Source of the DNA: Bacteroidota bacterium
GTDB lineage: Bacteria; Bacteroidota; Bacteroidia; B-17B0; Aurantibacillaceae
Direction: 5' to 3'
Assembly (NCBI GenBank): GCA_018267825.1
Contig: JAFDXR010000003.1
Span: 1 to 64,000 of the forward strand
DNA length: 64,000 nt
The position numbers were made by a program, and so were the translations under genes. Below are positions 1 through 64,000 of the stretch, in pieces; the stretch's first letter is position 1; every line of letters starts with the position of its first letter. The notes below the pieces were generated by a model. It was not told where the DNA came from. It made no database searches and saw only the letters and a program-made list of their open reading frames with translations.

Positions 1-229
1 CGAGCAGGATTGCAAACCTATAGCTGAGTATGAAACGGGCAAATAAATTCCACATAATTTATCGTACATAAATTATCAGCCCTCAAGATACATAAATTGA
101 AGCGTTGGGCAAAACCGGGTTCAATACGGATTTCTTAGTGTTCGGTCGCGCTTTTTCCGTGTCGGATATTTATTTATGAGGCATGCGCCGGAATATGCAA
201 ATTGCTTAGTAATTTCGCATAAATTCTGC

Positions 230-1300
230 ATGCACATGCTCTCACAAAACCCCAACAAATCTGTTATTTACTGGCTTCTTACAGGATGTTTCCTGGTGTA
301 TATCATGGTAGTAGTCGGTTGCATTACACGACTCACCCACTCCGGTTTATCCATTACCGACTGGAGCTTTATGGGCAGTATTCCCCCGCTTACCGATGCC
401 GACTGGCACGAACGTTTCGCCAAGTACCAGGAAAGCCCGGAGTTTGTAAAGGTGAATTCCGCTATGACATTATCGGAGTTTAAACATATTTTCTTTTGGG
501 AGTACATTCATCGCATGATCGGGCGTACTATCATGTATGTATTTTCCTTAGGTCTGATCTGGTTTATTATCCGCAAAAAAATAAAAAAAGACATGTGGCC
601 GCAAATGATCCTGCTGTTCCTGATGGGGGCTATGCAGGCTGTGATCGGCTGGTGGATGGTATACAGCGGTTTACAGAGCAAGCCGGCAGTAAGTCATTAC
701 AGGCTGGCGGTGCATCTCATGAGTGCATTCACCCTGTTTGCATTTACATTCTGGTTTGCCCTCCGCCTTATTTATCCTTCAAACAATCCCGGTGAAACCA
801 ATGGTTATAAACTAAGGCTACCGTCCGTTATTCTATTTACCCTGCTCATTCTGCAGATCATCTACGGTGCATTTACAGCGGGTTATGTAGAAGGCGATGC
901 AGCACACATTCGTCCCGGGCAGATTTTCAATACCTGGCCAAAAATGGGTGAGGACTGGGTGCCTGAACAGGTGACCATGAAGGATACTTTCTTCCGGAAT
1001 TTCTTTGAGAATGCCAGCGGCATCCAGTTTGTGCACCGTACCCTGGCCATTGTTGTTGTACTCATGGTTTGCTTTCTGTGGTACAGGTCCAACAAACTCA
1101 CACTCAGCTCGCCGCAATACCGCGCCGTTACATGGCTTATCTATGGCATTACCATTCAATTTATCTTAGGTGTTTTCACCTTACTGTATCACGTGCCGGT
1201 GGTGCTTGGGGTGTTACACCAGACAGGCGCGTTCTTTCTCTTTGCCACCTGTATTTACCTGCTGTTTCATGTATTCAAAAAAACAGAATCAGCTGCATGA
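230..1300 (+). CDS. ctaA: Heme A synthase, COX15/CtaA family
   Basis: Integral membrane enzyme that oxidises the C8 methyl of heme O to the formyl group of heme A for aa3-type cytochrome oxidases. The product has about eight hydrophobic segments. It shows the family's conserved blocks: THSGLSITDW near residue 38, FFWEYIHRMIGR, VIGWWMVYSGL, and the later FVHRTLAIVV and VLHQTGAFF; the histidines in these blocks are the expected heme ligands. About 356 residues, normal for the family. The frame is open from 176, but the N-terminal extension looks non-native; ATG at 230 or 236 places the first membrane helix correctly. The stop overlaps the start of the RNase HI gene (ATGA). The call is secure; the exact start is not. 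Confidence 0.93.
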   Translation: MHMLSQNPNKSVIYWLLTGCFLVYIMVVVGCITRLTHSGLSITDWSFMGSIPPLTDADWHERFAKYQESPEFVKVNSAMTLSEFKHIFFWEYIHRMIGRTIMYVFSLGLIWFIIRKKIKKDMWPQMILLFLMGAMQAVIGWWMVYSGLQSKPAVSHYRLAVHLMSAFTLFAFTFWFALRLIYPSNNPGETNGYKLRLPSVILFTLLILQIIYGAFTAGYVEGDAAHIRPGQIFNTWPKMGEDWVPEQVTMKDTFFRNFFENASGIQFVHRTLAIVVVLMVCFLWYRSNKLTLSSPQYRAVTWLIYGITIQFILGVFTLLYHVPVVLGVLHQTGAFFLFATCIYLLFHVFKKTESAA

Positions 1301-1776
1301 ATAACATCGTAGAGATATACACCGATGGTGCGGCCTCTGGAAATCCCGGACCCGGCGGCTATGGCGTGGTAATGAAATACAAGGGCCAGCGCAAGGAAAT
1401 ATCGCAGGGTTTCAGACTCACGACCAACAACCGCATGGAATTGATGAGCGTGATTGTGGCACTCAATGCCCTCAAAAAAGAAGGCCTGCATGTGGTGGTT
1501 TACTCCGATTCTAAGTACGTGGTAGATGCCATTAACCTGGGCTGGCTCAATAACTGGGTGAAAATCGGGTTCAAGGCCAAAGCCAATGTCGATCTCTGGA
1601 AGCTCATGCTGGCAGTATTACGCAAACATTATGTGAAATTTGTGTGGGTCAAAGGCCATGCTTCCAATGTAGAAAACAACCGCTGCGATGAATTAGCCGT
1701 TGCTGCCTCCAGATCATCGAATCTCCTGATTGATGAAGGCTATGAAGCTTCACAAAAAAACGAAAAACAGCGGTGA
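1297..1776 (+). CDS. rnhA: Ribonuclease HI
   Basis: Endonuclease that cuts the RNA strand of RNA-DNA hybrids (R-loops, primers). The 159-residue product has the complete RNase H fold signature: YTDGAASGNPGPGG at the N-terminus, and catalytic Asp10, Glu48 (in NNRMELM), Asp71 (in YSDSKYVV) and Asp131 (in NNRCDELA), with the supporting His121 in VKGHASN. The start is the ATG overlapping the heme A synthase stop codon (ATGA), so the two are probably translationally coupled. A longer open frame from 1069 only shadows the upstream gene. No N-terminal hybrid-binding domain is present. Confidence 0.95.
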   Translation: MNNIVEIYTDGAASGNPGPGGYGVVMKYKGQRKEISQGFRLTTNNRMELMSVIVALNALKKEGLHVVVYSDSKYVVDAINLGWLNNWVKIGFKAKANVDLWKLMLAVLRKHYVKFVWVKGHASNVENNRCDELAVAASRSSNLLIDEGYEASQKNEKQR

Positions 1777-1853
1777 TTCCTTCGCCCGGAATAACGAAAC
1801 CAATGTACGCTGCGTCAGGAATCCAGCGTCCTAAAGCCTCAAGTCACTCTCCC

Positions 1854-2378
1854 CTAAAACCTGGAAAAACCATCCAGCTGCCAGTCTACAGCCTTTTTCG
1901 TTTCCTCATCCGTCAGCACATCTCCCTGATATAGCGTATCGACCCTGGAAATGGGTAACTTGTTGTGAAATACATGCATTTTGAGGTAATGCAGGATATT
2001 GGTAAGATGCTCCATGCCTCGCAGGTTTCCGGCCCTTCCCGTAGAAACGCCCACCAGGCATGCATCTTTATCGGCCCAGTATTTCGGGTTTACCGAATCC
2101 AGCAGAACCTTCAGAATTCCGGGGAAACTTCCGTTGTATTCCGGGGAAACAAAAATAAAACGTTGTACAGGGTCTATATATTCGTCGATAATGGCCTGCA
2201 TGCTTTCACTGCGTTTGCCATACAGATCGGTACTGAGTAAATCGGCCGGAAGGCGGTCGAGCGAAAGGTACCTGACCTCATAACCTCTGCCTGCCAGCAC
2301 CGAGGCATAGTATTTCGCTACCTTTTCCGTATTGCTCCCGGGCCTGTTTGTACCAGAAATTATTGTGAGTGAGGCCAT
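1854..2378 (-). CDS. NADPH-dependent FMN reductase family protein
   Basis: Flavodoxin-like-fold oxidoreductase of 174 residues, expected to bind FMN and reduce flavin, quinone or azo substrates with NAD(P)H. The phosphate-binding loop is visible as SGTNRPGSNTEKVA at residues 8-21, followed by the flavin-ring segment SPEYNGSFPGILK. Length matches the short YieF/ArsH-like branch. It stands alone, convergent with rnhA and divergent from the metallo-hydrolase at 2497. The substrate cannot be told from sequence. Confidence 0.85.
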   Translation of the reverse strand: MASLTIISGTNRPGSNTEKVAKYYASVLAGRGYEVRYLSLDRLPADLLSTDLYGKRSESMQAIIDEYIDPVQRFIFVSPEYNGSFPGILKVLLDSVNPKYWADKDACLVGVSTGRAGNLRGMEHLTNILHYLKMHVFHNKLPISRVDTLYQGDVLTDEETKKAVDWQLDGFSRF

Positions 2379-2496
2379 TAATTTATCAACATTTGCCAGA
2401 GTTTATTACCACGCCTGTTAAAAACTAAAAACAGATAAAAACCCTAAATAGGTTATTTTTACGAGATACAAATATTGCAATTTTTTTTAATAAAAA

Positions 2497-3177
2497 ATGA
2501 ACATTACGTACTATGGCCACTCCTGTTTTGGAGTGGAAATTAAAAACAAACATTTGGTGTTCGATCCGTTTATTTCACCGAATGAGCTGGCCAAAAACAT
2601 TGATGTAAACAACATAAAAGCTGATTATATCCTGATCAGCCACGGACACGAAGATCATATTGCCGATGCGGTAAGCCTTGCCAAACGTACCAAAGCCACC
2701 ATCATCTGCAACTGGGAGATTTATGTATGGCTGAGCAAACAGGGCGTTGAAAACATTCACCCGATGAATATCGGGGGGAAAGTGAAACTGGATTTCGGAA
2801 ATGTAAAATGCGTGTATGCCGCTCACAGCAGCGGATTGCCGGATGGCACTTATGGCGGAAACCCGATGGGATTTGTGGTAGAAAGCAGCGAAGGTAATTT
2901 TTACTACGCCGGCGACACAGCCCTCACCTACGATATGAAACTGATTGGTGAATACCGCAGCATTGACTTCGCCTTTTTACCGATCGGTGATAACTTCACC
3001 ATGGGTGTCGACAATGCCATTATCTGCACCGAGTTCATCAATTGTGGCGACATCATCGGTATGCACTACGATACCTTCGGCTTCATTAAAATTGACAAAG
3101 AAGAAGCCGTCCGGAAATTTGACTGGGCCGGCAAACGATTAACCCTGATGGAAATCGGGCAAACACTAACAAAATAA
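2497..3177 (+). CDS. Metal-dependent hydrolase, UPF0173 (metallo-beta-lactamase fold)
   Basis: A 226-residue member of the UPF0173/YtkL group of metallo-beta-lactamase-fold hydrolases, close to UlaG/RomA-like enzymes. The metal motif HxHxDH is seen as SHGHEDH (His49, His51, Asp53, His54). Later ligands are likely His in CVYAAHSS, Asp in YYAGDTALT and His in IGMHYDTF. No signal peptide, so cytoplasmic. The physiological substrate of the family is not established. A lone gene with an A/T-rich leader; the parA gene follows after a short palindrome. Confidence 0.88.
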   Translation: MNITYYGHSCFGVEIKNKHLVFDPFISPNELAKNIDVNNIKADYILISHGHEDHIADAVSLAKRTKATIICNWEIYVWLSKQGVENIHPMNIGGKVKLDFGNVKCVYAAHSSGLPDGTYGGNPMGFVVESSEGNFYYAGDTALTYDMKLIGEYRSIDFAFLPIGDNFTMGVDNAIICTEFINCGDIIGMHYDTFGFIKIDKEEAVRKFDWAGKRLTLMEIGQTLTK

Positions 3178-3182
3178 TGCGG

Positions 3183-3214
3183 AACCGCCCCCCGTGGGGC
3201 ACAGAACTATAAAA
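3183..3214. repeat. GC-rich palindrome in the parA leader
   Basis: A short hairpin (gcccc, loop ccgt, ggggc at 3187-3200) followed by cagaactataaaa lies directly before the parA start codon at 3217. It resembles the element at 11716-11738 (ggcccc, gct, ggggcc, then agagattata), so it is probably a copy of the same dispersed palindromic element and not a private parA operator. Confidence 0.45.
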
Positions 3215-3216
3215 CT

Positions 3217-4053
3217 ATGGGAAAAATCATTGCAATTGCAAATCAAAAAGGTGGAGTTGGCAAAACAACAACGGCAATCAACCTGGCAGCCTCCCTGGCT
3301 GTGCTTGAATATAAAACCCTCCTGATTGATGCCGATCCTCAGGCAAACTCAACCAGTGGCGTTGGCATTGAGCCGAAGAATGTGAAGTCGGGATTGTATG
3401 AATGCGTGATCGACAGTAAAAATCCGAAAGACGTGATCCTGGAAACAGAGACTCCGAATCTTTACCTGTTGCCTACCAATACCGACCTCGTGGCTATTGA
3501 GCTGGAGATCGTCAATATGCCGAACCGCGATTTTATGATGAAAAATGCGCTGGCCAAGATCAAGAACGATTACGATTTCATCATCATTGATTGCTGCCCT
3601 TCCCTGGGACTCACCGTGATCAACTCCCTGGCCGCAGCCGACAGTGTAATCATTCCTGTACAATGCGAATACTTTGCACTCGAAGGTATGGGCAAATTGC
3701 TCCAGACCATCAAGCTGGTTCAATCACACATCAATCAGAACCTCGATATCGAAGGCGTACTGCTCACCATGTACGATCCGCGCCTGAAACTGGCCAACCA
3801 GGTGGTAGAAGAAGTGAAAATGCATTTCCAGAATATGGTATTCAACACCATTATTCAGCGTAACACCAAACTGGCTGAAGCGCCGAGCTTCGGAAAAACC
3901 ATCATCATGCACGATGCCGTTGGTAAAGGTTCTGTGAACTACCTCAATATGGCACGTGAACTGCTGCAACGCAACGGGCTTACAAAAATCAGCGACGACG
4001 ACCGCACGCTGAATATGAACGAAGAAGAAACCGAACTGAAAGAAGATTTTTAA
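3217..4053 (+). CDS. parA: Chromosome partitioning ATPase ParA (Soj)
   Basis: Deviant-Walker ATPase that moves ParB-parS complexes along the nucleoid during chromosome segregation. The 278-residue product carries the signature ANQKGGVGKTTTAIN at residues 8-22 (both the signature Lys11 and the P-loop Lys16), the Walker A-prime DADPQANST and Walker B IIIDCCPSLG. The length of the core matches chromosomal Soj proteins; the acidic tail (DDDRTLNMNEEETEL) is extra. parB follows after 63 bp in the same direction, the usual chromosomal arrangement. No helix-turn-helix extension of the plasmid type is seen. Confidence 0.95.
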   Translation: MGKIIAIANQKGGVGKTTTAINLAASLAVLEYKTLLIDADPQANSTSGVGIEPKNVKSGLYECVIDSKNPKDVILETETPNLYLLPTNTDLVAIELEIVNMPNRDFMMKNALAKIKNDYDFIIIDCCPSLGLTVINSLAAADSVIIPVQCEYFALEGMGKLLQTIKLVQSHINQNLDIEGVLLTMYDPRLKLANQVVEEVKMHFQNMVFNTIIQRNTKLAEAPSFGKTIIMHDAVGKGSVNYLNMARELLQRNGLTKISDDDRTLNMNEEETELKEDF

Positions 4054-4116
4054 TTCACAGCGAAAAAGATAACTGCAGCCTGCTGCATACCCGAACCAAA
4101 AAAGAAAGACGAGACC

Positions 4117-5010
4117 ATGAGCACAAAAAAACCGGCATTAGGAAGAGGATTAAGCGCATTACTGGAAAATGCCAAAACGGATATTACAACACGCCAGAAC
4201 GGGGAAAACGCCCCGGTAGTAGGCACAGTAGCCAATATCAAGGTAAAACTGATTGAAACCAATCCATACCAGCCACGTACCAATTTCGAAGAGATTGCTT
4301 TGCAGGAATTATCTGATTCCATTAAACAGCACGGCATTATTCAACCCATCACGGTTCGTAAACTGGGATACGACAAATATCAGCTCATTTCCGGTGAACG
4401 TCGTTTCCGCGCTTCGCAGATGGCGGGCCTTACCGAAGTACCGGCTTATATCCGCATTGCCGACGACCAGGCTATGCTGGAAATGGCGCTCATCGAAAAC
4501 ATTCAGCGCGAAGATCTCGACCCTATTGAAGTATCGCTGAGCTACAAACGCCTGATCGATGAGTGTAACCTGACCCAGGAACAACTGAGTGAAAAAGTAA
4601 ACAAGCAACGTAGTACCGTGACCAATTACCTGCGCCTGCTCAAGTTACCAGCCGAAATTCAGAAAGCCCTGCGCGACAAAGACCTGACCATGGGACATGC
4701 CCGCGCCCTGATCAATATAGACAACCCTGATAAACAACTGGCCATTTTTGCCATGGCACTGGAAAATAATTTATCGGTTCGCCAGATTGAAGAACTTGCC
4801 CGTGGTGAAAAATTAGCATTCACCCCGAAAACCACACGCATCGAAAAGCCGCTGAGTATCGAAGACAAACAGGTATCTAAAAAACTGGAACAGATTTTCA
4901 GCAAATCATACAACTTTAAACGCAATGCCAAAGGCGGTGGTACATTAACATTGTCATTCAGCAACGATACTGAGCTGGAACATATCCTTTCTTTTTTTGA
5001 CATTAATTAA
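4117..5010 (+). CDS. parB: Chromosome partitioning CTPase/DNA-binding protein ParB (Spo0J)
   Basis: Binds parS sites, spreads as a CTP-dependent clamp and partners ParA. The 297-residue product starts with the ParA-interacting motif KPALGRGLSALLEN, then the ParB/Srx nuclease-like domain with ETNPYQPRTNFEE and the CTP-binding GERRFRASQMAG and ENIQREDLDPIE motifs. A helix-turn-helix follows (LTQEQLSEKVNKQRSTVTNY) and a C-terminal dimerisation segment. Paired with parA upstream and closed by a hairpin terminator at 5024. I saw no perfect parS palindrome in the window by eye. Confidence 0.95.
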   Translation: MSTKKPALGRGLSALLENAKTDITTRQNGENAPVVGTVANIKVKLIETNPYQPRTNFEEIALQELSDSIKQHGIIQPITVRKLGYDKYQLISGERRFRASQMAGLTEVPAYIRIADDQAMLEMALIENIQREDLDPIEVSLSYKRLIDECNLTQEQLSEKVNKQRSTVTNYLRLLKLPAEIQKALRDKDLTMGHARALINIDNPDKQLAIFAMALENNLSVRQIEELARGEKLAFTPKTTRIEKPLSIEDKQVSKKLEQIFSKSYNFKRNAKGGGTLTLSFSNDTELEHILSFFDIN

Positions 5011-5023
5011 CCTGAAAATCACG

Positions 5024-5058
5024 AACAGGAAGTTTAATTTTACTTCCTGTTTTCATTT
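5024..5058 (+). terminator. Intrinsic terminator after parB
   Basis: A perfect 10-bp stem (aacaggaagt at 5024-5033, acttcctgtt at 5042-5051) with an 8-base loop, followed by a T-rich tail. It begins 13 bp after the parB stop codon, as expected for a Rho-independent terminator of parAB. Confidence 0.75.
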
Positions 5059-5703
5059 GTGGGCAATCAATTAACATACACCAGCCGGATACATCATTTT
5101 TCCGGTTCATTGTTGGCGGCAGCGCCAACAATTTTTTTATGGATGCTACTCTGCCTGTTGTTGTTTTCACCCGCCATCAGCCGGGCTCAGCAGGATAGTA
5201 CGGAAACTACGCAAACAGAGGATGCCGCGGCGAAAGCCCTTAAAAAAGCAAAGCGCAAAGCCATTTACGGCGATGCCCGCAAAGCAACCATCATGAGTGC
5301 CTGCTTTCCCGGACTTGGACAGATTTATAACCGCAAATACTGGAAAGCCCCGATTATTTATGCAGCGATGGGCGGACTCATATACTGGGGTACCGACAGT
5401 CAACAGCAATACGAGAAATACAGCAACAACCTGAAACTGCAGGTTCAGTATGGCTACAACAATACACTCTATAATCAGGACCAGCTGGTGATTTTAAAAA
5501 ATCAGTATAAAAAATACCGCGATTATGCCATTATGGGTACCGCACTGGTATACCTGCTCAATGTGGTAGACGCCAATGTGGATGCGCATCTCAAAACATT
5601 CGATGTAAGCAACGACCTGGGGCTTCAGATTAAACCATACACAGATTTCGGTTATAAAAACACCATTCACTCCGGACTCACATTCCGCTTAACCTTTAAA
5701 TAA
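5059..5703 (+). CDS. DUF5683 domain-containing membrane/secreted protein
   Basis: Conserved Bacteroidota protein of unknown function, about 186-214 residues. It has a hydrophobic N-terminal segment ending in FSPAISRAQ that looks like a Sec signal peptide, then a lysine/alanine-rich stretch and the DUF5683 core ATIMSACFPGLGQIYNRKYW, two further hydrophobic segments and a C-terminal strand FRLTFK typical of envelope proteins. The listed GTG start is the longest option. A more likely start is the ATG at 5143, because a second hairpin-plus-T-run (5112-5138) lies inside the extension. It sits between parB and dapB, only 5 bp before dapB, and may be cotranscribed with dapB and the signal peptidase genes. 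Confidence 0.75.
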   Translation: MGNQLTYTSRIHHFSGSLLAAAPTIFLWMLLCLLLFSPAISRAQQDSTETTQTEDAAAKALKKAKRKAIYGDARKATIMSACFPGLGQIYNRKYWKAPIIYAAMGGLIYWGTDSQQQYEKYSNNLKLQVQYGYNNTLYNQDQLVILKNQYKKYRDYAIMGTALVYLLNVVDANVDAHLKTFDVSNDLGLQIKPYTDFGYKNTIHSGLTFRLTFK

Positions 5704-5708
5704 AAACC

Positions 5709-6416
5709 ATGAAAATTGCATTGCTTGGCTACGGCAAAATGGGGAAAGAAATTGAACAGATTGCCGTGAACAGAGGCCATGAAATTATACTGAAAGTGGG
5801 TAAATCGAACGCAGATACCATTTCGCCCGAAGAACTTCGCAAAGCAGATGTAGCCATCGAATTCAGCACGCCACACACCGTTGTGAAAAACATTGAGCGT
5901 TGCCTGGACTCCGGAACACCGGTGGTAGTAGGCACTACCGGCTGGTACGAACAATTTGATGCTGTCAAAAAAAACTGCATGGCAAAAAACGGAAGTCTGT
6001 TTTATGCCACCAATTTCAGCCTTGGTGTCAACCTTTTCTTTAAAGTCAATGCATATCTCGCCGGCCTCATTAATAAATACCCGGAGTATGAAGTGAGCAT
6101 GGAAGAGATTCATCACATTCATAAACTTGATAAGCCAAGCGGTACAGCCATTACCCTGGCTGAGCAGGTTATTAAACACATCGACCGGAAAATACAGTGG
6201 AGCATTGAAGACCATAAGCCCGAAACACTTTTCATTAAAGATGTGCGTGAAGGCGAGGTTCCAGGCACACACATCATCAAATACAGTTCGGATGTCGACG
6301 ATATTGAGATCATGCACAAGGCGCACAATCGCAAAGGCTTTGCACTCGGTGCCGTGGTTGCCGCCGAATTTATTTACAATAAAAAAGGTATCTTTACGAT
6401 GCAGGATATTATATAA
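5709..6416 (+). CDS. dapB: 4-hydroxy-tetrahydrodipicolinate reductase
   Basis: Second committed step of the diaminopimelate/lysine pathway: NAD(P)H-dependent reduction of 4-hydroxy-tetrahydrodipicolinate. The 235-residue product has the Rossmann start ALLGYGKMGKEIE and the DapB catalytic signature EIHHIHKLDKPSGTA, with the catalytic His pair and Lys. Slightly shorter than the E. coli enzyme (273) but full length for the Bacteroidota form. It starts 5 bp after the DUF5683 gene and is followed 15 bp later by a signal peptidase gene, so an operon is likely. Confidence 0.95.
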   Translation: MKIALLGYGKMGKEIEQIAVNRGHEIILKVGKSNADTISPEELRKADVAIEFSTPHTVVKNIERCLDSGTPVVVGTTGWYEQFDAVKKNCMAKNGSLFYATNFSLGVNLFFKVNAYLAGLINKYPEYEVSMEEIHHIHKLDKPSGTAITLAEQVIKHIDRKIQWSIEDHKPETLFIKDVREGEVPGTHIIKYSSDVDDIEIMHKAHNRKGFALGAVVAAEFIYNKKGIFTMQDII

Positions 6417-6431
6417 CACAAAAACGATTCT

Positions 6432-8183
6432 ATGGGAAATATCATTTTTTTAGTACTCATCCTTGTTTCTTATGCCGGACTGTATAAACTCTTCGAAAAA
6501 GCCGGTTTACCAGCCTGGAAAGCCCTGATCCCGGTCTACAATTTTTGTGTGACCTCCAAACTCATTGATAAACCATGGTGGTGGGGATTAATTATGATCG
6601 TGCCGGGTGTAAACCTCATCATGTATGGTGTTTACGGATTCAACCTGGCCCGTGCCTTCGGCAAACGTACCACCAACGACCTGCTCTTTGCCTCTCTCCT
6701 GCCCTACATCTTCTTTGTAAAAATCGGGTTCGATAAAAACGCAAAGTTCATTGGTGTGAAAGACATCAAAACAGAATCGGCGCTCGTTAAAAACTGGCTC
6801 GACCCTATTATTTTCGCTGTTGTTGCGGCCTCCATCATCCGTACCTTTTTCTTTGAAGCATTTACCATCCCAACATCCTCCCTCGAAAAATCATTGATGG
6901 TAGGCGATTTTCTTTTTGTAAATAAAGTATGCTATGGAGCCAAGGTACCGCAAACCCCCATCTCTTTCCCGTTTGCACATCATACACTTCCGTTTACACA
7001 AAGCACCAAATCGTACCTCGAATGGATCAAGCTGCCATATTTCCGCCTGCCGGGTTACAGCTCCCCTAAAAACGGCGAGATAGTTGTATTCAATTATCCC
7101 GATGGAGATACGGTGGCCGTAGGTTGCCAGGATCGTAGCTATTATCAGCTGGTGCGTGACTATGGCTATTCCAATATTCATAACCCGCATTTCATTGTCG
7201 GGAATTCCGAAGATTCTAAACCTGTTGGCGATATTGTAGCCCGCCCGGTCGACAAACGTGAACACTATGTAAAACGTTGCGTAGCTATTGCAGGCGATAA
7301 ATTCGAAATCAAAGATGGCGAAATTTACATCAACGATCAGAAACAGGCTATGCCTGAAAAAGCCCAGCATTTCTACATTGTAAAAACACAGGGCATGGTG
7401 TTTGGAACAGTCGATTTTGATCAGAACGGACAAGCATATAACCCAAAGATGAACTTCGAACTACTCGATAAATTCGACATCAATGTGCCTGAAGCCGGTA
7501 TCTATAATGTTCGTCGCGACACCATGTTTTATATGCTGAACATGCCGGCCGATGTTGCTAACGAAGTAAAAGCATACCCAGGCGTATTATCTGTTACAAA
7601 GATGATAAGCCCTAAAGGCGAGTTTAATAAAGATATTTTTCCGCACAGCACACGTTACCCATGGAATAACGATAACTATGGTCCTCTCGTGATTCCGAAA
7701 GCAGGCGCTACAGTTCAGATCGACACAGGTAACATCTGTATCTATGAAAAAATACTGAGCACTTACGATGATGGCATTCACCAGATCACACGCAATGGCG
7801 CACAGGTATTATACGACGGAAAACCCCTGACATCCTATACGTTCAAACAGGACTACTACTGGATGATGGGAGATAACCGCCATAATAGTGCCGACTCCCG
7901 CTTCTGGGGATTTGTACCGTTTGATCACGTGGTAGGTCGCCCGGTATTTGTATGGTTCAGCATGAAAGATCCGAAGAACAACCCTGTCAGCGGTTCAAAT
8001 CTCCTCGGTTCTTTATTTAAAAATTCCAAAGAAGGCAAATTCCGCTGGGAACGTTTTATGTGTTATGTGGGTGAAGACGGCCTCGTATCCTGGAAAATTC
8101 CGGTATTCGCCCTCATTGCGCTGATCTGGGCATACAGCTACTGGAGTAAAAAACGCAAGGCACCGGCACGACAGAAAAAATAA
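6432..8183 (+). CDS. lepB: Type I signal peptidase, long form with N-terminal membrane domain
   Basis: Cleaves Sec/Tat signal peptides at the periplasmic face of the inner membrane (peptidase family S26). At 583 residues it is much longer than E. coli LepB (324). Residues 1-105 hold two or three hydrophobic segments of the kind annotated as a signal-peptidase N-terminal or DUF5684-like domain. The transmembrane anchor follows at 123-142. The catalytic Ser150 lies in IPTSSLEKSLMVGDF, where the usual Met after Ser is Leu; the general base Lys281 lies in YVKRCVAIAGD. Box E is GDNRHNSADSRFWGFVP. A large insertion separates Lys281 from box E, and a last membrane helix closes the protein. A second S26 peptidase gene follows 42 bp downstream. 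Confidence 0.93.
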   Translation: MGNIIFLVLILVSYAGLYKLFEKAGLPAWKALIPVYNFCVTSKLIDKPWWWGLIMIVPGVNLIMYGVYGFNLARAFGKRTTNDLLFASLLPYIFFVKIGFDKNAKFIGVKDIKTESALVKNWLDPIIFAVVAASIIRTFFFEAFTIPTSSLEKSLMVGDFLFVNKVCYGAKVPQTPISFPFAHHTLPFTQSTKSYLEWIKLPYFRLPGYSSPKNGEIVVFNYPDGDTVAVGCQDRSYYQLVRDYGYSNIHNPHFIVGNSEDSKPVGDIVARPVDKREHYVKRCVAIAGDKFEIKDGEIYINDQKQAMPEKAQHFYIVKTQGMVFGTVDFDQNGQAYNPKMNFELLDKFDINVPEAGIYNVRRDTMFYMLNMPADVANEVKAYPGVLSVTKMISPKGEFNKDIFPHSTRYPWNNDNYGPLVIPKAGATVQIDTGNICIYEKILSTYDDGIHQITRNGAQVLYDGKPLTSYTFKQDYYWMMGDNRHNSADSRFWGFVPFDHVVGRPVFVWFSMKDPKNNPVSGSNLLGSLFKNSKEGKFRWERFMCYVGEDGLVSWKIPVFALIALIWAYSYWSKKRKAPARQKK

Positions 8184-8225
8184 ACACGAAGCTCCCCCTT
8201 ATACGGAGAGTCCAGCACATGCACC

Positions 8226-9263
8226 ATGAAGTTTATTCCCGATAAAAAAACCGTATTCGACTGGCTGAAAGCCATGGGAATTTCGCTTCTGGTTGTACTG
8301 GTTGTCCGCACATTCTTTTTTGAAGTTTCGTCGGTGACGTCCCCATCCATGGAACGTAGCCTGCTTACGGGCGATTTCATCATCATCAATAAACTCTCCT
8401 ATGGTCCCCGTTTACCCAAAACAATCCTGAGTATTCCCTTTGTCAATCAATCCTGTTATTCCACAGCCCTGTCTTTGCCTTACCTGAGGCTCTTTGGCTC
8501 ACCCGATGTAGAAAGGCAGGACGTTGTGGTATTCAATTACCCCATGGAAGACATGTATCCCGTTGACCATCGTACCTACTTCGTGAAACGCTGTGTGGCT
8601 ATTGCAGGTGATAGCTTACGGATTACAGATGGGCGCATTTACATAAACAATAAGCCTGTGGATGATGCTGCACAAACACAATACAATTACAGACTCAAAA
8701 GTGATACGGCATTGGGTGAGAGTTTTGTAAACCGCTATGGCCTGCATGAAGGTGGTAAAACCTCCGATGAGAATGATTATTCGTTCACATTTACAAAAGC
8801 CCTGGAAGATACATTCAAAAGTAAAACATATATTACACTGATCGAGAAGAATTGCGAAAAACAGGGCCTTTGGGATGAGTTCGTTTTTCCTTTCAGTGAA
8901 AATTACAAATGGAATGTCGATAATTTCGGAACGCTTTATATCCCGAAAGAAGGCGATACCATCCGGCTGGACACAACAAATCTTTGTATTTACAAACGCA
9001 TTATCACAGCCTACGAACAAAATACACTGGAGGTTAAAGACGGGAAAATCCTGATCAACGGTAAAGAATCTTCAAGCTATGTGATCAAACAGAACTATTA
9101 TTTCATGATGGGCGACAACCGCCACAACTCGCAGGATAGCAGGCACTGGGGCTTTGTTCCGGAGGATCACATCATTGGAAAAGCCACACGGATTATCTAC
9201 TCTGTCGATAAGATGTTCAACACCGGCGTTCGCTGGAATCGCATGTTTGAACGGGTTAAGTAA
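8226..9263 (+). CDS. lepB: Type I signal peptidase, second copy
   Basis: A second S26 signal peptidase of 345 residues, with an N-terminal anchor (KAMGISLLVVLVVRTFFFE) and the canonical catalytic Ser41 in SPSMERSLLTGDF. Lys121 is in YFVKRCVAIAGD and box E is GDNRHNSQDSRHWGFVP. Unlike the upstream paralogue it lacks the N-terminal multi-helix domain and the C-terminal helix, but keeps a comparable insertion between the catalytic Lys and box E. Tandem lepB copies are found in Bacteroidota; a division of labour between substrates is inference. Converges with the barrel-protein gene, whose stop codon lies 5 bp away. Confidence 0.92.
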   Translation: MKFIPDKKTVFDWLKAMGISLLVVLVVRTFFFEVSSVTSPSMERSLLTGDFIIINKLSYGPRLPKTILSIPFVNQSCYSTALSLPYLRLFGSPDVERQDVVVFNYPMEDMYPVDHRTYFVKRCVAIAGDSLRITDGRIYINNKPVDDAAQTQYNYRLKSDTALGESFVNRYGLHEGGKTSDENDYSFTFTKALEDTFKSKTYITLIEKNCEKQGLWDEFVFPFSENYKWNVDNFGTLYIPKEGDTIRLDTTNLCIYKRIITAYEQNTLEVKDGKILINGKESSSYVIKQNYYFMMGDNRHNSQDSRHWGFVPEDHIIGKATRIIYSVDKMFNTGVRWNRMFERVK

Positions 9264-9267
9264 TGCA

Positions 9268-10611
9268 TTAAAAGGTATGCGACAGGTTGAAAAAGAACTG
9301 CCGGTCTTCCTGTGATACCGCGTAATCGAAACGCAATACGGTGTTAACATTCCATATAATACGCAGTCCCATACCCTCGGAAACCCTGTAATTATTGAAG
9401 TTTCCAACGCGCGACAATTCATCCCATACACCGCCTGCATCAGCAAACGGAACAGCGGCAAAAGCCAGATGTTGTTTCAGGATTTTCGCCTGCGCAAACC
9501 TGTAGCGTAGTTCCAGATTATTAAACGTCATAACACGTCCCAGAAAACGGGCCTGCTTGTAGCCGCGCAATGTATGCGCCCCGCCAAGCCCCTCAATACT
9601 CCCCTCCGAACTCCACTGATCCTGGTATTCAAAGAATGGCGAATTTCCCTGTGTGTAGCCACCGGCAATTCTCAGCGCAAGTACCAGTTTCTTGACCCGT
9701 TTCGGCAATAAGTTCTGATACAGGTTGGCATGAAAAAATGTTTTGTTGAAGTCGAAAGCCGATCCCAGTTTCTTCATGGACAATTCATTCGTAAGCTCTG
9801 CAAAAATACCCTGGCTTGGATCTGTCTCCAGGTCGCGTGTATCATAGATCAGCCCTACCTGTATAATACCAACTGTGTTTTTCCCGACACCAAGTATTTT
9901 ATGTTGTGCGAAATCGCTTTGCAACATCGAATTACCGGCAAATGTAGTAATACCTACCTGCGCAATCTCATACCCTACAAGTGTTCTCAGTTTCCCGTCC
10001 AAAAAAGAACGCTCGCCGCTTACATTCAAAATATATTCTTCTTTGATATATGTATTGTAAAACCGGTTATCGCCAACGAGGCCATGCTTTTCATAATCCT
10101 GGTAACTGGCATTGGTGACGCGGGTTTTAGAGCTGTCACTGTCCTGAAAATAACTCAGACCATTCAGTGTTTTTTCTGTTGTACCGAAGTAAAGCAGGTT
10201 GGGGTTGCTCTCATAACCACCTTCGAGTCTTAATCGCCATTTGGTATTGAATACATAAGGAATATCCAGGCGGAGCATGGCTTCACGCTGTTTACGTGTG
10301 GTATTGAATAAAACCAGATCAAGTTTGGCGCGGTAAGGCGTGTATGCAAAAAACGGATCGCTGCGTTTGCCATTAAAAAATAAAGATCCTTCACCGCCAT
10401 AACCAAATCCATTCACGGGATCGGAACTCAGATCGGGTACCCCAGTCACATAACAACCCTCTTTTTTATTGGCCAGGTCCTCTTCCGGGAGCCGCTTCTC
10501 TTTGGCAATAGCAAAGGGCAGTTTCAGGCTATCGGCATTTTGAGCGTTGGAAATAACAGCCATGAAACACAGTAGCAAAATGACAGAATATCGTGTTCGC
10601 GTGTAATTCAT
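9268..10611 (-). CDS. D15/BamA-family outer-membrane beta-barrel protein (no POTRA)
   Basis: Predicted outer-membrane barrel related to the C-terminal domain of BamA/TamA surface antigens. The product has a signal peptide ending VISNAQ, many alternating amphipathic strands, and the D15-type motif GAHTLRGYKQARFLGR, whose LRGY is the lid-loop signature. The final residues FFNLSHTF form a C-terminal barrel strand ending in Phe. No POTRA repeats precede the barrel, so it resembles stand-alone barrels and not BamA itself. The frame is open to 10749, but ATG at 10611 places the signal peptide at the N-terminus (447 residues). Divergent from the WbqC-like gene. Cargo and role are unknown. Confidence 0.8.
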   Translation of the reverse strand: MNYTRTRYSVILLLCFMAVISNAQNADSLKLPFAIAKEKRLPEEDLANKKEGCYVTGVPDLSSDPVNGFGYGGEGSLFFNGKRSDPFFAYTPYRAKLDLVLFNTTRKQREAMLRLDIPYVFNTKWRLRLEGGYESNPNLLYFGTTEKTLNGLSYFQDSDSSKTRVTNASYQDYEKHGLVGDNRFYNTYIKEEYILNVSGERSFLDGKLRTLVGYEIAQVGITTFAGNSMLQSDFAQHKILGVGKNTVGIIQVGLIYDTRDLETDPSQGIFAELTNELSMKKLGSAFDFNKTFFHANLYQNLLPKRVKKLVLALRIAGGYTQGNSPFFEYQDQWSSEGSIEGLGGAHTLRGYKQARFLGRVMTFNNLELRYRFAQAKILKQHLAFAAVPFADAGGVWDELSRVGNFNNYRVSEGMGLRIIWNVNTVLRFDYAVSQEDRQFFFNLSHTF

Positions 10612-10699
10612 GGCAACAAAATAACGGAGACATTCTGTAAAGACTCTGATTTTCATCCGGTGATGTATCTCCTTCATAAAACCGAAAGATACATGATTT

Positions 10700-11380
10700 A
10701 TGTTTATTTTTGCCCCGACCCTGGAAGCACCAGATTTACATACTATCATATGGCAGGAGATACAGCAGAAAAGCGGTATTCTTCTGGCTACAGCCTATTT
10801 ACCGAATACAGATTATTTCCGGTTATTACTATCGGGGAAACCGATAGTACTCGAAAAGCATGAGCATTACCGTAAACAAAGCTACCGCAACCGTTGTGTG
10901 ATCTATTCGGCCAATGGACCACTTGTACTGAGTATTCCGGTAATAAAACAAAGCCTGAAAGAACCTATCGGAGACAAACGCATTTCCTATGCCGAAAACT
11001 GGCAAAACCAACATTGGCGGGCAATTGCAAGCGCGTATAAAAACTCGCCGTATTTCGAATATTTCGAAGATGAGTTCCGCCCCTTTTACGAAAAAGAATT
11101 TGAATTTCTTTTTGACTACAATCTCCAGCTACTGCAGTGCATTCTGAAAATTCTGCGACAATCGCCTGACCTTACATTTACAGAAATGTATCAGAAAAGC
11201 AACGAATCTGTTCTTGATGTTCGGGAACAAATCGACCCAAAAAAGAAAACACTCTTTGAATACGGTCCCTATTACCAGGTATTTTCCGAGAAACACGGAT
11301 TTATTCCGAACTTAAGCGTCATTGACCTGTTGTTTCATGAAGGCATAAACTCCCTGAAATACCTTCAGGCCATTGGTTAA
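10700..11380 (+). CDS. WbqC-like family protein
   Basis: Member of the WbqC-like family, whose genes are often in polysaccharide or glycosylation loci; the biochemical role is not firmly established. Family motifs visible are LLATAYLPNTDYF, KHEHYRKQSYRNRC, LSIPV and ISYAENWQNQHWRAI. The listed ATG at 10700 is the only upstream ATG in frame, but the first 26 residues look unlike the family and overlap a TATTTTTG promoter-like box at 10705-10712. The true start may therefore be a non-ATG codon nearer the ILLATAYLP motif. No signal peptide. Divergent from the barrel gene. Confidence 0.8.
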   Translation: MFIFAPTLEAPDLHTIIWQEIQQKSGILLATAYLPNTDYFRLLLSGKPIVLEKHEHYRKQSYRNRCVIYSANGPLVLSIPVIKQSLKEPIGDKRISYAENWQNQHWRAIASAYKNSPYFEYFEDEFRPFYEKEFEFLFDYNLQLLQCILKILRQSPDLTFTEMYQKSNESVLDVREQIDPKKKTLFEYGPYYQVFSEKHGFIPNLSVIDLLFHEGINSLKYLQAIG

Positions 11381-11403
11381 TCCCTTTTAAAATAATGTAT
11401 GCT

Positions 11404-11420
11404 TTGCTCCTTTGGAGCAA
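11404..11420. repeat. Palindrome ttgctcc-ttt-ggagcaa
   Basis: A perfect 7-bp stem with a 3-base loop directly after the WbqC-like gene. It lacks a T-run, so it resembles the other palindromic elements in this region more than an intrinsic terminator, although it could still stabilise the mRNA 3-prime end. Confidence 0.5.
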
Positions 11421-11504
11421 CAACCTTCTGTCTGAGTAAGAGAATTAATCCTATTTGCCCCTACGTGGTTATGAATCGGGCATCTTGCATAAACTTACAT
11501 ATTC

Positions 11505-11612
11505 AAAAAATGGAATGACTACTCTAATCCTGCACACAGCAACCCCGAAGGGGTATAACATTATTAATAATGGAATGTGAGGCACTACAGACGGCTCCGT
11601 AGGAGCCGAACA
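11505..11612. repeat. Direct repeat copy 1 with two palindromes
   Basis: About 105 bp, repeated once more at 11765-11873. Shared blocks in order are: an A-tract plus tggaa, ctactctaat, cacacagcaacccc, ggggtataacattattaataa, atgagg/gtgagg, and ggctccgtaggag with cgaaca. Each copy holds two hairpins (ccccgaagggg and ggctccgtaggagcc). Confidence 0.75.
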
Positions 11613-11715
11613 TTTTTTCGTATATGTTTTTGCTTTTCGTTTGATTCGTGTGTATTCATGTTTTACTCATACGGAGCAATGAACCAGGTATGGCAGATGA
11701 CACTTAATCACATTC

Positions 11716-11738
11716 GGCCCCGCTGGGGCCAGAGATTA
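11716..11738. repeat. Palindrome ggcccc-gct-ggggcc with agagattata tail
   Basis: A perfect 6-bp GC stem with a 3-base loop and an A/T-rich tail, lying between the two direct-repeat copies. The hairpin plus tail resembles the element before parA at 3187-3208. Confidence 0.6.
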
Positions 11739-11764
11739 TATACATTTTACCTGAACCTCCATCT

Positions 11765-11873
11765 CAAAAAAATGGAACGGCTACTCTAATTCAACACACA
11801 GCAACCCCGGAGGGGTATAACATTATTAATAAAAGCATGAGGAACAACACAAACGGCTCCGTAGGAGTCGAAC
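11765..11873. repeat. Direct repeat copy 2 with two palindromes
   Basis: Second copy of the block at 11505-11612, about 260 bp downstream. It differs by scattered substitutions and small indels: ccccggagggg replaces ccccgaagggg, and ggctccgtaggagtc replaces the perfect ggctccgtaggagcc. This suggests an older duplication. Confidence 0.75.
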
Positions 11874-11966
11874 AACTATTATCCTGCTCCATATCGTGGT
11901 GTAATCAAAATTAAAAACAGACTTATTCCAACGGAAATAATCTCAGCTTCCCGGTTAATCTATATT

Positions 11967-11993
11967 AAAAACGGGGCTTTCGCCCCGTTTCAT
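11967..11993 (-). terminator. Intrinsic terminator of valS
   Basis: A perfect stem acggggc / gccccgt with loop tttc (11971-11988), flanked by A-tracts on one side and T on the other. It lies about 35 bp downstream of the valS stop codon on the minus strand. Confidence 0.8.
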
Positions 11994-12024
11994 TTATAAT
12001 GCAAAACAAATGATGTTCTGTTTG

Positions 12025-14643
12025 CTACAAAGCACTTAACTGCTCCTCGAGTGATTTGATCTTCGATTCGGCATCGCTTTGCTTTTTGCGTTCAACGGCA
12101 ATAACCTCCGGTTTTGCATTGGCTACAAATTTCTCGTTAGATAATTTAGCCTGAACCGATTTCAAAAAGCCTTTATTGTATTCCAGTTCCTTGGTCAAAC
12201 GTGCTACCTCTTCTTCTTTGTTCAGGTTATTAGCCAATGGAATATAAAACTCAGTGGTTTTAATTACAAAACTAAAAGCACCTTCTACTTTTTCTTTGGT
12301 ATAACGGAATGCAGAAAGGTTAGCCAGCTTCACGATGGTATCATCAAAGTAAGAACGTTCTGCATTTGATTTTTCAATTACCTCCAGTTTTTCTTTTGGC
12401 GATAATTGTTTTTGCGCACGTACGTTGCGCACCATGGCCACAAGTTCTTTGCACACTTCGAACTCTGCCAGTTGACGGGCATCTGTCGCTTTTACAGCAG
12501 GCCATTCAGCAATGATAATGCAATCTTTCGCATCCCGTTCTTTGATCAGGTGCCAGATCTCTTCTGTAATAAATGGCATCCATGGGTGCATTATTTTCAG
12601 GAGACTTTCCAGGTAGCCAATGGTAGCATCGTAAGTCGCCTGATCGATTGGCTGTGCCTTACCATCCACAAACTCCGGCTTGATCGCTTCAAGATACCAG
12701 GCACAGAAATCATCCCATACCAGTTTATAGGTCGTCATAAGCGCATCACTCATTCTGTATTTCGAGTAGTGATCATTAATGATCTCCAGTTGTTCCGATA
12801 ACTTATTATCGAACCAGGTGATGGCAGCTTTTTGCGCTGTGCTCTGGCTGACAGCCCCTACTTCAAATCCGGCAATCAAACGGAAAGCATTCCATACCTT
12901 ATTGGCGAAGTTCCGTCCCTGCTCGCAATAGCTTTCGTCAAACAACAAATCGTTGCCTGCAGGTGAGCTCAGCAACATCCCTACACGCACACCATCGGCA
13001 CCATACTTGGCAATAAGGTCGAGCGGATCGGGTGAGTTACCCAAAGATTTGCTCATCTTACGGCCTAGCTTATCGCGCACAATACCGGTAAGGTATACAT
13101 TCGTGAAGGGTTTCTGCCCGGTGTATTCATATCCGGCAATGATCATACGGGCTACCCAGAAAAATAAAATCTCCGGAGCCGTTACCAGGTCATTGGTCGG
13201 GTAATAATATTTCAGATCCTCATTGGCTTTATCCCAACCATTACGGATGACTTTCGGATCAAACACCGTAAGCGGCCATAACCATGAAGAGAACCATGTA
13301 TCGAGTACGTCTTCATCCTGGCGCACATCCTCTGTTTTCAGCAGCGCAAAGGCTTCCTCACGGGTGCGGCATACCACTGTGTTTCCTTTGCCATCATACC
13401 AGGCCGGGATACGTTGTCCCCACCAGAGCTGACGACTGATGCACCAATCGTGTACATTTTCCATCCAGTGTTTATACGTATTGATAAACTTACCCGGAAT
13501 TAACTCAATATTGTTATTCAACACATTGTCGAGTGCCGGCTTACTGACCTCGCTCATCTTCAAAAACCACTGAAGACTCAGACGAGGTTCAATTACCGCA
13601 TCCGTGCGCTCACTATAACCCACTTTATTTTTAATCTCCTCAATTTTCTCCACAAGTCCCTGCTCCTGCAGATCCTTAATAATCTGCTTGCGGCAGGCAA
13701 AGCGATCCATGCCTACATACGCTCCTGCAGCCTCACTGATTTTGCCGTCAGCGGTTAATGCATCGATCGTTTGCAGTTTATATTTCTGCCCCAGGTTAAA
13801 GTCGTTGATATCGTGTGCAGGTGTTACTTTCAGCGCACCTGTACCAAATGTCGCATCTACATACTCATCGAAAATGAGCGGCACCACGCGGTTCACCACA
13901 GGCACGATCACATTTTTACCCTTCAAGTGTGTATAACGCTCATCGTTTGGATTCACACAAACGGCTGTATCACCCATAATGGTTTCAGGGCGTGTGGTGG
14001 CAATGGTCACAAACTCATTACTGCCTTCGATCTGGTATTTTACATACACCAGTTTGCTCGTTGCTTCTTTGTGTATAACCTCTTCGTCACTCACGGCTGT
14101 TAAGCCCTGTGGATCCCAGTTTACCATACGAACCCCACGGTAAATATGTCCTTTGTTATACAGGTCGATAAACACATCGATAACCGCAGCACTCAGGTCT
14201 TCTTCCATGGTAAAGCGTGTACGATCCCAGTCGCAGCTGGCGCCCAGTTTTTTGAGTTGTTCGAGGATAATGCCTCCGTATTTTTCTTTCCAGTCCCAGG
14301 CATGTTTCAGAAATTCCTCGCGGCTCAGGTCTGCTTTTTTAATCCCCTGGTCGGCCAGGAGTTTCACCACCTTGGCTTCGGTGGCAATGCTGGCATGGTC
14401 GGTACCCGGTACCCAGCAGGCATTATACCCCAGCATACGGGCACGACGAATGAGTACATCCTGAATGGTATTATTGAGCATATGCCCCATATGAAGCACC
14501 CCGGTTACATTGGGTGGTGGGATCACAATGGTATAGGGTTTTTTATCCTTATTTACTTCAGATTTAAAGAATTTATGGTCGATCCAGTATTGGTACCATT
14601 TGCGCTCTGCATCGCCCGGAGAATATGTTTTAGAGATTTCCAT
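12025..14643 (-). CDS. valS: Valyl-tRNA synthetase
   Basis: Class I aminoacyl-tRNA synthetase charging tRNA-Val. The 872-residue product has the HIGH-type motif [14 protein letters not shown] near residues 43-56, an editing domain with [18 protein letters not shown], the KMSKS loop [14 protein letters not shown], and a helical anticodon domain. It ends with the ValS-specific C-terminal coiled coil rich in Lys and Glu. Length is typical. A hairpin terminator follows the stop codon. Divergent from the DUF1573 genes. Confidence 0.97.
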
Positions 14644-14759
14644 GGAGGATATTCAAATTTTTGTTAAATTTCGCAAAAATACGCAAAGTATAGCACCCGT
14701 CTGCTATCTTTATGGCACGATTTTTAGAATATTTGATCACGAAACAATAAACAACAACA

Positions 14760-15242
14760 ATGAAAAAAATAATTTTAACATTAGGTTTAGTTGGTGCATT
14801 AAGCACTATTTCTTTTGCACAGGAAGTTACTAAAGATGCAGCCGCTACCCCGAGTGTAGCTCCACAAAGTCAGGCCGACATCAAATTTGACAAAATGGTT
14901 CATGATTACGGTACCATTAAGCAAGGTGATAACGGTGAGTGCGTGTTCAAATTCAAAAATACAGGTAAAGAGCCATTAATCATCAGCATGTGTCAGGGTT
15001 CTTGCGGTTGTACCGTACCTCAGTGTCCAAAAGAACCAATCCTGCCTGGTAAAACCGGCGAGATCAAAGTAAAATACGACACACAACGTGTTGGCCCAAT
15101 CAGCAAATCAGTAACCGTTCAATCCAATGCCAAATCAGGTGTTCAAACCATCCAGATCAAAGGTAATATTGAACCGAAACCGGTTGAAGAGCCATTCCCG
15201 GCAAACAAACCTTCACAAGGTGCTCCATTAGAGAAAAAATAA
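14760..15242 (+). CDS. DUF1573 domain-containing secreted protein (copy 1)
   Basis: A 160-residue secreted protein with a clean Sec signal peptide (LGALSTISFAQ-type cleavage near residue 20). A single DUF1573 immunoglobulin-like (ASH-type) domain shows the pattern HDYGTIKQGDNG, then FKFKNTGKEPL, SCGCTVPQCPKEPI and PGKTGEIKVKYDTQR. DUF1573 proteins are abundant in Bacteroidota but have no settled function. First of three adjacent copies; the next begins 27 bp after this stop codon. Confidence 0.88.
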   Translation: MKKIILTLGLVGALSTISFAQEVTKDAAATPSVAPQSQADIKFDKMVHDYGTIKQGDNGECVFKFKNTGKEPLIISMCQGSCGCTVPQCPKEPILPGKTGEIKVKYDTQRVGPISKSVTVQSNAKSGVQTIQIKGNIEPKPVEEPFPANKPSQGAPLEKK

Positions 15243-15269
15243 TCTGAACCTTAATAAACCCCCAGTATC

Positions 15270-15722
15270 ATGAAAAAGATATTTGCAGCATTAGCCTTAT
15301 TTCTTGCTATCGGCTTAACGAGCAAAGCTCAGGAATCTGTTGTTCCGAATGTAGACCCGAATGCACCTGAAATTAAATTTGAAAGCGAAGTGATCGATTA
15401 TGGCGTCATTGATTATGATGCGAACGGTGTTCGTGAATTCAAATTCAAAAACGTGGGTAAATCGCCATTAACGATTACCAACGTTCAGGGTCAGTGCGGT
15501 TGCACCGCTACAACCATCGATGGTAAACCAGGCTGGCCACAGGAACCTATTTTACCCGGCAAATCAGCAACGATTAAAGTAAAATACGATACCAAACGCC
15601 CGGGCCGTTTTGAAAAAAACGTAACAGTTACGTCTAACTCAAAATCGCCAAGTATTGTGGTGAAAATTAAAGGTGAAATTAAACCTGCACCTACAGCGCC
15701 AACGACTCCGGATGGTAAGTAA
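15270..15722 (+). CDS. DUF1573 domain-containing secreted protein (copy 2)
   Basis: A 150-residue paralogue of the gene at 14760 with a signal peptide ending GLTSKAQ and one DUF1573 domain: IDYGVIDYDANGV, FKFKNVGKSPLTI, QCGCTATTIDG, PGKSATIKVKYDTKRPG. The CGC motif after the second strand pair is shared by copies 1 and 2. The tail is proline/threonine rich. A terminator hairpin follows at 15741. Probably cotranscribed with copy 1. Confidence 0.88.
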   Translation: MKKIFAALALFLAIGLTSKAQESVVPNVDPNAPEIKFESEVIDYGVIDYDANGVREFKFKNVGKSPLTITNVQGQCGCTATTIDGKPGWPQEPILPGKSATIKVKYDTKRPGRFEKNVTVTSNSKSPSIVVKIKGEIKPAPTAPTTPDGK

Positions 15723-16134
15723 TTCCTCACATATTATCAGAAACCCTTTCAGAAATGGAAGGGTTTTTTGTTTATACCTGTTTGCCGCCCTCATGCTTAT
15801 GGGTAGCATGGCCCAGGCCCAGTCGAAACTCAGATTCACGGATACCAAAAAAAACTTTGGCTTTGTAAAAAGAGGAGAGCTTGTGAAGATGGATTTCAGC
15901 TTCAAAAATGAAGGCACCACACCATTGATTATTACCGAATGTAAAGTTGAATGTAGCTGCACCACCATTGAGTTTCCGAAAGCACCTATAGCTCCGGGCC
16001 AGACAGGCATAATTCAGGTCAGCTTCGATACCAAAACCGTGTACGACCGCCAGGACCGTACCGTGGAAATATTTTCCAATGCACCCGGCTCACCTCATAA
16101 GATCCGGTTTAAAGGAGTGGTTCTGAAGCCCTGA
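15712..16134 (+). CDS. DUF1573 domain-containing secreted protein (copy 3)
   Basis: Third tandem DUF1573 protein. The chosen ATG at 15712 overlaps the last codons of copy 2 and gives a 140-residue precursor with a basic N-terminus, a hydrophobic core (CLYLFAALMLMGSM) and a cleavage site after AQA. The domain shows FGFVKRGELVKMDFSFKN, VECSCTTIEFP (CSC in place of CGC) and PGQTGIIQVSFDTKT. The N-terminal coding region runs across the terminator-like hairpin of copy 2, so the start is uncertain. No better start codon exists in frame before the signal-peptide core. Confidence 0.75.
   Translation: MVSNSSHIIRNPFRNGRVFCLYLFAALMLMGSMAQAQSKLRFTDTKKNFGFVKRGELVKMDFSFKNEGTTPLIITECKVECSCTTIEFPKAPIAPGQTGIIQVSFDTKTVYDRQDRTVEIFSNAPGSPHKIRFKGVVLKP
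15741..15773 (+). terminator. Terminator-like hairpin after DUF1573 copy 2
   Basis: Stem aaaccctt (15741-15748) and aagggttt (15759-15766) with a 10-base loop, followed by a T-rich run. It lies 18 bp after the copy 2 stop codon but inside the N-terminal coding region assigned to copy 3, so it may act as an attenuator between the two genes. Confidence 0.6.
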
Positions 16135-16175
16135 TTTTATCGCCGGATGTAGCCACTTTCCCCTTAAAAAATTGC

Positions 16176-16183
16176 TACATTTG
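16176..16183 (+). promoter_or_regulatory. Bacteroidota -7 promoter element TACATTTG
   Basis: A perfect match to the Bacteroidota TAnnTTTG -7 element, 18 bp before the aminotransferase start codon. The -33 element is weak. It implies a very short leader. Confidence 0.55.
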
Positions 16184-16201
16184 TGTACCAAATAAATTGA
16201 T

Positions 16202-17401
16202 ATGCCAAAGATTTCCGCCAAGGCACATGAGATGCCTGCGTCCCCGATCCGTAAACTTGTTCCTTTTGCAGAAGCAGCCAAAAAAAGAGGCACCAAAATA
16301 TACCACTTAAACATTGGTCAACCGGATATTGAAACCCCTGCTACGTTTTTAAATGCAGTGAAAACAGCCGATATAAAAGTGCTTGAATACAGCCATAGCG
16401 CCGGTTTTGAAAGCTACCGCAAGAAACTCTGTAACTACTACAAGTCCTACAATATAAATATCGATCAAAACGATGTGATTATTACCTGTGGAGGATCCGA
16501 GGCTATTGAAATTGCCATGATGACCTGTTTCAATGCAGGCGATGAAGTGATCATTCCGGAGCCTTTCTATGCTAACTACAACGGTTTTTCGAAAGCAGCC
16601 GATGTGGTTGTAAAACCGATCCGCAGTTATATTGAGAGTGGCTTTGCCCTCCCGGCCATCAGTGAATTTGAAAAACTGATCACGCCCAAAACCAAAGGGA
16701 TCATGATCTGCAATCCCGGTAATCCAACCGGTTACCTGTATACCAAAGCCGAACTGGAAGCACTCAAGGAACTGGTCAAAAAATACGACCTGTTTTTACT
16801 GAGTGATGAAGTATACCGCGAGTTCTGTTACGACGGAAAAGAATATGTATCGGTAATGCACCTGGAAGGCATTGAAAACAATGTGGTACTCCTCGACTCT
16901 ATTTCTAAACGCTATAGTGCCTGTGGAGCACGTATCGGCGCAATGATCTCCAGGAATAAAGAGGTGATGGCAGGAGCCATGAAATTTGCCCAGGCCCGTT
17001 TAAGCCCGCCTAGCTACGGCCAAATTGGTGCTGAAGCTGCGCTGGAAACACCGCAGGAATATTTCGACGGTGTAAAAAAAGAATACATTGCGCGTCGCGA
17101 TTTCGTGATCGAAGAACTGAATAAAATTCCGGGCGTATTTTGTCCGAAGCCAAGTGGTGCTTTCTATTGCATCGCCAGGCTCCCGATCGACAACGCCGAT
17201 ACATTTTGTCAGTGGTTGCTTGAATCGTTTACTTACAATGGCCAGACTGTGATGTTTGCCCCGGCGACGGGATTCTATTCTACACCGGGTGCGGGCATGA
17301 ATGAAGTACGTATTGCCTATGTATTGAAGAAGGAGGATCTTAACAACGCTATGGTATGCCTGAGGGAAGCGCTGAAGATTTACCCGGGTAAAACAAATTA
17401 A
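16202..17401 (+). CDS. PLP-dependent aminotransferase, class I/II (aspartate aminotransferase-like)
   Basis: Fold-type I aminotransferase of 399 residues. Visible motifs are HLNIGQPDIETP at the N-terminus, the PLP-phosphate region CGGSEAIE, ICNPGNPTGYLY, LLSDEVYREF, and the Schiff-base lysine Lys236 in LDSISKRYSACGARIG. The substrate is probably aspartate or another amino acid by family resemblance; exact specificity is not decidable here. Cytoplasmic. Preceded by its own TACATTTG promoter and followed by a small hairpin near 17409. Confidence 0.9.
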   Translation: MPKISAKAHEMPASPIRKLVPFAEAAKKRGTKIYHLNIGQPDIETPATFLNAVKTADIKVLEYSHSAGFESYRKKLCNYYKSYNINIDQNDVIITCGGSEAIEIAMMTCFNAGDEVIIPEPFYANYNGFSKAADVVVKPIRSYIESGFALPAISEFEKLITPKTKGIMICNPGNPTGYLYTKAELEALKELVKKYDLFLLSDEVYREFCYDGKEYVSVMHLEGIENNVVLLDSISKRYSACGARIGAMISRNKEVMAGAMKFAQARLSPPSYGQIGAEAALETPQEYFDGVKKEYIARRDFVIEELNKIPGVFCPKPSGAFYCIARLPIDNADTFCQWLLESFTYNGQTVMFAPATGFYSTPGAGMNEVRIAYVLKKEDLNNAMVCLREALKIYPGKTN

Positions 17402-17443
17402 TTTCTGTAACTTAGAGTAACCAAACTCTAAGTTCTCCGATCC

Positions 17444-18187
17444 GTGACTAAGTTTCCTTTAAAAGAGCTTTTACAGATTATATTATACCCCGCCTTGTTC
17501 CTACTGACTTGTTGGGGTATTTTCTTTTTGGATGAAGTATACCACCTGCAGGTTTCCGAATGGGGCATAAGTCCCAGAACCGTCAAGGGATTGAAAGGTA
17601 TTCTTTTTTCTCCGCTTATACATGGCAACCTGGATCATATACTCAGCAACAGCTTACCGGTGCTGATCCTCGGCAGCCTGATCTTCTATTTTTACAAACC
17701 GATTGCCTGGGCCAGCATCATCTGGATGTGGCTGATCAGCGGCTTATGGTTGTGGGTGGGCGGCAGAAACAATGAAGATGGGACCATGTATCATATTGGG
17801 GCGAGTTCCCTGATCTATGCTTTTGCCAGTTTCATTTTCTTCAGTGGTGTTTTCCGCAAACGCAAACAACTCATGGTGATTTCAGCACTCGTTATTTTGC
17901 TGTATGGCAGTATTACCTGGGCCATTTTTCCGTTTGACTTAAGCATCTCATGGGAAGGGCATCTGTCGGGACTTCTGGCAGGCCTGCTGGTAGCTTATAA
18001 TTACAGGAAAGAAGGCCCACAAGCGCAGCCCTTTGTGTGGGAAGAAGAAGACGATGATGATGATACCCCCATTGATTCAACAGATGATACCAGCCCGGAG
18101 CAGGAACAGTCTCCTCCGGCACTTGATCCTTTCACAATAACTTATACCTTCGTACCTAAACCACCGGAAAAAAAGGATGAATTATAA
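17444..18187 (+). CDS. Rhomboid family intramembrane serine protease
   Basis: Membrane-embedded serine protease of 247 residues with about six hydrophobic segments. The catalytic motif GASS gives nucleophile Ser121 in YHIGASSLIYA; the catalytic His173 lies in SWEGHLSGLLAG. The L1-region block LIHGNLDHILSNS is also conserved. A highly acidic cytoplasmic tail (EEEDDDDD around residues 203-210) follows. The start is GTG at 17444. The stop overlaps the next gene by 11 bp, so coupling with the Rieske protein gene is likely. Substrates unknown. Confidence 0.9.
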   Translation: MTKFPLKELLQIILYPALFLLTCWGIFFLDEVYHLQVSEWGISPRTVKGLKGILFSPLIHGNLDHILSNSLPVLILGSLIFYFYKPIAWASIIWMWLISGLWLWVGGRNNEDGTMYHIGASSLIYAFASFIFFSGVFRKRKQLMVISALVILLYGSITWAIFPFDLSISWEGHLSGLLAGLLVAYNYRKEGPQAQPFVWEEEDDDDDTPIDSTDDTSPEQEQSPPALDPFTITYTFVPKPPEKKDEL

Positions 18188-18524
18188 ATGGCAGAAAATA
18201 TGTGAATCGGCCACTGAGCTCGAAAATCTGTTTCTGCTTTCGAAGATTCAAACCATGCAGGTGTTCGGCACCAGGGTTTGCGTGGTCAAAACCGCTGAAG
18301 GGGTTTATGCTTTCCGCGACAAATGCCCTCATAACGGGGCAGCCTTGAGTATGGGATTTTTCAATGAGAAAGAAGAAATTGTATGCCCACTGCACCGCTA
18401 TCCTTTTGATGTGAAAACCGGGAAAGCTACAGCTGGCATGGCATTATGCCTGGATACGTTTCCACTGAAAATACAGGATGACGGTGTGTTTGTAGGTATG
18501 AAAAAAAGCTGGTGGGAATCCTGA
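18177..18524 (+). CDS. Rieske [2Fe-2S] ferredoxin-like protein
   Basis: A small stand-alone Rieske protein of 115 residues. The cluster ligands are complete: Cys50-x-His52 in DKCPHNGAAL and Cys70-x2-His73 in VCPLHRYPFD. No membrane anchor or signal peptide, so it resembles soluble NirD/BphF-type ferredoxins that feed oxygenases or reductases; no such partner lies nearby. Overlaps the rhomboid gene end and is followed 7 bp later by the glycosyltransferase gene, suggesting one transcript for three functionally unrelated proteins. Confidence 0.88.
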   Translation: MNYKWQKICESATELENLFLLSKIQTMQVFGTRVCVVKTAEGVYAFRDKCPHNGAALSMGFFNEKEEIVCPLHRYPFDVKTGKATAGMALCLDTFPLKIQDDGVFVGMKKSWWES

Positions 18525-18531
18525 ATGTAAA

Positions 18532-20379
18532 TTGACAACGACAACACACATAGAAACACGTTCTTTAGCCCGGATACTTTTCTGGCCAATAGCACTTGTG
18601 GTTTTTCTGATCATTTGTATCCGGTCGTATTGCGTGCCGATCCATCACGACGAGGCTGCTACTTTTTTCTTTTACATTCAAACGGGCGATTACCTCCCAT
18701 TCTTCTCACACATCGATGCCAATAATCATGTATTAAACAGCACACTCAGTTTTATCTGTTTCAAGCTATTCGGTGATTCTCTGTTTTCCCTGAGACTGCC
18801 CAATACCTTGTCATTCCTTATATTAGCCTGGGGAGTGTGGCGTATGCTGAAAGAGAGCCAAAACCCTTTAACGCAGTTTATTCTGCTCTCCGGTTTTCTC
18901 TTATCGTTTCATTTTCTCAGTTTTTTCAGTACCTGCCGGGGATATGGACTCTCTATGGCTCTGCTCCTGTTCTCGTTAAGTTATTTCTCTTCTTTTCTTT
19001 CATCGGCATCGTTGAAACACCTTGTGATTTGCCTTCTGGCATTCCAACTGGCCATCAGTGCCAATCTCATCCTGGTCATTGTCATGCTTCCGTTATTGCT
19101 CATACTGGGCGTGATCCATCTGGCAAAGCGCCAAATCAACTGGAAAATGATATTTGTACATGGTATCAACCTATTGCTTTTGTATTACTGGATTTCTTTT
19201 TCGCTTTTTCTTCAGGAGAATCATGCCTTGTATTATGGTGCCGGCGAAAGCTATTACAAAACCACTTACCTCTCGCTGAGCTACCTCCTGTCGGGCTATA
19301 AAAGCCAACTCATTGCTTATGCCGGAAGCGCGCTGCTCCTGGCTACGCTATGCCTCGCTGGATTTTCCATGCTGCGCACCAGGAAATCATTTCAAGAATG
19401 GATTGTATCGCGTACTGTCGTATTCAGCTATTTTATTACAGCACTGATTCTGGGCTTCTATCTGCTTAAAAAACTGGCCGGCGTCAATTATCCTGAGGAC
19501 CGCACCGGCCTCTTTCTGTATGTTTTCTTTATTCTTTTCCTGGCTTATACCCTTGAGCCATTCAGCGGCAAATGGAATAAGCCAGCCGGACTGTTGATTC
19601 TCTTGTTATTTTCAGGGCATTTTATCGGCTCTTTAAATTTCAGAAAACACTCACTTATAAATTACGAAAGTGTGCCTCAACGTTTTTATGATACGCTCGT
19701 CAGAGAACAAGCTGGACAAAAAACACCGATTACTATCGGTGGACACCGTATGCGGGAATTATTTTACGCCTATACCAATTACAGGAACAACGGCACTCTG
19801 AATCTTATGGATAGCCCTGATTTTCTGAACATGAATGCCGACTATGCAGTGGCGCGCCGTAACGAAGAAAAAGACTTTTCGCCATACTATGCCGTGATTG
19901 ATTCGGAACCGGATTGGAATTATGTATTACTGAAACGCAGGACTCCTGTTCGCCGTGTACTCCGCATGGATCTCCAACTTGACAAACACATGGAAGGTGA
20001 CGCAGAGTTTTGTGATTTGTTTATCAGAAAACAGGATACAATCATCCACAGTCAAAATCCCATACTTGCCGAGTTTGAATTTTCGGTGGTGAATAAGGAT
20101 GTACCCAACCGTTCGTGGATCGTGATGCAGATTGATACGGCACAGGATGCGCATTATTATTACAAGCGCATACCGCTCAACTGGCTGCACTATAAATGGG
20201 ACGAATCCAGGACATATACATACAGTCTGATCAGCGGACCACTTGATAAAAAATTGAGTACGATCGGTTTTTATATTTACAACCCAAACAGGCAACAGGT
20301 CGACATCCGTGTAAAACGACTCAGGCTCTATGAACTGGAAGGTGCAGGGGTGCAGAAAAAATCGGATGTACTTAACTAG
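18532..20379 (+). CDS. GT-C fold membrane glycosyltransferase (GT39/ArnT-like)
   Basis: Polytopic membrane protein of 615 residues with 10 or more predicted helices in the first 380 residues and a soluble C-terminal part. The first periplasmic loop carries IHHDEAATFFF, the acidic motif expected at the active site of lipid-linked-sugar-using GT-C enzymes such as ArnT and PMT. The C-terminal domain (about 390-615) is beta-rich and lacks a recognised motif. The start is TTG at 18532, 7 bp after the Rieske gene; no ATG is available near it. Donor and acceptor unknown. Confidence 0.78.
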   Translation: MTTTTHIETRSLARILFWPIALVVFLIICIRSYCVPIHHDEAATFFFYIQTGDYLPFFSHIDANNHVLNSTLSFICFKLFGDSLFSLRLPNTLSFLILAWGVWRMLKESQNPLTQFILLSGFLLSFHFLSFFSTCRGYGLSMALLLFSLSYFSSFLSSASLKHLVICLLAFQLAISANLILVIVMLPLLLILGVIHLAKRQINWKMIFVHGINLLLLYYWISFSLFLQENHALYYGAGESYYKTTYLSLSYLLSGYKSQLIAYAGSALLLATLCLAGFSMLRTRKSFQEWIVSRTVVFSYFITALILGFYLLKKLAGVNYPEDRTGLFLYVFFILFLAYTLEPFSGKWNKPAGLLILLLFSGHFIGSLNFRKHSLINYESVPQRFYDTLVREQAGQKTPITIGGHRMRELFYAYTNYRNNGTLNLMDSPDFLNMNADYAVARRNEEKDFSPYYAVIDSEPDWNYVLLKRRTPVRRVLRMDLQLDKHMEGDAEFCDLFIRKQDTIIHSQNPILAEFEFSVVNKDVPNRSWIVMQIDTAQDAHYYYKRIPLNWLHYKWDESRTYTYSLISGPLDKKLSTIGFYIYNPNRQQVDIRVKRLRLYELEGAGVQKKSDVLN

Positions 20380-20383
20380 TCCA

Positions 20384-21256
20384 TTAAAAATGCCAGAGGT
20401 CGCTTTCCCAGTTAAACATCGTATTCTTAATCTTGTCTGATTCGATCAAAGCATCAATCCCTTTTTCATACTCATTGATGTAACGGTCATATACATTCGA
20501 TTCTTTAATGATCCTGCTGGCATATTGATGCTTCCAGAATATATCGTCGAATGACCGGCGTTCCGAATCATTCTTCACATTATACACATCACTCGCGGCA
20601 AAATAGGGCCTGCACGACGGAAAATAAACCCAGAAAAGTTCTTTATATCCTTCTTTTTCTTCGTCGTACTGGTAGGCTGCCAGGCCTATGATCCGTGATT
20701 CAATGCAGGAACGTTGTTTATCAAAATACCAGTCTTCTTTGACCCTGTATTTCAGTACCTGGCGGTAAATGGACGTGGAGTCTGCGACGGGTGTTCGAAC
20801 CGGAATTTCATTCCCCTTTTCATCATAAATAAAGCCATCGATTGTATCTGTAACAACGAGCTTCTTACGGATAGCGCTCAGTTCATAAGGCATCAGGAAT
20901 TCCTCATCTGCAAAGGCCCTGATATCGCCATTCAGAATGTGTTTTGTCAGCACCTGAAAAAGGGATTCACGTCCCCGCACATTCTCCACCGGAAAATACA
21001 GGGGAAAGTTTTGTTTCTCACGCATATCGATTTCGCGCCATACACGCTTCTCCCAGGCCACGTCGGCCTCGCGAAGATACGGGTACTGAATAGGGCGCCT
21101 GCCTCCGATATTTTCTTTATCGTACACACCATCATGTGCATCCCGGTTGGCATTGTATACGCCATCCAGGTAAAGTCCGGCTTTGGCCGGCTCCTGGGCT
21201 ATGCTGTTGATCGACGTTGTCAACAATGCAAATAGAAAAAGGTGTAAGGGCTTCAT
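20384..21256 (-). CDS. T9SS ring protein GldN paralogue (GldO-like)
   Basis: A second GldN-family protein of 290 residues. It has a signal peptide ending SINSIAQ and closely follows the first GldN across its whole length. Shared blocks include READVAWEKRVWREIDMREK, LFQVLTKHIL, FWVYFPSCRPYF, NDSERRSFDDIFWK and the C-terminal DLWHF. GldN partners GldK in the periplasmic ring under the outer membrane; F. johnsoniae also has an adjacent, partly redundant paralogue GldO. Here the duplicate is separated from gldN by an OmpA-family gene. Convergent with the GT-C gene, 4 bp between stops. Confidence 0.9.
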   Translation of the reverse strand: MKPLHLFLFALLTTSINSIAQEPAKAGLYLDGVYNANRDAHDGVYDKENIGGRRPIQYPYLREADVAWEKRVWREIDMREKQNFPLYFPVENVRGRESLFQVLTKHILNGDIRAFADEEFLMPYELSAIRKKLVVTDTIDGFIYDEKGNEIPVRTPVADSTSIYRQVLKYRVKEDWYFDKQRSCIESRIIGLAAYQYDEEKEGYKELFWVYFPSCRPYFAASDVYNVKNDSERRSFDDIFWKHQYASRIIKESNVYDRYINEYEKGIDALIESDKIKNTMFNWESDLWHF

Positions 21257-21342
21257 GAGATTTGATTTGTGTAGTTTGTATTATAATGCTGCAACTATTA
21301 AATAGTCACATATATACAAGGCATCCACATTCTCAGAATTCT

Positions 21343-23193
21343 CTATTTTTTCAGGAATCGAAACTCCGTACGCCGATTGACGGCATGTTCACTATCACTG
21401 CAGGGTATGCCATCCACACAATGGTTGATAATGTATGATTCGCCTTTGCCAATCGCTTTCAAACGCAGCTTATCTATACCCTTTGCTACCAGGTAATCCA
21501 AAACAGCCTGAGCCCTTTTCTGAGACAGTATCTGATTATCCTCTTCAGTGCCTTGGGCATCGGTGTATGAAACGACATCAAGTTTCAGATCTTCATAAAG
21601 AAGCAGGTAATTGTATACTTTATCTAAAGTCTGTTTCGCCGCTGCATTTGGTTTATACTCATTCAACCCGTAGGCTATCTGTTGTATAACTGTGTTTTGT
21701 TTTGTGCCGGGCTGTAATTGCTTTAACTGAGTATCTATATCTGTTTCATCGTTGGTCAACACACTCATTTCAGGTTTCAATAGCTTGTACTCAAAGCTGT
21801 TTCCCATAGCTGTAAACCTGCCAATCTCAACACCCTGACGGGTTGCGAGGATCATGTTATCTACATTGTTCTGCTTCTTGACAGACAATATCACGTTTTC
21901 GGTGACGTTTCCGGTACTCATACTAAAATCTCCGTCTGCATTGCTTCTGGTATGCGCCACTGTATCATTGCTCACCGCATTTAAGAGAAACACATCTGCT
22001 CCGGCTATTACTCTCCGCTGCTTATTGTTATCACTCATGAGCTTACCGCTAATGCCTTTTTGTTTATGCCCTGAAATGCATGTCAGGGACAGCAACTCTT
22101 CGGGTGTTTTAGCACAACCACAGAGTGTACTGTCTTTATTATAAACAGCCACATAAGGAAAATCCGAGGGATCAATATTGCTATTTTTAAATGAACTTGC
22201 CTGAACACTTTTTGCATTTAGTCTGCTCCAATTCATAGCCGATTGATTGACCGGTTGCAGGTTTGAACCGAAACTCGCATATACAAAATAGTAGCGACCC
22301 GGGGCTCTAGCATGATCAGGGGCCAGGGACTGGCAGATTTTATATAGATTTTTCTCCGCAATACTCCCACTTCCGTTTGAGAAAAGGTAAAGCATGGTTC
22401 GCGCTGTATCACCGAGGATCAAAACATCCATACTATGAATTTTAGTATCCTTCATGGTGCCTCCGGTTTTCCACCACATATTTTTCAAGGGCAATTTATC
22501 GCAGGGGTTACGGTGCACAATTTTTGAATCCACAACCTTTGCCTTGTTCTCTTCTGTATTCTCCTTCCGGATTCCAGATGCTTTATCCTGTTTATCAGGT
22601 TTAGATATTGTTCCAAGGTCCAAACAGCTTAGTTTTTTAAGTGCTTCAACTGTTTTCGCAAATCCACATAACTTGCCTGTTTTGTCATAACAAACGGCGA
22701 GAGGCAGATCCTCGTCTTTTATCTTAAATAGTTTGAAGTCACTTTGAGCAATGCTTGGAACCCATACAATAGCTGCTCTCTCATTAGAAGAAAAAAGGGG
22801 GGCCGGATCCCTGGCAATATCTGCATATACAACATAATAAAGACCTTTATGCCCGATGGTATCATTCATCTTATCAAGCAGATGAGTCATTTCATCTCCT
22901 GCACTTAGCTTTTGTTTATCCGATATAGGTGGTCTAAAAAGGTAAATGACAATCCGGCCTTGTGAATTAAACGCATGTTCTTCGTAAACACCTTTATTGG
23001 TAAAACCGATGGTTTTGAGTGGCTGGTTTTCAGGTAAAAAAGAAGCCGGATCGCGCAGTTGACCCAGGCACTGAAGCGACGTCAATAAACATAAGTAAAT
23101 AAATACTCTAGTCAGGGAAATAAAAAAGCCCCGTTCAAATGAACAGGGCTTTTTAACAAATTGAATTATCTTTTTAGAAATGCCAGAGGTCAT
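21343..23193 (-). CDS. OmpA-family protein with duplicated N-terminal modules, inside the gld cluster
   Basis: About 616 residues. The C-terminal 120 residues are an OmpA peptidoglycan-binding domain, with DVVSYTDAQGTEEDNQILSQ, KRAQAVLDYLVAKGI and VNRRTEFRFLKK. Before it lie two similar modules of about 150 residues, each ending in a Tyr-Asx-Lys, LCG(F/C)AKT, E.L..L.C pattern, then a carboxypeptidase-regulatory-like segment (GADVFLLNAVSNDTVAHT). The signal peptide core is FIYLCLLTSLQCLGQ. The ATG at 23193 overlaps the gldN end by 20 bp; the frame continues upstream to 23244. Its N-terminal codons cross the gldN terminator hairpin. A T9SS-associated role, linking the machine to peptidoglycan as the OmpA-like PorE does elsewhere, is inference. 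Confidence 0.8.
   Translation of the reverse strand: MTSGISKKIIQFVKKPCSFERGFFISLTRVFIYLCLLTSLQCLGQLRDPASFLPENQPLKTIGFTNKGVYEEHAFNSQGRIVIYLFRPPISDKQKLSAGDEMTHLLDKMNDTIGHKGLYYVVYADIARDPAPLFSSNERAAIVWVPSIAQSDFKLFKIKDEDLPLAVCYDKTGKLCGFAKTVEALKKLSCLDLGTISKPDKQDKASGIRKENTEENKAKVVDSKIVHRNPCDKLPLKNMWWKTGGTMKDTKIHSMDVLILGDTARTMLYLFSNGSGSIAEKNLYKICQSLAPDHARAPGRYYFVYASFGSNLQPVNQSAMNWSRLNAKSVQASSFKNSNIDPSDFPYVAVYNKDSTLCGCAKTPEELLSLTCISGHKQKGISGKLMSDNNKQRRVIAGADVFLLNAVSNDTVAHTRSNADGDFSMSTGNVTENVILSVKKQNNVDNMILATRQGVEIGRFTAMGNSFEYKLLKPEMSVLTNDETDIDTQLKQLQPGTKQNTVIQQIAYGLNEYKPNAAAKQTLDKVYNYLLLYEDLKLDVVSYTDAQGTEEDNQILSQKRAQAVLDYLVAKGIDKLRLKAIGKGESYIINHCVDGIPCSDSEHAVNRRTEFRFLKK
23123..23154 (-). terminator. 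Hairpin terminator after gldN, overlapped by the OmpA-family gene
   Basis: An almost perfect stem of 14 positions (aaaaagccc-c-gttc with gaac-a-gggcttttt, one mismatch) and loop aaat, with T-runs on the minus strand. It lies about 20 bp after the gldN stop codon. It sits inside the first codons of the downstream OmpA-family gene, so it probably attenuates rather than stops transcription. Confidence 0.7.
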
Positions 23194-24022
23194 GTTCCCA
23201 CTTAAAGATATCGTTTTTAATACGATCCGATTCAAGCAGGGCATCTATACCACGAGAATACTCCTGAATAGACCGGTCATATACGTTGGTCTCTTTAGTG
23301 ACCGTACTGGCAAACTGTCGCTTCCAGAATATATCTTCAAATGTACGACGTTCGGAGTCGTTTTTCCAGTTGTATACCTCATGTTTGGCAAAGAAAGGAC
23401 GACAGGCCGGGAAATACACCCAAAACAGGTCTTTATATGCTTCCTTATCTTCAACATACTGACGGGCGCAAATACCCAGAATACGCACTTCCATTACCGA
23501 TTTCTGTTTGTCAAAAAACCAGTCTTCTTTCAGTCGGTAAGAAATTACTTCTCTGAAAATAGATGTGGAGTCACAATTCCAACGTGACGTAATGATCTCA
23601 TTACCCTGATCATCGAAGCTGGATTCTTTAATCGAGTCACATTTTTTCAGTTTGTCTTTGATCGCGGCACCTTCCAGTGGAACTAAGAATTCTTCGTCTG
23701 AAAATGCTTTGATCTGATCGAGCAGGATATATTTCGATAATAACTGGAACAAAGAAATACGGCCGTTTACGAGTTCAATCGGATAATACAGCTGATGATT
23801 TTGTTTCTCGCGCATATCGAGGTCACGCCATACGCGTTTCTCCCATGCCACATCCCCTTCGCGAAGGAATGTATAAGGGATCAATCGTCTGTTAACGGAA
23901 TTTTCTTTATCGTAAATTCCATCTCTGTAATCGCCGGGTTGGAAAACGCCGGGCTGCGACTTTAAGTTTATAGCGGCCATTAGTAGCACCGCACTAAACA
24001 TGATATGCTTTAGTTTGATCAT
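23174..24022 (-). CDS. gldN: T9SS periplasmic ring protein GldN
   Basis: Type IX secretion/gliding component of 282 residues. GldN/PorN forms the periplasmic ring with the lipoprotein GldK/PorK. A signal peptide (SAVLLMAAINLKSQ) precedes the mature domain. Family blocks are YTFLREGDVAWEKRVWRDLD, ELVNGRISLFQLLSKY, FWVYFPACRPFFAKHEVYN and NDSERRTFEDIFWKRQFA. It begins 1 bp after the gldM stop codon and is the last gene of gldKLMN, followed by a strong hairpin. A duplicate lies at 20384. Confidence 0.95.
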   Translation of the reverse strand: MIKLKHIMFSAVLLMAAINLKSQPGVFQPGDYRDGIYDKENSVNRRLIPYTFLREGDVAWEKRVWRDLDMREKQNHQLYYPIELVNGRISLFQLLSKYILLDQIKAFSDEEFLVPLEGAAIKDKLKKCDSIKESSFDDQGNEIITSRWNCDSTSIFREVISYRLKEDWFFDKQKSVMEVRILGICARQYVEDKEAYKDLFWVYFPACRPFFAKHEVYNWKNDSERRTFEDIFWKRQFASTVTKETNVYDRSIQEYSRGIDALLESDRIKNDIFKWEHDLWHF

Positions 24023-24023
24023 A

Positions 24024-25706
24024 TTATTTAACTTTTATAGAAGCTGTCGGTAAAGTACGGATTGAACCATCCGGAGCTTTTACTTTTACGTTCTCAAAAT
24101 AAGCTTTTCCTCCAGGGCCCAGGCCTGTTAATACGGCTTTGGCATCGGCTGGCATACTGGCTCCATTACAAACGAATTCTTTTAAGCTACCTTTTACGTT
24201 GGCCGTAAATACGAAACTTACTACAGGGAATTTAACGTCGAAGTCAAATCCAGGAAGATCAGCACCTACACCACCGATAGAAGCCAATTCAATTTTCTTG
24301 AATTCGATAATACCGTTAGCTGGTTTACCACCGATTTTAGCAACCGGATCAGGAATACGTTTTACACGGAATTTCTGAGGAGGTCCCTGTGGTTTAACAC
24401 CATCTTTTGTTTTAGCAGAAACGTTGATAGAACATTCACCTGCTGAAGTCACTTTTACGATGTATTTTCCACCACCTTTTGGAATTACAGAAGCACCACC
24501 ACCACTGATTGATACGTTAAGATCGGTAGGAGATACACCAGCTGCAGAAACAGCGATCGGGTTTTCAACACCGATATAGAACACGTTCATTTTTTCAGGA
24601 GCAACGGCTACTGCTGGTGCAGCTACCATGTAAGTTCCTTCAAAAGGATAATATTCGAAAGAGCCATCTGGTTTTTTAAACTTGATAACCCCACCGTATT
24701 TTTGCTCACCTTGTCCGCCGGTACCTATTTCGTATTTACCCATACCGGCCACGATTGGAACTTTGGTACCTGCAGCACCGCCTTTAGAAGCCGTTGCAGA
24801 GTCAACACCCAATAACACTTCCATATCATCGCCACCTAACTGTGAGGAAGATGCTGCGAGGAAGATATCAGCCTGGTATTGCTGACCAGCCTGGATATAA
24901 GATGAAGGTGCAATTACTTTAGCCGCGAGACGGTCAAATTTAATAGCTAATTTACCACTGGCACCTGAAAACACCTGAAGGATTTCAGCCTCCACGTTTT
25001 TAAGGTCAGCCTGCATTTTATTGAGGTTTGTTACAACAGCGGCTTCCGGTAAGTGGTAAAAATTCTCAGTTTCCCAGGTCATTTTAATACCATCTTCTTC
25101 TTCTCCGCTATCTGTTGGTTTAATAGAACCGATTTTCTTTTTCAAACCATCATAGTCAGCCTGTAATAAATGCTGCCCGTCGGTCTTCTGCATTTTATCA
25201 AGCATGCCGATCAGTTTATCATGCAAACCATTTAATTTATCTTTCAGTTCTTTTGCTGTCAGAGGACCAGATACAGGAGCGTTTGCTTCTGCCCCGATAA
25301 GCACGTGTGTTGGCATATCGTAGTTATCGATACTACCGGTTTTCTCCATGAATTTTAATCTCATGGTATCGGCTGATTTAGGGTTCTCCGGTTTTTCTGT
25401 TTCTTCGATTACTTTGAATTTAACTTCATCCAGGTATTTATAAACCTCATCAATTTCTTTCTGAGCTTCTACAGCTTTATCGAAATAAGGCTGAGCGGCT
25501 TTATTTCCATTGATGGTTGATTTAAAAGCTTCTGTGATTCGTTTATTATTCTCCTCGAGATTCTTTTTTGATTTCTCGATACTCTCATTCACGGATACAT
25601 ATCCGTGTAAGATTTGTTTTGATACGTTCATCGCCAGAAGTGCGGTAAGTACGAGGTACATCATACCGATCATCTTCTGCCTTGGGGTTTCTTTACCACC
25701 TGCCAT
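24024..25706 (-). CDS. gldM: T9SS motor/transenvelope protein GldM
   Basis: The 560-residue product has one N-terminal transmembrane helix (MIGMMYLVLTALLAMNVS) preceded by the conserved AGGKETPRQK cytoplasmic start. A long periplasmic part begins with a helical domain (residues 35-230) and continues with beta-rich Ig-like domains, as known for GldM/PorM. GldM forms, with GldL, the proton-driven motor of T9SS and reaches the GldKN ring. Longer than the F. johnsoniae protein (about 513), with glycine-rich linkers (GGQGEQKYGG). Operon position K-L-M-N. Confidence 0.96.
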   Translation of the reverse strand: MAGGKETPRQKMIGMMYLVLTALLAMNVSKQILHGYVSVNESIEKSKKNLEENNKRITEAFKSTINGNKAAQPYFDKAVEAQKEIDEVYKYLDEVKFKVIEETEKPENPKSADTMRLKFMEKTGSIDNYDMPTHVLIGAEANAPVSGPLTAKELKDKLNGLHDKLIGMLDKMQKTDGQHLLQADYDGLKKKIGSIKPTDSGEEEDGIKMTWETENFYHLPEAAVVTNLNKMQADLKNVEAEILQVFSGASGKLAIKFDRLAAKVIAPSSYIQAGQQYQADIFLAASSSQLGGDDMEVLLGVDSATASKGGAAGTKVPIVAGMGKYEIGTGGQGEQKYGGVIKFKKPDGSFEYYPFEGTYMVAAPAVAVAPEKMNVFYIGVENPIAVSAAGVSPTDLNVSISGGGASVIPKGGGKYIVKVTSAGECSINVSAKTKDGVKPQGPPQKFRVKRIPDPVAKIGGKPANGIIEFKKIELASIGGVGADLPGFDFDVKFPVVSFVFTANVKGSLKEFVCNGASMPADAKAVLTGLGPGGKAYFENVKVKAPDGSIRTLPTASIKVK

Positions 25707-25799
25707 TGTTACAAAATATTATTAGTGATTAATGGTTTAAATTTCCTGTAAAGCCCTTGTCATGCGAATGACAAAGGCTTTCAATAGAGTCTACAAAAA

Positions 25800-26597
25800 T
25801 TATTTGTTATAATTCATTGCACCTAACATGTTACCATAGATGGTATTCAGTGCAGTTAAATTATTTGATAAGTTAGACATTTCCTGACGGTACTTACGGG
25901 TATCTTCAACAGAATCGTGTAAGTTTTTCATCAGGTCAGCCAGACCATCATAGAATTTATTTGTAGCAGCCAAATGATCCTGTGAACCTTGTAATTGCAG
26001 TTCATAAGTTGCATTCAGGGCAGAGAGGTTTTTAGATACTTTATTTAAAGACTCACCAATAGAGTAGCCGGCATCGTTTGATTCAGCCAGGCTGGAAATT
26101 GAAGAGGCCGCTTTGCTATATGTATCAGCTAAAGTAGCAACATTTTTAGAAGCATTTTTTACACTGTCAACATATTCGTTTGTAGCTACACTGGCGTTAG
26201 TAATATCACCAATTTTAGAAGCACTTTCACTTAAAGAACGCATTCCGCTTCCTAAGCTTTCGATCAGTTCAGGACCGATTTTAGCTTCAGCTAACATATT
26301 GTCCAATTGATTTGATAAAGGTAAACCTGCGTTATGATCTTCTTCTTCATGATCATGTGCACCCATACCTGATAATTCAGGGTAAGCCAATGACCAGTCA
26401 TATTCTTCATGTGGAATATCGAGACCGAATAATACGAATAAGAGGGCTTCAGTACCAAGACCAGCAATAAGGGCCACAGATGCACCTGGCCAGTGCATGA
26501 TTTTAAATAAGGCTCCAACGATTACGATAGATGCACCAAAGCAAGATGCCAAGTGTAAGTACTTTTTAAAACCGGTAACTTTAGGTAATTTACTCAT
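25800..26597 (-). CDS. gldL: T9SS inner-membrane motor protein GldL
   Basis: The 265-residue product has two N-terminal transmembrane helices (about residues 14-32 and 37-60, including ALFKIMHWPGASVALIAGLG) with the family's characteristic MHWPG. A long cytoplasmic helical domain rich in Ser, Ala, Asn and Lys follows. GldL and GldM make the motor complex that powers secretion and gliding. It lies 59 bp after gldK and 93 bp before gldM. The gldK-gldL spacer is A/C-rich and unstructured. Confidence 0.96.
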   Translation of the reverse strand: MSKLPKVTGFKKYLHLASCFGASIVIVGALFKIMHWPGASVALIAGLGTEALLFVLFGLDIPHEEYDWSLAYPELSGMGAHDHEEEDHNAGLPLSNQLDNMLAEAKIGPELIESLGSGMRSLSESASKIGDITNASVATNEYVDSVKNASKNVATLADTYSKAASSISSLAESNDAGYSIGESLNKVSKNLSALNATYELQLQGSQDHLAATNKFYDGLADLMKNLHDSVEDTRKYRQEMSNLSNNLTALNTIYGNMLGAMNYNK

Positions 26598-26656
26598 AGC
26601 TTTTGTTTTTTGTTTAGTTAGTGTTTGTTTTTGTTGTGTTTGTGTGTTGTTTTCTA

Positions 26657-28195
26657 CTAGATTTCGTCTCCTTTCGCGCGACCCAGATAAGTCATTACGT
26701 TACGGAAGCCGATGTAGCATTTTGCAGTATCCTGATATTCGTATGTACGGGTGCTGGTTTGTAAGTAGTAACCAACATCTTTCCATGAACCACCACGGAT
26801 TACTTTACGTTTTAAAACATTTGCGTCTTTTTCCTGAGCTTCATATACATAGTCAGGGTTGAGATCATGGTCAAAGTCATAAGCTGATTCATCGAATGCG
26901 TTGCTTGTCCACTCCGCTACGTTACCAGCCATGCAATAGAGACCGTAATCGTTAGGGTTATATGAGTAAATGTATACACTGTGGAAACCACCGTCATCGA
27001 TATAGGAACCGCGCATTGGTTTAAAGTTTCCTAAGAAACAACCGCGTGCGTTACGGATGTATGGACCACCCCAAGGATATGGAGAGAGGTCGTTACCACC
27101 GCGTGCTGCATATTCCCACTCTGATTCAGTTGGTAAACGGAAATCATTCACAATAGTCTGACCGGTACCGATCAGGTAATTGTTCAATAAGTTAGAACGC
27201 CAGATACAAAATGCACGGGCCTGTTTCCAGGTCACACCAACAACCGGATAGTCATCATAGGCCGGGTGCCAGAAGTACATGTTTGTCATTGGTTCGTTAA
27301 ATGAATAAGTAAAATCATGAACCCATGCCAGTGTATCAGGATAAACATTGATCACGTCTTTGATAATAAATACAGAGCGGTCAACGCCTTTACGTTCACG
27401 TGGCACATAATTACCCTGACCAACAGAAACCTGGTCATTTACATTATAGCTACCCAGTGTTTTAGGATCTTTTGCAGGATCAATAACCTGTCCGGAAGGA
27501 GTACCAGGGCTACCATTCTGACCATCGTTCAGGTGAACGCCATTGATATAGTCCGCTTTTTTGTAGTCGTGGTTCGCATCCTGAATATCAGGGGATTTAT
27601 TTGGGATGAAACGATTTTGTTTAGACGCAGCTAAACGGATATCGATTCTGTAGTATTCGTAGTTCAGTTTACGGGTATCGATTTCCTTACGGTTGTAGAA
27701 ACGTTCGCCTTCCGGAAGGTACAATGGCTGAAGATCTGTTCTGTAATCTTCATCATCGCTATCCCATTTGATTTTAGTATCCCAGGTGATGTATTTTTCC
27801 TGGAGGTTGTTATCTCCGATATATACCGGCCACTCTGCCAGGAAGTCTTCCTGAGTCATCGAGTAGTCTTCTTCCTGAGAACCATAGGCTAACAGTTTAC
27901 GGGCAATAGAGTCACGTACCCAATACACAAACTGACGGTACTCGTTATTTGAAATCTCAGAGTCATCGATGTAAAACGCCTGAACGGAAACCATTTTGGA
28001 TTTGGCCGTGTGTGCCATGGTTACCTCTTCGTCGCTAGGGCCCATGTGATAGCTTCCCATCGGGATGTACAAAGTACCGAACGGATCAGGTTGAAACCAT
28101 TTTTCACGATCCTGTACACCGATCAATTCACCTGTTTTCTGGGTACATCCTGTAACCACAGCAACAAATGAAGCTAATACAATCAGTTTTTTCAT
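26657..28195 (-). CDS. gldK: T9SS lipoprotein GldK (sulfatase-modifying-factor fold)
   Basis: Outer-membrane lipoprotein of about 512 residues forming the T9SS ring with GldN. The start is set at the ATG at 28195, giving the lipoprotein signal FVAVVTGC with acylated Cys17; an upstream ATG at 28213 is also in frame. The formylglycine-generating-enzyme-like fold shows PMGSYHMGPSDEE, YPVVGVTWKQARAFCIWR, RLPTESEWEYAARGG, YCMAGNVAEWTSNAF, VIRGGSWKD and CYIGFRNVM. Catalysis is not expected in GldK. First gene of gldKLMN, about 190 bp from the PorP/SprF gene. Confidence 0.96.
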   Translation of the reverse strand: MKKLIVLASFVAVVTGCTQKTGELIGVQDREKWFQPDPFGTLYIPMGSYHMGPSDEEVTMAHTAKSKMVSVQAFYIDDSEISNNEYRQFVYWVRDSIARKLLAYGSQEEDYSMTQEDFLAEWPVYIGDNNLQEKYITWDTKIKWDSDDEDYRTDLQPLYLPEGERFYNRKEIDTRKLNYEYYRIDIRLAASKQNRFIPNKSPDIQDANHDYKKADYINGVHLNDGQNGSPGTPSGQVIDPAKDPKTLGSYNVNDQVSVGQGNYVPRERKGVDRSVFIIKDVINVYPDTLAWVHDFTYSFNEPMTNMYFWHPAYDDYPVVGVTWKQARAFCIWRSNLLNNYLIGTGQTIVNDFRLPTESEWEYAARGGNDLSPYPWGGPYIRNARGCFLGNFKPMRGSYIDDGGFHSVYIYSYNPNDYGLYCMAGNVAEWTSNAFDESAYDFDHDLNPDYVYEAQEKDANVLKRKVIRGGSWKDVGYYLQTSTRTYEYQDTAKCYIGFRNVMTYLGRAKGDEI

Positions 28196-28287
28196 AGGTT
28201 TTGTTTTTAACAAATGCCCGGGGCTTTTATACTCCGGGACTTTGGTGCTCTTTCGTTTTTATAATCCCAAACTTTCTGTTTCGTTAC

Positions 28288-28321
28288 AAAATCTGTTATT
28301 AACAAGTTATTAACAGATTTT
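28288..28321. other. A/T-rich inverted repeat between porP-like gene and gldK
   Basis: Perfect 11-bp arms (aaaatctgtta at 28288-28298, taacagatttt at 28311-28321) around a 12-base loop. It lies in the 190-bp gap after the PorP/SprF gene and before gldK, about 65 bp downstream of the former. It could be an A/T-rich terminator for the PorP-like gene or an operator for the gld operon; the sequence does not decide. Confidence 0.45.
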
Positions 28322-28385
28322 TAGAAAAGTTTGTAAGGGACTTCAACGGCGTTTTTTTAAAAAGGTTACAATTTTTTTTAAAAAG

Positions 28386-29360
28386 TTAATCTAAAAGCCT
28401 TACAGACTGGTGACTTGTTACTTTCGGCGGTTTGCTTGTATTGAAGCAATAGCCTAACATAATTTCGTGGGTACCAGCACTATAACCTTTAATTTTAGAT
28501 AAGGTTACATCGTATGAGTAACCTACTTTCAGGCTCTTATTTTTGAGGAATTTATATCCGAGCATTGGACATACAGCATCCTGCATACGGTAAGTAGCAC
28601 CAATCCATAAGGTGTTATTCCACCAGTATGTTAAGTTGATATCTACCTGGGTTGAGGCAGCATCTGATTTAATTTTTACGTTTGGCTCGATACCATGTAC
28701 CTGGTTCAGTAAGAAACGGTAACCTGCTACTACATAGTAGTGGCGGGCTAAAGCGTATTTTACATTACCACCGGCAGTGATGTCCTGAGCAGCCAAGTGC
28801 GTAGAAGATATACCTACATACATTTTGTTTGGAATGGTATAGTATGCGCCAAAACCGAGGTCATAGGTGAGTTTATTAAGATTAGGATTTGTAATTGGAC
28901 TTCCATTTGCAGCATAATTCGGAATCGAAGGGTCCTGAGTTATATTACCATCCGGAGTAATCCAGTTCCCATTGAACTGCTGTTGCAGAATCCCACCATC
29001 GATACCGATACCGAGGTTACCGGCACCTAAACCGCGTTTCAGATAAGAAACTGCTAAACGTGCGAATGTGGTTTTAGAGAACCCGATCTGGTCGTTCATC
29101 ACGTTCAGACCAATACCGATAGGTAAACGACCGATAGGCATATCAAAACTAAATAAGCCTGTTTTAGGGGCGCCAGGGAAATTAACCCACTGCTGACGGT
29201 ACAAAACGTTTGCACAGATGGCATCGCTTGTTCCCGCATAACCAGGGTTATAGATCAATTTATTATGCATAAACTGAGTGAATTGCGGATCTTGCTGAGC
29301 AAACAAAACGCCAGTAAATGCAGTAAATGCAAGGGTTAATTTGGTAAAAAATTTAGTCAT
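28386..29360 (-). CDS. PorP/SprF family T9SS outer-membrane protein
   Basis: A 324-residue barrel protein with a signal peptide (LAFTAFTGVLFAQ) and the family opening QDPQFTQFMHNKLIYNPGYAGTSD. Later blocks are LYRQQWVNFPGAP, FDMPIGRLPIGIGLNVMNDQIG and the late GYSYDVTLSKIKGYSAGTHEIMLGY region split by glycines. PorP/SprF proteins anchor or export specific T9SS clients and the basic machine in different species. Located just upstream of gldK in the same direction, consistent with a core T9SS role. Confidence 0.93.
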   Translation of the reverse strand: MTKFFTKLTLAFTAFTGVLFAQQDPQFTQFMHNKLIYNPGYAGTSDAICANVLYRQQWVNFPGAPKTGLFSFDMPIGRLPIGIGLNVMNDQIGFSKTTFARLAVSYLKRGLGAGNLGIGIDGGILQQQFNGNWITPDGNITQDPSIPNYAANGSPITNPNLNKLTYDLGFGAYYTIPNKMYVGISSTHLAAQDITAGGNVKYALARHYYVVAGYRFLLNQVHGIEPNVKIKSDAASTQVDINLTYWWNNTLWIGATYRMQDAVCPMLGYKFLKNKSLKVGYSYDVTLSKIKGYSAGTHEIMLGYCFNTSKPPKVTSHQSVRLLD

Positions 29361-29631
29361 GTTATACCAGTTTTTACGGTTAAAAATACTCTTTTACAAA
29401 AGATACTTAGGGTGCTAAGTTAGTTAAAGATTTATAAAATTCAAATTTTTTGAACTTTTTTTTGTTAAAAGGGGATACACCGGATATGGATGGATAATAC
29501 GTTTGGACGGAATTTGCCTGCGGAATTCAAAGTCCCTTTTTGGGTCTGAACGCTCCACCGAAGTGAACCGTTAATTCTTCCGGATTAGCCGAATACCGGG
29601 CAATTCCAAAAATCACCGGGAGATGCCAGGT

Positions 29632-30810
29632 TTAGCTGAGTTTCTGATAGGTCTGCCACCAGCGATCGGGAATATCGTTATTGGTCGCCAGTTCATAATC
29701 TTTGTAGGAGCATGGCAGCAGGGTATGCCGCTCGAATTTAAGCCCTTTATTGGGCGGATATGGAATTTCCATCCACCAGCGGTCGCTTTTCTTGCTTTTG
29801 TAGAAATTAATCTCGTATTTGTCATCCTGGAGCATGACGTTGAAACGCAGGTAATCCGGGTTACTGCGCGACGGGAAATCGTGTTTACGGCCATAAAACC
29901 CATCGGCAAAACACCAGATCATCTGGGCTGCAAGGTGGGCTGTCTTGCCCTGTTGGTCATAACCGGGATTGATCTCGTAAAGCCCTACCGACGACAATTT
30001 ATCATTCATGCCGGCATAACGCATCATCTGGCAGGCTTCTTCGCTGTAAAAGCCGTTTGGAGAGGCGTTCGGGTTAGCTGGAGCATCGCTGTGCTTAATC
30101 GCACTCATGTCGAATGTAAGCATATCGGCATGCCGCAGTATCGGTTCAGATTCTTCGATATTGTCTCTCACCTGCCCCAGCCTGTAAGTATCGAAATACA
30201 GGCGGTTCATCATGGCCAACGCGGAAGGGTCGACCAGGTAGGTTTGATAACCGATATTGCTGTAGTTGAACAGGTAATTCGGCTGGTGTAATATGATGCG
30301 TCCGAGGTAAGCATGGTTGTTGACATCGCCTTCGGGATCACCCAGATCGAGGGTAGAATCAATGGCTACGATATTGATGGTTTGTTCCAGTTTCTCGTAG
30401 CCCAGGAACTGCGCATAGGTAAGATCCTGGCTGCCCCCCAGAATAAAGGGAACGATGTTGTTACGGATCAGGTAATCGACGGTGGCTTTGAGTGCGAAAT
30501 AGGTATCGTCTACATCATGTCCCGGGTGAATGTTTCCCAGGTCCACGATACGCGGGGAAAATGTACCTGGAAATAATCTGTAGAAGAACTTTCTGACTTC
30601 ATCGGGAGCCGAAGCGCAACCCTGATTATCGTCTGCCCGGCGGTCTTCACAAACGCCGAGGATGGCAATATCAATTCCCTGTAAATCGGGAAAAGCATCC
30701 TCCTGGCTGTATATATTCACCAGGTTTCCAAACTGATTTTCCGCGTAGGTCTGTCCATCCGAAATGGCTGACATATCGAGGGGTTTGAAAAAATGCTGAA
30801 TATCGCTCAT
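29632..30810 (-). CDS. Arginase/formimidoylglutamase-fold protein with altered metal site
   Basis: A 392-residue ureohydrolase-superfamily protein (arginase, agmatinase, HutG). The fold is visible as DIAILGVCEDRRADDNQGCASAPDEV split by turns, IVPFILGGSQDLTYA and INIVAIDSTLDLGD. The metal motifs differ from active enzymes: the GGDH block reads GGSQD (125-129), the DAHxD block reads DSTLD (151-155), and the SFDID block reads TFDMSAI (232-238). Several Mn ligands are therefore missing, and catalysis as a ureohydrolase is doubtful. It is transcribed in the same direction as the PorP-like and gld genes downstream. A structural or regulatory role is possible but unproven. Confidence 0.8.
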   Translation of the reverse strand: MSDIQHFFKPLDMSAISDGQTYAENQFGNLVNIYSQEDAFPDLQGIDIAILGVCEDRRADDNQGCASAPDEVRKFFYRLFPGTFSPRIVDLGNIHPGHDVDDTYFALKATVDYLIRNNIVPFILGGSQDLTYAQFLGYEKLEQTINIVAIDSTLDLGDPEGDVNNHAYLGRIILHQPNYLFNYSNIGYQTYLVDPSALAMMNRLYFDTYRLGQVRDNIEESEPILRHADMLTFDMSAIKHSDAPANPNASPNGFYSEEACQMMRYAGMNDKLSSVGLYEINPGYDQQGKTAHLAAQMIWCFADGFYGRKHDFPSRSNPDYLRFNVMLQDDKYEINFYKSKKSDRWWMEIPYPPNKGLKFERHTLLPCSYKDYELATNNDIPDRWWQTYQKLS

Positions 30811-30968
30811 ATACCGGAGATTTGATCGTCTAAAAATAGGTTCAGATCGGGTAAGGCGGGGGTGATTTCAGGAAAACTTATTAACGAGCGGGATTTGAAA
30901 AGGCCCTTGCCGGGTAGAACTGCCTTTTGACGTTTCAGGTATGACAGATTCCGTCAACGTGTTTTCCG

Positions 30969-30998
30969 TTGTGTCTTTCAAATAAAAAACTACATTTG
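30969..30998 (+). promoter_or_regulatory. Promoter of the glutathione peroxidase gene
   Basis: A TTG at 30969-30971 is followed after 19 bp by TACATTTG at 30991-30998, matching the Bacteroidota housekeeping promoter (-33 TTG, -7 TAnnTTTG). The start codon lies about 75 bp downstream. Confidence 0.6.
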
Positions 30999-31074
30999 TT
31001 ACAGTGCATCTTTACGATGTGATTTAAAAACAAAACGATATTCTCTTTGTTATCCATCAAAACAGAACATCCCT

Positions 31075-31617
31075 ATGAAGAAACTTTTTATACTAACCCT
31101 AACCCTTTTCGCTATGTCATTTACAACACTAACCTTAACCAAATCGTTACACGATTTCAAGGTTAAAGCCCTTGACGGGACAGATTTTGATCTTTCGTCA
31201 CTGAAAGGAAAAAAAGTGATGATCGTGAACACCGCTTCGGAATGTGGCTATACTCCGCAGTACAAGGATCTGGAAGCGCTTTATGAGAAATACAAAGACA
31301 AAAATTTCGTGATCCTCGGTTTCCCCTGCAACGACTTTGGAGGCCAGGAACCCGGCAGCAGCAAAGACATTCAGACTTTCTGCACAAAAAATTACGGGGT
31401 TACTTTTCCGATGATGGAAAAAGTAAGTATTGTAAATAATCCGGCGCCAATTTATAAATGGCTTACCACGAAGGCTGAAAACGGCGTACTGGATGCTACC
31501 GTTAAATGGAACTTCAATAAATTCCTGGTCGACGAGAATGGTCACCTGGTGAAGTACTGCCCGAGCGGCACACTGCCGATGAGCGACGAAATTGTAAAAT
31601 GGATTGAAGGTAAATAA
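31075..31617 (+). CDS. Glutathione peroxidase-family thiol peroxidase, secreted
   Basis: A 180-residue peroxidase. The catalytic tetrad residues are visible: peroxidatic Cys57 in NTASECGYTPQ (cysteine form, not selenocysteine), Gln91 in FGGQEPG and Trp145-Asn146 in VKWNFNKF. Cys85 in FPCNDFGG is the likely resolving residue, so thioredoxin-dependent activity is more probable than true glutathione use. The hydrophobic N-terminus (LFILTLTLFAMSFTTL) suggests export or membrane attachment. Own promoter upstream and a strong terminator downstream. Confidence 0.92.
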   Translation: MKKLFILTLTLFAMSFTTLTLTKSLHDFKVKALDGTDFDLSSLKGKKVMIVNTASECGYTPQYKDLEALYEKYKDKNFVILGFPCNDFGGQEPGSSKDIQTFCTKNYGVTFPMMEKVSIVNNPAPIYKWLTTKAENGVLDATVKWNFNKFLVDENGHLVKYCPSGTLPMSDEIVKWIEGK

Positions 31618-31635
31618 TTTTCAACGACTCCACGG

Positions 31636-31660
31636 AAAGGCTCCTTGAGGAGCCTTTTTT
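31636..31660. terminator. Bidirectional terminator between gpx and the DUF218 gene
   Basis: A perfect 9-bp stem (aaaggctcc / ggagccttt) with loop ttga, followed by a T-run and preceded by A's. It lies 18 bp after the peroxidase stop and touches the convergent DUF218 gene stop, so it can serve both. Confidence 0.8.
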
Positions 31661-32306
31661 AATTTCCGGTTTTCGTAATTTTTTTACCCCGCGTGCCTTT
31701 GAGCCGGTCGCGATAGGTTTGCCTTTCTTCGAGCGGAACAAACGATGCTGATTTTGTGAGATTGGTGTCTATTGCCAAAGTGGCTCCCAGCATAGGCCGA
31801 ATGGAATCGTATAATACCGGTATAATATGAACTTTGTCGGGAATATGCCGGTATGAAAATTTATACAGCATGGCACATTGAAACGGATCGGTAGCCAGGG
31901 CAAATGTTTTCATGCCTTTTTCGCGGGCGAGTTTATGGCCATAAAACAAATTCTCGGTGCTGTGCTCAGCCACCGTATCTATCAGGATATGTTCGGCGGG
32001 CACACCCAGTTGCATGGCCAACAGAGCCATAGATCTGCCCTCTACCCAGGGGGTATATACTGCGTTTCCGCTGTAGAGAATATTTTTGACGAGGCCTTTT
32101 TTATAGAGAAACACACTCCAGAGGATCCGGGTTTTGAGCAGTGTATCGCACTGCCCGTGATACAGAGGCAAACCCGGAACAATAGCCACATCTATCGGCT
32201 GGGCGTTTCTTGCCATTGCATAACGCTTTGTAGCCGATGGTCCCAAAAAATAACAGGAGCAAAACAACCACAGGCAAATACCCGCTAAAAGAAAATACCT
32301 TATCAT
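31659..32306 (-). CDS. YdcF/SanA-like DUF218 protein
   Basis: A 215-residue DUF218 (YdcF/SanA/ElyC-like) protein with an N-terminal hydrophobic segment ending LFCSCYFLG that could be a lipoprotein or anchor signal. Fold motifs are PIDVAIVPGLPL, KNILYSGNAVYTPWVEG, ILIDTVAEHSTENLFYG and FALATDPFQCAML. Members act in envelope barrier or murein-precursor processes; precise activity is unknown. The start overlaps the stop of the upstream 264-residue lipoprotein gene (ATGA), so the two are coupled. Confidence 0.82.
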   Translation of the reverse strand: MIRYFLLAGICLWLFCSCYFLGPSATKRYAMARNAQPIDVAIVPGLPLYHGQCDTLLKTRILWSVFLYKKGLVKNILYSGNAVYTPWVEGRSMALLAMQLGVPAEHILIDTVAEHSTENLFYGHKLAREKGMKTFALATDPFQCAMLYKFSYRHIPDKVHIIPVLYDSIRPMLGATLAIDTNLTKSASFVPLEERQTYRDRLKGTRGKKITKTGN

Positions 32307-33097
32307 GCTTTGGGAACTGATTTTGTTTTGAACACAAAATTATATTGTATTCCTGCACTAAAAATAAACACGGGCGAAAACTTTGTGTAGCGGATATCAA
32401 TCTGTTTGGAATACGGCATAATAACCTGGGCCTGGAGCACGGCATAAATATTTCTGACACCAACCTTGTTGGTAATGCATGGTTCAAAAATAAACATGGA
32501 TTTATTGGTATACTCCCTGTTAACCTTATAAACATTGGTCTTTACAAGGGCTGTGCTATCGGCATCGATTTCGTGATACACAAATTTTTTGAAGTCGTTG
32601 TAGGAGGCCCGCAGCGAAAAAATAAATGCATAATTGATTTTATACATATCGATTTTCGAGAAAAAACCGAATGCGGGTTGTGCATAGTATTTATTGTAAA
32701 GTCCGATGGTTTCGTAATTGTAATTACCATGTTTAAACCAGTTGACAGCCGGTGAACTGAGGTAAGAAATATTATTGGTACGGCCTGCACCTGCCTGCAG
32801 TTCCCAGCGCCACTTCATGTTGTTGTTGTAACCGTATGTACCAAGTCCGCCTTCATAAGTAGCAATACCTGCACCATAATCGATGTTGGTTCTGAGAGCC
32901 AGGTGTTTTACGGGATTGTGTGCCAGCTGAAGTTCAACCTGGCTACTCCCGACATACGCATTGGCCTGCACCTGTTTCTTGTCATCAAACAACAGAATAT
33001 CCTGGCTTGTGGGCACATACACAGAGCGCACGGCACAACTGCTTAGCAGGAGTATGCCCATGCATATAAAACCGATTTTCCGGAGAGGATAAAGCAT
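32303..33097 (-). CDS. Outer-membrane beta-rich lipoprotein, unknown function
   Basis: A 264-residue protein with a lipoprotein signal (GILLLSSCAVRS, acylated Cys near residue 21) and a beta-rich body. Alternating aromatic/polar strands end with SPVFIFSAGIQYNFVFK, which suggests a small outer-membrane barrel of the type seen in many Bacteroidota. I do not recognise the family. Overlaps the DUF218 gene by 4 bp and starts about 80 bp downstream of the groL gene end, from which it is separated by a terminator. Confidence 0.7.
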   Translation of the reverse strand: MLYPLRKIGFICMGILLLSSCAVRSVYVPTSQDILLFDDKKQVQANAYVGSSQVELQLAHNPVKHLALRTNIDYGAGIATYEGGLGTYGYNNNMKWRWELQAGAGRTNNISYLSSPAVNWFKHGNYNYETIGLYNKYYAQPAFGFFSKIDMYKINYAFIFSLRASYNDFKKFVYHEIDADSTALVKTNVYKVNREYTNKSMFIFEPCITNKVGVRNIYAVLQAQVIMPYSKQIDIRYTKFSPVFIFSAGIQYNFVFKTKSVPKA

Positions 33098-33121
33098 AAG
33101 GTGTTGAGTTCGAATATAAAT

Positions 33122-33151
33122 AAAAAACCCCGACCATGAAGTCGGGGTTTT
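33122..33151 (-). terminator. Intrinsic terminator of groS-groL
   Basis: A perfect 10-bp stem (aaaccccgac / gtcggggttt) with a 6-base loop, followed on the minus strand by a T-run. About 25 bp downstream of the groL stop codon. Confidence 0.85.
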
Positions 33152-33175
33152 GTTATCTGTTACCAGAAGGGGGTA

Positions 33176-34819
<1,644 letters not shown>

Positions 34820-34864
34820 TTAATTGTTCTTGTTTAATTTTTCCTGTTTGAAATTCATCTGGAA

Positions 34865-35143
34865 TCAGATGATCGCGTAAATATCGCTTTCGCGCATAAT
34901 GAGGTATTCTTTACCATCAATCTGGATTTCGGTGCCGGCGTATTTGCCGTAAAGCACTGTATCGCCTGCTTTCACAGTGATAGGCTCATCTTTTTTACCG
35001 TTTCCTGTAGCAACCACTTTGCCACGCATTGGTTTTTCTTTAGCAGTATCCGGAATGATGATTCCCCCTGCGGTTTTTGTCTCTGCCTCGGCTGGTTCTA
35101 CCAGCACTCTGTCGGCCAATGGTTTTACGTTAATCTTTGCCAT
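34865..35143 (-). CDS. groS: Co-chaperonin GroES (10 kDa)
   Basis: A 92-residue GroES with [17 protein letters not shown], the mobile loop [17 protein letters not shown], and the C-terminal [13 protein letters not shown]. It caps the GroEL cavity. The start is the ATG at 35143, which gives the normal length; the frame is open to 35281 but that extension crosses the promoter. Followed by groL. Confidence 0.97.
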
Positions 35144-35174
35144 ATTGATATGATGTTTAGTTTTTTTTGACGTG

Positions 35175-35182
35175 CAAATGTA
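35175..35182 (-). promoter_or_regulatory. Promoter -7 element of groS-groL
   Basis: The minus strand reads TACATTTG, a perfect Bacteroidota -7 element, 31 bp before the groS start codon, with TTGG about 13 bp further upstream. I saw no CIRCE inverted repeat in the short leader. Confidence 0.6.
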
Positions 35183-35282
35183 GTCGAAAAACATGCCAAG
35201 GCGAGAAAATACTGTGGATTGTGAATTTTTTACCGGCCTGTCAGCCTTAAAATGCCAAGTTGTCAGAAAAACCGACTGCATT

Positions 35283-35513
35283 TTATTTTACCTGGCAATC
35301 ATAATCGCCGGCACCCGCAACGATGGCATCCCCATAATGCTGGCAGTCTTTACCGGCCCGGTACCCGCTTTTGTGACTGATGGTTTTGATGTACGTACCA
35401 TTCACAGCCGATTTTGTGACCACACAGGTACAGGTCCAGTCTTTTTTATGGCATGAGGCCAGTGTTATGGCCAGTAGCAGAGCTAATCCATGAAATACAG
35501 CATGAATTTTCAT
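35283..35513 (-). CDS. Small Cys-rich lipoprotein, family shared with 40645
   Basis: A 76-residue protein with a lipoprotein signal ([10 protein letters not shown], Cys21) followed by [11 protein letters not shown]. The mature part of about 55 residues has Cys28, Cys30, Cys57 and Cys73, and ends in YDCQVK. The pattern C-x(1-3)-K-x-(W/Y)TCTC, then C, then CQVK at the very end is shared with the 68-residue protein at 40645. No known family recognised. The four conserved Cys could form disulfides or bind metal. It is upstream of groS in the same direction but outside its promoter. Confidence 0.65.
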
Positions 35514-35626
35514 ATTTCCAAAGCTAATTAAATTTGCATGCAGCTTTTGACTTTATTAACAATCACCTGGCCCAATTCGATACAGAAAGCGTAACTTTGT
35601 GCTCCATTTTCGTTATTTTTAAGTAT

Positions 35627-36427
35627 ATGAAAACAGTTTCTTACGTACTATTTATTGTCCTTTTCGCCGGACTATCAGGTTATTCGCAAAATACCGTTGA
35701 TGCCCAGGGAAAGAAGCAGGGCTATTGGAAAAAAACAGACGAAAAAACGAGTAAGCTCCAGTATGAAGGGTTATTCAAGGATGACAAGCCCCAGGGTCTT
35801 TTCAAATATTATTATCCGAACGACAGCCTTCGTGCAAAAATGTTCTTTGTGAAAGACGGTAAAATATCGTACGCTACGCTATACCACCCCAGTACCGCCA
35901 AGAAAATGGCTTATGGTAAATATGTAGGTGAGGTAAAAGACAGTGTGTGGACTTATTATGATGAATCGGGAACGCTGATCTCGAGGGATAAATATGTGAT
36001 GGGAAAAAAAGATGGCACCTGCTATGTGTATTATCCTGATGGCGTGGTGAGTGAAGAGCGTAATTACAAGCTGGACGTACAACACGGTGCATTTAAGCAA
36101 TACTATAACAACAAAGCCCTGAAAGGCGAAGGCAATTATGTGAACGGGCAGATGGAAGGCAAGAACGCTTATTATTATCCAAACGGCACGGCTGCGGCTT
36201 CGGGTTACTACAAGGGCGGCACCAAAAACGGTCCCTGGATTTATAAAGACAAAGACGGAAAAATCACAAAGAAAGAATTGTATAAATACGGTGCGGAAGC
36301 CAGTGCTAAAGAAACAGAAGAGTTTTTCAGCAAAACAAAATTAGAACCGGACTCTAAAAAACCCGGGACAGATACAAACAACAAACCAAAAACAGACGGC
36401 AAAAAAACCGTCTCTCCCAAAAAATGA
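35627..36427 (+). CDS. MORN-repeat (YwqK-like) secreted protein
   Basis: A 266-residue exported protein with a signal peptide (VLFIVLFAGLSGYSQ) and about six MORN-type repeats of 20-24 residues such as KQGYWKKTDEKTSKLQYEG, KDGTCYVYYPDGVVSEE, MEGKNAYYYPNGTAAASG and KNGPWIYKDKDGK. The tail is Lys/Pro/Asp rich and low complexity. Such proteins are often labelled YwqK-family antitoxin by similarity, but no toxin gene is adjacent. The start is the ATG at 35627; the longer frame from 35534 has no matching signal peptide. The stop overlaps the mnmA start (ATGA). Confidence 0.8.
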   Translation: MKTVSYVLFIVLFAGLSGYSQNTVDAQGKKQGYWKKTDEKTSKLQYEGLFKDDKPQGLFKYYYPNDSLRAKMFFVKDGKISYATLYHPSTAKKMAYGKYVGEVKDSVWTYYDESGTLISRDKYVMGKKDGTCYVYYPDGVVSEERNYKLDVQHGAFKQYYNNKALKGEGNYVNGQMEGKNAYYYPNGTAAASGYYKGGTKNGPWIYKDKDGKITKKELYKYGAEASAKETEEFFSKTKLEPDSKKPGTDTNNKPKTDGKKTVSPKK

Positions 36428-37527
36428 GCAAGCACGGAAAAGTATTGGTAGCGATGAGCGGTGGAATTGACAGCTCAGTGGCGGCCATGATGTTACATGA
36501 ACAAGGATATGAGGTGATCGGAATCACCATGAAAACATGGGACTACGAAAGCAGTGGCAGCTCGAAGAAGGAAACCGGTTGTTGCAGCCTCGACAGTATT
36601 AATGATGCACGTGCCATGGCCGTAGGCTTCGGGTTCCCGCATTATATACTTGACATCCGCGGCGAGTTCGGCGAACACATTATCAATAATTTCGTAGAAG
36701 AATATCTGGCCGGACGCACTCCCAATCCCTGCGTATTGTGCAATACACATATTAAATGGGATGCCCTTTTGAAACGTGCCGATATGCTCGATTGCGAATT
36801 CATTGCAACCGGACACTATGCCCGGATCCGCGAAGAAAACAACAGGCATGTTGTGTATAAAGGTGTTGATCAGAACAAAGATCAGACTTATGTATTGTGG
36901 GGTCTTTCGCAGGAAAGCCTGAAACGTACCATGTTCCCGCTGGGTGGCTATACAAAACCCGAAATTAAACAAATGGCCCGTGAAGCCGGCTTTGAAGACC
37001 TGGCCAATAAAAGCGAGAGCTACGATATATGTTTTGTTCCGGATAATGACTACCGCGCCTTTTTGAAACACCGCATGCCTGAACTGGAAGCGAAGGTAGA
37101 AGGCGGCGATTATGTATTCAAAGGAAAAAAAGTGGGCACGCACCGTGGTTATCCTTTCTACACCATTGGCCAACGCAAAGGTCTTGATATTGCCATGGGT
37201 GAACCTGTGTTTGTGAAAGAGATTATTCCGGAAACAAACACCGTGGTGCTTGGCGACCTGGAAGATCTGAAAGAAAGCCAGATCATGGTACGCGACTATA
37301 ACCTGATCAAATACGAAACGCTTCCGCACGATTATACAGCGCTGACAAAAATCCGGTACAAAGATGCTGGCCGCATGAGTACACTGAATCATGAAGGTGA
37401 TAAACTCAGCATCTTATTTCATGAGCCTGCTACCGGTATTGCTCCCGGACAAAGCGCCGTGATTTATGAAGGTGATGACCTGGTGGGCGGAGGATTTATT
37501 GACCGTAAGCCTGTGTTGTTTCAATAA
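36424..37527 (+). CDS. mnmA: tRNA-uridine 2-sulfurtransferase MnmA
   Basis: Forms 2-thiouridine at position 34 of tRNA-Lys, -Glu and -Gln. The 367-residue product has the PP-loop AMSGGIDSSVAAMML (residues 10-24), the CCSLDSINDAR block, nucleophile Cys106 in NPCVLCNTHIKW and the persulfide Cys203 in SYDICFVPD. The Y(T)IGQRKGL motif and the C-terminal beta-barrel domain are present. Overlaps the MORN gene end by 4 bp. ArsC/Spx-like and lipoprotein genes follow within 20 bp, suggesting one operon. Confidence 0.96.
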   Translation: MSKHGKVLVAMSGGIDSSVAAMMLHEQGYEVIGITMKTWDYESSGSSKKETGCCSLDSINDARAMAVGFGFPHYILDIRGEFGEHIINNFVEEYLAGRTPNPCVLCNTHIKWDALLKRADMLDCEFIATGHYARIREENNRHVVYKGVDQNKDQTYVLWGLSQESLKRTMFPLGGYTKPEIKQMAREAGFEDLANKSESYDICFVPDNDYRAFLKHRMPELEAKVEGGDYVFKGKKVGTHRGYPFYTIGQRKGLDIAMGEPVFVKEIIPETNTVVLGDLEDLKESQIMVRDYNLIKYETLPHDYTALTKIRYKDAGRMSTLNHEGDKLSILFHEPATGIAPGQSAVIYEGDDLVGGGFIDRKPVLFQ

Positions 37528-37544
37528 CGATCAAGTAAAGACGT

Positions 37545-37889
37545 ATGAAAAAAATTTATTATCTATCGACCTGCGATACCTGCAAACGTATTATTGACGA
37601 ACTGGGATTAAAGTCCAAAGGCTTTATATTCCAGGATATAAAAACCGAAAAGATCACTGCGGCACAGCTGGAAGAGATGAAAGCTCTTTCAGGTTCATAC
37701 GAAAGCCTTTTCAGCCGCGTGGCGCTGAAATATAAAACACTGGATCCAAAACCGACAACCGAAGCTGAATACAAAAAACTGATCCTGGGCGAATATACCT
37801 TTTTGAAACGCCCGGTGATTCTGATCGGGAAATCTGTGTTCGTAGGAAATTCCAAATCCAATATTGAGGCTGCCAAAAATGCTTTGTAA
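37545..37889 (+). CDS. ArsC/Spx-like thioredoxin-fold protein
   Basis: A 114-residue member of the ArsC/Spx/YffB family. It has an N-terminal CxxC (Cys10, Cys13 in YLSTCDTCKRI), and the C-terminal EYTFLKRPVILIGKSVFVG with the cis-proline region. The CxxC is typical of the Spx/YffB side and differs from the CxxS of glutaredoxin-type arsenate reductases, so arsenate reduction is unproven. It starts 17 bp after mnmA and ends 1 bp before the next gene. Confidence 0.85.
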   Translation: MKKIYYLSTCDTCKRIIDELGLKSKGFIFQDIKTEKITAAQLEEMKALSGSYESLFSRVALKYKTLDPKPTTEAEYKKLILGEYTFLKRPVILIGKSVFVGNSKSNIEAAKNAL

Positions 37890-37890
37890 G

Positions 37891-38592
37891 ATGCGCTTCT
37901 TCTCCCTGTTTTGTTTTTGCCTGTGGGCCTGTATGCTAAATACCGGCTGTCAATCAGGCGACACTGCCAAACAGGAGGGTGCACTTTTTGATTCACTTGC
38001 CACACCGAAAAAGTATTTCACTGTTCTGGTTCATGAAGGCGGAAAGACAAGCGGCTTTGAGTTTTCTCAGGATGCCTGGGTAGATTCGGCACACTTTCAG
38101 AATTTCCTCAATATATATTATGGCAAACCGGCCGCGTTCGATACGGTTTATACGGATGATGTAACGGGCGACGGCATAGCAGACAGCATTCATTTTCATG
38201 TAGCTAAAGTAGACGGCGACTACACTGCCTGGTCGGGTATACGCAGCAAAGGAAAAACTGTGTTTGGAGATACCATTATGCTGGACCGCGATTTTGAAGC
38301 CATGTATTTTGGAGTCGACAGCATTCCAAAGACCATTGAGCCGTATATGTCGCTGTATATCTGCTATACGCTTAAAGACTTTGTGCAGGACTGGAAACCG
38401 GCAGACATGAGCATGGAAGATATACGCGCTTTCTTTTTCAACTTCCTTGATAATAAAGCGGACACGTTATACTGGAGAGAAGATTTGAAACGATACAAAG
38501 GAAAGCTTGTAGGAAATATATCGTTTATGGATGGGGATAGCTATATATGGGATGAGCGCAAACAGGCGTTCCTCTTGTTTTACAGTCCTTAG
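37891..38592 (+). CDS. Hypothetical lipoprotein
   Basis: A 233-residue protein of unknown function. The start is the ATG at 37891, one base after the ArsC-like stop; it gives a lipoprotein signal (CLWACMLNTGC). The mature part is acidic and aromatic, with an Asp-rich segment DDVTGDGIADS that resembles a calcium-binding repeat of the EF-hand/dockerin type. Last gene of the MORN-mnmA-arsC group and convergent with the TonB-C-terminal gene, whose stop is adjacent. Confidence 0.65.
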   Translation: MRFFSLFCFCLWACMLNTGCQSGDTAKQEGALFDSLATPKKYFTVLVHEGGKTSGFEFSQDAWVDSAHFQNFLNIYYGKPAAFDTVYTDDVTGDGIADSIHFHVAKVDGDYTAWSGIRSKGKTVFGDTIMLDRDFEAMYFGVDSIPKTIEPYMSLYICYTLKDFVQDWKPADMSMEDIRAFFFNFLDNKADTLYWREDLKRYKGKLVGNISFMDGDSYIWDERKQAFLLFYSP

Positions 38593-39393
38593 TTACCTTA
38601 ACGTAAAATTCACCGGCATATAGAAAATACTCTTTTTTGATTTTCCATCGCTTGTTTTCAAAGGAGGAAGGGTGATTATCTCTGTTAATTTAATAACAAT
38701 GTCAGCAAATTCTTTCAATGGGGTCCTGATTACTTCCCTATTATAAATAGTACCATCTTCATTTACAAAAACCTTAAGAATGACCTTACCTTGAATTCCT
38801 GCTTCTTTTGCCGATTGAGGGTATTTGATATTTTTAAAGCATGCAAGCATAGTAGAAAAATATAGCGCTGTATCGTATGTTGCCCCCGGAAAAGAATAAT
38901 AAGCCGTATCCTTGCCATCATTTTCGTATGACAAATCCGCTTTCCCACTTTTTAGATACCGGAAATATCTTTGCCTAGATTCGTATTTATATTTCCAGAA
39001 AACTATCTTGTAATAATAATCAGCAGGCGTTGCCTGTTTATAGTTTTGCGTGACATAAAACGTATCCCGGGTTTGACAATTTTCCACATATAACGCTTTA
39101 CACATAGTATCTCCAGCTACATTCCCTGAAATAAAATCTTCACATGCTTCGCTGCCTCTTCCCATAGCTACCCTACATAAACCCCGATTGCGGAATGTAT
39201 TTATGAATGTAACATATTTCATGGATTCGGTATACAAAGAATCTGCCTTAGAATATTCCATTTTCTTATGAGATTCAACAGCCAGATTAAAAAGCTTTTC
39301 TGCCTGTTTAACATTCTGCGAAAAGAGTACGACCGGCAAGCAAAGTAAACTCAATAACATGAAAACAAGTCCGTATAAAACCTTCTGCCTCAT
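38593..39393 (-). CDS. Secreted protein with TonB C-terminal domain
   Basis: A 266-residue protein with a signal peptide (LLSLLCLPVVLFSQ) and a TPR-like helical start (AEKLFNLAVESHKKMEYSKA). The C-terminal 75 residues have the TonB_C signature: YPQSAKEAGIQGKVILKVFV, NEDGTIYNREVIRTPL and MPVNFTLR. It lacks the proline-rich spanning region and uncleaved anchor of a working TonB, so energy transduction is doubtful. The start codon directly follows the glycosyltransferase stop codon. Confidence 0.78.
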   Translation of the reverse strand: MRQKVLYGLVFMLLSLLCLPVVLFSQNVKQAEKLFNLAVESHKKMEYSKADSLYTESMKYVTFINTFRNRGLCRVAMGRGSEACEDFISGNVAGDTMCKALYVENCQTRDTFYVTQNYKQATPADYYYKIVFWKYKYESRQRYFRYLKSGKADLSYENDGKDTAYYSFPGATYDTALYFSTMLACFKNIKYPQSAKEAGIQGKVILKVFVNEDGTIYNREVIRTPLKEFADIVIKLTEIITLPPLKTSDGKSKKSIFYMPVNFTLR

Positions 39394-40539
39394 TTATAAC
39401 ATGTTCAAAAAAGCATCAATCTTATTATTATTATCGTAATCCGCCACCAAGGTGCTCCGAACCTCCTGAATTTCATTACTTACAGGCTGTGGCATAAATT
39501 TTTCGATAGCGTTTACAAATTCTCGCGGACTGTTTGCGGTAACACATGCTTTATGCAAGCTGGTTCCAGCGAGCATGGCATCGTTGGCAACCACATAACG
39601 ACCACGATACAGGGCATTTAATAATTTCAATTTGAGTCCGGTAGCCTGTTGTGTATAAAGGCAATGAATCTGCGCATTGGCAATCAGTTCATTCATTTCC
39701 TGCGGTGAGCAATTTTCTTTCAGTTCGATATGTTTGTGCTGCGCTATCTGCTCTTTCAGGAATGGTGGTGGGTTCAGGCCAGCAATAATAACACGGTAAT
39801 TTATTTTACTGAATACGTTGTCGATCAGCCATTCGGCTGCTATGTAATTTTCGGATACTCCCAGATTTCCATGATACAGAATAAAATCGGATTGCCCGGG
39901 TTTGATCTCTACCGTATCAAACTCATGAAAGCAGGGTATGAGGGTATTTTTTTTGGATGGATATAGGCTTTGAAAGCGCTGTTGATCATTTGTAGAAACG
40001 GTGGCAAGAGCATCAGCATGTTTCACTACGGCTTCGTAACGTTCCAGTTTTCGGGCCTCCATACGCAGGTACAAACGTTTCACGAAACTCTTCTCCCCCA
40101 TTGCCAGGTGGCGGTAATACTCATGTTCGATATTTACCTCGCGGTATATTTTCAGGCGGTCTTTGAATCGTGGATCAGCCAGCACATAGCAGGTATGTAA
40201 TACTTCACAAACAATCGGGTAATCGTTTTGCAGAAGGTTTTGTATGAGCTCTTCCGAATACCGTGTTTTGACATTATAAGGCCATGGCGATAAAAGAGCC
40301 GCCAAGCCCGTTCTGCGTTTGTAATAAAACACTTTTTCGCAGAGCTCTTCCAGTTCAGGGGCGGGTTTACGGCCACCATACTCAAAACAATGCAGGTATA
40401 CCTTGATGCCCTTTTTGTGCAGCCAGCGCACTTTATGAAATACATCCATGGCCCCGCCGTAATTGGCAGGGTAAGGAATATCGAAACAGATTATGTTGAG
40501 GGCTTTGATCAATGCTATACTGACGCTGAAAATATACAT
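39394..40539 (-). CDS. Glycosyltransferase, GT4-like
   Basis: A 381-residue GT-B fold glycosyltransferase. The N-terminal domain shows NIICFDIPYPANYGGAMDVF and the middle region DFILYHGNLGVSENYIAAEW, typical of GT4-like enzymes that open with a nucleotide-binding glycine-rich turn. The C-terminal part ends with ALYRGRYVVANDAMLAGTSL and REFVNAIEKFM. Cytoplasmic, probably membrane-associated. The native start may be slightly inside the listed ATG. Upstream of and adjacent to the TonB-C-terminal gene. Acceptor unknown. Confidence 0.82.
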   Translation of the reverse strand: MYIFSVSIALIKALNIICFDIPYPANYGGAMDVFHKVRWLHKKGIKVYLHCFEYGGRKPAPELEELCEKVFYYKRRTGLAALLSPWPYNVKTRYSEELIQNLLQNDYPIVCEVLHTCYVLADPRFKDRLKIYREVNIEHEYYRHLAMGEKSFVKRLYLRMEARKLERYEAVVKHADALATVSTNDQQRFQSLYPSKKNTLIPCFHEFDTVEIKPGQSDFILYHGNLGVSENYIAAEWLIDNVFSKINYRVIIAGLNPPPFLKEQIAQHKHIELKENCSPQEMNELIANAQIHCLYTQQATGLKLKLLNALYRGRYVVANDAMLAGTSLHKACVTANSPREFVNAIEKFMPQPVSNEIQEVRSTLVADYDNNNKIDAFLNML

Positions 40540-40644
40540 TTATTGCCAGCTTCACAAGCATTTTGCACCTTGTTAGGCATAAGCGCAAAATAGGATCAAA
40601 GGATTAATTGAAAGCTATTGACCTCGATGATCATCTCCGTTTGA

Positions 40645-40851
40645 TCACTTTACCTGACATACTGTAAAATCATTATTAAATTTCTCACAGCTTTTAGTTG
40701 CAGATTTCTTTGACACGGCATGAATTTGTTGAATATTTGCCTGTGACATATTTCCTTTTGGAGGATTGCTATATGTTGAAATACATGTGCACGTATATTT
40801 TTTACAGCACGTGAAAAAAATTAAAATCAGAAAAAAAAGGAATGGTTTCAT
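40645..40851 (-). CDS. Small Cys-rich lipoprotein, family shared with 35283
   Basis: A 68-residue lipoprotein with signal FFLILIFFTCC and mature start KKYTCTCIST. The conserved Cys21, Cys23, Cys55 and Cys65 and the C-terminal TVCQVK correspond one-to-one with the 76-residue protein at 35283. It also carries an A/T-rich codon use and stands alone in a gene-poor stretch. Function unknown. Confidence 0.6.
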   Translation of the reverse strand: MKPFLFFLILIFFTCCKKYTCTCISTYSNPPKGNMSQANIQQIHAVSKKSATKSCEKFNNDFTVCQVK

Positions 40852-41053
40852 GTATTGCTTATTGTTTTAGTCGCAGCAGCTTCTTTCATCTAGAGCCAGC
40901 AAATCTATTCAAATTCCCATCTCCAAAATACTCTCTTTGTCGAATACTATTTAAGCTTTTGTATTATAAGCTGTTTCGTATAGTAAATACTCAAGTAAGT
41001 TCGATTTAGAATTGAATTAATTGTTTATTCCTTTAAATTTGACCGATTATTTA

Positions 41054-42481
41054 ATGGTATTTAGCTCACTCATATTCCTGTTTATTTTTCTACCATGCAC
41101 ACTTATTATCCATTGGATACTCCCGGCACGATTTCGTAACTTCTTCCTATTACTTGCGAGCATTCTTTTTTATTTCTGGGGAGAAAAATCCCTCACGCTG
41201 ATTATTATTATTTCGATTGCTATCAATTACCTGGGAGGGATACTCATCGGGAAATACAAACTTGATCAGCCCACTATTTCCAAATGGATTTTGGGAAGTT
41301 TTATTGCCCTAAATCTGTCCGTTCTTGTTTATTTCAAATACGCTCATTTTATTATTGAAAACCTGCAGCGGATTGGCCTTTTCATTAACTGTGAGAATCC
41401 AAGATTGCATCTTCCAATAGGCATTTCATTTTATACGTTTCACATTATTTCTTATCTCATTGATGTATACCGTCGAGATGCTGAGCCCCAGAAAAAGCCT
41501 GCTGATCTGGGTCTTTACATTTTTCTTTTCCCACAGCTCGTAGCTGGCCCCATTATCCGCTATAAGAATATTTCACAAAAAATTGCCTCCCGTTTTATTT
41601 CAGGTGAAAATTTCACACAAGGGGCCATACGATTTATCCGGGGTTTAGGTAAAAAAGTCATTATCGCAAATACCATGGCTGTTATATGCGACAAAGTATT
41701 TGACATTACTTCAGGTAACATGCCCGCTGGGGTTGCCTGGATTGGATTAATTGCATACACCTTCCAGATTTATTTCGATTTTTCAGGTTATTCTGATATG
41801 GCTCTGGGCTTAGGGAAAATGCTGGGGTTCAATTTTCCGGAAAATTTCAATCATCCTTACATCTCCCGGTCTATCCAGGAATTCTGGCAGAGGTGGCACA
41901 TTTCCTTATCTACCTGGTTCAGAGACTACCTGTACATTCCATTAGGCGGCAATAGAAAAGGACCACTCGTTACTTACCGCAACCTGTTCATTGTTTTCTT
42001 TATAACAGGTTTGTGGCATGGGGCTAGTTGGAATTTTATTGTATGGGGACTATTTCATGGCACATTTCTTATTCTGGAACGAATTGTTTTAAAGAATCTT
42101 TTGTCCAGACTTCCTGCCCTCATTCAACACGCTTACACTCTTCTTATTGTGATTGTGGGTTGGGCCTTCTTCAGGGCATGGAATCTAAAGTACTCTATCA
42201 AATATCTGAAATCCATGTTTGGATTTCAGCATTCGACCGACTACAGCGCCTTGCTACAGATCAGTGCCTATAGCATTTTTATTTTCATCATTGCTATTAT
42301 ATTCTCCACCAATATTCGCCCTACTTTAAATAATTACCTCGGGAAACTCACATCTCAAAAACCTCTATTAAACAGAGGCACACACATACTCGTGTATTCA
42401 TCTTATATTTTGCTGTTTTTAATTTGTGTGATGGAGTTAGCTCATAACAGCTACAATCCATTTATATATTATAGGTTTTAA
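41054..42481 (+). CDS. MBOAT family O-acyltransferase (AlgI-like)
   Basis: A polytopic membrane protein of about 475 residues that transfers acyl groups to extracytoplasmic polysaccharide or other acceptors, in the AlgI/DltB group. The start is the ATG at 41054 (MVFSSLIFLFIFLP, the usual opening of the family); the longer frame begins at TTG 41021. Conserved blocks are LPIGISFYTFHIISYLIDVYR split, FPQLVAGPIIRY, FDFSGYSDMALGLGKMLGFN and the catalytic-His motif FITGLWHGASWNFIVWG. Followed 5 bp later by the AlgX/AlgJ-like gene. Confidence 0.92.
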   Translation: MVFSSLIFLFIFLPCTLIIHWILPARFRNFFLLLASILFYFWGEKSLTLIIIISIAINYLGGILIGKYKLDQPTISKWILGSFIALNLSVLVYFKYAHFIIENLQRIGLFINCENPRLHLPIGISFYTFHIISYLIDVYRRDAEPQKKPADLGLYIFLFPQLVAGPIIRYKNISQKIASRFISGENFTQGAIRFIRGLGKKVIIANTMAVICDKVFDITSGNMPAGVAWIGLIAYTFQIYFDFSGYSDMALGLGKMLGFNFPENFNHPYISRSIQEFWQRWHISLSTWFRDYLYIPLGGNRKGPLVTYRNLFIVFFITGLWHGASWNFIVWGLFHGTFLILERIVLKNLLSRLPALIQHAYTLLIVIVGWAFFRAWNLKYSIKYLKSMFGFQHSTDYSALLQISAYSIFIFIIAIIFSTNIRPTLNNYLGKLTSQKPLLNRGTHILVYSSYILLFLICVMELAHNSYNPFIYYRF

Positions 42482-42486
42482 TCCTC

Positions 42487-43590
42487 ATGAGCAAACGTCA
42501 GATAAATATATACTACACCGCAACGTCTGTTTTTTTTGTTGCCGTGCTATTGGTTCCATTCGTCTATACAGTGTTGGGAATCAAACAAGACAGCATCACC
42601 AATGAAAAAAGGGCCATGGCTGAACGTCCACGTTTAGATATAAATTGCCTGGATTGTTTCCCTCAACCATTTGAAACATATTACAACGAGCACTTTTGTT
42701 TTCGTGACCAATTGATACAACTGGATGCCAAAATCAAATATCACTTATTCAATACATCACCAGTACCTGATAAGGTAGCGATCGGCAGTGAAGGCTGGCT
42801 GTATCTGACTGGCAGATTTTATGAAGTGGATCAGGATATTACCCGAGAGAATAGATTCAATGAGGGGGCTCTCCTTGCTACTATATCAACCTGGGAAGCC
42901 CGTAAAAAAGAGCTGAACGAGCGACATATCTCCTATTATCACACTGTGTGGCCCGACAAGCATTACATTTATCCTGAGTACTTACCTCCAGGGATGAAAC
43001 TGGCTCAGTCAACACTTCCAGCCAGATGTGACCAAACGATCGAGTATCTCCGGGATAAAAAATCCGTTATTCATGTAATTGATGTGAGGCCTGAACTTCT
43101 TATAGAAAAAAACAAACAGCAACTTTATTACAAAAATGATTCGCATTGGAACACTGCCGGTGCATTCATCGCTTACACAAAATTAATGGAACAGATAAAA
43201 ACTGATTTCCCCGATATTAAATCCCTGACTAAAAACGATTTCAATATTCATTCAGAAATCAGAAACGGAGGAGACTTGTCTAATATGATCAATATTCCAC
43301 TCACAGATGTAGAGCCAATATATACGCCAAAGGTTGACACGTTTCATACCGAAACTCTTCCGGTTGACAATTTCCCAAAGAAAACAGAGATCTACAAAAC
43401 AACAAACCCTATCAATAAGCTGCGTGTGCTTATTTACAGAGACTCTTTTACAACAGCCCTCCTTCCGTTTTTGAAGAAAACATTTGGTGAAATTTACCTG
43501 ATATGGGATACTCCTTACGATGTAAAGATGGTTGATACGATAAAACCCGACATCGTGATAGAAAGCTATGCGACTCGGTACTTCCGCTAA
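42487..43590 (+). CDS. AlgX/AlgJ-like SGNH acetyltransferase/esterase partner
   Basis: A 367-residue protein with one N-terminal membrane helix (SVFFVAVLLVPFVYTVLG) and an extracytoplasmic SGNH-like domain. The DxH pair Asp218-x-His220 in YKNDSHWNTAGAF and the Ser321 nucleophile in IYRDSFTTALL match the AlgJ/AlgX/DHHW family. Such proteins take acetyl groups from the MBOAT partner and place them on exopolysaccharide. The two genes are adjacent and cotranscribed. No other alginate-type synthesis gene is seen nearby. Convergent with the beta-propeller lipoprotein gene, with stops abutting. Confidence 0.88.
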   Translation: MSKRQINIYYTATSVFFVAVLLVPFVYTVLGIKQDSITNEKRAMAERPRLDINCLDCFPQPFETYYNEHFCFRDQLIQLDAKIKYHLFNTSPVPDKVAIGSEGWLYLTGRFYEVDQDITRENRFNEGALLATISTWEARKKELNERHISYYHTVWPDKHYIYPEYLPPGMKLAQSTLPARCDQTIEYLRDKKSVIHVIDVRPELLIEKNKQQLYYKNDSHWNTAGAFIAYTKLMEQIKTDFPDIKSLTKNDFNIHSEIRNGGDLSNMINIPLTDVEPIYTPKVDTFHTETLPVDNFPKKTEIYKTTNPINKLRVLIYRDSFTTALLPFLKKTFGEIYLIWDTPYDVKMVDTIKPDIVIESYATRYFR

Positions 43591-44643
43591 TTACTCAAAC
43601 ACAAAACCATTCGATATAATACCCGCCGTAAACGAAGTGACCAAAGAACCATTGGTCTTATAAATCATGATCTTTGATTTCTGCACGTAATCAATGGCGT
43701 CGCTGACATAAATATTGCCATCGGCAGGATTGATCCCCAGCCCATAGAATACAGAAGACCCCTGGGTAATTAAAGGAGCTGAAGGCAGCGAAGTATTCTG
43801 AACCGGCAACTGACAAACCCCGTTGTTGAGATAGTACAGTACATCCCTGTTTTTATTGGTACATAAGCGCCATGGCTTTTCTACAGACGAAAAAGGTAAA
43901 CTCAGTTCGATCTGTAAAGTGAGCGGATCGATACGTAACAGTTTAGGATTTATGCTCACTGTTTGATCACCGCCGGAAAGAATCCAGAGTTTATCGTTTT
44001 TATCAAACACCAGCGATGCAGCGCCTTTACCCACCAGAATACTATCGGTGATGGCATTTGTGGTGGCATTGATCACATAGGTATAGTTGGATTTTGTGTT
44101 GGTTACAAATACCTTGTTGTATATCATGGCCATCTGCTCCGTTGCGCCGGGACAGGGAATAGAACCGACAATGCTGTTTGCGGAAAGATCAACAACCTGG
44201 ATACTGTTAGCATACAGATCGCTCACATAGGCTTTATTGTAACTAATAGGCAGCAAATAACGCGGCGAGTTAAAACCGGTGATCGTAGCATTTTTTGCAA
44301 AATCAGACGCATTTACTACCACAATCTTACCTGAATGATTTACAACCAGGTAATAATTATCATTCCAGCGCAACATACTCTGGCATACATCGCCTAATGC
44401 TGCATTATTATTCTGCTGGGCATATATACCTGTATTCGCAGCATTGGTCCCCGGATCATATAGCGTGATTTCTGCATTGCTGTAGCCATAACCACCTTCA
44501 TCAACGACCCACACCTTACCTACTCCACTCAGGTCTACAAGGGCCTTTTCAGGTGTTACAGGCTTGTCTTTGACACAAGCCTGCAGCACGAAAACCAGCG
44601 TGGACAGAATAAAAACAAACTGCTTATATATTCTTTTTTTCAT
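43591..44643 (-). CDS. YncE-like/DUF5074 beta-propeller lipoprotein (BtuG-like)
   Basis: A 350-residue lipoprotein (signal LSTLVFVLQAC) with a seven-bladed beta-propeller pattern. Repeated units include NSIQVVDLSANSIVGSIPCP, YTYVINATTNAITDSILVGK and LLRIDPLTLQIELSLPF. It is the third gene after a cobalamin riboswitch, behind a BtuB-like receptor. In gut Bacteroides the surface propeller BtuG captures B12 for BtuB, so a BtuG-like role is a good inference. The start is the first ATG, 52 bp after the DUF4465 gene. Confidence 0.85.
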   Translation of the reverse strand: MKKRIYKQFVFILSTLVFVLQACVKDKPVTPEKALVDLSGVGKVWVVDEGGYGYSNAEITLYDPGTNAANTGIYAQQNNNAALGDVCQSMLRWNDNYYLVVNHSGKIVVVNASDFAKNATITGFNSPRYLLPISYNKAYVSDLYANSIQVVDLSANSIVGSIPCPGATEQMAMIYNKVFVTNTKSNYTYVINATTNAITDSILVGKGAASLVFDKNDKLWILSGGDQTVSINPKLLRIDPLTLQIELSLPFSSVEKPWRLCTNKNRDVLYYLNNGVCQLPVQNTSLPSAPLITQGSSVFYGLGINPADGNIYVSDAIDYVQKSKIMIYKTNGSLVTSFTAGIISNGFVFE

Positions 44644-44695
44644 GAACAGATGATCTTTGTAAGGTGCTTTTGAACAGAGATATTATAAAACCTAT

Positions 44696-45676
44696 TTATT
44701 GTTTTGTGAATTTCACTTTCTGTGCATATTTATCGGAAGCCAGTTCAAGGATATATATTCCCGGTGCCAGATCCTCAACACTTAATTGCAGGGTATTTAA
44801 TCCGGGATTCAGGGAAATAGCTTCGTGGCGGATTTCGGTGCCCACCATATTATGAATGCTCACAAGTGCCTGTGCACTTTCCTTACTCGTGAAACGCACA
44901 TTCAACAAATCAACAGCCGGGTTCGGGAACATGTTGTAATCGGCAAAAGCGCTATACTCTTCAACACCCACTGTGGACTGAAATGTAAGATCATCGATAG
45001 AAAAGAAAGCCGGTGTATTCATACCAAATGAGCCATTGTCGCTGGAACTTAAATGAAAGATCAGGCTATCGGCTGAATCAAGGCTGTCGCAGGAAACCCA
45101 TTGCCAGTTCTGAACAATGTAATCCTGAGAATTATTGCTGAAACGGTAGTCGGCCAGGTAAAACTCCGCACTGTCAGGCTGCATGACTCCTCCACGGAAA
45201 GCACGTACGGTCAGTTTGAACCAATCCGGATCATTACCGCTGGTGCCACCAAATTTTTTGGCAAAGGCATCCCCGTTTTTCATGGACTTGTAAGCGTAGG
45301 TTGTATTGGTTACATAAAAGCCTTTTACAGCCATGTATGGATTATTTAATTTGATAATAGCATCCTGCTGTGCCGTTACATATACCGAAGAACCATTATA
45401 GCCGGTTTTCGCACGGCAATTATAAAGGTGACTGAAATCCCCATTGGTGCTATCGGCCATGTTTGTATAGGCACTTCCGCCAGACCAATATCCTGAGCTG
45501 TAATCGTAGCGGAAAGTAGCCTGGGCATCCTGCCAGTCGTCGCCGTTTGTGTTCTGATAATAGCTTCCGGTGCTGAGTGTAAATGTTTCAAACGTTTCGG
45601 TGATCGTTTGGGACTGGGACTGGAGTGCACATGTAATACCGAGTACAAGAGAAAGTCTGGTAAGTGTTTTTTGCAT
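44696..45676 (-). CDS. DUF4465 protein with T9SS C-terminal sorting domain
   Basis: A 326-residue secreted protein with a signal peptide (GITCALQSQSQ), a DUF4465 beta-sandwich domain (residues 20-235; GYWSGGSAYTNMAD, YVTNTTYAYKSMKNGDAF, FFSIDDLTF) and a type A T9SS sorting domain at the C-terminus: MFPNPAVDLLNVRF, then GLNTLQLSVEDLAPGIYILE and AQKVKFTKQ. It should be secreted across the outer membrane by the T9SS and attached to the surface. It lies second in the B12-riboswitch operon, between btuB and the beta-propeller gene, so a cobalamin-binding or receptor-assisting role is likely but not shown. Confidence 0.86.
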   Translation of the reverse strand: MQKTLTRLSLVLGITCALQSQSQTITETFETFTLSTGSYYQNTNGDDWQDAQATFRYDYSSGYWSGGSAYTNMADSTNGDFSHLYNCRAKTGYNGSSVYVTAQQDAIIKLNNPYMAVKGFYVTNTTYAYKSMKNGDAFAKKFGGTSGNDPDWFKLTVRAFRGGVMQPDSAEFYLADYRFSNNSQDYIVQNWQWVSCDSLDSADSLIFHLSSSDNGSFGMNTPAFFSIDDLTFQSTVGVEEYSAFADYNMFPNPAVDLLNVRFTSKESAQALVSIHNMVGTEIRHEAISLNPGLNTLQLSVEDLAPGIYILELASDKYAQKVKFTKQ

Positions 45677-45682
45677 GATTTA

Positions 45683-47617
45683 TTATTTTTTTAGTTTATG
45701 ATACATGATTGAAAGCCCTATTTCAAAGTTACGCAATGGCATGGGCCTGTTTTCTACCACCTGGTAATTCGTATTGAACACATTATTCAGAGCGAAAAAA
45801 GTCTGCAGGCGTATGGTACTGAAGCTAAAACCATAAGACAGCCTGAGATTCCCGACAGAGTATGGATTGAGCCAGGAAGAATTATCAGTAGCCGTGAAAC
45901 GATACCCTGTATAGTTTTGTGTATACATCAATGCCATATCTTTCAGGGTAATCAGCAAGCCGCCCTGGATACTGTAACGTGGCGTATATATAAGCTGGCG
46001 GCCTTTCGAGTTGTCGTTTTCGCTGAGCGACTGTTCGTTTGTTGAGAGCACATACGCAGTGGACCCAAACCATTTAACCGAAAAATCAGAATCGCCATAC
46101 TTTGCGTAAAAATTCGTTTCTGTTCCTCTGCTGTGAACTTTTGTTATGTTGCGTGGACTCCACACATTATTTGCCTGCGGCAACCATATAATCCAGTTGC
46201 TTGTATAGCGATCAAAGAAAGTTCCTTCGGCATAAAGCTCCAGGTGTTTATACGTTTTATGAAAGACTATTCCTCCCTCGTATCCCAGGGCTTCTTCCGG
46301 TTTCAGGTCCGGATTTCCACCAGGGCTCCAGTAAAGATCATTTAACGTAGGCTGCCTGAATGATTTGGCTGCATTCACTTTGAGGGAAATACTTTTGCAT
46401 AACACGTAAGTCGTACCGATATTTCCTGTGAGTGGCACTTTATACTGTTGCGAAAACTCCTGGCGTATACTCAGGCTGGTCTGCAGTTTCTGATCGGAGG
46501 TCGACCATTTGTAAGACAGGAAAAATGCCAGTTTCTGATACCTCTTATCTCCTGCATAACTTTCAGTATTGGCGCGGTAAAGGGTGTAATTAGCGCCTGC
46601 CTGAAACACATGCCGGTGCAGGCGCCATGTATTTTCACTTTCTGCGATCACGGAAGACGAATTGCTTTTTGAATAAATGAATGCAAGGCTGTCGTTATAA
46701 TTCAATACATCGGAAAGGTAAGCTGCACGAATAACAGATGTGTAACGTTGCTTTATATACAGCCATTCGGCATTCAGTTTCAGGTTTCTATCCGTTTGCG
46801 ACTGCTTGCTTATTCCGGCAGTATAGGAGGGCAGATTGCGATATGTATCGTTATACCAGGCACGGATACTCAGCTTATGACGTTGTCCGGCGAGGAAACT
46901 CAACTCCTGCATCAGGCCTTTACATGTATAGTCGGCATGACTTATTCGTTTATTGGGTGATTCTTTATCGCTGGTATCCTTATAATTATAGTTATTCTCA
47001 GAGCTTATATAATACACCTTTGTTGACGACACAAAACGTTTGTAGCTGAGATGAATGGCGGTGTTCAGTTTGCGCGTATCAAAGCTGCCGAATGATGATG
47101 TCAGTTTGGTACTAATGCCTTTGTCGAACACAGGTTTATTATCCAGGTGCACCGTCCCGCTCATCGCTCCGCTCCCCCATAAGGCACTGGAACCGCCAAA
47201 TTCGAGAGAGATGTTATCAAAGAGAATGGAATTGATCAGGCTCAGATCGTTTTGTCCAAGCATATTGTTCTGAATATTAATACCGTTCCAGGTGACTGCC
47301 GTCTGATTGGCATTACCGCCACGAAAACTCATGGTTGCAATATTGCCCCCGCCATAGGATTTAATATGCATGGAAGATTGCGATGCTAACAGATCAGCCA
47401 GGGACGAAGACTGATACAGGGCCTGTGTGGCACTATCGAAACGCTGTACTTTTTTTCCGGCACCAAAAAGTTGTTCCCTGCCAGAGCTGACAGTAACCTC
47501 TTTCAGTTGATGAGATGCTGTATCGGACTGCGCCTGGAGGTTATGATGCACACACACACACACAAGCATAAGCCCAAAGGCTTTACGGAATGTGGATATG
47601 TAATAACGTCGCTGCAT
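45683..47617 (-). CDS. btuB: TonB-dependent cobalamin receptor, BtuB-like
   Basis: Outer-membrane receptor of about 644 residues. After the signal peptide (VHHNLQAQ) comes a TonB-box-like KEVTVSSGRE, a plug (DLLASQSSMHIKSYGGGNIA, MSFRGGNANQTAVTWNGI, LWGSGAMSGTVHLDN) and a 22-strand-type barrel ending IGLSIMYHKLKK. There is no carboxypeptidase-like N-terminal domain. The assignment to cobalamin rests on the B12 riboswitch directly upstream and on the BtuG-like gene downstream. ATG 47617 or 47653 are both possible. The signal peptide is encoded across a (TG)8 dinucleotide tract. Confidence 0.9.
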   Translation of the reverse strand: MQRRYYISTFRKAFGLMLVCVCVHHNLQAQSDTASHQLKEVTVSSGREQLFGAGKKVQRFDSATQALYQSSSLADLLASQSSMHIKSYGGGNIATMSFRGGNANQTAVTWNGINIQNNMLGQNDLSLINSILFDNISLEFGGSSALWGSGAMSGTVHLDNKPVFDKGISTKLTSSFGSFDTRKLNTAIHLSYKRFVSSTKVYYISSENNYNYKDTSDKESPNKRISHADYTCKGLMQELSFLAGQRHKLSIRAWYNDTYRNLPSYTAGISKQSQTDRNLKLNAEWLYIKQRYTSVIRAAYLSDVLNYNDSLAFIYSKSNSSSVIAESENTWRLHRHVFQAGANYTLYRANTESYAGDKRYQKLAFFLSYKWSTSDQKLQTSLSIRQEFSQQYKVPLTGNIGTTYVLCKSISLKVNAAKSFRQPTLNDLYWSPGGNPDLKPEEALGYEGGIVFHKTYKHLELYAEGTFFDRYTSNWIIWLPQANNVWSPRNITKVHSRGTETNFYAKYGDSDFSVKWFGSTAYVLSTNEQSLSENDNSKGRQLIYTPRYSIQGGLLITLKDMALMYTQNYTGYRFTATDNSSWLNPYSVGNLRLSYGFSFSTIRLQTFFALNNVFNTNYQVVENRPMPLRNFEIGLSIMYHKLKK

Positions 47618-47723
47618 AGTCTTGCTTTTGTGGAGCAGACGGGAAAACAGCATGCATACTAACAGGTAAAATATCTGTTAATTGCCGGCCTTTGCTTCCC
47701 CGAAGGCTACAACTATTACAACT

Positions 47724-47905
47724 GGCAGGTCTTCTGACTTATCCTGAGTTTTTGAAGCCTTCCCCTTTTCTAAAGAGTGGCCATAGAATTTCAAAAACAC
47801 TCCTGCCAGGCAGGAACAGACTCACAGCAGCGGGCACTGTTCGCGAATTACACGCGATTCCCTTTTAATTTCCGGAAGCATTTTATAGTCTCCTGAAAAC
47901 CAAAT
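47724..47905 (-). ncRNA. Cobalamin riboswitch
   Basis: The minus-strand leader of the btuB-like gene shows the conserved cobalamin-riboswitch core in the right order. First comes a GGGAA-type junction (aaaagggaatcgcgtg), then GCTGCTGTGAG-like gcccgctgctgtgagtctg, and later a CCACT block (ctatggccactctttag). Next are the ggggaaggctt segment and finally the B12-box end agtcagaagacctgcc at 47724-47739. It starts next to a promoter at 47913. It would repress the three-gene operon when adenosylcobalamin is abundant. Confidence 0.93.
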
Positions 47906-47912
47906 TGCAGGA

Positions 47913-47942
47913 CAAATGTATAAAATAATTATGAATAGCAAA
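47913..47942 (-). promoter_or_regulatory. Promoter of the riboswitch/btuB operon
   Basis: The minus strand has TTTG (47942-47939), 18 bp, then TACATTTG (47920-47913), an excellent match to the Bacteroidota -33/-7 promoter. Transcription would begin near 47906, at the 5-prime edge of the riboswitch. Confidence 0.7.
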
Positions 47943-47993
47943 TGATCTTTCTGAAAGATGGATCAACCGATCATTTATAGAGGCATGCGGAAA

Positions 47994-48464
47994 TTACTCT
48001 TCGTAGTAGTCAATGATCAGTCCATCGGCAGGGCTCAGCTGGATAATGCGTTTTTCGTCGCCGAAATTAAGCAGTACCGAATCATTCAGGTAATGCTCGC
48101 CATCCCTGGTGAGATCAACACTCTCCAGCACCTTGCCCGGAATATCAGTCCACATCTGGGTTTTGGATGCATCTACCGGAATGATACGGATCTTATTCCC
48201 GAAGTTCTTTTCGAGTTCAGCCTGTTCATCAGCAAGACTGAAATTATTAAACACAGCGATTCCTTCATTCTCTTCATTACAGGAGATCACAACGTGCGAA
48301 CCGTCAGTGAATTTCAATTCAAAGTTATCGATCAGTTCTACAGCATCGTTCGGGTTAATCCGGTTTACCCAGAAATAACAGACAATACCACTGATGACTT
48401 TCCCCTCTGCTGCCAGGAGTATGGCAAGCATTTCAGGAGAAAAATGTTTTGCAGATGTTTCCAT
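47994..48464 (-). CDS. Conserved hypothetical protein
   Basis: A 156-residue soluble protein without signal peptide or membrane segment; start at the ATG at 48464 (METSAKHF), about 10 bp after the amidohydrolase stop codon. It is acidic, with a helical first third and a beta-rich remainder (ELKFTDGSHVVISCNEENEG, IRIIPVDASKTQMW, LNFGDEKRIIQLSPADG). I do not recognise the family. Close spacing suggests it is cotranscribed with the ACMSD-like gene. Confidence 0.7.
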   Translation of the reverse strand: METSAKHFSPEMLAILLAAEGKVISGIVCYFWVNRINPNDAVELIDNFELKFTDGSHVVISCNEENEGIAVFNNFSLADEQAELEKNFGNKIRIIPVDASKTQMWTDIPGKVLESVDLTRDGEHYLNDSVLLNFGDEKRIIQLSPADGLIIDYYEE

Positions 48465-48474
48465 AGTATGTATC

Positions 48475-49467
48475 TCAGGCAATAGATAACCATTGTTTGG
48501 CGGCACCACCCATGATGGTGCGTTTTTCCGAATCCAGCAGCGGCGCTGACCTTACCAGTTCACCGGGCACAGCCTCTCCGAGCGGAAAAGGATAATCGGA
48601 TCCCTGGAGCACTTTGTCGGCACCAACCAGGTCGATTACATATTGCAACATTTTATGATCACATACATGCGAGTCGACCCAGAATTTTCCGAGGTATGTT
48701 TTCGGATTGTTTTTATTATCGATAGCCACCAGGTCCGGACGGCATTCCCAGCCATGTTCAATACGCCCGATGGTAGGCAGGAAAGAGCCACCCCCATGAG
48801 CGAAACATACTTTCAGGTTTGGAAATTTATCGAACACACCACCGAAAATCATGCTGCAGATGGAACGACTTATTTCAGCAGGCATCCCAACCAGCCACGG
48901 AAGCCAGTACTTAGCCATGTGTTCCTGTCCCATCATTTGCCACGGATGCACCAGTATGGCAGCGTTCAGTTGTTCGCAGGCAGCCCAGAAAGGATCGAAC
49001 TGCGGCTCACCAAGATTGATGTTATTCACATTACTGCCTATCTGTACACCTTTATAGCCAATGGCCATGCAACGCTCCAGTTCTTTTACAGCCATAGGCA
49101 CATCCTGCATGGGTACAGTAGCCAGTCCTATAAATTTATCGGGATAATTCGCCACAGTCTGTGCGATATCATCGTTCAGAAACTTAGATACTTCCAGGCA
49201 ATCGGCCGGTTTGGCCCAGTAACTGAACATTACCGGAATGGTACAGATCACCTGCATATCAGCCTGGTGTTCGGCCATTTCACGGATACGAACTTCCGCA
49301 TCCCAGCAATTTTCTACAATCTCGCGAAAGCGTTTATCGCCCTGCATCATCCAGGCTCTGCCGGGTTGATGGTGATCCAGTTTTATAAATTCGCCATAAC
49401 CGAATTTCGCCGAAAAATCCGGGATGTGTTTTGGAATAATGTGTGTGTGTGTATCGATAGTGAACAT
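48475..49467 (-). CDS. ACMSD-like amidohydrolase-family decarboxylase
   Basis: A 330-residue member of the ACMSD branch of the amidohydrolase superfamily. ACMSD is 2-amino-3-carboxymuconate-6-semialdehyde decarboxylase of tryptophan/kynurenine breakdown. It has the metal-binding IDTHTHIIP (His7, His9), a His in AILVHPWQMMG, the CFAHGGGSFLPT block and the metal-binding Asp in LQGSDYPFPLGE. Gamma-resorcylate decarboxylase-like activity is an alternative. No other kynurenine-pathway gene is in the window. Cotranscribed with the 156-residue gene. Confidence 0.87.
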   Translation of the reverse strand: MFTIDTHTHIIPKHIPDFSAKFGYGEFIKLDHHQPGRAWMMQGDKRFREIVENCWDAEVRIREMAEHQADMQVICTIPVMFSYWAKPADCLEVSKFLNDDIAQTVANYPDKFIGLATVPMQDVPMAVKELERCMAIGYKGVQIGSNVNNINLGEPQFDPFWAACEQLNAAILVHPWQMMGQEHMAKYWLPWLVGMPAEISRSICSMIFGGVFDKFPNLKVCFAHGGGSFLPTIGRIEHGWECRPDLVAIDNKNNPKTYLGKFWVDSHVCDHKMLQYVIDLVGADKVLQGSDYPFPLGEAVPGELVRSAPLLDSEKRTIMGGAAKQWLSIA

Positions 49468-49526
49468 GACACGAAGTTACACATTCCGCTTTGCTGTTGA
49501 AAGTTTTTATTCAAGCAGCAGCAATC

Positions 49527-50513
49527 CTAGCCCTCTCCTTTCTTTACGGATAATCTCAGGTTGATGAGTTTATTGAGCAGGTCGAACCAGATTGGTGCGC
49601 CAAACGATACGGCAATACCCGTAAATATCCAGCCGATCAGCGATGTTAATCCTACACGCCCCCAGAAAATACCAAGTACGGCGGTATAGTAATGGATATT
49701 GGGAGGGCTGAGTGGTTCCAGCATTTTATGTTCATCGGGCGACACAGGCCAGCCTATAGGCAAAGCCAGCATATGCAGTTTGCTGTACCCGGCTTTTATT
49801 TTCTCCACCTCCATGCTGAATGTTGTATCACGGCGTGTATGCGGCGGATCTTTATCCGACGAATAACCTTCGGCGGCATTTACAACCGCTTCACGCAGCA
49901 CGGTGTTTTCCCACAGACTTTTTGAAACGTTTACGGTATCAACGTTCATGAGAATGGCAAATACAAATCCGATGACAAAAAGTTTTCGCTTGGTCTTGCG
50001 TTTGTACCAACCACTGACACGGTCCATGTATGTATTGTACCAGCCTTCGATATTGGCTTTCAGTTTTTCATAATCACCGCTGGCATCGTTAATAAACGAT
50101 TGAAACAATGTTTTGCATTCGCTGGGAGCCATCTCCGCCACGCCGGCCGCAAACACCTGCATCGGGCTTAGCGTTTCGGTCGATGCCGGTGCTGCAGGAT
50201 CATCTGTTTTTTTGATGGTTTGCTGACACATGACGTCGACAAGTGTTTTGGCAAACATGGCTGAACTGATATAAGCAGGTAGCTTCTTCTCCGATTTTTT
50301 CAGGGAGTCGATCAGGGGATGTTTGTATAACAAATTGGTCCAGTCTTTATTGGTTGGATCTTTCAACGCAGTTGCGATGGCGTCTTTGAGCTGACGGCCC
50401 CGATGGTCGAGTGCCGAAACAATTACTTCATTAATACCCGACACCATGATACTCATGAGCAGGAATACAAATACAAGTCCGATACCGACTTCGATAAACT
50501 GGGAGTTTAGCAT
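49527..50513 (-). CDS. Conserved membrane protein, unknown function
   Basis: A 328-residue protein with a first helix (residues 7-29, VGIGLVFVFLLMSIMVSGIN), a middle helix pair around 190-215 (KLFVIGFVFAILMNVDTVNV) and a C-terminal helix near 285-310 (FTGIAVSFGAPIWFDLLNKL). Between helices 1 and 2 lies a soluble helical segment with basic DRVSGWYKRKTKRK just before the membrane. I know no function for it. Alone, between the ACMSD-like gene and the lipoprotein gene at 50668. Confidence 0.7.
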   Translation of the reverse strand: MLNSQFIEVGIGLVFVFLLMSIMVSGINEVIVSALDHRGRQLKDAIATALKDPTNKDWTNLLYKHPLIDSLKKSEKKLPAYISSAMFAKTLVDVMCQQTIKKTDDPAAPASTETLSPMQVFAAGVAEMAPSECKTLFQSFINDASGDYEKLKANIEGWYNTYMDRVSGWYKRKTKRKLFVIGFVFAILMNVDTVNVSKSLWENTVLREAVVNAAEGYSSDKDPPHTRRDTTFSMEVEKIKAGYSKLHMLALPIGWPVSPDEHKMLEPLSPPNIHYYTAVLGIFWGRVGLTSLIGWIFTGIAVSFGAPIWFDLLNKLINLRLSVKKGEG

Positions 50514-50667
50514 AAATTTCGTTTGGGTTAGGAGTTTATTTCAGATTTGTTTTGGCAAATCCGGATGTCATATATACATAAGACATCAAAACAAAATAAA
50601 GTCAAATACTTTATATATCCAACAGTAAAAACCGTTATTCAGAAAAAACAGGAAGAAGAAGGTGCTT

Positions 50668-51051
50668 CTAATCGCCTTCCGTTACAGCAATGTCTTTATT
50701 GAGGTGCTCCTTGTTCCGCACCGATACCGAGAGTCCGCCCTTAACCAGATATGGTGCGGCAATAGTATAATCGTAGCCCATGGCATAGAGGTAATAATTT
50801 CCTTTATAGAAATTATCGATCACATAATTTCCTTCGGAGTCGGATTTTACATAGGTATCATATTTTGTATAATCATCCCCGGGAAATTCGGTTGCATTGA
50901 ACTTGATATAGATATAAGCATTCGGGATTGGTAAAGAGTGGTGCAACACTCTGCCCTTAACAGAAGCTTTGCCTCCCATCTGGTTTTTACGGCAGGAACC
51001 GAAAGAAAAAATGATCAGGGTTGCGAGGGCAAAAAGAATTATCTTTTTCAT
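50668..51051 (-). CDS. Small lipoprotein with carboxypeptidase-regulatory-like fold
   Basis: A 127-residue lipoprotein (signal LIIFSFGSCRKN) with one transthyretin/CarboxypepD_reg-like beta domain. The pattern is SVKGRVLHHSLPIPNAYIYI, VKSDSEGNYVIDNF and KGNYYLYAMGYDY. It is the last gene of the TonB receptor-MbnP-MbnH group and starts 6 bp after the di-heme peroxidase stop. It may be a surface binding partner of the receptor; this is inference. Confidence 0.8.
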   Translation of the reverse strand: MKKIILFALATLIIFSFGSCRKNQMGGKASVKGRVLHHSLPIPNAYIYIKFNATEFPGDDYTKYDTYVKSDSEGNYVIDNFYKGNYYLYAMGYDYTIAAPYLVKGGLSVSVRNKEHLNKDIAVTEGD

Positions 51052-51057
51052 AGTTAC

Positions 51058-52119
51058 TTATTTATAATTTTCGGAATACCGGACATCCGTCAGGAATTTG
51101 GTATCGGTCAGTGTTTTTAAAAATGCGATGATATTCGTTTTATCCTGGCTGCTCAGAGCAATTCCCGAAGCAAGCTGAGGATCGAGTGTGGCACTGCTCA
51201 CGATGCCCGACACATAATGATCCAGGCATTGATCGAGCGTGGTGAAGCGCCCATCGTGCATATACGGTTTCGACTTTTCAATATTGCGCAGCGATGGTGT
51301 TTTAAATTTCCAGAGATCCGCAGGCAATTGTGTGATATGTGCACGCCCGCTATCATTAATAAACGTATTTACCGCTAAACCGTTGTTACGGAACTGATAA
51401 TCACTGAAAAGCGGCTCGACGTGGCAGCTTGCACATTTCTGCTGAAACAATGTATAACCTTGTTGCTCGGCTGCTGTAAAGCTTGCTTTGCCTGCACGTA
51501 CCTGGTCGTATTTGCTGTTGTATGAATACAGCGCTCCCATAAACTGAGCAAGGGCTTTGAGCATGCGTTGCGAGTTTACGGTTTCATCGCCGAAAGCATT
51601 TTTGAACAGAGTACGGTACTTACTGCTGTTGGATAATTTAAAAACGACATTGCTGATGGTTTCTCCCATCTCCACCGGGTTGGTAATTGGAGCCGTTGGT
51701 TGTACTTCAATGTTATTGATCCCGCCATCGTGCATGAAATAAGGATTCCAGTTTAGGTTCTGCAAGGCCGGTGCATTTCGCTTACCCAGGAGTCCGTTAA
51801 TGCCATGACTGAAATCGTGATCGGCCTGTGCAAATGCAGCAAACTGCTGATGACAGGAAGAGCATGAAACCGTATTATCGACCGAAAGCATGGGTTCATA
51901 AAAGAGCGCATGCCCCAGGTCAAAGCCTGCCGGGGTGAGCGGATTGTTTTCAAAATTATAAACCGGTGTCGGCCACCCATCAGGAATTACAGGCTGTATA
52001 TTGTCGAGATTAACAGTGGGTGTGATTTCCGGGTCCACCGAACATGAAAGCACTAATGCTGACAGAAACGTCATTCCAATTGCTTTCTTTATCTGGAGAG
52101 GAGTTATAAAGCGTTTCAT
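51058..52119 (-). CDS. Di-heme cytochrome c peroxidase/MauG family (MbnH-like)
   Basis: A 353-residue exported protein with a lipoprotein signal (LSALVLSCSV) and two CxxCH heme-binding motifs: SCSSCHQQF in the N-terminal half and KCASCHVEP in the C-terminal half. The CCP/MauG blocks LGKRNAPALQNLNWNPYFMH and KTPSLRNIEKSKPYMHDGRF are split between domains. Both classical peroxide removal and MauG/MbnH-type oxidation of a partner protein use this fold. The direct partner gene upstream encodes an MbnP-family protein, and the start codon shares a base with its stop (TGATG). MbnH-like activity on MbnP is therefore the favoured inference. Confidence 0.88.
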   Translation of the reverse strand: MKRFITPLQIKKAIGMTFLSALVLSCSVDPEITPTVNLDNIQPVIPDGWPTPVYNFENNPLTPAGFDLGHALFYEPMLSVDNTVSCSSCHQQFAAFAQADHDFSHGINGLLGKRNAPALQNLNWNPYFMHDGGINNIEVQPTAPITNPVEMGETISNVVFKLSNSSKYRTLFKNAFGDETVNSQRMLKALAQFMGALYSYNSKYDQVRAGKASFTAAEQQGYTLFQQKCASCHVEPLFSDYQFRNNGLAVNTFINDSGRAHITQLPADLWKFKTPSLRNIEKSKPYMHDGRFTTLDQCLDHYVSGIVSSATLDPQLASGIALSSQDKTNIIAFLKTLTDTKFLTDVRYSENYK

Positions 52120-52928
52120 CAGTTTACAACAGAAGTAATAGTGAACATATCGGCATAATTATCGGCTATATTCTTGGCGTTGGTATTGGAAGTTGTGACT
52201 CCATACACGGTACCAAAAGAAATGGTATTCGGTGTTTTGAACCATTCTGCCACATCGCAATTCATATTCACCTGGGGTTTATGTGTTTCGGTAACCTGAG
52301 CCGCATTGGGAAAAGGTAGCTGCACACTGCGCAACACGCTGAAAGCACCGGAAAAACCACCAAGATGGAATGTCAGCTTTTTATAATTGTCGCCCGATTG
52401 GGGTGAAGTCCCTTCGAGTTTAGCCATGATGTAGCCCGTGTTCCAACTCCAAAACATACCATTGGCAGGATCAAGTGCTCCTGTTTGTGCCCCGGAAGTA
52501 TTCCGGTTTTTATCGACACCGATCATAAATTCGATGGAAGAATAACTGGCCCTTGGGATGCCACTCACATGCAATATCAATGATGAGGGGTTGGATTGAT
52601 CCACCAAGTAATAACTCTCGGCCGGCGACCACGCATAACCACCGGAAGTAGTCAACCTGATATTGGTAAAATAGTATTTATAGGTATTCACGATGAATGT
52701 GTCGCTGTTGGCATTGGTGTATTTTTGTGTGCCGAGCACCAATGGTACGCCATTCACTACATTGCTCATGACTATATCCAGCGATCCGGTGGTATCGGGA
52801 CCAGGTGTAACAGCCGCAGGCATGGGCTCAGGGGCTGGCGCGTGATATTTTTTGCAGGATACCACTACAGCCAGCCCGCAAGCAAATATAAAAAGGTAGG
52901 TTTTCAAAAATTGTTTTTTCATCCTCAT
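52119..52928 (-). CDS. MbnP-family lipoprotein (putative copper-binding)
   Basis: A 269-residue lipoprotein (signal CGLAVVVSC, Cys25) with a Pro-rich linker then a beta-sandwich domain of the MbnP family. Family marks visible are GTQKYTNANSDTFIVNTYKY, YYFTNIRLT, YYLVDQSNPSSL, the IEFMIGVDKNRN strand and the aromatic ANGMFWSWNTGYIMAKLEG (Trp160, Trp162). In methanotrophs MbnP binds copper through kynurenine made from a tryptophan by MbnH. Here the gene lies between a TonB-dependent receptor and an MbnH-like di-heme protein and overlaps the latter by one base. Whether a tryptophan is modified here is not known. Confidence 0.85.
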   Translation of the reverse strand: MRMKKQFLKTYLFIFACGLAVVVSCKKYHAPAPEPMPAAVTPGPDTTGSLDIVMSNVVNGVPLVLGTQKYTNANSDTFIVNTYKYYFTNIRLTTSGGYAWSPAESYYLVDQSNPSSLILHVSGIPRASYSSIEFMIGVDKNRNTSGAQTGALDPANGMFWSWNTGYIMAKLEGTSPQSGDNYKKLTFHLGGFSGAFSVLRSVQLPFPNAAQVTETHKPQVNMNCDVAEWFKTPNTISFGTVYGVTTSNTNAKNIADNYADMFTITSVVN

Positions 52929-52992
52929 AAAAGTACATTTTTTTGAAACGTCTTTCCTGTTAAATATTAAGCTTCCATGGATTGCTAAAATC

Positions 52993-55449
52993 TCAGGACT
53001 TCTTCAGATTCAGAGGAATACTCAACTTAAAACTGAAGTTACGCCCCATATTATATATCCCCGACCGGCCGGTACCATTAACCGGGTAGTTATCGAAATA
53101 CTTGAGGCGGCTCATATTCGACTGGTAGGCTACATCGGCAAGATTAGTTCCAAAAATCCCCAGGGTAAAGAGGGTTCTTCCGTTTTTGTTTACGATATCG
53201 GTTCCCATACCCGCATCCAATAATGTATAACCCGGGGTTTTGGTTTCTGTATGATCTGCCAGCAGGGCACGATCCTGGGCCGCATAATATTGGAGCCCCA
53301 CTTTTACATATATATTGGCAAAGCAGGCCCGTTTTTTGGAAAACTCGGCGCGGAGTTCCGAATTTGTATGAAGCGGTGGAATAAACGGCAGGTACTTATT
53401 GCTATCGTTTATTACAGCACCATTTCCCCCAAGGTTGGTGGCATAAACAAGCGATACCGAATTTTCGAAATGCAGCCAATCGATCGGATGCGGATGTAAA
53501 TCGATGCGGGCTTCACCACCAAACAACTGTGCTTTTGTTTGCCTGAATTTAAACACCGGATAATGAATGCCATTCTGGATATAAATAGAGTCGCCGCCCT
53601 GAAGACTCTGCAATTTCTGATTGAATATATAATTATCGATTGTGTTATGAAAGGCCTCCAGGCTCAGCGACACATGTTTGCTGTCGAAAAAAATACCGGC
53701 ATCTTCCTGCAAACTGAATTCGGGTTTGAAGTTGGCATCTCCCAATTGTTCGAAACCGGTTCCCGGGTGAACACCCTTCGCCGATATTTCGGATATATTG
53801 GGTGCCCTGTAACCCCTGGCCACATTCACTTTCACAAGCAAGCGGTCGCTGATGTTATAGGTAAGTCCTATGCTTCCTGAAAATCCCGAAAACACATGAC
53901 TATACCGGTCGAAAGCCCTGGTGGCCCCTGTAGTGTCTGTTACTTTCATATCGAAACCGGTAATGGCATTTGTACCGAGGTACATGGCCTCGTTTTTAAA
54001 CGAACGTGTATCGTAGCGTGCGCCGGCAGCAATATCCCATTTACCCAGGTTTTTCCGGACATATACAAAAGGGGCGAAATCAAGCAATGTATAATCGGGA
54101 ATAACAAACTCTGTAGCCTTGTCGGTGGAGTTTACCTGGTACATACCGTTGAAACCCACGGTTCCCTCCCACCCGTTTTTTTCGGGCAGATAATATTTGA
54201 GATCGTAGCTGCCTGTTTTGAGATTGAGAAAAAGCCCCGCCACATCGGGTACCTGGGGATGTGCATATTCGCGGCGGATACTTTGCTGATAGCCGAGATT
54301 GAGCGCCAGTTTGCTTTTCCCGAGAATAAAACTGCTATTGGAAAACAAACGGTAATGTTGCACGCGCTGATGAATGGCATTGATGTCATAGGACTTTAGT
54401 TCCGAAGCGCTGACGATCGGCCTGAAGGTATCGGCCTCCGTAATTTGCTTTGTAAACAGGCGACTGCTGGAATCGCGGCTGCCATCAGGGATTTCCTGCA
54501 TATTGTCGTACATACTGAAATTAACATGTGAATATCCCCACTTACGATTAAACCCCAAATAAGCATTCACATCGCGTTCATTAAACCCGGTGTTGTACAC
54601 ACGGCCGTCGTATTTGTTACGATAATTGGTAGCTGCTTTGCCCGAAGCACGCAGGCCCCATACAAAGCCATTGTCGTTGCCGGCATAAGCTGCAGAGGCT
54701 GCATACAACCCGTTATTGGTCTGATAATTGGCCTGTGCCTGTCCTTCGATATGCCCTTCCGGGGCAGTATGGGCAGGCAGCAGGTTAATAACACCCGCCA
54801 GGGCATCCGAGCCATAGATCAGGCTGGCCGGGCCTTTTATTACTTCGATCCGGTCAACGAGAAACTGATCGATTTCGATGCCGTGCTCATCGCCCCATTG
54901 TTGTCCCTCCTGGCGCACACCGTCAAAAAGCGTGAGAATACGGTTATAGCCGAGCCCGCGGATATAGGGTTTCGACACATTGGGCCCTGTATTCAGTGCA
55001 TTGACACCCGGAACTTTCACGAGGGCATCAATAGCATTGGTGGCTGTATTTTCATTCAGGTATTTCAGATCAATGGAAGTCATCGGAACCGGGTTCCGCT
55101 TGATCTCAGTGGCTTTGGAAACACCCGTTACAATAACCTCATTGGATTCTACCGCGGATTCCTCCATTTCGATAAGGAGCTGTGTGGTCTGTGACAGGTC
55201 GATAGTTTTTACAACTGTTTGATAACCCAGCAGACGCACCTGGACCAGAGTTTTCATGGCTGGCATATTGCTCAGCTGAAAATGCCCGTCGCTGCCGGAG
55301 CTCGTGCCGTTTTTAAGATCCGGAAAATAGATTGTGGCACCGGGCAATGCTTCGCCTGTAAGTTTATTTTTAACTGTGCCTGTGAGCTTCACTTGTGCTC
55401 TTAATGTGCAGGCAGAACACACTAACATAACATATATAAAATATTTCAT
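52993..55449 (-). CDS. TonB-dependent receptor (putative metal/copper uptake)
   Basis: An 818-residue outer-membrane receptor. The signal peptide CSACTLRAQ is followed by a carboxypeptidase-regulatory-like domain (TGTVKNKLTGEALPGATIYF), a plug with NPVPMTSIDLKYLNENTATN, KPYIRGLGYNRILTLFDGVR and IKGPASLIYGSDALAGVINL, and a barrel ending FSFKLSIPLNLKKS. The plug segment QQWGDEHGIEIDQF (near the metal-receptor type DEHG-IDQF motif) favours a metal-related ligand. The start is ATG 55449; the frame is open further, but upstream lacks a signal. First gene of the receptor-MbnP-MbnH-lipoprotein group. Confidence 0.88.
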   Translation of the reverse strand: MKYFIYVMLVCSACTLRAQVKLTGTVKNKLTGEALPGATIYFPDLKNGTSSGSDGHFQLSNMPAMKTLVQVRLLGYQTVVKTIDLSQTTQLLIEMEESAVESNEVIVTGVSKATEIKRNPVPMTSIDLKYLNENTATNAIDALVKVPGVNALNTGPNVSKPYIRGLGYNRILTLFDGVRQEGQQWGDEHGIEIDQFLVDRIEVIKGPASLIYGSDALAGVINLLPAHTAPEGHIEGQAQANYQTNNGLYAASAAYAGNDNGFVWGLRASGKAATNYRNKYDGRVYNTGFNERDVNAYLGFNRKWGYSHVNFSMYDNMQEIPDGSRDSSSRLFTKQITEADTFRPIVSASELKSYDINAIHQRVQHYRLFSNSSFILGKSKLALNLGYQQSIRREYAHPQVPDVAGLFLNLKTGSYDLKYYLPEKNGWEGTVGFNGMYQVNSTDKATEFVIPDYTLLDFAPFVYVRKNLGKWDIAAGARYDTRSFKNEAMYLGTNAITGFDMKVTDTTGATRAFDRYSHVFSGFSGSIGLTYNISDRLLVKVNVARGYRAPNISEISAKGVHPGTGFEQLGDANFKPEFSLQEDAGIFFDSKHVSLSLEAFHNTIDNYIFNQKLQSLQGGDSIYIQNGIHYPVFKFRQTKAQLFGGEARIDLHPHPIDWLHFENSVSLVYATNLGGNGAVINDSNKYLPFIPPLHTNSELRAEFSKKRACFANIYVKVGLQYYAAQDRALLADHTETKTPGYTLLDAGMGTDIVNKNGRTLFTLGIFGTNLADVAYQSNMSRLKYFDNYPVNGTGRSGIYNMGRNFSFKLSIPLNLKKS

Positions 55450-55602
55450 CTTCGTTTTCTTGATGGCATGGTTGTAAAGCAAATCACCGGAAAAAGATAT
55501 TTCCGGGAATACACGATTCTTTACCGGACAACTAAATGCCTTTGGTTTTACATTTCGGAAATTGATGCGTTTTGGTTTATTCAACCCAAAACACCTGTAA
55601 AA

Positions 55603-55947
55603 TCAGGAAACGGGAGGGGCCCTGGCGGGCAGAGAAACGATATGAATAAGAAAACAATCCGCTGTGTATTTTGCAAACCAGACAGGTAACGGATTGACGA
55701 TCTTTTTTTCGATTGCCGAAATTTTCGGGCAATCGTACAGGGTTGTGTGCGTTTTAAATATTTCGCAGTGAACGTGTTCTTTTTCGTAGTGAGTCCCCAG
55801 GCTTTTATGAAGCATCTCACACTGCAGGTCATCAGTATCTTTATGATCGGCAAAAGTTTCATGCAACCATTCACCCGGAAAAAGAATCCAGGAGAACACC
55901 ACGAGCAGACATGCGGATGTATATTTTATAAATCGCTGCTTATACAC
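55603..55947 (-). CDS. Small exported His/Cys-rich protein, paralogue of 56221
   Basis: A 114-residue protein with one hydrophobic segment (SACLLVVFSWILF) and a following WLHETFADH. The middle region is rich in potential metal ligands (CEMLHKSLGTHYEKEHVHCE), and the C-terminus ends SLPARAPPVS. Layout and end motif match the 113-residue protein at 56221. Small His-rich proteins with such an (R)APP or (R)GPP end are found near metal-related receptor genes in Bacteroidota. Lies just upstream of the TonB receptor. Function not established. Confidence 0.65.
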   Translation of the reverse strand: MYKQRFIKYTSACLLVVFSWILFPGEWLHETFADHKDTDDLQCEMLHKSLGTHYEKEHVHCEIFKTHTTLYDCPKISAIEKKIVNPLPVWFAKYTADCFLIHIVSLPARAPPVS

Positions 55948-55962
55948 GATCGTTCAGATGAT

Positions 55963-56172
55963 TTATTTTACCGGGTCATAACCGCTTCCACCCCAGGGAT
56001 GGCAACGACAGATGCGTTTAAATCCCATCCATGAGCCTTTGAGCGCGCCATACTTATTCACTGCATCCATGGCATATTGCGAGCAGGAAGGCGTGTAACG
56101 GCAGGCAGGCATCAGGTATGGTGAAATAGCATACTGATAGAATTTAATAAAGGCCAGTGCTATGAATTTCAA
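55963..56172 (-). CDS. yidD: Membrane protein insertion efficiency factor YidD
   Basis: A 69-residue YidD with the diagnostic [15 protein letters not shown] and [14 protein letters not shown]. The family helps Sec/YidC-dependent insertion of membrane proteins and sits in the cytoplasm at the membrane. Normal length. Usually near rnpA/yidC; here it is detached and placed between the two small His-rich paralogues. Confidence 0.95.
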
Positions 56173-56220
56173 GGTTTGGTGTTTTTAAAAAAGATGAGAC
56201 ATATGTTTACGCGCAGAAAA

Positions 56221-56562
56221 CTATGTCAATGGCGGGCCGCGGAGCCTGTCGGCTGCAGTCCTTTGTTTCAGGAGTATGGAGTCAGGGTTGCTGAACGACA
56301 AATCCCTGGCGGAAGGAAGTGGCAGAAAATTTAAAATGAAATGGAATACAGTGTAATGAACCGGCACATCAAACGTACTATAATTGCAATCTTTTGTATC
56401 AGCATCCTCATTCAGGGTTTTGCCACTATTACTTTTTTGAATAACATGATGGATATGCCCGGTAAGTTCATGAATATAAGACCGGGGAATGACGGCAAAC
56501 ACCAGAACAACCAGTAGTAAGCATGCTATACACTTATGTAATCTATTTTTCAAGTCTATCAA
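56221..56562 (-). CDS. Small exported His-rich protein, paralogue of 55603
   Basis: A 113-residue protein with a hydrophobic segment CIACLLLVVLVFAVIP then SYIHELTGHIHHVIQK, a His-rich stretch likely to face the periplasm. It contains D-K-D-C-N in the middle, and ends ADRLRGPPLT. The sequence pattern (basic start, helix, W/Y-x-H-E, His cluster, C-terminal RGPP/RAPP) parallels the protein at 55603, indicating duplication. Starts 18 bp after the GlcD-like stop. Function unknown; a metal-linked role is inference. Confidence 0.65.
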   Translation of the reverse strand: MIDLKNRLHKCIACLLLVVLVFAVIPRSYIHELTGHIHHVIQKSNSGKTLNEDADTKDCNYSTFDVPVHYTVFHFILNFLPLPSARDLSFSNPDSILLKQRTAADRLRGPPLT

Positions 56563-56580
56563 AAGTAGACAATTTATGTG

Positions 56581-57996
56581 TTAAAAAACAATTTTCCCGG
56601 GGTTAAGGATCATGGCCGGATCAAAAACGCGTTTTATCTGTCGCATCAGTTCCATCTGGTATTCGGGGAATACAATCGGGAGGTATCCTTTTTGCACAAG
56701 CCCGATACCATGCTCACCGCTGATAGTTCCCCCCAGTGATTTACAAAGCTCAAAAATTTCGGTAATACCCTTCGGCAACTCACGCTCCCAAACCTCATCG
56801 CTCAAATCGCCTTTAATAATATTGACGTGCAGGTTGCCATCTCCGGCATGACCATAACACACGCTTTTAAATCCATAACGCTTGCCTATCTCCTTGACTC
56901 CTTTCAGCAATACCGGAAGTGAAGCACGGGGCACCACAGTATCTTCTTCCTTGTATACCGAGTTGCTCTTAACAGCCTCGCCCACTTTACGGCGGATTTT
57001 CCACAGAGACTGTTTCTGATCGGCGGTGTCGGCAAACAGAATTTCGTCGCAGCCATGTTCTGCCATAATAGCGCTGATGGTTTCGCAGTCTTTATATAAA
57101 AGATCCATTTCATTTCCATCGACTTCGATCAACAGCAAAGCCTGCCATTCAGGTTTCACGGTAAAGTTTACTTCACCCGCATATTTCATACTCCAGTCAA
57201 TGGCATCGCGTTCCATAAATTCCATGGCACTGGGCGTGATGCCGGCCCTGAACGTTGCGCCCACAGCTTCACAGGCCTTTTCGGCTGAAGAAAACGGCAC
57301 GAGCATGAGCAGGTCATGTTTTGGCAGTGGCAGAAGTTTGAATACAATTTTGGTGATAATTCCCAATGTGCCTTCGCTGCCAACCATCAGTTGTGTGAGA
57401 TTATATCCTGTTGAATATTTCAGGGTATTGGCTCCTGTCCAGATAATTTCGCCGGTGGGTGTTACCATTTCGATATTGAGCACATAATCCCGCGTTGTGC
57501 CGTATTTCACGGCTTTTGGGCCGCCGCTGCTATGTGCTACATTTCCGCCCAGGGAACAACTCCCCCAGCTGGCCGGATCAGGTGGATAGAACAAACCGTG
57601 TTTTTTTACCTCTTCCTGAAAAATATAATTGATGACCCCTGACTCAACAGTAGCCTGCAGATTTTGCGTATCGATCTGAAGAATGTTTTTAAATTTTTCC
57701 ATGCTCAGCAGAATTCCACCACATACCGGCAGTGCACCACCGCTTAAGCCGGTTCCGGCACCACGCGGTGTAACCGGAATATGATGTTGATTTGCCAGTT
57801 TCATAATCGCTGCTACCTGTTCAGCATTTTCAGACCGTACAACAACTGCCGGTTTAAATATAAAATCTTCTGTTTCATCCTGCCCGTATGCCTCCAGTTT
57901 CTCGTCATCGGAAAACACCTGTTCTACACCAACAATTTTTATGAGTTCTTCTACAACTTTATCAGAAAGGTTATTGTATGTTCTGTTTATGTTCAT
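56581..57996 (-). CDS. FAD-linked oxidase, GlcD/D-lactate dehydrogenase-like
   Basis: A 471-residue VAO-family FAD enzyme (glycolate oxidase GlcD, D-lactate or D-2-hydroxyacid dehydrogenase). The FAD-binding motifs are TPRGAGTGLSGGALPVCGG and PPDPASWGSCSLGGNVAHSS; then GSEGTLGIITKIVF, and the C-terminal substrate domain with CYGHAGDGNLHVNI and GTISGEHGIGLVQKGYL. Full length. No GlcE/GlcF subunit is adjacent. First of the minus-strand run 58.0-50.7 kb. Confidence 0.93.
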   Translation of the reverse strand: MNINRTYNNLSDKVVEELIKIVGVEQVFSDDEKLEAYGQDETEDFIFKPAVVVRSENAEQVAAIMKLANQHHIPVTPRGAGTGLSGGALPVCGGILLSMEKFKNILQIDTQNLQATVESGVINYIFQEEVKKHGLFYPPDPASWGSCSLGGNVAHSSGGPKAVKYGTTRDYVLNIEMVTPTGEIIWTGANTLKYSTGYNLTQLMVGSEGTLGIITKIVFKLLPLPKHDLLMLVPFSSAEKACEAVGATFRAGITPSAMEFMERDAIDWSMKYAGEVNFTVKPEWQALLLIEVDGNEMDLLYKDCETISAIMAEHGCDEILFADTADQKQSLWKIRRKVGEAVKSNSVYKEEDTVVPRASLPVLLKGVKEIGKRYGFKSVCYGHAGDGNLHVNIIKGDLSDEVWERELPKGITEIFELCKSLGGTISGEHGIGLVQKGYLPIVFPEYQMELMRQIKRVFDPAMILNPGKIVF

Positions 57997-58030
57997 TGCC
58001 TGTGTCTAAAATATTTTTAGCAACCATTGG

Positions 58031-58063
58031 TTTGCCTTTTACAAAATTAAATTTATATTTTTG
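58031..58063 (+). promoter_or_regulatory. Promoter of the giant surface protein gene
   Basis: TTTG at 58031-58034, a 21-bp spacer and TATTTTTG at 58056-58063 match the Bacteroidota promoter. The start codon is about 47 bp downstream. Confidence 0.55.
58042..58049 (-). promoter_or_regulatory. Candidate -7 element of the GlcD-like gene
   Basis: The minus strand reads TAATTTTG, matching TAnnTTTG, about 45 bp before the GlcD-like start codon. It overlaps the divergent promoter of the surface protein, so the two promoters may interfere. Confidence 0.4.
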
Positions 58064-58109
58064 TCTGGCCCTGAAAAGAGCTAAATATTTAAAAACCAAA
58101 TCTCCACGT

Positions 58110-61100
58110 ATGAAACATTCTTTACAAGCTCCCATTTTGAAAACCACTTTAAAACGCTTTGTTCTCCTGATTTTAAGCATTGTGGCTTTTTCATCTTTGA
58201 ATGCTCAGACAACATATACTGTTGGCAGCAACACCGGCACAACCCCGTTTTACCCGATTTATAATTATTACGGTCATAGCTATTCGCAAACAATATACCT
58301 GGCATCTGACCTGGCTGCTTCAGGCGCTACCGGACCGGCTTACATCAGTTCCATTCGCTATTTCTATGCAACGGATGGCACCCCGCATAACCTGTGGGAT
58401 AACTGGAAGATTTACATGAAAAATGTTGCAACAACTTCATTTACTTCGAGCACCTCCTGGGAAACAGGGCTTCAGCAGGTCTTCAATGGGCAAATCAGTA
58501 TTCCTGCTGCCGGAAACTGGCTTACAATTACATTAGACACACCATTTCTCTGGGATGGTACCAGCAATATTGTTCTGGGGACTTATGAAGGGATTCCGGG
58601 ATATGCCAATCCATACTCATACTGGCAGAACACTTCCGGTTTACCGGACACCCGCTCCATGATTTTCTATGACGATAACGTGGATCCTGATCCGCTTTCT
58701 CCGCCAACAGCTACCCGCACAGATAATCTGTTTCCGGACATTCAGTTCGATATGTATCCGGCTACACTTTGTTCCGGCATGCCTCCGGGAGGGATAGCCG
58801 TTGCCACAAATACAATTACATGTAGCAATGTATCTCTTACTATGAACGGTGTCTCTCTGCAGGCTGGTGTTATGTATCAATGGCAATCGTCGCCTGATGG
58901 AAGTACCTGGACCAACCTCGGGGCTTCTCAATACGGTTTTTCATATTCCGCACAACAAACAAGCGCCACTTATTACCGATGTATTTCAACTTGTACGGCC
59001 GCTTCGCTTTCCGCTACTTCGACCCCGGTATTTATAGATCAGAATCCATTCTATGCCTGCTACTGCACACCGAATTTCCTGGACTGTGCTACCTACAATG
59101 ATAATCTTTCGAACATATCGTTTGCTACTTTAACACATACTCCGACCTGCAATGCAGGTGATAACGGGTATGAAGATTATACATCTTCGGCACCAACCAT
59201 TTCGGTAAGCGCCGGAGCTACATATACTTTCAACGGAACTATCAATGCCAATGCAGGGGCAACCGGCACTGACTATATACTCGCCTGGATTGACTACAAC
59301 CACAACAGCAGTTTCGAATCTTCAGAAATGACCTATATAGGTTCCGGTGGTGCTTCTGCTGTAGTCACCAATTCAATTACCATTCCTTTTACCGCGCCCG
59401 GAGGACTTACCCGCATGCGTATTAAAACGGAAGCTTCCTATTCAACAATTACCTCTGACGATGCCTGCAGCAATATCGGGTATTATGGTCAGACCACAGA
59501 TTATCTTATAGATATTACGCCGACACCTCCTTGCAGCGGAACACCGGTTGCAGGAACAGCTGTGAGCAATTACACATCTGTATGTAGCAATACATCGGTT
59601 GATTTTAATTTAAATGGTAATGGCCTTGTGAGCGGAATCAACTACCAATGGCAATCGTCTACCAACGGCACAACATGGACTAACCTCGGCGCTGTGCAGA
59701 ACACAGTCCCTTTCAGTATTTCATCGCAGTCGGTAACAACGTATTACCAGTGTATACTTACCTGTCCGGGCTCTTCTCTTTCGGCCACTTCAGGTTCTGT
59801 TACAGTAGCAGAGAATCCTTTTTACACCTGTTATTGCACACCAGATTTTCTGGATTGTTCCTATAACGACAATTTCTCTGATCTTACATTTGCTACACTA
59901 AGCCATACTCCAACCTGTAATACCGGTGATAATGGCTACGAAGATTACAGTTCGGCGGCACCAACCATTTCGGTAACTGCCAACCAGACCTATACGTTTA
60001 CCGGTACAGTAAATGCCAATGCAGGCAATAATGGAAATGACTATGCATTTGCCTGGATCGATTTCGATCACAACGGTATTTTCGATGGCTCGGAAATGAC
60101 CATGCTTGGTAGTGGTGGAGCTGCTTCGGTTATTACAAACACCATTTTTATTCCATATACAGCACAGGGCGGGCTTACCAAAATGCGCATAAAAACAGAA
60201 GCCTCCTATTCCCCTATGTCTTCCGAAAATTCATGCGGCAATAACTACTACTATGGTGAAACCATCGACTATATGGTAGACATCACACCGGCACCAACCT
60301 GCAGCGCTACACCTGCAGCCGGCAATACCACCAGTTCCTATACAACAGTTTGTGCCAACACATCCATTGACCTCAACCTGAGCGGTAATGGCGTTGTAAG
60401 TGGCATTAATTACCAATGGCAATCGTCTCCCGATGGTACAACCTGGACGAATATGGGTTCAGGCCAGACAACGGTTCCTTATACTGTCACCTCACAAACC
60501 GCTACAACCTATTACCATTGTTTACTGACCTGTATCAGCAGCTCTTTATCAGCTGCTTCAGTTCCGGTGATGATCGGTCAGAATGCCATAACATCCTGCT
60601 ATTGCATTCCTGACAGTGCTGATTGTTCCTACAGTGCTGACCAGATCGATACTGTTTCTTTCGGAACACTTTATCATGGTTCTGCCTGTACTTTCGGAGG
60701 TTATACCAATTACGGCGATTCCTCGTCTGTTGCTATTCCTGATTACCATACCGGCGTAACCTACACCATGACCGTTGCCAGTGGTACTCAATCGTATGAT
60801 GATGCTGCTGTATGGATCGACTATGATCACAATGGCGTGTTTGATGCATCTGAATATACTTATTTATCCAGTTCAGGAACTATTTACTTCAATGGCAACA
60901 TTACTATTCCTACATCTGCTTTACTGGGGCAGACCCGAATGCGTGTACGTGTGTACTCAGGATATCTTTCTTCGGCTGATGCGTGCAACAACCCGTCCGG
61001 CGGCCTCAGGGTAGCTTCAACCACCCTCAGCTCAAAACCTTATGGAGAAACAGAAGATTATACAATCAATATTTTACCGCCTGATTGTTCAACCATTAAC

Positions 61101-62537
61101 TTCCCGCCATCCATGACCAGTGTATCGAGCAGTACAGTATTGTGTGCTCCTGCACAGGCCACTCTGGATGTATCTCCTGCCCTGCAGCCTGCTACAGGTG
61201 TAACTTACCAATGGCAATCGTCTGCCGATGGTGTGAGCTATGCCAACATGGGTACGGCAACATCAAGCTCTTCTGTAGCTGCCACAGTTACGGGCGCCAT
61301 CTATTACCAATGCCAGGTATCCTGCAACAATACACTTCAACTCACCAGCAGCAGTGTGATGCTTACAACCAGCAACCCGACACTGACTGCCAGTGTTGTG
61401 CGTCCGGTTATCTGCCCGGGTGAATCCGATACTTTAAAAGTTACGGGTAGTGCATTAACTTACACCTGGAGTACTTCAGATGTTGGCACCAAAAGCATTG
61501 TGACGCCAACCGTGAACACAACGTATACGGTCACCGGAACCGACGGATCCGGTTGTAACAGTGTTGCTACGGTATCTGTACAGGTGAATCTTGCTACAGA
61601 CATTACCGGTACGGTTACTACTGCATCCGGCAGTGTTTCGGGGAATGTGATCCTTTACAGATATGAGCCTTTCCTCACGAAGTTTGATTCCGTAGCTTCC
61701 ACAGCGATCCAGGCAAATGGTTCTTATTTGTTCTCAAGTGTGAATACAGCAACCTATATTGTGAAAGCGGTACCAGCCGCCAGTTCACTTCAGATTACCT
61801 ATGCGCCTAACGTGATCAGCTGGCAGGGTGCTACCCCACTGACCCACAGCTGCGTGGTAAATTCCACATCCAATATCCAGGTGCAGGCGTATGCATCGAT
61901 TCCTACTTCTACCAATGATATCGGCTCTATGAGCGGTTACATTTATCAGGGTGCAGGATATGACACGCTCAGCCATAAAACAACGGCTCCTGGTCAGCCT
62001 ATCCCTGGTGTGATTGTGAAAGGCGGTAAGAATCCAGGTGCAGCTATTTTCGCACAAACCACCAGTGATGCCAATGGTCATTATGCATTTTCGAACCTTC
62101 CTCCGGGTAACTTCTTTATCCTTGTGGATATCCCGGGTCTCGATACCAGCAGTACCTATCACCGTGTTATTACTATCAATGGTGAAGATTACAACTTCCT
62201 GGATTTCGTAGTAGACTCTCAAAAGGTAAATCCAATATACACCAACCCGACTTCGGTTAACGATATTGTGATTGCCGATAATGTGATCCGTGTATTCCCG
62301 AATCCGGCCAACACTTTTGTAAACATAAATTACAGTTTACTCGAGTCGTCGAAAGTAGAGCTCGCTATTTATGACATGATCGGCAAACAGGTTAAACACG
62401 TAGTTTCCGCAAACAATGAATCTGCCGGTGAACATAAGCAACAAGTGAGTATTGATGACCTTTCGGCCGGCGTTTATTTCATTAAACTCCGCATCAATAC
62501 GAAAGAAGCCACGATCAAGCTCTTTATTAATAACTAA
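58110..62537 (+). CDS. Giant repetitive surface protein with GEVED-like modules and T9SS sorting domain
   Basis: A 1475-residue secreted protein starting at ATG 58110. A signal peptide (IVAFSSLNAQ) is followed by an N-terminal domain of about 200 residues, then three near-identical 256-residue units. Each unit pairs an Ig/PKD-like domain (YQWQSSPDGSTWTNLG) with a GEVED-type domain (GDNGYEDYTSSAPTISVSAG, AWIDYNHNSSFESSEMT, TRMRIKTEASYS). A fourth Ig-like domain, a Cys-containing Ig-like domain and two carboxypeptidase/SdrD-like modules (GQPIPGVIVKGGKNPG, DANGHYAFSNLPPGNFFIL) follow. The end is a type A T9SS sorting domain (VFPNPANTFVNINYSL, DLSAGVYFIKLRI). Likely an adhesin or surface scaffold; GEVED itself has no settled role. 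Confidence 0.9.
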   Translation: MKHSLQAPILKTTLKRFVLLILSIVAFSSLNAQTTYTVGSNTGTTPFYPIYNYYGHSYSQTIYLASDLAASGATGPAYISSIRYFYATDGTPHNLWDNWKIYMKNVATTSFTSSTSWETGLQQVFNGQISIPAAGNWLTITLDTPFLWDGTSNIVLGTYEGIPGYANPYSYWQNTSGLPDTRSMIFYDDNVDPDPLSPPTATRTDNLFPDIQFDMYPATLCSGMPPGGIAVATNTITCSNVSLTMNGVSLQAGVMYQWQSSPDGSTWTNLGASQYGFSYSAQQTSATYYRCISTCTAASLSATSTPVFIDQNPFYACYCTPNFLDCATYNDNLSNISFATLTHTPTCNAGDNGYEDYTSSAPTISVSAGATYTFNGTINANAGATGTDYILAWIDYNHNSSFESSEMTYIGSGGASAVVTNSITIPFTAPGGLTRMRIKTEASYSTITSDDACSNIGYYGQTTDYLIDITPTPPCSGTPVAGTAVSNYTSVCSNTSVDFNLNGNGLVSGINYQWQSSTNGTTWTNLGAVQNTVPFSISSQSVTTYYQCILTCPGSSLSATSGSVTVAENPFYTCYCTPDFLDCSYNDNFSDLTFATLSHTPTCNTGDNGYEDYSSAAPTISVTANQTYTFTGTVNANAGNNGNDYAFAWIDFDHNGIFDGSEMTMLGSGGAASVITNTIFIPYTAQGGLTKMRIKTEASYSPMSSENSCGNNYYYGETIDYMVDITPAPTCSATPAAGNTTSSYTTVCANTSIDLNLSGNGVVSGINYQWQSSPDGTTWTNMGSGQTTVPYTVTSQTATTYYHCLLTCISSSLSAASVPVMIGQNAITSCYCIPDSADCSYSADQIDTVSFGTLYHGSACTFGGYTNYGDSSSVAIPDYHTGVTYTMTVASGTQSYDDAAVWIDYDHNGVFDASEYTYLSSSGTIYFNGNITIPTSALLGQTRMRVRVYSGYLSSADACNNPSGGLRVASTTLSSKPYGETEDYTINILPPDCSTINFPPSMTSVSSSTVLCAPAQATLDVSPALQPATGVTYQWQSSADGVSYANMGTATSSSSVAATVTGAIYYQCQVSCNNTLQLTSSSVMLTTSNPTLTASVVRPVICPGESDTLKVTGSALTYTWSTSDVGTKSIVTPTVNTTYTVTGTDGSGCNSVATVSVQVNLATDITGTVTTASGSVSGNVILYRYEPFLTKFDSVASTAIQANGSYLFSSVNTATYIVKAVPAASSLQITYAPNVISWQGATPLTHSCVVNSTSNIQVQAYASIPTSTNDIGSMSGYIYQGAGYDTLSHKTTAPGQPIPGVIVKGGKNPGAAIFAQTTSDANGHYAFSNLPPGNFFILVDIPGLDTSSTYHRVITINGEDYNFLDFVVDSQKVNPIYTNPTSVNDIVIADNVIRVFPNPANTFVNINYSLLESSKVELAIYDMIGKQVKHVVSANNESAGEHKQQVSIDDLSAGVYFIKLRINTKEATIKLFINN
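58764..61080 (+). repeat. Three 768-bp tandem coding repeats
   Basis: The marker taccaatggcaatcgtct recurs at 58875 (one base changed), 59643, 60411 and 61206, with spacings of 768, 768 and 795 bp. The first two intervals are exactly 256 codons, so the Ig-GEVED unit was duplicated in frame. Third-position differences are frequent, so the copies are not recent. Confidence 0.85.
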
Positions 62538-62563
62538 ACAACTTTAGCTTTTTTATACTCACT

Positions 62564-62598
62564 GAATGCCGTTTCATACGAAACGGCATTCTTGTTTT
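62564..62598 (+). terminator. Intrinsic terminator after the giant surface protein gene
   Basis: A perfect 12-bp stem (gaatgccgtttc / gaaacggcattc) with loop atac, followed by ttgtttt. It lies 26 bp after the stop codon. Confidence 0.88.
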
Positions 62599-62634
62599 AA
62601 CATAGTACCGTCATAACAAACTGGAGAATAATTT

Positions 62635-62642
62635 TATCTTTG
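62635..62642 (+). promoter_or_regulatory. Candidate -7 element TATCTTTG
   Basis: Perfect TAnnTTTG match 37 bp before the start codon of the truncated secreted protein gene. No clear -33 element was seen. Confidence 0.45.
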
Positions 62643-62679
62643 ATGCTCCATGTTTAACCTACAACCCTATAGACCTATC

Positions 62680-64000
62680 ATGAAAAAGAATATCATTATT
62701 TTCCTTTCTGTCCTGATAAGCAGTTGCTTTTATCATCAGGGCAAGGCACAATGCACCTGGTCTACACTGGGAGGTGCAGCCGTTTCTACCAGCACAGATG
62801 TTGGCCAGGACGGTATTATTGTTCGTGTTAACCCGGCTGATAACCTGACGTATGCTATCTACCTGGATCAAACCAATGGCGGTAAACTCACAGCAGCCAA
62901 ATACACGGGATCGACCTGGCAATCGTTTGGAATTATTTCCAGTACCTACGCCGGTGGCATGGACTTTACATTCGACAATAGTGGAACTCCCTATGTTGTT
63001 TATTCCGATGGAGGTGCCTCCAATGCCCCGACCGTAAAAAAATACAATGGGTCTTCGTGGGTACTTGTTGGTTCAGGTCCTGTTATTGCAACCGGCAGCA
63101 GTTACAACAGCATAAAAGTAAATAGTCTTGGAGAGCCCTACATTGCTTATTCCGACCAAAACAACAGCTATATAGCTACGGTGATGAAATACAACGGTTC
63201 CACCTGGCAAGCCGTTGGAACAAATTCCATTTCGGTAAGTTATGCATACAATACTGTACTGGCTTTCGATAAAAACGATGTGCCTTATGTAGCTTTTACA
63301 GATGGTAATGCCAGTTACCTTACCACCGTGAGCATGCTTTCCGGCTCTACATGGACCAATGTAGGCACACCCGGCATTACTGGCACCGGCAATAACTGCA
63401 CGATTATGATCGACAACAATAATGTGCCTTACCTGGCATTTGCTGATGCTAACAATGGTTATAAACTGGGTGTACTTACCTATTCTGCCGGTGTATGGTC
63501 AGCATTGGGCTCTGTATTACCCACTGCCCCGAATGGTGTAAAAACATACCCATCGCCAACAGTAGCCGGTATGTTCGATAAAAACAACACGCTTTACATA
63601 GCCTATCTCGACAACACAAACGGCACTGACATTGACGTGGTTCGTTATTACAATACTTCCTGGCAATTTATCGGCTCGGCCGGCATGCCTCAAACGAGCC
63701 AGGCAGGTGTTAGCATTACCATGAACAATAATGGCGACATGATGCTTGGCTCGGCCTGTTCTACCAGTTCTCCACAGGCTACTCCTTATGTATACACCAT
63801 GCTTGCTCCAACAATCGGCACACAGCCATTTTCGCAAACCGTATGTACAAATGCAGCTTCTCAGTTTGTGGTTCAGGCAACTTCCAACAATGGTTCGAAC
63901 GTACTGAGCTATCAATGGCAGGTTTTCAATGGTACAAATTACAATGCGGCCAGTGGCGCTTATTACACCGGTGCAACAACTGCCAGTCTCAGTATTCCAA
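62680..64000 (+). CDS. Secreted repeat protein, 3-prime truncated by window edge
   Basis: Starts at ATG 62680 and stays open for 440 codons to the window end, so the gene is partial. A signal peptide (LISSCFYHQGKAQ) precedes repeated beta units of about 45 residues. Each carries an AKY.GS.WQ(S/A).G motif and a PY.(V/A)YSD-type motif, as in beta-propeller surface proteins. Near the edge the sequence moves into an Ig-like module with YQWQVFNGTNYN, similar to the Ig-like units of the preceding gene. A T9SS sorting domain may lie beyond the edge. Confidence 0.8.
   Translation, partial: MKKNIIIFLSVLISSCFYHQGKAQCTWSTLGGAAVSTSTDVGQDGIIVRVNPADNLTYAIYLDQTNGGKLTAAKYTGSTWQSFGIISSTYAGGMDFTFDNSGTPYVVYSDGGASNAPTVKKYNGSSWVLVGSGPVIATGSSYNSIKVNSLGEPYIAYSDQNNSYIATVMKYNGSTWQAVGTNSISVSYAYNTVLAFDKNDVPYVAFTDGNASYLTTVSMLSGSTWTNVGTPGITGTGNNCTIMIDNNNVPYLAFADANNGYKLGVLTYSAGVWSALGSVLPTAPNGVKTYPSPTVAGMFDKNNTLYIAYLDNTNGTDIDVVRYYNTSWQFIGSAGMPQTSQAGVSITMNNNGDMMLGSACSTSSPQATPYVYTMLAPTIGTQPFSQTVCTNAASQFVVQATSNNGSNVLSYQWQVFNGTNYNAASGAYYTGATTASLSIP

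Follow-up and report, generated by a model that had tools for sequence, protein, structure and literature searches.

A predicted copper-handling operon of a Bacteroidota bacterium headed by CruR-like small ORFs

Outer-membrane copper uptake is poorly understood beyond a few Proteobacteria. A role for kynurenine in MbnP itself was reportedly described in a 2021 PNAS paper. Kynurenine also plays a role in CorA/MopE (PMC3912023), and MbnP/MbnH pairs lying outside methanobactin operons have already been published (PMC3621798; PMC9426467). In Bordetella pertussis, the CruR-CrtA(BfrG)-CrpH operon consists of a DUF2946 upstream ORF (uORF), a TonB copper transporter and a PepSY_TM protein; Bordetella CruR carries CXXC, 45 residues and RAPP, is followed by a 162-nt gap and a TonB-dependent transporter (TBDT), and is part of a copper response (PMC9426467). 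PMC12992588 reports that CruR arrests translation in vitro, that RAPP and RGPP arrest ribosomes and proteomes otherwise strongly avoid them, and that ORFs bearing them precede TonB receptors in all Gram-negatives, while stating that those ahead of copper-related genes, and with them this nascent-peptide control of copper genes, are missing from Bacteroidota. CutF-like proteins, as presented in PMC9973294, are exported, shorter than 150 residues, and combine a metal motif with a C-terminal PP and a downstream gene; they have many Bacteroidota members, some with His-only motifs adjoin nickel/cobalt genes, and the main text does not describe them for Bacteroidota MbnP operons.

Gene order around MbnP

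We analyzed a 64,000-nt stretch of a Bacteroidota genome (the window), in which the original prediction had placed four genes in a row on one strand. ORF and Pfam checks bore out their strand (minus), order and positions: a TonB-dependent receptor (52993-55449), an MbnP-family lipoprotein (52119-52928), a di-heme MbnH/MauG-superfamily lipoprotein of 353 aa (51058-52119) and a small lipoprotein (50668-51051), with the A of TGATG at 52119 common to the MbnP stop and the MbnH start. Directly upstream of the receptor (55603-56562) lie three genes absent from that prediction, and the locus reads smB - yidD - smA - TonB receptor - MbnP - MbnH - lipoprotein. Also absent from it were two further MbnP loci that the genome carries. 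No methanobactin gene had been seen, and a profile search with the MbnB family (PF05114) likewise found no match anywhere in the genome. An Rfam search of 49-58 kb returned no match, and we do not claim an operon promoter because the Bacteroidota promoter pattern matched the window 4 times against 3.1 expected, with none of the matches ahead of the operon.

The receptor comprises an N-terminal CarboxypepD_reg-like domain (CarbopepD_reg_2, 5.6e-19), a Plug (6.6e-23) and a beta-barrel (5.7e-32), and its top family scores are those of haem receptors, all far under cut-off. The small lipoprotein resembles CarboxypepD_reg weakly (20.9 bits, below the cut-off of 32.3).

The receptor and the MbnP/MbnH pair had been proposed to form a copper uptake or sensing unit outside methanobactin biology. 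The pair is common: among 108 sampled MbnPs, 95 have an adjacent MbnH. The full receptor-MbnP-MbnH-lipoprotein order, by contrast, is a rarity, seen in 2 of ~102 loci: the window and L070, where a barrel gene separates MbnH from the lipoprotein. An adjacent TonB receptor as a rule for MbnP was rejected, since one is near MbnP in only 16/108 cases, and the small lipoprotein is near it in 17/108. MbnP, its MbnH-like partner and their conserved pairing speak for the proposed unit, but the receptor and lipoprotein are linked to it more weakly than was implied.

MbnP and its di-heme partner

The 269-residue protein (lipobox VVSC) belongs to the MbnP family, as had been proposed: it matches PF20243 with an E-value of 6.6e-53 (179.9 bits; cut-off 27), and stays below the cut-off of the NCBIfam equivalog TIGR04052 (35.9 bits vs 140). 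Searching the PDB with the single sequence gave no match and a profile was needed; the MbnP profile met M. trichosporium MbnP (7l6g) at E 2.6e-4, with GM.W.W and H aligned. For the AlphaFold model (AF2, pLDDT 91), 7l6g was the only significant PDB match in Foldseek (E 3e-8, prob 1.00, TM 0.46-0.53).

The tryptophans noted earlier at 160 and 162 are indeed there and together make up a WxW motif (codons M158-F-W160-S-W162 at 52443-52457, minus strand). When aligned to M. trichosporium MbnP, W160 falls on the leading Trp of its WxW and M158 on the Met two residues earlier; in the MbnP alignment W160 is invariant, and M158 and W162 are at least 90% conserved. H188 (codon at 52365-52367, minus strand), a candidate copper ligand, is also conserved and aligns with a His of 7l6g. 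M158 and H188 are the Met and His expected to bind copper. The MWWEH residue set occurs in 80 of the 95 MbnH-linked MbnPs. Loss of the site in MbnPs without an adjacent MbnH was considered and rejected, as 10 of 13 keep all five residues. With only two Cys, one of them in the lipobox, the protein lacks the four-Cys motif that the 7l6g entry names.

The partner adjoining MbnP has the two CxxCH motifs previously noted and a CCP_MauG domain (3.5e-49). In pair order, WxW, Met and His, fold and the two CxxCH, the pair resembles that of Methylosinus trichosporium (MbnP, 7l6g; MbnH, 6e1c) as well as MopE/CorA and the di-heme proteins that accompany them. Unlike the M. trichosporium pair, it comes with no methanobactin gene, does not reach the equivalog cut-offs and is linked to CruR-like ORFs.

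Small ORFs ahead of the receptor and their possible role

Both small ORFs require non-ATG starts and have a hydrophobic N-terminus. smB (56221-56562, minus strand; 113 aa from TTG, with another TTG in frame at 56553) ends in ...LRGPPLT, and smA (55603-55947, minus strand; 114 aa from GTG) in ...LPARAPPVS; between them lies yidD, a membrane protein insertion efficiency factor of 69 aa (55963-56172, minus strand; PF01809, 1e-31). smA has CEIF, then 44 residues, then RAPP, while smB has a His-rich N-part and a single downstream Cys (CNYS) 45 residues before RGPP. Neither belongs to a Pfam family or matches the DUF2946 profile (PF11162). Base composition shows C exceeding G around 56350-56130.

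Of 1859 called genes, only 5 have the RAPP/RGPP motif that smA and smB carry at the C-terminus, these two included. In 21/21 members of the smA/smB family, a Cys lies 43-46 residues before RxPP and the stop follows 2-4 residues after it; shuffling the Cys gave a mean of 2.5 against the 21 observed, a figure that ignores shared ancestry and is indicative only. Of 60 relatives, 38 have a homologue, nearly all of them ahead of a TonB receptor and, in most relatives, of a receptor without MbnP; the smB-yidD-receptor cassette recurs in 7 relatives. A true CXXC is present in several relatives and in L070, from another family, where such a RAPP ORF precedes receptor-MbnP-MbnH. In L260, whose contig also has an MbnP match, the lipoprotein, a RAPP ORF and a receptor stand together. 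The small-ORF alignment was too poorly conserved to yield patterns for a related-locus search. The 153-nt leader from the smA stop to the receptor ATG (55450-55602, minus strand) shows more structure than shuffled sequences (z -3.1 for 55420-55640), and base composition revealed no clear C-rich Rho-type bubble over this gap.

Like CruR, smA and smB appear exported, carry a Cys ~45 residues before RAPP/RGPP, and are followed by a long gap (153 nt vs 162) and a TonB receptor; unlike CruR, they lack a DUF2946 match, smA has C..F, the ORFs are in tandem with yidD, and MbnP/MbnH lie downstream. They also share with CutF-like proteins, as characterized in PMC9973294, small size, export, a C-terminal PP, a metal motif and a downstream gene. 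In contrast to the survey in PMC12992588, RAPP/RGPP ORFs here lead a Bacteroidota receptor-MbnP-MbnH operon. Both ORFs, missed earlier, look like ribosome-stalling metal sensors heading the operon, and no other feature of the locus points as strongly to regulation by metal.

We consider it probable that the locus is a cell-envelope copper-handling operon under nascent-chain metal control. MbnP would be an outer-membrane lipoprotein with a Cu(I) site formed by H188, M158 and kynurenine-160, the latter made from W160 by MbnH, and the receptor would take a metal, as such or in a complex, through the outer membrane. The nascent smA/smB peptide would enter the export channel, its Cys/His motif would emerge, and the ribosome would stall at the C-terminal RGPP/RAPP; metal binding would alter the stall and thereby set transcription or translation of the downstream genes, as in Bordetella CruR. 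By analogy with CruR, we infer a response that is on when copper is scarce and off when it is plentiful. The locus would then combine a predicted copper site of the kynurenine type with a probable switch based on stalling peptides, which suggests that copper-related uptake in this bacterium is turned on and off in a way known chiefly from Proteobacteria.

A different account of the pair would make the di-heme protein an ordinary bacterial cytochrome c peroxidase (bCcP) that detoxifies peroxide and MbnP an unrelated surface lipoprotein. The two enzyme types share a superfamily, TIGR04039, the best NCBIfam match, falls short of its cut-off (213.7 bits vs 362.85), and several bCcPs come close behind 6e1c, the best PDB match. 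However, three bCcPs form a 100/100 clade apart from the MbnP-linked enzymes (long branches blur the kinship to 6e1c), which places the partner outside the classical clade, in keeping with its original assignment as MbnH-like; moreover, W160 is invariant, MbnH is next door in 95/108 and the MbnP model matches only MbnP, making this account very improbable. It is also rather improbable that the small ORFs are stable periplasmic metal chaperones whose terminal PP has no regulatory role. They are exported-looking and carry Cys/His motifs, but what is fixed is the distance from motif to PP and the stop immediately following PP, not the intervening sequence; the ORF usually lies immediately upstream and is followed by a structured gap, and the avoidance and ribosome arrest reported in PMC12992588 argue for a regulatory motif.

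Of greater weight, albeit still unlikely, is that MbnP/MbnH form a copper site while the small ORFs serve the receptor only, sensing another metal or the export machinery (given yidD between them), with the receptor importing iron, haem or zinc and its closeness to MbnP incidental. Such ORFs do mostly head receptors without MbnP, smB is tied to yidD in the 7 other genomes, the receptor scores best, if far below cut-off, with haem receptors, and some His-only CutF-like proteins stand beside nickel/cobalt genes (PMC9973294). smA, with CEIF, is one Cys short of CXXC, and smB combines a single Cys with a His-rich part, so another metal (zinc, nickel) is possible. Against a receptor-only role stand the CXXC-bearing L070 ORF ahead of receptor-MbnP-MbnH and the grouping in L260.

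A sister family ending in HPP

A second unannotated family, with CxGKC, 67 residues and then HPP-stop, is present in 101/247 Bacteroidota genomes. Its ORFs head many other Bacteroidota MbnP operons and, as in the CruR operon, precede a receptor and PepSY_TM; HPP lies outside the motifs searched in the survey of PMC12992588. Tentatively, and with slightly less than even confidence, we propose that two metal-sensing arrest-peptide families control Bacteroidota envelope copper traffic: RAPP/RGPP before TonB receptors, in tandem here gating receptor-MbnP-MbnH, and CxGKC-67-HPP in ~40% of the phylum's genomes. If so, HPP would count as a new signal for arrest, and MbnP/MbnH would belong to a widespread regulon for copper starvation, with the CxGKC-HPP motif a short handle for finding copper-responsive operons across the phylum. 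MbnP loci and CxGKC-HPP uORFs keep copper-related company (SCO1, a Metal_resist sensor with ECF sigma, PepSY_TM and YtkA), and the leaders after CxGKC-HPP ORFs show more structure than control gaps do (mean z -2.34 vs -1.13, p 7e-4).

The MbnP-MbnH gene set and its predicted copper site

The original prediction had described a TonB receptor, an MbnP, a di-heme protein and a lipoprotein in series, and all four were found at the coordinates claimed, on the minus strand (52993-55449, 52119-52928, 51058-52119 and 50668-51051, respectively). Pfam searches confirmed the MbnP family assignment (6.6e-53), identified CCP_MauG in the di-heme protein (3.5e-49), clearly assigned the receptor and left the lipoprotein’s CarboxypepD_reg match under cut-off. 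In NCBIfam, the entry nearest the di-heme protein was TIGR04039 (MbnH) and MbnP weakly matched TIGR04052, both under cut-off. The top PDB match of the di-heme enzyme was 6e1c, which we take to be the di-heme enzyme MbnH of M. trichosporium. This protein appears MbnH-like and unlike an ordinary CcpA: MbnP-linked enzymes lay outside the classical bacterial cytochrome c peroxidase clade, in a tree where long branches limit the placement of 6e1c.

Aligning 52 Bacteroidota MbnPs revealed that W160, G137 and G173 (numbered as in the MbnP of the window) are invariant, with conservation of at least 90% at M158, W162, E172 and H188. The MbnP profile recovered 7l6g (M. trichosporium MbnP), with GM.W.W and the His aligned, and 7l6g was the sole significant PDB match of an AlphaFold model of the window MbnP (pLDDT 91). 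In a 2021 PNAS study, MbnH reportedly turns the first Trp of WxW into kynurenine, with copper lying near a His and a Met. Judged from sequence, the conserved residues of the window MbnP fit such a kynurenine and His/Met copper site. A kynurenine-copper link has been seen directly in CorA and MopE (PMC3912023).

Elsewhere in the window (43591-47653), a further TonB receptor stands ahead of a T9SS-sorted protein and then a DUF5074 protein, possibly a separate uptake locus.

Distribution and neighbours of MbnP

MbnP/MbnH outside methanobactin operons were already known, as were CruR/CutF-type ORFs. Of 60 relatives, 52 carry MbnP, as do 78 of the 296 Bacteroidota genomes searched. The neighbours of 108 MbnPs, whose loci were picked by MbnP score so that fractions describe the sample and not the phylum, included MbnH (95), a small PP-ending ORF (48), a beta-barrel-like protein (40) and a lipoprotein (17), and more rarely a TonB receptor (16), YHYH (13), a metal sensor (8) and SCO1 (5).

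The window’s genome carries three MbnP copies. A second MbnP/MbnH operon (G000:C32; L005:6079-11035) encodes an ECF sigma factor, an anti-sigma-like protein, a Metal_resist sensor, MbnP, MbnH and a T9SS-sorted YHYH protein; a much similar gene set was seen at about eight loci. The third copy (L004:7524-10004) has an intact site and no adjoining MbnH, and lies between an upstream small Cys protein (a CxGKC-HPP ORF) and a downstream beta-barrel-like protein with a CDICG motif, one of a family of 39 whose Pfam match is absent or weak. All site residues were kept in 10 of the 13 MbnPs without adjacent MbnH.

RAPP/RGPP ORFs upstream of the receptor

Between the receptor and an FAD-linked oxidase gene lie smA (55603-55947), yidD (55963-56172) and smB (56221-56562), the small ORFs ending in ARAPPVS (smA) and LRGPPLT (smB). 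R[AG]PP occurred anywhere in only 5 of 1859 called genes (103 loci), smA and smB being two of these, and a three-sequence profile matched 38 of 60 relatives (E 0.1 or better). In 21 of 21 ORFs examined, including smA, smB and that of L070, RxPP was followed by 2-4 residues to the stop and preceded by Cys at 43-46 residues; a TonB receptor lay downstream of nearly all. L070, from another family, reads RAPP ORF with a true CXXC, receptor, MbnP, MbnH, barrel, lipoprotein. The order smB-type ORF, yidD, TonB receptor recurred in seven further genomes (L261, L262, L264, L265, L269, L270 and L272), eight with the window. YidD is a membrane insertion factor; in all eight, its gene lies downstream of an ORF ending in RGPP and upstream of a TonB receptor.

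These ORFs share their plan (export signal, Cys spacing, RxPP, gap, TonB receptor) with Bordetella CruR, which has an export signal, CXXC, 45 residues, RAPP and a 162-nt gap before a TonB copper transporter (PMC9426467), and whose translation arrest was demonstrated in vitro (PMC12992588). Metal sensing through small-ORF stalling is the probable mechanism for the window operon. The peptide would be exported during synthesis, its Cys/His motif meeting metal beyond the inner membrane, and a ribosome stall at PP would then set the fate of the downstream message; tandem ORFs may provide two inputs. The proteins encoded by the operon are predicted to import a metal complex and to retain Cu(I) at a putative kynurenine site. 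By analogy with CruR, whose operon copper turns off (PMC9426467), copper might repress the window operon; CutF works in the opposite direction (PMC9973294).

CutF-like sets already include Bacteroidota (PMC9973294), and one survey found RAPP/RGPP ORFs ahead of copper genes absent from this phylum (PMC12992588). The literature examined held no report of the tandem RGPP-yidD-RAPP arrangement, of such ORFs linked to MbnP/MbnH in Bacteroidota, or of the operon range of the HPP family.

The CxGKC-HPP sister family

The position immediately upstream of MbnP is often held by a ~128-aa ORF unlike smA/smB, with three invariant Cys (C, then CxGKC). The Cys motif lies 66.8 residues (sd 2.1) before PP, which is 1-9 residues from the stop, and the region ahead of the motif varies more in length (sd 6.2). 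The family matched nothing in Pfam or NCBIfam, and 101 of 247 Bacteroidota genomes carry it. It also occurred at about two dozen of 39 MbnP loci in a further, named set, whose species are partly those of the first and include Taibaiella soli and Hymenobacter piscis. At 40 sister-family loci, mostly fetched away from MbnP, a TonB receptor usually lay downstream; PepSY_TM followed ORF and receptor in 8 of 17 scanned genes, with SCO1, YtkA or a beta-barrel-like protein elsewhere. The succession ORF, receptor, PepSY_TM is also that of cruR-crtA-crpH (PMC12914433, PMC13038864). Gaps downstream of the sister ORF were more structured than control gaps.

A small His/Cys-rich ORF ending in QPPKIS (L083:16359-16757), which precedes a 719-aa gene and faintly matches DUF2946 (E 0.083), is possibly a further member of the PP-ending class.
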